This document shows, piece by piece, positions 1-21,568 of a DNA stretch of 21,568 bases. Under the pieces are notes generated by a model. That model made no database searches, had not been told where the DNA came from, and saw only the letters and a program-made list of their open reading frames with translations. The stretch lies in the IMG/VR virus record IMGVR_UViG_3300008267_000464, positions 1 through 21,568 of that record. One strand, given 5' to 3'. Position 1 is the stretch's first letter, and each line of letters starts with the position of its first letter. The DNA comes from a virus. A program made the translations under genes and the position numbers.

Positions 1-102
1 TGGAATGAATCTATAGATTTATTTAAAGAATTAAAAGATCAAGATTTACCTGAAATGTATAAAACTGCTATTGATAATAATTTGAATAATTTACAATCTT
101 GA
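1..102 (+). CDS. C-terminal end of an unidentified protein (partial)
   Basis: Frame 1 is open from the first base to a TGA at 100-102, giving a 33-residue tail rich in acidic, Asn and Leu residues. The start lies outside the window. It ends just before the late-promoter motif of the fibre gene, so it is probably the last part of another virion gene, but nothing in these residues identifies a family. Confidence 0.6.
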   Translation, partial: WNESIDLFKELKDQDLPEMYKTAIDNNLNNLQS

Positions 103-104
103 CG

Positions 105-120
105 ATATTTATAACAAAAT
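105..120 (+). promoter_or_regulatory. putative late promoter motif, copy 1
   Basis: ATATTTATAACAAAAT, 6 bases before the ATG at 127. It belongs to a set of eight similar motifs in front of structural genes. This copy and copy 7 (10565-10580) share the C at the same position and almost the same leader through the ATGG start. Confidence 0.65.
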
Positions 121-126
121 ATTTAA

Positions 127-1722
127 ATGGCAAAAATATTAAAAAAGGTATTTGACCCTACTGTAGATGAAGTAGTACAAAATTTTACCATCCAATCATG
201 GCATGTATCCCAATCAGTAGATGCTTTTACTGGAGCTGATGCTTATGATGTAGCATTGTCTGGATCTTTAGTTGTAACAGGATCTGTTGCTATTAATGGA
301 TTAACCAATACAATTCAAAACAGTGTTTTAACTTATGATGTAAATACTGGTTTAATATATTATACTGCATCTTCTGCTTTTGCTGTTAATAATTTTTATA
401 CAAGTAGTGTTACCCAAAATATTACAAGTAGTGTAGTAAATAATAACTTCTCTACGAGTAGTGTAATCCAAAATATTACAAGTAGTACAGTAAATAATCC
501 TGCACCATTTAATCAATATATTCAATATAATAGTGCTAGTGCTTTTGGAGCAAGTGTAAGTTTTCAATATGTTTATTCAAATGAAAGTTTACAACAAGGT
601 GCCAGTACTTTAGCTGGGGGGCCTTATTCTCACGCTGAAGGAAAAGATACCCGATCAGTAGGTATTGCTTCTCATGCTGAAGGGTATACAACATTTGCTT
701 CAGGGACATACGCTCATGCTGAAGGTTCTACAACCACAGCATCTGGGGATTTTTCTCATGCTGAAGGGTATTTAACTAAAGCTATAGGTATTGGGTCTCA
801 TACTGAAGGTTCAACCACCCAAGCAACCTCAGATTACACTCATGCCGAAGGGTTTAGTACAATAGCAATGGCTAATTTTGCTCACGCTGAAGGTCAACAA
901 ACTATTGCTAGAGGTATTGGATCACATGCTGAAGGAGGAAATACTTTAGCTCAAGGTATGCAATCTCATGCTGAAGGTTCTTTTACATTTGCTAATGCTG
1001 CTCAATCCCATGCAGAAGGAGCATACACAACATCGTCAGGAATATATTCTCATGCTGAAGGAGAATATACTTATGCTGCAGGACAAGCATCACATGCTGA
1101 AGGAAGATTAACTCAAGCTACTGCTGATTATTCTCACGCTGAAGGATTAGGTACTTGGGCTGGAGGTGATTACCAACATGTCCAAGGAAGATATAACCTA
1201 TTATCCCCATTCCAATCAGCATTTATTATAGGAAATGGAACTAACGATGGCTCCAGATCAAATTTAGTATATGCTTCAGGATCATTCTTTTCAGTAACAG
1301 GATCTGTAGGTGTATCTAGTACTTTAACTACTAGTGGATCTAGAGTTAGAAGATATAGAACTATAACTTTAACTAATGCTGATTATACTGTATCTCCATC
1401 TAAACAAGTTCAAAGTGATGATGATGTACTGTTAATAATTGATAACACTACTGCTGCTTGTCCTGTTGGAGAAGGAAGTTTAAATATTACTAACTTTTTA
1501 AATAGTCCTGCTGGTAGATGTGTAGAAATAGTTAAAATTAAAGATGGTACTGGTACTGGAATTGTAATTATTAATAGTACTATGGCTGGAACTACTTTAT
1601 ACCTTAATGATTCTACTCAACTTAATGGCACTAGAACAATATGCCCATCTGTAGGAAATAGTATTACCCTAATGTCTCTAGGAGTAACCCCTTCAGGAAG
1701 TGCTTGGGGTAATGGATATTAA
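127..1722 (+). CDS. tail fibre / adhesin with YadA-like SHAEG head repeats
   Basis: A 531-residue protein. Residues 168-349 are thirteen uninterrupted 14-residue repeats of the form SHAEGxxTxAxGxx, followed by one degenerate copy (QHVQG) to residue 363. This is the left-handed parallel beta-roll repeat of YadA-type trimeric adhesin heads, also used in phage fibres. Residues 87-121 carry two copies of a shorter Ser/Thr/Asn-rich repeat (TSSVxQNITSS). The last ~130 residues are a separate beta-rich, Gly/Thr-rich domain, possibly the distal tip. There is no signal peptide, consistent with a virion protein. A role as a trimeric host-binding fibre is inferred from the repeat type and from its place next to the tail genes. 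The ATG at 127 follows a late-promoter motif. Fibre is the best call; a head or whisker decoration is possible. Confidence 0.7.
   Translation: MAKILKKVFDPTVDEVVQNFTIQSWHVSQSVDAFTGADAYDVALSGSLVVTGSVAINGLTNTIQNSVLTYDVNTGLIYYTASSAFAVNNFYTSSVTQNITSSVVNNNFSTSSVIQNITSSTVNNPAPFNQYIQYNSASAFGASVSFQYVYSNESLQQGASTLAGGPYSHAEGKDTRSVGIASHAEGYTTFASGTYAHAEGSTTTASGDFSHAEGYLTKAIGIGSHTEGSTTQATSDYTHAEGFSTIAMANFAHAEGQQTIARGIGSHAEGGNTLAQGMQSHAEGSFTFANAAQSHAEGAYTTSSGIYSHAEGEYTYAAGQASHAEGRLTQATADYSHAEGLGTWAGGDYQHVQGRYNLLSPFQSAFIIGNGTNDGSRSNLVYASGSFFSVTGSVGVSSTLTTSGSRVRRYRTITLTNADYTVSPSKQVQSDDDVLLIIDNTTAACPVGEGSLNITNFLNSPAGRCVEIVKIKDGTGTGIVIINSTMAGTTLYLNDSTQLNGTRTICPSVGNSITLMSLGVTPSGSAWGNGY
385..489 (+). repeat. tandem ~17-18 codon repeat in the fibre gene
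   Basis: Two adjacent units (385-435 and 436-489) both encode NN-F-x-TSSVxQNITSS. The segment AAAATATTACAAGTAGT is identical in both, and the second unit has one extra Asn codon. The unit lies in the stalk before the SHAEG repeats. Confidence 0.75.
628..1215 (+). repeat. 14 tandem 42-bp coding repeats (SHAEG units)
   Basis: Thirteen 42-base units from 628 to 1173 plus a degenerate fourteenth to 1215, all in frame with no spacing variation. Amino-acid positions 2-5 (HAEG) and the Thr at position 8 are the most conserved. DNA identity between units is only moderate (TCT/TCA/TCC and CAC/CAT alternate), so the repeats are old and held by protein selection. Confidence 0.9.
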
Positions 1723-1727
1723 AATAT

Positions 1728-2063
1728 ATGAAATTAATAAGTTGTAATTTAAGTGTTTGCCAATCATCTATACATGGATGGGGTTTATTCACTAATGAAT
1801 TTATTAAAAAAGATCAGATAATTAATCAATCTATAGGAATAAACTTCCCCCAAGGAAGTGAATGTTCTATTGAATTAATTAAATATGTATACACCCATAC
1901 TAATGGATTAATAGTATTTTTAGGGCATGCAAGTTGGATAAATTCAAGTAAAACCCCTAATGCAATATTTAATATTGATTCTGTACAGAACGTAATTACT
2001 ATAACTGCTATTCAAGATATTAATCCCTTAGAAGAAATAACTTTAAATTATATAAACCAATAA
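1728..2063 (+). CDS. small SET-domain protein (putative protein lysine methyltransferase)
   Basis: A 111-residue protein that looks like a minimal SET domain. The N-terminus has the usual S-x-I-x-G-W-G-L-F-x-N-x-x-I-K-K-x-x-I-I block (residues ~13-32). The second half has GHASWINSSKTPNA, matching the SET signature xFINHSCxPN, followed by ITITAIQDINPLEEITLNY, matching the closing AxRDIxxGEELTxDY block with its terminal Tyr. SET enzymes transfer a methyl group from S-adenosylmethionine to lysine side chains. The usual His of NHS is Ser here and the last Asp is Asn, so activity is uncertain. No pre-SET or post-SET cysteines are present. It starts 5 bases after the fibre gene and 3 bases before the next gene, so it is probably co-transcribed from the late promoter at 105. 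A target, such as a virion or host protein, cannot be read from the sequence. Confidence 0.75.
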   Translation: MKLISCNLSVCQSSIHGWGLFTNEFIKKDQIINQSIGINFPQGSECSIELIKYVYTHTNGLIVFLGHASWINSSKTPNAIFNIDSVQNVITITAIQDINPLEEITLNYINQ

Positions 2064-2066
2064 ATT

Positions 2067-2330
2067 ATGTCAATAGTTTCAGAAAAAAAGTTTTTAACCG
2101 AAGAAGAGTTAACAACACTAAAAAAAATTCAAGTAGATACTCGCTCTTTAATTGCTGAATTAGGTGAAATTGAATTAATTAAATTACAATTAGAAAATCG
2201 TTATAGTACTGCTAAACAATTTTTAGATAATTTATCTAATCAAGAAAAAGAATTTACTCAACTTGTACTTCAAAAATACGGTAAAGCCAACATCAACCCA
2301 GAAAATGGTGAAATTACACCGATGGATTAA
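2067..2330 (+). CDS. small helical/coiled-coil protein, unknown function
   Basis: An 87-residue, highly charged protein, predicted almost wholly helical. Residues ~10-70 have heptad-like Leu/Ile spacing (for example ELGEIELIKLQLENR), and the C-terminus ends in a short KYGKANINPENGEITPMD tail. It begins 3 bases after the SET-domain gene, within the same operon. The last ~18 residues, with a Gly-Asn-Pro-Glu-Asn-Gly pattern, look like a structured tail and not a random end. The size and position before the sheath genes would suit a small tail chaperone or assembly factor, but no family is recognised. Confidence 0.65.
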   Translation: MSIVSEKKFLTEEELTTLKKIQVDTRSLIAELGEIELIKLQLENRYSTAKQFLDNLSNQEKEFTQLVLQKYGKANINPENGEITPMD

Positions 2331-2348
2331 TTTGGTTTGAAATACACC

Positions 2349-2364
2349 ATATTTATAATAAAAT
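2349..2364 (+). promoter_or_regulatory. putative late promoter motif, copy 2
   Basis: ATATTTATAATAAAAT, an exact match to the fullest form of the motif, 11 bases before the ATG of the first sheath gene. Confidence 0.7.
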
Positions 2365-2375
2365 AAATCATTACA

Positions 2376-4406
2376 ATGCCAGAAACAATTGTATCACCAG
2401 GTGTATTAGCAATAGAGAACAATCAATCATTTGTAACTCAACAACCTGTACAAGCCGGGGCCGCTATTATAGGACCAACTGTAAAAGGTAAAGTAGGTAT
2501 CCCTACTATAGTAACTTCATATAGTGATTATTTAAATAAATTTGGTTCTACTTTTTTAAGTGGCAGCCAAACATATACTTACCTTACTTCTATTTCTGCA
2601 TATAATTATTTTAATAGTGGAGGTACATCATTATTAGTTACACGTGTTGTAAGTGGTGCTTTTTCTCCTGCATCCTCATCTTTAATTCCTACATCAACAG
2701 CAGCAACATCTGCATCTGCTACACTTAATTTAACTAGTGCAGTTATTACAGGATACACTGCTTCATTTAATGGAGTAAATATAATCCTATCAGGATCATC
2801 CACCCAAGATGCATTTAATAATGCTACTTCTTCAGGTGTTATTCCTTCAAATCCAACAAATTTTTACACTAACACAACTATTAATAGTAGTGCATCATTT
2901 GTTTCACCTAATATGAATATAATTTCTACAAATCCAAATGGTTTAATAGGAAATTCATATTATTATGTATCTGGAAGTACAACAGTATATTATACTGGTG
3001 GTAGTAATACTGAAGCATTTATTTTAGAAACCTTATCTAAAGGTGAAATAATGAACAGTACAGGACCTACAGGATCATATCAAACACTATTAAGTGGGTC
3101 TGCAGATAATTTTAGATGGCAAATAACTTCACCTGATGTTACTGCTGGTACTTTTTACTTATTAATCCGTCAAGGAAATGATAGTCTTATATCCCCATCA
3201 ATTTTAGAAAGTTGGGGCCCTTTATCACTTGATCCATATTCACCAAATTATATTGAAAAAGTAATAGGTAATCAAGTTGAGGCTGTTGTTAATGATAATG
3301 GAGAATATTATGTTCAATTATCTGGAAGTTTTCCAAATAATTCATCATATGTTCGTGTTAAAAAAGTTTTAACTTCAACACCAAATTATTTTGATAATGT
3401 AGGTAACCCTAAACCTGAATTTACAGGTTCGATTCCTTATTTTTCAAGTGGTTCTTTTGGAGATGCAGTTGGAAGTAATATTCCTAAAGGAATAGCAGGT
3501 GCATACTATGATAAAATTATTTTAGATAGTAATATTCAAGGTCTTCAAGCTAATGCTTATATTGAATCTATTGCTTTATTAGCCAATAAAGATGCTTATA
3601 ATTATAATCTACTAACAGCCCCAGGATTAATTTCAAATATAGGAAGTAATGCCTATAATGCTATTAACTCTATGATTGTTAATGCTCAAAATATAGGAAA
3701 TTCTATAGTAGTTTTTGATTTAGTAAAATATGATTCTACTATTGGAACTACATTATCTCAAGTTGCAGGATATGATACTTCTTATGCTGCAACGTACTGG
3801 CCTTGGGCTAAAACAGTAGACCCAAACACAGGAACCCAAGTTTGGGTACCCGCATCTACTCTAATACCAGGTGTATATGCATTCAATGATAATGTAGCTG
3901 CTCCTTGGTTTGCACCTGCTGGTGTAAATAGAGGTGTTTTAACTACTACTATTCAAGCAGAACGTGTTTTAACTCAAGGTAATAGAGATACATTATATCA
4001 AGCCAACATCAACCCAATTGCTACTTTTCCTAATACTGGAGTTGTAGTATATGGACAAAAGACATTAGTAAAGAAAAAAAGTTCTTTAGATCGCATTAAT
4101 GTACGTCGTTTATTAATTGAACTTAAAAATTACATTACTCAAGTAGCAAATACTTTTGTATTTGAACAAAATGATGCTGTTACTCGTAATAATTTTGTAT
4201 CTATTATTAACCCATATTTAGCTTCTGTCCAACAACAACAAGGATTAACAGCATTTCAAGTAGTAATGGATGAATCAAATAATCCTCCTCAAGTAGTTGA
4301 TAACAATCAAATGATAGGTCAAATTTATTTGCAACCTACTAAAACAGCTGAATATATTATACTAGACTTTAATGTATTACCTACAGGTGCAACGTTTCCT
4401 ATCTAA
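2376..4406 (+). CDS. tail sheath protein, first paralogue (T4 gp18-like)
   Basis: A 676-residue protein, close to the size of T4 gp18 (659). The N-terminus has the sheath pattern SPGVLAIENN and then PVQAGAAIIGPTVKG at residues 24-38. The C-terminal third has the conserved sheath core: GVYAFNDNVAAPWFAPAG near residues 497-514, VVVYGQKTL near 556 and SSLDRINVRRLLIELKNYI after it, then the VFEQND helix region and a final beta segment with QIYLQPT and FPI at the end. Sheath subunits polymerise around the tube and contract to drive it through the envelope. The middle (about 190-460) is the most variable part and should be the surface-exposed insertion. It has its own late-promoter motif and is followed by a second sheath gene of the same architecture. 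Confidence 0.93.
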   Translation: MPETIVSPGVLAIENNQSFVTQQPVQAGAAIIGPTVKGKVGIPTIVTSYSDYLNKFGSTFLSGSQTYTYLTSISAYNYFNSGGTSLLVTRVVSGAFSPASSSLIPTSTAATSASATLNLTSAVITGYTASFNGVNIILSGSSTQDAFNNATSSGVIPSNPTNFYTNTTINSSASFVSPNMNIISTNPNGLIGNSYYYVSGSTTVYYTGGSNTEAFILETLSKGEIMNSTGPTGSYQTLLSGSADNFRWQITSPDVTAGTFYLLIRQGNDSLISPSILESWGPLSLDPYSPNYIEKVIGNQVEAVVNDNGEYYVQLSGSFPNNSSYVRVKKVLTSTPNYFDNVGNPKPEFTGSIPYFSSGSFGDAVGSNIPKGIAGAYYDKIILDSNIQGLQANAYIESIALLANKDAYNYNLLTAPGLISNIGSNAYNAINSMIVNAQNIGNSIVVFDLVKYDSTIGTTLSQVAGYDTSYAATYWPWAKTVDPNTGTQVWVPASTLIPGVYAFNDNVAAPWFAPAGVNRGVLTTTIQAERVLTQGNRDTLYQANINPIATFPNTGVVVYGQKTLVKKKSSLDRINVRRLLIELKNYITQVANTFVFEQNDAVTRNNFVSIINPYLASVQQQQGLTAFQVVMDESNNPPQVVDNNQMIGQIYLQPTKTAEYIILDFNVLPTGATFPI

Positions 4407-4430
4407 TAGCATATTTTAAAAAAACTTTAG

Positions 4431-4446
4431 ATATTTATAATAAAAC
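4431..4446 (+). promoter_or_regulatory. putative late promoter motif, copy 3
   Basis: ATATTTATAATAAAAC, 15 bases before the ATG of the second sheath gene. The 55-base gap between the two sheath genes contains little else. Confidence 0.7.
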
Positions 4447-4461
4447 TAAAATAAAGCAAAA

Positions 4462-6480
4462 ATGTCAAATTTCACAACTTCTCCTGGAGTAGCAATTAGC
4501 GAAATAGATAACACCTTCTTAACTGGGCAACCAGTCCAAGCAGGTGCTGCTATTATCGGACCAACAGTTAAAGGACCTGTTGAAAAACCAACCCTAGTAA
4601 CAACTTACTCAGACTTTGTAACGATGTTTGGGGATACATTTATAAGTGGTGGTCAATCTTATTCCTATTTAACTTCAATTGCTGCTTACAATTATTTTAA
4701 TTATGGAGGAACTTCATTATTAGTTGCCCGTGTAACTAGTGGATCTTACACTTCAGCAATTACAAAAGACATTAATTCAGGAACACCACTAACTTCTGCT
4801 TCTGCTGTATTAAATTTAACTAGTGCTGCTACGGTAGCATATACTGCTTCATTTAATGGTGTAAATGTAATTTTATCAGGATCAAGCACCCAAAATGTAT
4901 TTAACAATGCAACCTCTTCAGGTGTTATCCCATTAAACCCAACAAACCTATACACTAATACTATCATTAATAGTAGTGCTTCATTTGCTTCTCCTAACAT
5001 GGTATTAACTGCAAATACAAATGCTGGTGTTGCTGGAAACTCATATTACTATACCTCAGGATCTACTACAGTATATTATGCTGGTGGTGCTAATACAATT
5101 TCTTTTGTATTAGAAACAATTTCTGAAGGAAATTTAATGAACAACTCAGGTTCTAATACTTTAGGATCTAATGGAACATTAAATTCAGGATCTACTTCTA
5201 ATATTCGTTGGGAAGTTTCTAATACTAACACCGGAGCAGGTACATTTAATGTATTAGTTAGACGTGGTAATGATACCGAATCTAGTAAAGTTGTATTGGA
5301 GGCATGGAACAATTTGACATTAGACCCAAATTCAACTCGCTATATTTCTAAAATTATTGGTGATCAAAAATTAAATTATAGCTCTATAAACAACCAGATG
5401 GAATTATCTGGAAGTTACCCAAATAATTCAAAATATGTACGCGTAAAATCTGTTAATTTACCTACACCAAATTATTTTGATGCTAATGGGGTTGCTATTA
5501 CAGCATATACTTCTTCAATTCCGTTAAATGGAAGTGGTTCAAACGGTGGTTCATTTTATAGTGCTACTGGTGATGTTAATAATATTATTAAATTGTACGA
5601 TGCTATTTCTTCTAATACACAAGGATTAGTAGGAGCTGATTATAATAACATGATTACACTTTTAGGTAATCCTGAAGCGTACCAATTTAATGTATTATTT
5701 ACTCCTGGTTTATTAAATGATACTCACACAACTCAAGTATCTAATATTATTTCAAATACAATTGCAAGAGGTGATAACATGTATGTACTAGATTTAGGAA
5801 CATATGGCAGCAAACTTTCAGAAGCAATAACACAAGCTCAAACTCGTGATACTTCTTATGCTGCAACATATTGGCCTTGGGTTCGTATTATTGATCCTGC
5901 AACAGGAAAACATGTTTGGGTACCATCTTCAACAGTAATACCAGGTGTATATGCATTTAATGATAAAGTATCAGCTCCTTGGTTTGCACCTGCCGGTATA
6001 AACCGCGGTGGATTAAGTACAGTTCTTCAAGCTGAATATAAACTTACACAAGGTAATAGGGATGATTTATACTCAAATAATATTAACCCTATAGCAACAT
6101 TACCTCAACAAGGTGTTGTAGTATATGGTCAGAAAACATTACAAAAAGCACAATCTGCTCTTGATCGTGTGAATGTACGTCGTTTGATGATTGAATTAAA
6201 ATCTTATATTCGTCAAATTGCTGATACTGTTGTATTTGAACAAAATACTATTGCTACAAGAAATTCATTCTTATCACGAGTTAACCCATATTTAGAAGCA
6301 ATTCAACAAAAACAAGGATTATATGCCTTTAGAGTTATAATGGATGATTCAAATAATGGACCAGCAGTAATTGATCAAAATCAATTAGTAGGACAAATTT
6401 ATATCCAACCTACTCGCACAGCTGAATTTATTTCATTAGATTTTATTTTACAACCAACAGGAGCTCAATTCCCAATATAA
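4462..6480 (+). CDS. tail sheath protein, second paralogue (T4 gp18-like)
   Basis: A 672-residue tandem paralogue of the preceding sheath gene, collinear over its full length. Shared blocks include PVQAGAAIIGPTVKG (again residues 24-38), YTASFNGVN-ILSGSSTQ, FNNATSSGVIP, TSYAATYWPW, PGVYAFNDKVSAPWFAPAG (from ~494) and VVVYGQKTL (from ~551). Divergence is concentrated around residues 200-460, the likely outer domain. Both copies keep the complete N-terminal and C-terminal strands used to mesh neighbouring subunits, so neither looks degenerate. It lies directly before the tail tube gene, the usual sheath-tube order. Either the sheath is a hetero-polymer or the two are used in different parts of the tail; the sequence does not say which. 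Confidence 0.93.
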   Translation: MSNFTTSPGVAISEIDNTFLTGQPVQAGAAIIGPTVKGPVEKPTLVTTYSDFVTMFGDTFISGGQSYSYLTSIAAYNYFNYGGTSLLVARVTSGSYTSAITKDINSGTPLTSASAVLNLTSAATVAYTASFNGVNVILSGSSTQNVFNNATSSGVIPLNPTNLYTNTIINSSASFASPNMVLTANTNAGVAGNSYYYTSGSTTVYYAGGANTISFVLETISEGNLMNNSGSNTLGSNGTLNSGSTSNIRWEVSNTNTGAGTFNVLVRRGNDTESSKVVLEAWNNLTLDPNSTRYISKIIGDQKLNYSSINNQMELSGSYPNNSKYVRVKSVNLPTPNYFDANGVAITAYTSSIPLNGSGSNGGSFYSATGDVNNIIKLYDAISSNTQGLVGADYNNMITLLGNPEAYQFNVLFTPGLLNDTHTTQVSNIISNTIARGDNMYVLDLGTYGSKLSEAITQAQTRDTSYAATYWPWVRIIDPATGKHVWVPSSTVIPGVYAFNDKVSAPWFAPAGINRGGLSTVLQAEYKLTQGNRDDLYSNNINPIATLPQQGVVVYGQKTLQKAQSALDRVNVRRLMIELKSYIRQIADTVVFEQNTIATRNSFLSRVNPYLEAIQQKQGLYAFRVIMDDSNNGPAVIDQNQLVGQIYIQPTRTAEFISLDFILQPTGAQFPI

Positions 6481-6496
6481 AAAAATAAAAAACTAA

Positions 6497-6512
6497 ATAT
6501 TTATAATAAAAT
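6497..6512 (+). promoter_or_regulatory. putative late promoter motif, copy 4
   Basis: ATATTTATAATAAAAT, identical to copy 2, 15 bases before the tail tube ATG. Copies 3 and 4 also share a similar downstream leader ending in AGCAAAATG. Confidence 0.7.
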
Positions 6513-6527
6513 TAAAATAGAAGCAAA

Positions 6528-7016
6528 ATGCCAATTCTAAACCCAAACGAAATATTTTTCACAGCGTTTGAACCTAAACAATCCAATCGTTTTATCCTTT
6601 ATATGGATGGTATCCCTGCATACTTAGTAAAAGGAGTAGGTGCTGTATCTTTAACACAAACTGCTGTTGCTCTTAACCATATCAATATTCAACGATATGT
6701 AAAAGGAAAAACTATTTGGAATACGATTCAATTCACAATGTATGAATCTATTACCCCAAGTGGCGCTCAAGCAGTAATGGAATGGGTACGTTTAGGTCAC
6801 GAATCAGTAACAGGCCGTGATGGTTATTCAGATTTCTATAAAAAAGATATTCTTTTTAACGTGTTAGGTCCTGTAGGTGATATCGTTTCTGAATGGGTAA
6901 TTAAAGGAGCTGTTATTACAGAAGTTAACTTTGGTGATTATAACTGGGATGACGATGGTCAAGCAGTAAATGTCCAAGTAACTGTACAGCCTGACTACTG
7001 TATCTTGAACTACTAA
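6528..7016 (+). CDS. tail tube protein (T4 gp19-like)
   Basis: A 162-residue protein, almost exactly the length of T4 gp19 (163). The N-terminus (FEPKQSNRFILYMDGIPAYLVKGVGAVSL) has the tube-protein pattern of a short strand, an F-x-[IL]-x-[ML]-D-G-I-P turn and a following strand. The middle carries IQFTMYESITPSGAQAVMEWV, and the end gives alternating strands with a closing VTVQPDYC. These subunits stack as hexameric rings to form the inner tube that carries DNA and is surrounded by the sheath. It follows the sheath gene by 47 bases, has its own late-promoter motif, and is followed by a strong terminator that closes the sheath-tube unit. Confidence 0.9.
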   Translation: MPILNPNEIFFTAFEPKQSNRFILYMDGIPAYLVKGVGAVSLTQTAVALNHINIQRYVKGKTIWNTIQFTMYESITPSGAQAVMEWVRLGHESVTGRDGYSDFYKKDILFNVLGPVGDIVSEWVIKGAVITEVNFGDYNWDDDGQAVNVQVTVQPDYCILNY

Positions 7017-7044
7017 TACTAAGTCAAAAACAATAAACAAAATG

Positions 7045-7078
7045 AAAGCTCCAAAGAAATTTGGGGCTTTTATTTTTT
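7045..7078 (+). terminator. intrinsic terminator after the tail tube gene
   Basis: An 11-bp stem, AAAGCTCCAAA (7045-7055) with TTTGGGGCTTT (7060-7070), contains one G-T wobble and is closed by a GAAA tetraloop. It is followed by the T-rich tract TATTTTTT. This is the clearest rho-independent terminator in the window. It separates the sheath-tube genes from the secreted-protein gene. Confidence 0.9.
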
Positions 7079-7079
7079 A

Positions 7080-7111
7080 TTTGGATATGTTAATTTCTTT
7101 TTGTATATTTA
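7080..7111 (+). promoter_or_regulatory. putative Bacteroidota-type promoter for the secreted-protein gene
   Basis: TTTG (7080-7083), 20 bases, then TATATTTA (7104-7111). The known Bacteroidota primary-sigma consensus is TTTG, about 19-20 bases, TAnnTTTG; only the last base differs. The ATG is 22 bases downstream of the second box. The same arrangement with the same 20-base gap occurs at 19574 and 21327, which makes chance less likely. Confidence 0.6.
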
Positions 7112-7133
7112 ACCTTGTAAAAAAATAAAGGTT

Positions 7134-9107
7134 ATGAAATTTTTAAAATTAATATTTTTTATATTACTGTATAATATAGGGTATAACCAATATTGTCCCG
7201 CTTTAGGACCTGATCAAATATTGCCTTGTGGTATAGGATCAACAATTTTAACCGCAGATTTAAGTCAATGCTCCGCAGGTGCTAACCCCAATCAAACAAC
7301 AGATTATAGTGTTTTAAACATACCATATGTTGCTCAAACCAACACAGGTACTAATTTAATAATGGTTGATGATTCTCAACAGGGTCCATTTAATATTGGG
7401 TTTAATTTTTGTTTTTTCGGAACAACATATACTCAATTTTATATAGGTTCAAATGGTTGGATTTCATTTAGTGGAGGTCAACCAATTACATTTACCACTC
7501 AAACTATCCCTACTACTAACCCTAATATACCTAAAAATTGTATTATGGGCCCATGGCAAGATTGGCACCCAGGTTTAGGTGGTCAGATTAAATATCAAAC
7601 TGTTGGTGTTGCTCCTTGTAGAAAACTTATTGTTAGTTGGACTAATATGCCTATGTTTAGTTGTACTACTAACCAAGGTACATTTCATATTGTAATTTAT
7701 GAATCTACAAATTATATTGACAATTATATTCAAAATAAACCCGCTTGTTTACAATGGCAAAATGGAACAGCAATACAAGGTATTCATAATAATATAGGTA
7801 CATTAGCAATAACTGTACCTGGTCGTAATTCAACAACTTGGACAGCAACAAATGATGCTTGGAGATGGACCCCATCAGGTCCAACAGTAACTCCAACATT
7901 AACTTGGTTTCAAGTTGGTAACCCAAATCCAATTGGATGGGGTCCTACGATTAATGTAACTCCTCCTGCTGGTGGAGCTCAATATACTTGCCATTTTGTT
8001 TATCCTGTATGTAATGCTGGTTGGTCAACTTGTAATTCTGGAGGTGGTTTAGGGCCTGATACTGTACTTGTTATACCAAATTTATCAATTCCATCAACAG
8101 GACCTATTAATGGATTAGATACAATATGTTATTTAAGTTCAAATGAAACATATAGTGTTCCTTTACAACCTACTTACAACTACTCTTGGAGCACAACAGG
8201 AAACCTAATGTCAGGACAAGGCACAAACCAAATTACAATCGATTTTAGTTCATTCCCTCCAGGTCTTATTTCAAATGCTATTCAAGTAATACCTGAAGAA
8301 AATGGATGTACTGGTTTACCTATTTTATTAGATATTTTTATTTTAAATGTTTTACCTGTAATTGATTCTATAGGACCATTTTGTGAGTATGATGAATTTG
8401 TTACTTTAAATGCATTTCCTGTTGGAGGAATATTTAGTGGTAATGGTATTACAAATAATAATTTTTACCCTGAAAACGCGATAGGAACAAATATAATAAC
8501 TTATACTTATACTCAAAATGGGTGTGTATTTGATACTGCAACTACAGTAATTGTTAATCCTCAACCAACACTTGATTTAATTTCCCCATACAACCCATTT
8601 TATGAAATTTGTGAAGGCGATTCAGTAGTAACTTTATTTAATGCTATTTCTAATTTACCAGGATATAATGAATGGTCATTTATGGATTCAACATACCAAC
8701 AAAATAATCTATCTATTTTATTTGAAAACCCAGGAATATTTCCATTATCAGTAATTCATTATTCTAATGGATGTGCTTCACCTCAACAGCAAACAGTAAT
8801 TACTGTTGCTCGTTGCCCTGAACTTTTATTTTATACTCCAAATTCATTTACTCCTGATGGTGATGAACATAACAACACCTGGAAACCTGTATTTGAAGAT
8901 GGATTTGATCCTTATGATTTTCATGTAGAAGTATATAATCGTTGGGGAGAAATCATATTTGAATCATATAATTATACAGAATATTGGGATGGAACATATA
9001 ATAATTCACCTTGTCCTGTAGGATCATATGTATACAAAATTCAATTTGGATCTAAAGAAAATAGTAATAACCAAATTATAAGCGGAAACATTAATCTTAT
9101 TAAATAG
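7134..9107 (+). CDS. secreted multidomain protein with T9SS type B (gliding-motility-associated) C-terminal sorting domain
   Basis: A 657-residue protein. Residues 1-19 form a typical signal peptide: MKFLK, a hydrophobic core of Leu/Ile/Phe, then YNIGYNQ. The following Cys lacks a lipobox. Residues ~87-260 form a beta-rich, Cys- and Trp-rich domain with IGFNFCFFG and GSNGWISF, a pattern common in Bacteroidota surface proteins. Residues ~322-389 resemble a PKD-like domain, and ~413-476 a second repeat of the GGIFSGNGI...ITYTYTQNGC type. Residues ~566-657 are the sorting domain: TPNSFTPDGDEHNN, VEVYNRWGEIIFES, WDGTYNNSPCPVGSYVYKI and a final strand. In Bacteroidota, type B domains such as that of SprB direct export across the outer membrane by T9SS and surface attachment with a PorP/SprF-like partner. 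A virion protein would not need a signal peptide. The gene is therefore likely expressed and displayed by the infected cell. It has its own terminator upstream and host-type promoter, like a moron. Confidence 0.88.
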   Translation: MKFLKLIFFILLYNIGYNQYCPALGPDQILPCGIGSTILTADLSQCSAGANPNQTTDYSVLNIPYVAQTNTGTNLIMVDDSQQGPFNIGFNFCFFGTTYTQFYIGSNGWISFSGGQPITFTTQTIPTTNPNIPKNCIMGPWQDWHPGLGGQIKYQTVGVAPCRKLIVSWTNMPMFSCTTNQGTFHIVIYESTNYIDNYIQNKPACLQWQNGTAIQGIHNNIGTLAITVPGRNSTTWTATNDAWRWTPSGPTVTPTLTWFQVGNPNPIGWGPTINVTPPAGGAQYTCHFVYPVCNAGWSTCNSGGGLGPDTVLVIPNLSIPSTGPINGLDTICYLSSNETYSVPLQPTYNYSWSTTGNLMSGQGTNQITIDFSSFPPGLISNAIQVIPEENGCTGLPILLDIFILNVLPVIDSIGPFCEYDEFVTLNAFPVGGIFSGNGITNNNFYPENAIGTNIITYTYTQNGCVFDTATTVIVNPQPTLDLISPYNPFYEICEGDSVVTLFNAISNLPGYNEWSFMDSTYQQNNLSILFENPGIFPLSVIHYSNGCASPQQQTVITVARCPELLFYTPNSFTPDGDEHNNTWKPVFEDGFDPYDFHVEVYNRWGEIIFESYNYTEYWDGTYNNSPCPVGSYVYKIQFGSKENSNNQIISGNINLIK

Positions 9108-9111
9108 ACTA

Positions 9112-9127
9112 ATATTTATAATTATAT
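9112..9127 (+). promoter_or_regulatory. putative late promoter motif, copy 5, abutting a start codon
   Basis: ATATTTATAATTATAT; its last bases overlap the ATG at 9126. If transcription starts the usual distance downstream, the mRNA for the 123-aa gene would be leaderless or nearly so. Confidence 0.55.
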
Positions 9128-9497
9128 GAAACTAGATAGTTTACGTACTTTAGTTAAAGAGGAGCTTAGTAAGCGACTAAATGAAGAATACCAAGATAAA
9201 TTTAAAATGGTAGGTATGCTCATTACTAACATTAAAAAACGCCCTCAAAAAGAAATATTCTCCGATATTCGCTCTATTCCAGGTATTACAGTAGCATCTG
9301 TAAAAGAACCTATGGAATATGCTGAACAGGATACTGAAAAATTCCAATCAATATTAACTGTTAAAGTTGATGGTTATCCTTGGATTGCTTCTAGTGGATT
9401 TGATCGTTCAAAAATGGAAGATATACGCAAAGCAATATTAAAAGTAGAAGGAGTATTATCATATAATGTAAGTTCTGATAATATTTCTACTCTTTAA
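9126..9497 (+). CDS. small protein of possible ferredoxin-like fold, unknown function
   Basis: A 123-residue protein. Residues 1-20 are a charged helix (MKLDSLRTLVKEELSKRLNEE). The rest reads as a beta-alpha-beta, beta-alpha-beta arrangement: FKMVGMLITNI, a helix around EIFSDIRSIPG, the strand ITVASVKEP, then SILTVKVDGYPW, a helix around MEDIRKAILKVEG and the strand VLSYNVSS. The paired IRxIPGI and xxxVEGVLSYNV helices followed by strands suggest a ferredoxin-like or ACT-like fold. It opens the baseplate block after the T9SS gene. No known family is recognised. It may be a minor virion or assembly protein because of its late-type promoter and neighbours. Confidence 0.65.
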   Translation: MKLDSLRTLVKEELSKRLNEEYQDKFKMVGMLITNIKKRPQKEIFSDIRSIPGITVASVKEPMEYAEQDTEKFQSILTVKVDGYPWIASSGFDRSKMEDIRKAILKVEGVLSYNVSSDNISTL

Positions 9498-9498
9498 T

Positions 9499-9507
9499 AT
9501 ATTTATA
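9499..9507 (+). promoter_or_regulatory. putative late promoter motif, copy 6 (core only)
   Basis: Only the core ATATTTATA is kept, followed by TAAGATAATAAG in place of the usual ATAAAAT. It is 30 bases before the ATG at 9538, the longest leader of the set, so it is a weaker call. Confidence 0.5.
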
Positions 9508-9537
9508 TAAGATAATAAGTTATAATAAATAAAAATT

Positions 9538-10266
9538 ATGAGTGAATTTAAGTTACCAACTGAAACCATTGAATTACCTTCTAAAGGTTTACTTTATCCT
9601 GAAGATTCTGAATTAGCAAAAGGTGTTATTGAAATGAAATACATGACTGCTAAAGAAGAAGATATTCTTACTAATCAATCATATATTAAAAATGGTACTG
9701 TATTAGATAAATTAATGAAATCATTAATTGTGTCTAAAATTAACTACGATGATTTATTAATTGGTGATAAAAATGCAATTATGGTTGCATCTCGTATTTT
9801 AGGTTATGGTAGTGAATATACTTTTGAATATGGTGGTGAAGAATATACTGTAGATTTAACTACATTAGATAATAAACAATTAAATGAAGAATTATTTACT
9901 TCCCGTATAAATGATTTTACTTTTACTTTACCCAAATCAAAAAATACAATTACATTTAAACTTTTAAGTCATAAAGACGAACAAGATATTAATCGTGAAT
10001 TAGAAGGCTTAAAAAAAATAAATAAAGACGCATCCCCTGAACTTTCAACCCGATTAAAATACATAATCACCTCAGTTGGAGGAGAACGAGATAAAAAAAT
10101 AGTTCGAGATTTTGTAGATAACTATCTACTTGCTCAAGACTCAAGAGCATTAAGAGAATATGTTCGCGAGATTCAACCCGATGTTGATCTAACTTTTTTT
10201 CCCAACGGCAGTAGCGATAGAGTCTCTCTCCCAATTGGGCTTAAGTTTTTTTGGCCTGACTTATAA
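9538..10266 (+). CDS. baseplate hub assembly protein, T4 gp26-like
   Basis: A 242-residue protein (T4 gp26: 208). It has the signature blocks of the gp26-like baseplate family of T4-type phages: ELPSKGLLYP at residues 12-21, IEMKYMTAKEEDILTNQSYIKNGTVLDKLM around 31-60, DDLLIGDKNAIMVASRILGYG around 71-91, and a C-terminal PIGLKFFWPDL. The protein is thought to act in hub or baseplate assembly and sits, as in T4, shortly before the tape-measure gene. The last ~25 codons overlap another open frame that continues for about 100 residues. The stop at 10264-10266 is preceded by a run of seven T (10246-10252) that could support a +1 slip into that frame, giving a longer minor product. Confidence 0.8.
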   Translation: MSEFKLPTETIELPSKGLLYPEDSELAKGVIEMKYMTAKEEDILTNQSYIKNGTVLDKLMKSLIVSKINYDDLLIGDKNAIMVASRILGYGSEYTFEYGGEEYTVDLTTLDNKQLNEELFTSRINDFTFTLPKSKNTITFKLLSHKDEQDINRELEGLKKINKDASPELSTRLKYIITSVGGERDKKIVRDFVDNYLLAQDSRALREYVREIQPDVDLTFFPNGSSDRVSLPIGLKFFWPDL

Positions 10267-10549
10267 TGTAGCCCCTCAAGTTCGAGCTAATTTATTCAAA
10301 CAAATCCATGAAATAGTTTTCCACGGAAATGGTGGATATGACTGGAATACAGTCTATAACATGCCTATTTGGCTTCGTAAATATACTTTTAATGAAATTA
10401 AAAATTATTATGAAGAACAAAAAGATGCTGCTGAAGGAAAACAAAATAGTGGTGGAAGACAAACCATAATTGGCTCAGATGGTAAAGTAAAAGTCCCTGA
10501 ATTACTTCAAAAAGTTAAAAATACCAAAAAACCACCTAAATACAGCTAA
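10235..10549 (+). CDS. gp26-overlapping ORF upstream of the tape measure (possible frameshift extension)
   Basis: The frame is open from 10193 to the TAA at 10547-10549 and overlaps the end of the gp26-like gene in the +1 frame. The only early start is a TTG at 10235; the first ATG in frame is at 10361, inside what looks like the conserved core (LFKQIHEIVFHGNGGYDWNTVYNMPIWLRKYTFNEI). A compact helical body is followed by a charged tail with KKPPKYS. All other confident genes here start with ATG, so independent initiation at TTG is doubtful. The arrangement (a chaperone-like gene, an overlapping short frame, then the tape measure) resembles the G/GT tail-chaperone pair of phage lambda and relatives, where the second part is made only by ribosomal frameshifting. 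A product from frameshift at 10246-10252 would be about 336 residues. Confidence 0.65.
   Translation: MGLSFFGLTYNVAPQVRANLFKQIHEIVFHGNGGYDWNTVYNMPIWLRKYTFNEIKNYYEEQKDAAEGKQNSGGRQTIIGSDGKVKVPELLQKVKNTKKPPKYS
10246..10252 (+). other. candidate +1 frameshift site (T7 run)
   Basis: The gp26 frame reads AAG TTT TTT TGG here. Moving Phe tRNA one base forward within the seven T gives perfect re-pairing and continues GGC CTG ACT into the 10235-10549 frame, just 11 bases before the gp26 stop. A second T7 run at 10194-10200, followed by CCC, also permits +1 re-pairing (TTT to TTC). No supporting stem-loop was evident by eye. Confidence 0.4.
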
Positions 10550-10570
10550 AAATATTGAACTTCAATATTT
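10550..10570 (+). repeat. 21-base palindrome overlapping the tape-measure promoter
   Basis: AAATATTGAA (10550-10559) and TTCAATATTT (10561-10570) are perfect inverted arms around one base. The right arm runs into the late-promoter motif (10565-10580). It may be an operator-like site or a chance product of AT-richness. Confidence 0.55.
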
Positions 10571-10580
10571 ATAACAAAAT
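10565..10580 (+). promoter_or_regulatory. putative late promoter motif, copy 7
   Basis: ATATTTATAACAAAAT, identical to copy 1 of the fibre gene, again 6 bases before an ATGG start. Confidence 0.65.
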
Positions 10581-10586
10581 ACCTAA

Positions 10587-12959
10587 ATGGCTGACGCAAA
10601 CGACAAAAGAAAAGAGATAGAAGCTCAAATTAATAAACTTAGTGGGGATACTGCTAAGCGTTATAGAGAACTACTTAGTATTTTAGTTCAAAACAATGCT
10701 GCTCTTTCTGAGTTTGATGAACTTCTTATAGATGTTAATAATAGAACAGAAGCTTTATCTGAAGGGTTTGGAAGTATTGAAAGTCAATTAAATGGTATAG
10801 TTAATGAATTAAAAAGTGCTAATTCTTCTTCTAAAGACATAACTAAAACATTTTCTAATTTACGATCTGTTGCTCAAAAATTAAAATATGATCAACAAGG
10901 AATAACCGATCTAAATAAAGATCAATTAAAAAAAGAAAAATCTAGAATTAAAATTCTTCAAGATCAGTTAAAAGTTCTAGCAAAACAAGCCCAAGAGAAA
11001 AAAATTGCCGGGGAGGCACTTACTGAACAAGAAGAAGCCGCCGCCGCCGCATATAATGCCCAAAAAGATCAATTTAGTGTTATAGAAGATATAAATGCTT
11101 TACTTGATGAGAGAATTAAACAAGAAAACATAATTAATGCTAGATTAGGTGTTACAGGAACTTTACTTACTGGAATGAGTAAAATTCCTATAGTAGGTCC
11201 TCTTCTTAAAACAAATGAAGCATTAGATGATGCTAGAGAAAAAGCAAAAGCTGGAGGTAATGCTTTTCAAGTAATGGGCACTGGATTAACCAGTATGGCT
11301 AAAGGGTTTGCTTCTTCATTTGCTGATCCATTAGTATCTATAGGTTTAATTGTAAAGGCATTTAAATTTTTATTAGATTTAGGATTTAAAGTAGATAAAA
11401 CCCAAACAGAACTAGCTAAATCATTTAACCTTTCAGCTAGTAGTTCTGAAAGGATGTATCAAAGTTTTAATGATATTCAAGCTTCAGGCAAACCATTAGA
11501 AAAAAATCTAGAAAAATCTTTACTTAATACTACTCGTATGGCTGAAGCAGCCAATGAGTTAGGGCAAGCATTTGAAGGAGTTTTAATTCCAACTCGATCT
11601 CAAATTGAAAACCAAATTATTCTCACCAAAGAAATAGGACTTTCAGTTGAAGAAGCCAATGAATTACAAAAGTTAGCTTTCCAGAATGGAATGACAACAA
11701 GTGATATTACCCAAGAAGTATTATCTCAAACTAAAGCATACCGAGATCAAACAGGGGTACAACTTAGTAATAAAAAAATATTACAAGATGTTTCTAAAAT
11801 TACTGGTCAATTACGTTTACAATATGGAAATAATGTTAAACAATTAACTGCCGCTGTAATTCAAGCTAATAAGTTAGGATTTTCTTTAGAACAAACTAAA
11901 AAAATAACTGAAGGTTTATTAAATTTTGAAGAATCCATTGAAAATGAACTTTCAGCTGAATTATTAATCAATCGAGATCTTAATTTAGAGCGGGCACGTT
12001 TACTTGCTTTAAATGGAAAATCGGCTGAAGCTGCTGCCGAATTAGCCAATCAAATGGGCGGTTCCGCTGAATTTTCTAAATTAAATGTTATTCAACAAGA
12101 ACAATTAGCTAAAGCACTAGGAATGAGTGCAGATGAATTAGCTAATTCTATGATTTATCAAGAACAATTATCTAGTTTAGGAGCAACTCAACAACAACAA
12201 ATTAAAGATCAAATAGCTGAATTAGAAAAACAAGGTAGATTAGAAGAAGCCCAACAACTTCAAAGAGATATAGCTAATGGAACGGCTGCTGAAGAAGCAT
12301 TACATAGAATAGATGAACAAACTAAATTTAATGAGTCTATTGAAAAGTTAAAAATGATGTTAGCTGATATAGTTGACGGACCTGCTCAAAATTTAGCCAA
12401 ATGGATTACATCTTTAGTTGAAAATGCTAATGCTTTAAAAGCTGCAGTTTATACTATAGCTGGCTCTTTTGCATCTATTAAACTTGGAGGACTCTTACTT
12501 AATTTAGCTAGTATGGCTGGAATAACAGGAACTGCAGCAGCTGGTGCTCTTACATGGGCAGGTGCTATTACATTAGGATTAGGATTAATAGGAATAGTAG
12601 CAGCTGTAGCAACCGCTATGGGGGCTTTTGAATCTAGTAAAAAAGAAGCAGCACAAGTTCCCCAAACATCTCCTCCTCAAGTAGCATATGCTTCTGGTGG
12701 TATAGTTGGAGGTAATTCAACTGCTGGAGATAATGTATCTATCCGAGCTAATTCAGGTGAAATGATATTAAATAGAACTCAACAAGCTAAATTATTTAGC
12801 ATGATTAATGGTGGAGGTGGAGGAGGAAATTCTCAAATAACTGTTAATACTGTATTAGATGGTAAAATATTAGCCACTGCTGTAGCCGAACATGGAGAAA
12901 AAAGAAATCCTGGTTTATTAGGTGGTGAAAGAAGATTAAATAATAGAAATCCTCAATAA
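10587..12959 (+). CDS. tail tape measure protein
   Basis: A 790-residue protein, helical for most of its length. Residues 1-170 are rich in coiled-coil heptads, with Lys/Glu/Gln and Ala. Two hydrophobic stretches follow, at ~230-268 and ~620-680 (Ala/Gly/Ile/Leu-rich, including GLGLIGIVAAVATAMG). The C-terminal ~90 residues carry the motif ASGGIVGGNSTAGDNVSIRANSGEMILN (from residue 702), which recurs at the C-termini of tape-measure proteins, and then a Gly-rich linker (GGGGGG). It is the largest protein of the gp26-tape block and lies where T4 has gp29. Tape measures set tail length and are later ejected. At about 0.15 nm per residue, 790 residues would suit a tail of roughly 120 nm, longer than T4 (gp29 is 590 residues). 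The hydrophobic parts may insert into the host membrane. Confidence 0.85.
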   Translation: MADANDKRKEIEAQINKLSGDTAKRYRELLSILVQNNAALSEFDELLIDVNNRTEALSEGFGSIESQLNGIVNELKSANSSSKDITKTFSNLRSVAQKLKYDQQGITDLNKDQLKKEKSRIKILQDQLKVLAKQAQEKKIAGEALTEQEEAAAAAYNAQKDQFSVIEDINALLDERIKQENIINARLGVTGTLLTGMSKIPIVGPLLKTNEALDDAREKAKAGGNAFQVMGTGLTSMAKGFASSFADPLVSIGLIVKAFKFLLDLGFKVDKTQTELAKSFNLSASSSERMYQSFNDIQASGKPLEKNLEKSLLNTTRMAEAANELGQAFEGVLIPTRSQIENQIILTKEIGLSVEEANELQKLAFQNGMTTSDITQEVLSQTKAYRDQTGVQLSNKKILQDVSKITGQLRLQYGNNVKQLTAAVIQANKLGFSLEQTKKITEGLLNFEESIENELSAELLINRDLNLERARLLALNGKSAEAAAELANQMGGSAEFSKLNVIQQEQLAKALGMSADELANSMIYQEQLSSLGATQQQQIKDQIAELEKQGRLEEAQQLQRDIANGTAAEEALHRIDEQTKFNESIEKLKMMLADIVDGPAQNLAKWITSLVENANALKAAVYTIAGSFASIKLGGLLLNLASMAGITGTAAAGALTWAGAITLGLGLIGIVAAVATAMGAFESSKKEAAQVPQTSPPQVAYASGGIVGGNSTAGDNVSIRANSGEMILNRTQQAKLFSMINGGGGGGNSQITVNTVLDGKILATAVAEHGEKRNPGLLGGERRLNNRNPQ

Positions 12960-12963
12960 CACA

Positions 12964-12979
12964 ATATTTATAATAAAAT
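12964..12979 (+). promoter_or_regulatory. putative late promoter motif, copy 8
   Basis: ATATTTATAATAAAAT, identical to copies 2 and 4. It is 9 bases before the ATG of the 98-aa gene, and probably drives the genes that follow, since no further full motif is seen before 19585. Confidence 0.7.
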
Positions 12980-12988
12980 AAAATTACT

Positions 12989-13285
12989 ATGGGACTATAT
13001 GACATGCTAACAACTCAGGGTTCTTCATTAACTGCTTATAATGGAACAACCCCACCAATTAACCCACTTGCAACTCAGCAATCAAAATTACATGCTAATG
13101 GTGATCAACCTGGTTATTCATTAGATGGTGCTAATGCTACATTAGTAAATGGCCAGTATAATGCTTATTTAGATGGTGTAGGTAACCAAATTCCACAACC
13201 TTCATTACTAGACACAAATGGAATTGTACCGCCAGTATCACCTGGTGGACAAGGTTTACCTTATTTGAATAATTTACCCCAATAA
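12989..13285 (+). CDS. small protein in baseplate block, unknown function
   Basis: A 98-residue protein rich in Asn, Gly, Pro and Leu (GYSLDGANATLVNGQYNAYLDGVGNQIPQPSLLDTNG), without evident helices or a signal peptide. The short Tyr-Leu-Asp-Gly-type turns suggest a mostly extended, virion-bound protein. It starts MGLYDMLTTQGS; the following baseplate gene starts MGLITLLTDPGS, so the two may share an N-terminal motif (MGL-x2-LLT-x2-GS) that would suit docking to the same partner. That similarity is short and could be chance. It is first in the operon 12989-19585. Confidence 0.65.
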   Translation: MGLYDMLTTQGSSLTAYNGTTPPINPLATQQSKLHANGDQPGYSLDGANATLVNGQYNAYLDGVGNQIPQPSLLDTNGIVPPVSPGGQGLPYLNNLPQ

Positions 13286-13295
13286 TTAAACATGT

Positions 13296-15167
13296 ATGGG
13301 GCTAATCACTCTCTTAACTGATCCAGGGAGCTTTGAATTTTATACAACTAAGCAAAAAGGATACGTAAATCCTAATAATCTTAATCCAAGAGAGATTCCT
13401 TTTGGAAAAGATCGAACTAATGGGGGTTCAAGTAAACAACCATATGTTGTAAAAAAACCAACTCCTCTTAATAAAGATAATAAAGATTCATCTTTTTATA
13501 GTGATTTTATTTTAAGAGGTGGTATTTTAGCTCCTATTGCTGCTGGTGAAGATGTTTCTCGTTTAACTCAATATTTTTCTGATTTAGATAACCCAATAGG
13601 GGCTTCTTTTGCTTTAAAACAAAATTCATTATCTAAAATAGGTGTTAAAACTGAAGCAACTAAAGGAGCTGCTTATTTAGGTAGTGCTAGAAATGAAGGA
13701 GTATATAATCCTTTATCTACACTAACTGAAGCGGGTATTGGTTTTTTAGGAGGGCATGTTAATAAACAAGGTCTTGGTATTCCTGGGGCTGGGGTTAATA
13801 TTAAATCTTATCAAGATGTAATATATAATAACCAATTAAACCCTAATACACCCTTTAAAGTAGAAGATAACAGATTAACTTATCTTCAAAAACTCATATT
13901 ATCACCAACCCCCAATACTTCTCAATCTTCATTTAAAGATGTTAATAAATACCGACTTTACCCAGATTTATCAACACTAATTAATTATTCTGGAGGACCA
14001 GATTCAGTATTAGGTATTGGAAATACTAGCATAAATTTTGCTACAACTAATAACGCGAATACTCCCTTAAAAACTATAAAAAATCTTTCTACAAGTGAAA
14101 ATAATAACCCTAGTTTAACATCAATATTTAAAACATGGGGATTAAGTACCCTTCTAACCCCACCCTCAGAAAAAGACAGTGTAAGTTTAATTAGAGAAGA
14201 TTTTAGAAAAATATTAGAACCTACAGGACAATATCAAAATAGATTTTTAAGTACATCTCCTAATTATAAGAAGAAAAATATTGAAAATAATATAGGTTTA
14301 GGTAATCCTGGAAATAAAAATAAAGACAGATCAAATTACAATGCTCCTCAACCAGCTTTAGATAAAGTAAATGCTTCTTACATTTATAAAAGCACTAACT
14401 CAGATTATGGATTACCGGAACATGAAAATTTAAATGATATAATTCCATTTTATATTGGTATTTTAAATAATGAATTACAACCTGGAGGACCATTTAAAAA
14501 ATACATGCATTTTAGGGCATTTATAGACTCATTTTCAGATAACTATAATGCTGATTGGAATGCAATAAATTACATGGGTCGTGCTGAAAAATTTTATAAA
14601 TATAAAGGATTTGATAGAACTATTAATATGTCATTTACTGTTGTTGCTCAATCAAGACCTGAAATTACAGCAATGTATGATAAATTAAATTTCCTTGCTT
14701 CATCCTTAGCCCCAGAATACCTTGATGCAACTCATAATGGATATATGGCTGGAAATATAGCTTACCTTACTTTAGGTGGATATGTTCATGAACAACCAGG
14801 AATTATTACTCAATTAACATATGATGTTCCTGAAGAATCTCCTTGGGAAATTGGAATCGACGTAAACGGAAACCCAGCAGATCCAAAATCAGTACGCCAA
14901 TTACCTCATATTATTAAAGTAACTAGTTTTCAATTTACCCCAATCCATACATTTAGACCAGAAAAACAATCATTCTCAGAAGATCCACCAGGAACAACTA
15001 GTACTAGATTAACCAAACCAGGAAATCAAAGATACATTGATCAACAACGTCCTGAAACTACAGATTATGATGGAGAAGGAAATAATTTAGCTGCTAATAC
15101 GAATGCGGGAAGTAATGATATATCTATAACTACCTTCTCACAAGATAATCAATTAATTGATAGCTAA
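13296..15167 (+). CDS. baseplate / tail-tube-associated structural protein, possibly gp48/gp54-like
   Basis: A 623-residue protein. The first ~370 residues are Asn/Gly/Ser-rich and loosely structured, with no recognised domain. The part from ~380 to 570 looks compact: IIPFYIGILN, FRAFIDSFSDNYNADWNAINYMGRAEKFYKYKGFDRTINMSFTV, TAMYDKLNFLASSLAP and FQFTPIHTFRPEK. A short Tyr-Arg-Gly motif followed by a Phe-x-Arg-x-Ile-x-Phe-x-Val strand is the pattern seen in T4-type tube-initiator and related baseplate proteins. The gene lies after the tape measure, where T4 has 48 and 54, and its stop overlaps the start of the next gene by one base. The family call rests mainly on context and is tentative; a structural baseplate role is more secure. 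Confidence 0.65.
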   Translation: MGLITLLTDPGSFEFYTTKQKGYVNPNNLNPREIPFGKDRTNGGSSKQPYVVKKPTPLNKDNKDSSFYSDFILRGGILAPIAAGEDVSRLTQYFSDLDNPIGASFALKQNSLSKIGVKTEATKGAAYLGSARNEGVYNPLSTLTEAGIGFLGGHVNKQGLGIPGAGVNIKSYQDVIYNNQLNPNTPFKVEDNRLTYLQKLILSPTPNTSQSSFKDVNKYRLYPDLSTLINYSGGPDSVLGIGNTSINFATTNNANTPLKTIKNLSTSENNNPSLTSIFKTWGLSTLLTPPSEKDSVSLIREDFRKILEPTGQYQNRFLSTSPNYKKKNIENNIGLGNPGNKNKDRSNYNAPQPALDKVNASYIYKSTNSDYGLPEHENLNDIIPFYIGILNNELQPGGPFKKYMHFRAFIDSFSDNYNADWNAINYMGRAEKFYKYKGFDRTINMSFTVVAQSRPEITAMYDKLNFLASSLAPEYLDATHNGYMAGNIAYLTLGGYVHEQPGIITQLTYDVPEESPWEIGIDVNGNPADPKSVRQLPHIIKVTSFQFTPIHTFRPEKQSFSEDPPGTTSTRLTKPGNQRYIDQQRPETTDYDGEGNNLAANTNAGSNDISITTFSQDNQLIDS

Positions 15168-15481
15168 TGGCTAGATATAATAACATACCAATATTTAAAA
15201 CTCCTACAGATACTAAAAGAAGATATACTGTAGTAAAATATCCTTCAATTCCCCTTGGAGAAGCTGATTTTTATGTTTATACTAATAAAGGAGATAGATT
15301 TGATATTTTAGCTTTAAATTACTATAGTGATTCTTCATTATGGTGGATTATAAACAGGGCAAATCCTAACCAACCCTTTGATTCTCTTTACCCAACAGTA
15401 GGAGCTCAAATTAGGATTCCAGCTCCTCAACAAGTACCAAATATATTATCTCAATATAATATAATAAACGGAATAGTTTAA
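15167..15481 (+). CDS. LysM-like baseplate wedge protein (gp53-like)
   Basis: A 104-residue protein with the layout of the small gp53/LysM-like baseplate proteins: YPSIPLGEADFYVYTNKGDRFDILALNYYSDSSLWWIINRAN (residues ~25-66), then SLYPTVGAQIRIPAP. The pair GDRFDxLAxxYYxDxxLWWxI and G-x-x-IRIP is characteristic of this class in phages and contractile injection systems, where the LysM-like module binds the tube or hub instead of peptidoglycan. T4 gp53 is about twice as long, so this is a minimal version. ATG overlaps the preceding TAA by one base (TAATG), so the two are translationally coupled. The hub gene follows 3 bases downstream. Confidence 0.8.
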   Translation: MARYNNIPIFKTPTDTKRRYTVVKYPSIPLGEADFYVYTNKGDRFDILALNYYSDSSLWWIINRANPNQPFDSLYPTVGAQIRIPAPQQVPNILSQYNIINGIV

Positions 15482-15484
15482 ATT

Positions 15485-18400
15485 ATGGGTAACGTAATAG
15501 GACAACCTTTAGAGGGGTATGTAGCCCAACAGATCAGACATAGGCAAACTCTTCATGGAAGTGGAGTTAGATTTGATATAAACGAGCGAACTCCGGACCA
15601 AATTAATCTATTAAATTCAAATACTTCATGGATAAAATTAGCGTCCGGTATTTCTATAGATAATGATGAAAGATTAAAAGATTTAGGATTTTCTAATTCT
15701 GAAATTCCTAATCTTAGAGGGAAAGGTTTAGCTGAAAAATATGTTTTATTTTCTGGATTATCTTCATTTAGTAATAATAAATTATCTCAACGACAAGGAT
15801 TTAGAACACCATCTTTTGGAAATGATTCTATATTTAGGGATGTTGAGGATAGTTCTTACATTTATAGTAAAAATCTAAACAATACAACCCAAGAACACTC
15901 TTCAGATTCAGGGTACGCTCCTATGCCTGGTATTATTAGTGCTGAAATAAAAGCATTAAATAGGGGTTCACTAGAAAAGGCATTTGTTAAAATAAAAGCA
16001 CAAAATCGTCAACAATTTGATATTATAGATGCTTTATATATGAGATTAGGTTATACTGTTCTTTTAGAATGGGGTAATAGTCTTTATACAGATGATGGAA
16101 TAAATAAAAAAGTTGTTGCAAATACTGTTATTGAAGATGAATTTTTTAAACATGAAGGTCAAAGATCATATTTAGATTTTTTAGGACTTTCTGAGGGTAC
16201 TACTGTTATTGAAAAATACAGAATTAAATACTCAGGAAACTATGATGGGATGTTAGCTATAATATCTAACTTTAGTTGGACATTTAACCCTGATGGTTCT
16301 TATGATATTGATGTAACTTTAATCAGTTTAGGTGATGTAATTGAATCTCTTAAAACAAATCTTTCTATTAATTCTTCTTATAGAGATTATGTTAAAAAAT
16401 TTAATGCTAGTAATCCAAATAACATAATAGAAAAAGACAAAGATATAAATAGCATTAGTCTTATGCTTTATTTGTTTACTATTACCGATACTTATGAAAA
16501 TATAACTACGACACTAGCTTATAATTTTGGTAAAAAATTAATAGGTAATTTTAAAAGAAAAGGGGGATCTGTTTTAACCCCTGTAAAAAGTGCTTCCTAT
16601 AAATTTTGGTCTACTTCACACCCATCAGCTGAAACTCCTCCAACTGTTACATATAATAATGTAGGTGATCCTGATCAATTAGCTGATAATGAATTAGTTG
16701 CTAGGTTCAATAAAATATACCCAAGTGTAGGACCAAGCCCTACTTTTGATCCTGGAAATGGTTGGGTTATTCTGGGAAAAAGCACAACTAGAAGATTTAT
16801 TAGATATGCTCCTCCTGGTGAATTTTTAGAAATATCTTATAAAAGAACAGCTATAGATTATGATGAACCTATAGATAATCCAAATGCACAAGCTCCATAT
16901 CATGCTGCTTTTGTAATAAATTCTCCAACCCCAAATCATTATTTAAGATTCGATTATCTTTTACAGTTTATTCAAGAAAATATAATTCCTGAGATTGTTG
17001 CTAAAGATAATAATGCTTCTTTATTTAATATAGATTATGATCGTTTTGGAAGCTTCATGTATACTATTCCTAATCAAATTTCTTTAGATCCTAGAGTATG
17101 TTTAATTAGAAATGACCACTTTAAAAAAAATTCAGATCCAACTAAAGGTGAAGCTAAGGTACTTAGTGAAATAAGTCCATTTACTTTTAAAGATAATGGA
17201 AAAAGTAATGTCAATGCTGCCTATCCTTTAAATATTTATCTTAATTTTAGTTTTATTTTAGATTCGTTAAAAAATAACCAAAATGATAGGGGAGATGTAA
17301 ATTTATATGGTTTTATATCTACTATATGTACTGGACTAAATAAAGCCCTAGGAGGAATTAATAATCTTGAACCAGTAATTGATAAGGATACTAATATTTT
17401 AAAAATAATAGATTCTACTCCTATTCCTGGTATAACGGCTGTTGATAATAGTTCTTATGAATTAATGTTATATGGATATGAAGGATCTAATTTTAATACT
17501 AATTATAATTCATTTATAAAATATGAATCTAATTTTATTCGCAATATAGACCTTAAAACAACCATTACTCCCGAGTATGCTACAATGGTTACTGTTGGAG
17601 CTACAGCTAATGGTTATGTTAAAGGAACAGAAGCTACAGCATTTTCAGTTTGGAACAGAGGTTTAAAAGATAGATTTAAAAATGAATTAGTTTCCCCACA
17701 ATTATCAACAACTGCTCCTCCTAATGAAGCTGAAATAAATTATGTAAATGATTTTTTAATTCACCCTACTGCTTGTTATGGATATAATGGAAATCTAATA
17801 ACTGAACCCTCATTCCCAGCACCAGCAAATATAGGAGAAATTAGCCCTGATATAATTGAAAAAAATTTATCTACAGTAACTGAATTCTATAAATACATAA
17901 TGGCAAAAAAATCACAAACAAGCCATCAAGCAGGAACTGTAGGATTTATTCCTTTTAAACTTGGAATAACCATGGATGGAATTTCAGGTATTAAAATTTA
18001 TAATAAATTAAATGTAAACTCTAAATTTTTACCCCTCAGATATGGTAGTACTTTAAATTTTATTATTACTGGGGTAAATCATAGATTGCAAAATAATGAT
18101 TGGGAAACTGAATTAAATACTATTGTAATTCCTAAAACTAGTCAAATAAACGATTTTAATATAGATTATGCCTCAATCCCTACAGGAGGAAATAATAATA
18201 GTAATCCATTTGTAGAAGGAACCACTTATGGAGTAGTAGGATTCTCAGCAGTAAGTCCTGTATTATTTCCTGATGCTAAAGATAAAGATGCAATTGAATA
18301 TCTTAGAGGAGGAACTTTTGGTGGTACCCCAGTAATTCAAGCTAATACTTCTGCTTATGATACTGATAATATTAGAGAAAGAATTTGTATTATTGCACTT

Positions 18401-18886
18401 TCCTATATAGGACAACGCGAATATGATGATAATAAAATTGCAGACCCTGTCTTCTTAAGTAAACTCCAAGGAGTAGGATTCTCAGAAGGCCAGGCGTGGT
18501 GTGGTTATTTCCAAAAATTAGTTTGGAAAGAAGCATATACTACAGGTAATGCTGTACTTACTCAAGCAAATAATACTATTAAATCTCTTTGGAATAGTAA
18601 AGCTAAAAACATCCCATCTTCTGCCCCTGTAAATGAAGAACCATCCAGCAAAACTTATTCTAAGTGGTGGCCTCCATTAAAAGACAAAACAAAAAATGGA
18701 GTCCGGGCTGGAGACTTAATTGTTTATAAATCAGGACATGGAGCAGTAGTTGTCAGAGTAAATAAAGATTCAGCAGGTAACCCAATTTCAGTAAATACTG
18801 TAGAAGGTAATTATAGTACATTTGTTACATATGTCAAAAATGTATCTTTTACAGATGTTAAAGGATTTGCCTCTGTTGTAGAATAA
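15485..18886 (+). CDS. baseplate hub protein with C-terminal CHAP-type cell-wall peptidase
   Basis: An 1133-residue protein. The N-terminal ~850 residues are structural, with a hub-like pattern: PGIISAEIKALNRGSLEKAFVKIKAQNR, IIDALYMRLGYTVLLEWG, MLAIISNFSWTFNPDGSYDIDVTLISLGDVIESL. A Gly/Asn/Ser-rich linker lies around 905-960. From ~964 there is a cysteine-peptidase domain: RICIIALSYIGQREY, AWCGYF with Cys1006, RAGDLIVYKSGHGAVVV with His1085, and NTVEGNY with Glu1107/Asn1109, the order and spacing expected of a CHAP/NlpC-type Cys-His-Asn(or Glu) triad. Such enzymes cut peptidoglycan peptides or amide bonds. T4 uses the separate gp5 lysozyme on a gp27 hub for this; here hub and wall-degrading enzyme are one chain and the enzyme class differs. 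It would open the thin peptidoglycan as the tail tip enters. It follows the gp53-like gene by 3 bases. Confidence 0.75.
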   Translation: MGNVIGQPLEGYVAQQIRHRQTLHGSGVRFDINERTPDQINLLNSNTSWIKLASGISIDNDERLKDLGFSNSEIPNLRGKGLAEKYVLFSGLSSFSNNKLSQRQGFRTPSFGNDSIFRDVEDSSYIYSKNLNNTTQEHSSDSGYAPMPGIISAEIKALNRGSLEKAFVKIKAQNRQQFDIIDALYMRLGYTVLLEWGNSLYTDDGINKKVVANTVIEDEFFKHEGQRSYLDFLGLSEGTTVIEKYRIKYSGNYDGMLAIISNFSWTFNPDGSYDIDVTLISLGDVIESLKTNLSINSSYRDYVKKFNASNPNNIIEKDKDINSISLMLYLFTITDTYENITTTLAYNFGKKLIGNFKRKGGSVLTPVKSASYKFWSTSHPSAETPPTVTYNNVGDPDQLADNELVARFNKIYPSVGPSPTFDPGNGWVILGKSTTRRFIRYAPPGEFLEISYKRTAIDYDEPIDNPNAQAPYHAAFVINSPTPNHYLRFDYLLQFIQENIIPEIVAKDNNASLFNIDYDRFGSFMYTIPNQISLDPRVCLIRNDHFKKNSDPTKGEAKVLSEISPFTFKDNGKSNVNAAYPLNIYLNFSFILDSLKNNQNDRGDVNLYGFISTICTGLNKALGGINNLEPVIDKDTNILKIIDSTPIPGITAVDNSSYELMLYGYEGSNFNTNYNSFIKYESNFIRNIDLKTTITPEYATMVTVGATANGYVKGTEATAFSVWNRGLKDRFKNELVSPQLSTTAPPNEAEINYVNDFLIHPTACYGYNGNLITEPSFPAPANIGEISPDIIEKNLSTVTEFYKYIMAKKSQTSHQAGTVGFIPFKLGITMDGISGIKIYNKLNVNSKFLPLRYGSTLNFIITGVNHRLQNNDWETELNTIVIPKTSQINDFNIDYASIPTGGNNNSNPFVEGTTYGVVGFSAVSPVLFPDAKDKDAIEYLRGGTFGGTPVIQANTSAYDTDNIRERICIIALSYIGQREYDDNKIADPVFLSKLQGVGFSEGQAWCGYFQKLVWKEAYTTGNAVLTQANNTIKSLWNSKAKNIPSSAPVNEEPSSKTYSKWWPPLKDKTKNGVRAGDLIVYKSGHGAVVVRVNKDSAGNPISVNTVEGNYSTFVTYVKNVSFTDVKGFASVVE

Positions 18887-18907
18887 TATAATAAATTAAA
18901 AATATAA

Positions 18908-19585
18908 ATGTATTTTCCTAAATCTCAAGTAAAACCTAATTTATACACTAATGGTGGAGAATATATTCTTTCAACAACAAAAGAAGAATATAAAGGATAT
19001 TACTATAAAATTTCCACAGGGCAATTATATACTGGAAGAAACCCTAAAGAACAATCTTCAATATTATTAGAACCATATGCTCCATTAGATGCCCCTAATC
19101 CAACTCAAAATTTTTTATATAATTTAAATCCTATCTCTCTTCCTATAGCTCCGGTAACTCAACTTTCTCCTACTTCTGGAGAATATGTAACAAATCCTAA
19201 TCTTCCTGTAAATTCTGGTTTATATAGTAAATACCCAAAATTGAATGAATTTGAAAATCGTTTAATTCCTCAATTTAATCCAAATCCCCCAACTCAACAA
19301 GAAAAAACAAATGGCCAATATACAAGATATTTCTGCAAACGAAATAATGAGTTGAAATATATTGAAATTGATCTAAATACGTTTACATTATTATCTACCC
19401 AATCACCTCAAATGGCATGGGATTTATATACCCCTGCTTCTATACTATGGCAGATTCAAGGTGATAAAAATGCGGTATATGCTTCAAATCAATCTTCTGC
19501 TTATGCTATTGAAAAAAAATTACAATGGTATGGGTTTCCTCAATACTTTCAAGGTCAATTTTTAAAATATTACTTGGGTTCCTAA
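18908..19585 (+). CDS. unknown protein at the end of the baseplate operon
   Basis: A 225-residue protein without signal peptide. It begins with a compact, Tyr-rich beta region (YFPKSQVKPNLYTNGGEYILSTTKEEYKGYYYKISTGQLYTGRNPKE), then a Pro/Asn-rich spacer (~75-130), and ends in a Trp/Tyr/Phe-rich part (MAWDLYTPASILWQIQG and QWYGFPQYFQGQFLKYYLGS). The single Cys lies near YTRYFCKRN. It starts 21 bases after the hub gene and ends before the replication genes, so it is probably the last late virion gene. A baseplate or tail-tip attachment role is inferred from position only. No family is recognised. Confidence 0.7.
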   Translation: MYFPKSQVKPNLYTNGGEYILSTTKEEYKGYYYKISTGQLYTGRNPKEQSSILLEPYAPLDAPNPTQNFLYNLNPISLPIAPVTQLSPTSGEYVTNPNLPVNSGLYSKYPKLNEFENRLIPQFNPNPPTQQEKTNGQYTRYFCKRNNELKYIEIDLNTFTLLSTQSPQMAWDLYTPASILWQIQGDKNAVYASNQSSAYAIEKKLQWYGFPQYFQGQFLKYYLGS

Positions 19586-19604
19586 AAATATGTTAGTATC
19601 TTTA
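19574..19604 (+). promoter_or_regulatory. putative Bacteroidota-type promoter for the replication genes
   Basis: TTG (19574-19576), 20 bases, then TATCTTTA (19597-19604), lying across the end of the 225-aa gene. It has the same spacing as 7080-7111 and 21327-21358. The ATG at 19609 is only 4 bases after the second box, so the transcript would be leaderless or nearly so, or the real start is elsewhere. Confidence 0.45.
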
Positions 19605-19608
19605 CAGC

Positions 19609-20859
19609 ATGTACTGGCTGATAGAAGATCCTAAACATATTGAATTACTCGCAAGTTTAAAACATGAAATAGCTTATGTTGAGGTAATACCCAACTCACA
19701 TAATTTACACGCTGTTGAAAACGATGTGTGTGCTCTATATGTTCATCCAGAAAATGATACAAAAGGATATATCATTCCAATAAACCATAGCGAAACAATA
19801 AATGCAACGATAGAGGATTGTTTAAAAGTATTAAACAGTATAAAATACATTTATGTGAGGGATAGAAAAGAGTTTTTACATTATTTTGCTCTTAAGCATT
19901 GCTGCCAACCATCACCCTCCCCACATACGTATATACCTCAATTAACAACAGCTCATACGCAGTTATATAGTAGATACCCGCAAGTACCTAACTTAAACAC
20001 TATTGTACCGATTGTAAAACATTATGAGGTATGTGAGCAAAACTTTGCAAATTACGAGAAAATAAGATTTAATTCGTTTTATAATAAGGCGGCATTGGTG
20101 TTTAATCAACTAGAACGAGCGGGTATAAAAGTGGATCCAATATTATTCGAGGAGTACTTCGATAAACAACCAAACGAATTTATATACACGCAATATAACC
20201 TAAATACATTAACAACACGCCCATCAAATACATTTAATCATATTAATTTTTCAGCCCTAAATAAAGAAAATGGAGAACGAAAATGTTTTATACCGCGTAA
20301 TGATAAGTTTATTGAAATGGATATTTCTGCTTATCACCCTACCCTTTTGGCTCATTTACTTGATTTCAATTTTGATAGCTCTGACATTCATGGGGAGTTT
20401 GCTAGGATGTATAATGTTGATTACGCCAAAGCAAAAGAGATCACGTTTAAGCAAATTTATGGCGGAGTTTGGAAGGAGTATCAAAATTTGGAATTCTTTA
20501 AACGAGTAATAGCATATACGGACGATTTGTGGGATTCATTTAATTATGGGGGACATGTTAAATGCCCAATTTCAGATTATAAGTTTTACAACAACGAACT
20601 GGAGAATATGAATCCACAAAAATTATTGAATTACGTGTTACAAAACTTGGAGACCGCAAATAACGTTAATATATTATATGATATTTTCAAAATATTACGA
20701 GGGAAAAAGACTAAACTCGTGTTATATGTGTATGATTCATTTTTATTTGATTATGATAAAGATGAACCTGACGTAATGCTTCAAGTATTGGGAATATTTA
20801 ATAAGTACAATTTACAAGTTAAAACAAAAGATGGTAAAAATTACCATGAAATTAAATAA
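19609..20859 (+). CDS. compact family A DNA polymerase
   Basis: A 416-residue protein with the three polymerase I motifs in order. Motif A is EMDISAYHPTLLAHLL with catalytic Asp238. Motif B is AKEITFKQIYGG with Lys276, Phe280 and Tyr284, the exact spacing of Lys758, Phe762 and Tyr766 in E. coli Pol I. Motif C is LYVYDSFLF with Asp376; the usual His-Asp-Glu is Tyr-Asp-Ser. The Arg usually four residues before the motif B Lys is Tyr272. The N-terminal ~110 residues (AYVEVIPNSHNLHAVENDV, GYIIPINHSE) look like a relic of the 3'-5' exonuclease domain, but the Asp-x-Glu metal motif is not seen. At 416 residues it is much shorter than Pol I or T7 polymerase; thumb and exonuclease parts must be reduced or absent. 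It probably copies phage DNA or fills gaps. It is the first gene after the structural block and 5 bases before the next. Confidence 0.8.
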   Translation: MYWLIEDPKHIELLASLKHEIAYVEVIPNSHNLHAVENDVCALYVHPENDTKGYIIPINHSETINATIEDCLKVLNSIKYIYVRDRKEFLHYFALKHCCQPSPSPHTYIPQLTTAHTQLYSRYPQVPNLNTIVPIVKHYEVCEQNFANYEKIRFNSFYNKAALVFNQLERAGIKVDPILFEEYFDKQPNEFIYTQYNLNTLTTRPSNTFNHINFSALNKENGERKCFIPRNDKFIEMDISAYHPTLLAHLLDFNFDSSDIHGEFARMYNVDYAKAKEITFKQIYGGVWKEYQNLEFFKRVIAYTDDLWDSFNYGGHVKCPISDYKFYNNELENMNPQKLLNYVLQNLETANNVNILYDIFKILRGKKTKLVLYVYDSFLFDYDKDEPDVMLQVLGIFNKYNLQVKTKDGKNYHEIK

Positions 20860-20864
20860 AAGTT

Positions 20865-21326
20865 ATGTATAATACTTTGGAACAACCTCGTCATATGTAT
20901 AATCAATTCGATTATGATTTTACATTTGATAATTTATTGATGAACAATAGACTGTTTTGTACTTTTACCGCGATTGAGGATTTAGAGACGTTGGTTGATG
21001 AACTATCAAGACGCTATTCCATCATGTATAATAAAATGTTTGTATTACATGTTAAAAGTAATAACGAATATGTTATTACATATAACGTTGATCAAGGTAA
21101 TGTTAACGATATCCCCGATAATACTATTCTAGTACATAGAAAAAAAGAATCAAACACATTATATACCATTAATGCTCTAAATGAGTTAATTAAAAAATTA
21201 AATGGTGGTGTAGTTGATACAAACTTTACAGTAAACTGGCAACACTACAGAAATTGTATCTTGTTAACTCAGCACAATGAAATTAAACAATTGAATACAA
21301 AGATTTTCAAGATAGTTGAAATATAG
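20865..21326 (+). CDS. unknown protein in the replication cluster
   Basis: A 153-residue protein, charged and mostly alpha/beta, with no signal peptide or membrane segment. Recognisable blocks are FCTFTAIEDLETLVDELSRRYSIMYNKMFVLHVKSN, YVITYNVDQGN and NTILVHRKKESNTLYTINALNELIKKLNGGV, then NWQHYRNCILL. It starts 5 bases after the polymerase gene and is presumably co-transcribed with it. The gp32-like gene follows after a promoter. Its place between a polymerase and a single-stranded DNA-binding protein suggests replication or recombination, but this is position only. Confidence 0.7.
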   Translation: MYNTLEQPRHMYNQFDYDFTFDNLLMNNRLFCTFTAIEDLETLVDELSRRYSIMYNKMFVLHVKSNNEYVITYNVDQGNVNDIPDNTILVHRKKESNTLYTINALNELIKKLNGGVVDTNFTVNWQHYRNCILLTQHNEIKQLNTKIFKIVEI

Positions 21327-21358
21327 TTTGGCTTACTGAATAAAGGTTATTATATTTA
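21327..21358 (+). promoter_or_regulatory. putative Bacteroidota-type promoter for the gp32-like gene
   Basis: TTTG (21327-21330), 20 bases, then TATATTTA (21351-21358). Both boxes and the gap are the same as at 7080-7111. The ATG follows after 26 bases. Confidence 0.6.
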
Positions 21359-21384
21359 AGTTGTAAACAATAAATTAGTTATAT

Positions 21385-21568
21385 ATGAATCTAGATGCAA
21401 TCAAGAAGAAACTTGAGTCGATGCAAAAACAACCCTCATCAGGTGGTGGCTCAAATAACCAAACTAAGCGTTTTAAGCCGCAAGTTGGTAAACAAACGGT
21501 TCGTGTTGTTCCTTTCAAATACAACAAAGAGTTTCCATTTACGGAAATGAAATTCTACTATGGTATTG
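21385..21568 (+). CDS. single-stranded DNA-binding protein, T4 gp32-like (partial, 3' end outside)
   Basis: The first 61 residues are visible: an N-terminal charged helix (MNLDAIKKKLESMQKQ), a Ser/Gly/Asn linker, then FKPQVGKQTVRVVPFKYNKEFPFTEMKFYYGI. The G-K-Q-x-V-R-V-V-P-F-K-x-N-K-E-x-P-F pattern opens the core of gp32-like proteins in T4-type phages, which coat single-stranded DNA during replication and recombination. The start is placed at the ATG in ATATATGAAT. The protein runs off the window, so the zinc-binding and acidic C-terminal parts cannot be checked. Confidence 0.7.
   Translation, partial: MNLDAIKKKLESMQKQPSSGGGSNNQTKRFKPQVGKQTVRVVPFKYNKEFPFTEMKFYYGI

Follow-up and report, generated by a model that had tools for sequence, protein, structure and literature searches.

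The IMG/VR virus record analyzed here (the window, 21,568 bases, a fragment with the tail cluster of a contractile-tailed phage) encodes what is probably a single-capture accessory gene for a surface protein, exported through the Sec pathway and type IX secretion system (T9SS) of the host. Taken on its own, export and display of this cargo protein by the infected Bacteroidota cell seems highly likely. The preliminary description had proposed that the host T9SS places a phage protein on the cell surface, and this host-surface reading is supported by a signal peptide with glutamine at +1, a complete type B C-terminal sorting domain (CTD) that phages have conserved, the accessory nature of the gene and purifying selection, but the idea of T9SS cargo in phages is not itself new, having been published for type A (PMC7468147). 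The patterns detected point to a conserved, phage-owned family of T9SS surface proteins common to contractile-tailed, jumbo and megaphages in metagenomes, and suggest that T9SS gives lytic phages a routine means of reprogramming the outer surface of the Bacteroidota they infect. The features concerned are as follows.

7039–7076, plus strand: intrinsic terminator that separates the tube gene from the cargo gene; its hairpin and T-tract persist both in relatives and in siblings with an empty site
7134–9107, plus strand: coding sequence of the phage-encoded T9SS type B cargo, 657 aa (open reading frame and domain matches)
7134–7187, plus strand: predicted Sec signal peptide, aa 1–18, predicted cut before Gln19 (codon 7188–7190), from the hydrophobic N-terminus, the conserved Gln and the Q-rule (PMC5837995)
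7188–8081, plus strand: N-terminal beta-rich domain, about aa 19–316/320 (conservation and AF2 model)
8097–8291, plus strand: PKD_6 (PKD-like) domain, aa 322–386 (E=2.1e-6)
8091–8813, plus strand: Ig-like beta modules, aa 320–560, with GhpA-like structure (AF2 and Foldseek)
8835–9101, plus strand: T9SS type B sorting domain (CHU_C / TIGR04131), aa 568–656 (PF13585 and TIGR04131 matches)
9113–9120, plus strand: TATTTATA, candidate late-type promoter box of gene 9126 (upstream-motif scan)
9126–9497, plus strand: gene 9126, 123 aa, with a weak profile match to a tail terminator (E=0.0046); its divergence tracks that of the cargo

The open reading frame occupies exactly the interval first described, between the tail tube and the next tail-cluster gene, and the export signals claimed for its two ends were both recovered. 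At the very C-terminus, a profile search of the cargo protein matched PF13585 (CHU_C) over residues 568–645 (E=1.8e-15) and TIGR04131, 'T9SS type B sorting domain', over residues 568–656 of 657 (E=2.6e-13), with scores exceeding the curated cut-offs (57.3 bits against 27 and 49.9 against 35, respectively); the cargo gene holds the only CHU_C copy in the window record. At the other end, the predicted signal peptide is MKFLKLIFFILLYNIGYN, with Q at position 19 following the predicted cleavage site, and among distinct N-termini of related loci 52/52 had a Gln at this site, ahead of a (Y/F/H/N)CP motif. The signal peptide around this Gln varied between loci, and among the first 20 residues of a 24-sequence alignment M1 and Q19 alone were invariant. 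A Gln directly after the signal-peptidase cut is the Bacteroidetes Q-rule (PMC5837995). The PKD-like repeats of the preliminary description were reduced to a single PKD_6 match in this copy, the C-terminal half being modelled as Ig-like beta domains.

These Ig-like modules (AF2; pLDDT mostly 80–93) had as their best solved structural relatives fragments of the grappling hook protein GhpA from Aureispira (Foldseek 9fls, E=7.2e-13). Long phage variants (about 735 aa, with relatives spanning 657–745 aa) contain an extra module, which in one of them (L042) is one clear SprB repeat (PF13573, E=1.2e-11). The N-terminal domain is the most conserved part of the protein; it was poorly resolved in the first full-length AF2 model because the alignment was narrow, and reached a pLDDT of 91.6 with an alignment of 70 phage and host sequences. 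A PDB search with this model gave no match at E<=0.001, and the only matches otherwise obtained were viral proteins of unassigned function. At E<=1e-30 the domain was matched in 146 of 395 Bacteroidota genomes in a class sample and in 167 of 240 in a family sample, so that it is a common element of Bacteroidota surface proteins.

Passage of type B cargo over the outer membrane takes place by way of SprA, and cognate PorP/SprF-like barrels collect and anchor it (PMC9143113, PMC12618676). These barrels become limiting when cargo is overproduced, and in F. johnsoniae 'orphan' type B substrates share one shuttle (PMC12618676). An adjacent porP/sprF gene, common but not universal for type B cargo, was missing for the phage cargo, and the nearest host homologs were also without an adjacent shuttle gene, the nearest lying about 13 kb off, as with orphan type B substrates. 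A profile scan detected PorP_SprF in 0/16 phage records versus 8/8 host genomes (5–22 copies per host genome), and therefore the cargo most likely borrows a host shuttle; with the control positive in hosts and none of the 16 phage records matching, a phage-encoded shuttle was rejected. Sec would thus recognise the signal peptide, signal peptidase I would cut before Gln19, probably with subsequent pyroglutamate capping, the host T9SS would carry the protein over the outer membrane by means of the type B CTD, and a PorP/SprF-type barrel of the host would collect and anchor it.

Within the window the neighbours of the cargo gene include two sheath genes, the tail tube, a gp26-like hub, the tape measure and a gp53-like wedge protein. 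The sheath genes are tandem full-length paralogs (2376–4406 and 4462–6480), both kept in many relatives, and between a fibre-like gene and these sheath genes lies a SET-domain gene (1728–2063; PF00856, E=2e-10) which, among the related loci fetched, was present only in the near-identical L002. A tRNA and Rfam search of the window gave no matches. The junction between the tube gene and the next gene held the cargo in 51 loci, was empty in 52 and had other inserts in nine; these counts do not estimate frequencies, since searches with the cargo gene brought in many of the loci. The order in the window is tube, terminator, cargo, the box ATATTTATAA and gene 9126; two siblings with an empty site, L082 (93% tube identity) and L099, have the tube, this same terminator, this box and gene 9126. 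CHU_C was found in none of 16 empty-site records elsewhere in the sequenced part of each. A single gene present or absent at a clean site in closely related phages is the mark of a moron or accessory gene, and this is the pattern of the cargo gene; a tail protein, by comparison, should be conserved throughout the tail cluster and co-evolve with it, whereas here the 52 empty loci lack the gene and, in the tail-cluster group, pairwise distances correlated between tube and hub (r=0.76) but scarcely between cargo and tube (r=0.15, p=0.11) or cargo and hub (r=0.05, p=0.30). Judged from these comparisons, the gene is accessory and dispensable. Its distances followed those of gene 9126 more closely (r=0.66) than those of tube or hub, and both therefore seem to have been exchanged as a block between phages.

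The tail-cluster position of the gene proved to be one of several genomic contexts. In 28 other cargo loci the flanks that were fetched contained no homolog of sheath, tube or hub, and their neighbours formed several unrelated sets, including metallophosphoesterases, a histidine kinase, an RNA ligase and endolysins; in some jumbo contigs the cargo gene lay beside lysis genes. Other genes also occupy the tube–hub junction, namely a different 267-aa gene (MSNTVKIKRGRPS...) in two loci (L109, L159) and a small membrane-protein-like gene of about 90 aa in five (L098, L133, L137, L145 and L160), a variety that gives this junction the look of a hotspot for insertions.

Transcription signals differed in a similar manner. 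The box TATTTATA occurs in the window at 106, 2350, 4432, 6498, 9113, 9500, 10566 and 12965, lying some tens of bases ahead of the majority of structural genes (found for 8 of 18 open reading frames, against an expectation of 0.3). Its reverse complement is the T4 late promoter TATAAATA. Across the group the TATTTAT box preceded the tube in 97/98 cases, gene 9126 in 40/40, the first sheath gene in 24/24 and the second in 17/17, and we interpret it as a candidate late promoter of these phages. The cargo gene sits between the tube terminator and the box of gene 9126, and only 2 of 36 distinct cargo upstream regions in tail-cluster phages had the box. A terminator was found upstream of the cargo in all tail-cluster loci examined, with a second, downstream terminator in the L046 group only. 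Of 12 loci scanned in phages with other contexts, 10 had the box ahead of the cargo gene; in one such phage (L028) the cargo gene alone among 31 open reading frames had it. Uniform late-promoter control of the cargo gene was rejected, as box usage differs by genomic context.

The phage copy had been thought unusual, but a survey of related phages revealed relatives encoded by at least 165 IMG/VR stretches (137 with a single-sequence query) and a near-full copy in the 634-kb megaphage LR745206. Among 50,697 deposited phage records there were two matches, both to uncultured huge phages, and matches on plasmids turned out to be ordinary host CHU_C proteins with 25–43% identity. CHU_C was present in all 16 cargo-carrying phage records scanned, exactly once in each of the 15 from IMG/VR; the megaphage record (LR745206.1, L162) had four CHU_C genes along with two matches to Por_Secre_tail, of which one exceeded the cut-off of the family, and type A sorting domains were seen in four further records of the 16. 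Of 10 large records with the cargo gene or its tail cluster, 8 had terminase and none had integrase, with a control search finding integrases in 14/14 reference genomes, and the carriers are therefore phages, probably lytic. Lysogenic conversion was rejected on the same integrase counts.

A tree built from the N-terminal domain placed every phage copy, that of the megaphage included, in a single clade next to Bacteroidota proteins (SH-aLRT 99), and with a wider host sample this clade had UFBoot 100 and SH-aLRT 94 and was present in 100% of bootstrap trees, the bootstrap being incompletely settled. A single phage clade nested among Bacteroidota surface proteins is most simply read as one capture from a host with later spread from phage to phage; on this simplest reading the gene would have been captured once, long ago, from Bacteroidota and would since have moved among unrelated, apparently lytic phages. 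The dN/dS ratio was 0.16 for the N-terminal domain of the cargo, 0.31 for the remainder and 0.15 for the tube, low values showing that purifying selection keeps the protein functional.

An alternative explanation could be that the gene is a misassembled fragment of a host genome or a recent, functionless passenger, as might be thought from the frequency of the N-terminal domain in host genomes (146 of 395 in the class sample), but this would not account for the viral relatives (at least 165) with repeated synteny, for phage copies forming a clade apart from hosts, for terminase on 8 of 10 large records or for dN/dS of 0.16–0.31. Misassembly is rejected on the viral clade, the synteny and the terminase of the large contigs, and we regard this explanation as a whole as extremely improbable. 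Ig-like domains are common on virions, which lends support to the view that the cargo belongs to the virion, as a tail fibre, decoration or adhesin, and has merely retained host-derived Ig, signal-peptide and CTD sequences. The tail-cluster position in 51 loci agrees with such a role, and the late-type box ahead of the cargo in many other-context phages would also suit a virion gene. However, a signal peptide with invariant Gln at +1 and a type B CTD are kept under selection, close siblings such as L082 do without the gene, many phages hold it away from any detectable sheath or tube gene, the protein has no PHROG match, and in the tail cluster it lies behind a terminator and mostly without the box of structural genes. 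A virion role is decidedly unlikely in view of the signal peptide, of the siblings with an empty site and of a history not linked to tube or hub.

If the cargo is instead displayed by the infected cell, its purpose could be sought in several directions. Our tentative preference, held with somewhat less than even confidence, is that it remodels the cell surface by receptor masking or superinfection exclusion: receptors such as gliding adhesins would be masked or displaced, so that superinfection would be excluded or progeny spared from adsorbing to debris. In Flavobacterium, proteins of the gliding machinery are proposed receptors for phages (PMC7345892, which cites work on SprB and RemA), and masking or displacing them is therefore the most economical proposal. 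The main rival is an adhesion or aggregation factor, the displayed cargo tethering infected cells to particles, polymers or neighbours and aiding transmission of progeny. The structural match of the C-terminal half to Aureispira GhpA, the SprB repeat in long variants and the frequency of the N-terminal domain in Bacteroidota proteins are all consistent with adhesion, as is the strong conservation of that domain, suggesting one conserved ligand, but the cargo is much shorter than known long adhesins and the PDB search of the N-terminal domain (E<=0.001) recognised no ligand-binding fold; we consider adhesion doubtful, though worth serious attention. Rather unlikely, in our estimate, is a decoy, in which cargo made in quantity would occupy limited, stoichiometric PorP/SprF shuttles and anchors, and SprB-type adhesins, the host type B proteins proposed as phage receptors, would be lost and superinfection blocked. 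Were this true, it would be superinfection exclusion by competition for a secretion shuttle. The cargo gene offers a concrete handle on superinfection exclusion, gliding and adhesion during infection of Bacteroidota.

Phage morons and receptor-masking proteins include Lom and Bor of lambda and Llp of T5. These, like the cargo, are single accessory genes, and they alter the envelope of the infected cell as the cargo is proposed to do, but they are outer-membrane proteins or lipoproteins whereas the cargo would use T9SS. With SprB-type T9SS type B cargo of Flavobacterium johnsoniae it shares the arrangement of signal peptide, adhesin-like body and type B CTD and, in long variants, the SprB repeat; it differs in being phage-encoded, in its 657–745 aa rather than giant size and in the lack of a shuttle gene in the same genome, and in not lying beside porP/sprF it resembles orphan substrates (PMC12618676). 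Cryophage, a single cryoconite phage, encodes proteins with a type A T9SS sorting domain (Bellas et al. 2020, PMC7468147), and these, like those of the present phages, would use the host T9SS; the Cryophage cargo is variable, consisting of enzymes and PA14 proteins, in contrast to one conserved, adhesin-like type B family in many phages. Gut phages of crAss-BACON cluster 2 have T9SS sorting-domain proteins near head genes, but these contain BACON domains, unlike the present cargo, and CTD type and family history are absent from the available portion of the description (PMC6949934). Porphyromonas gingivalis phages encode secreted proteins obeying the Q-rule, but they are integrated and the accessible text describes no T9SS CTD for them (PMC10367356), whereas the cargo carriers are large and apparently lytic. 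Phage T9SS cargo is thus already known as type A, while a type B, SprB-like phage family seems new within the searchable literature, where no report of one was found and outside which most subscription journals lie.

An additional pattern was seen in jumbo-phage loci (L057, L044, L049, L060 and others), where unrelated small proteins have a common N-terminal tag (MKIIITESQ.., KLTESDLTRIVKRVINE..). Thirty-three such proteins were found, 19 with a TATTTAT box, and the shared tag is possibly a capsid-targeting or prohead-protease tag of internal virion proteins.
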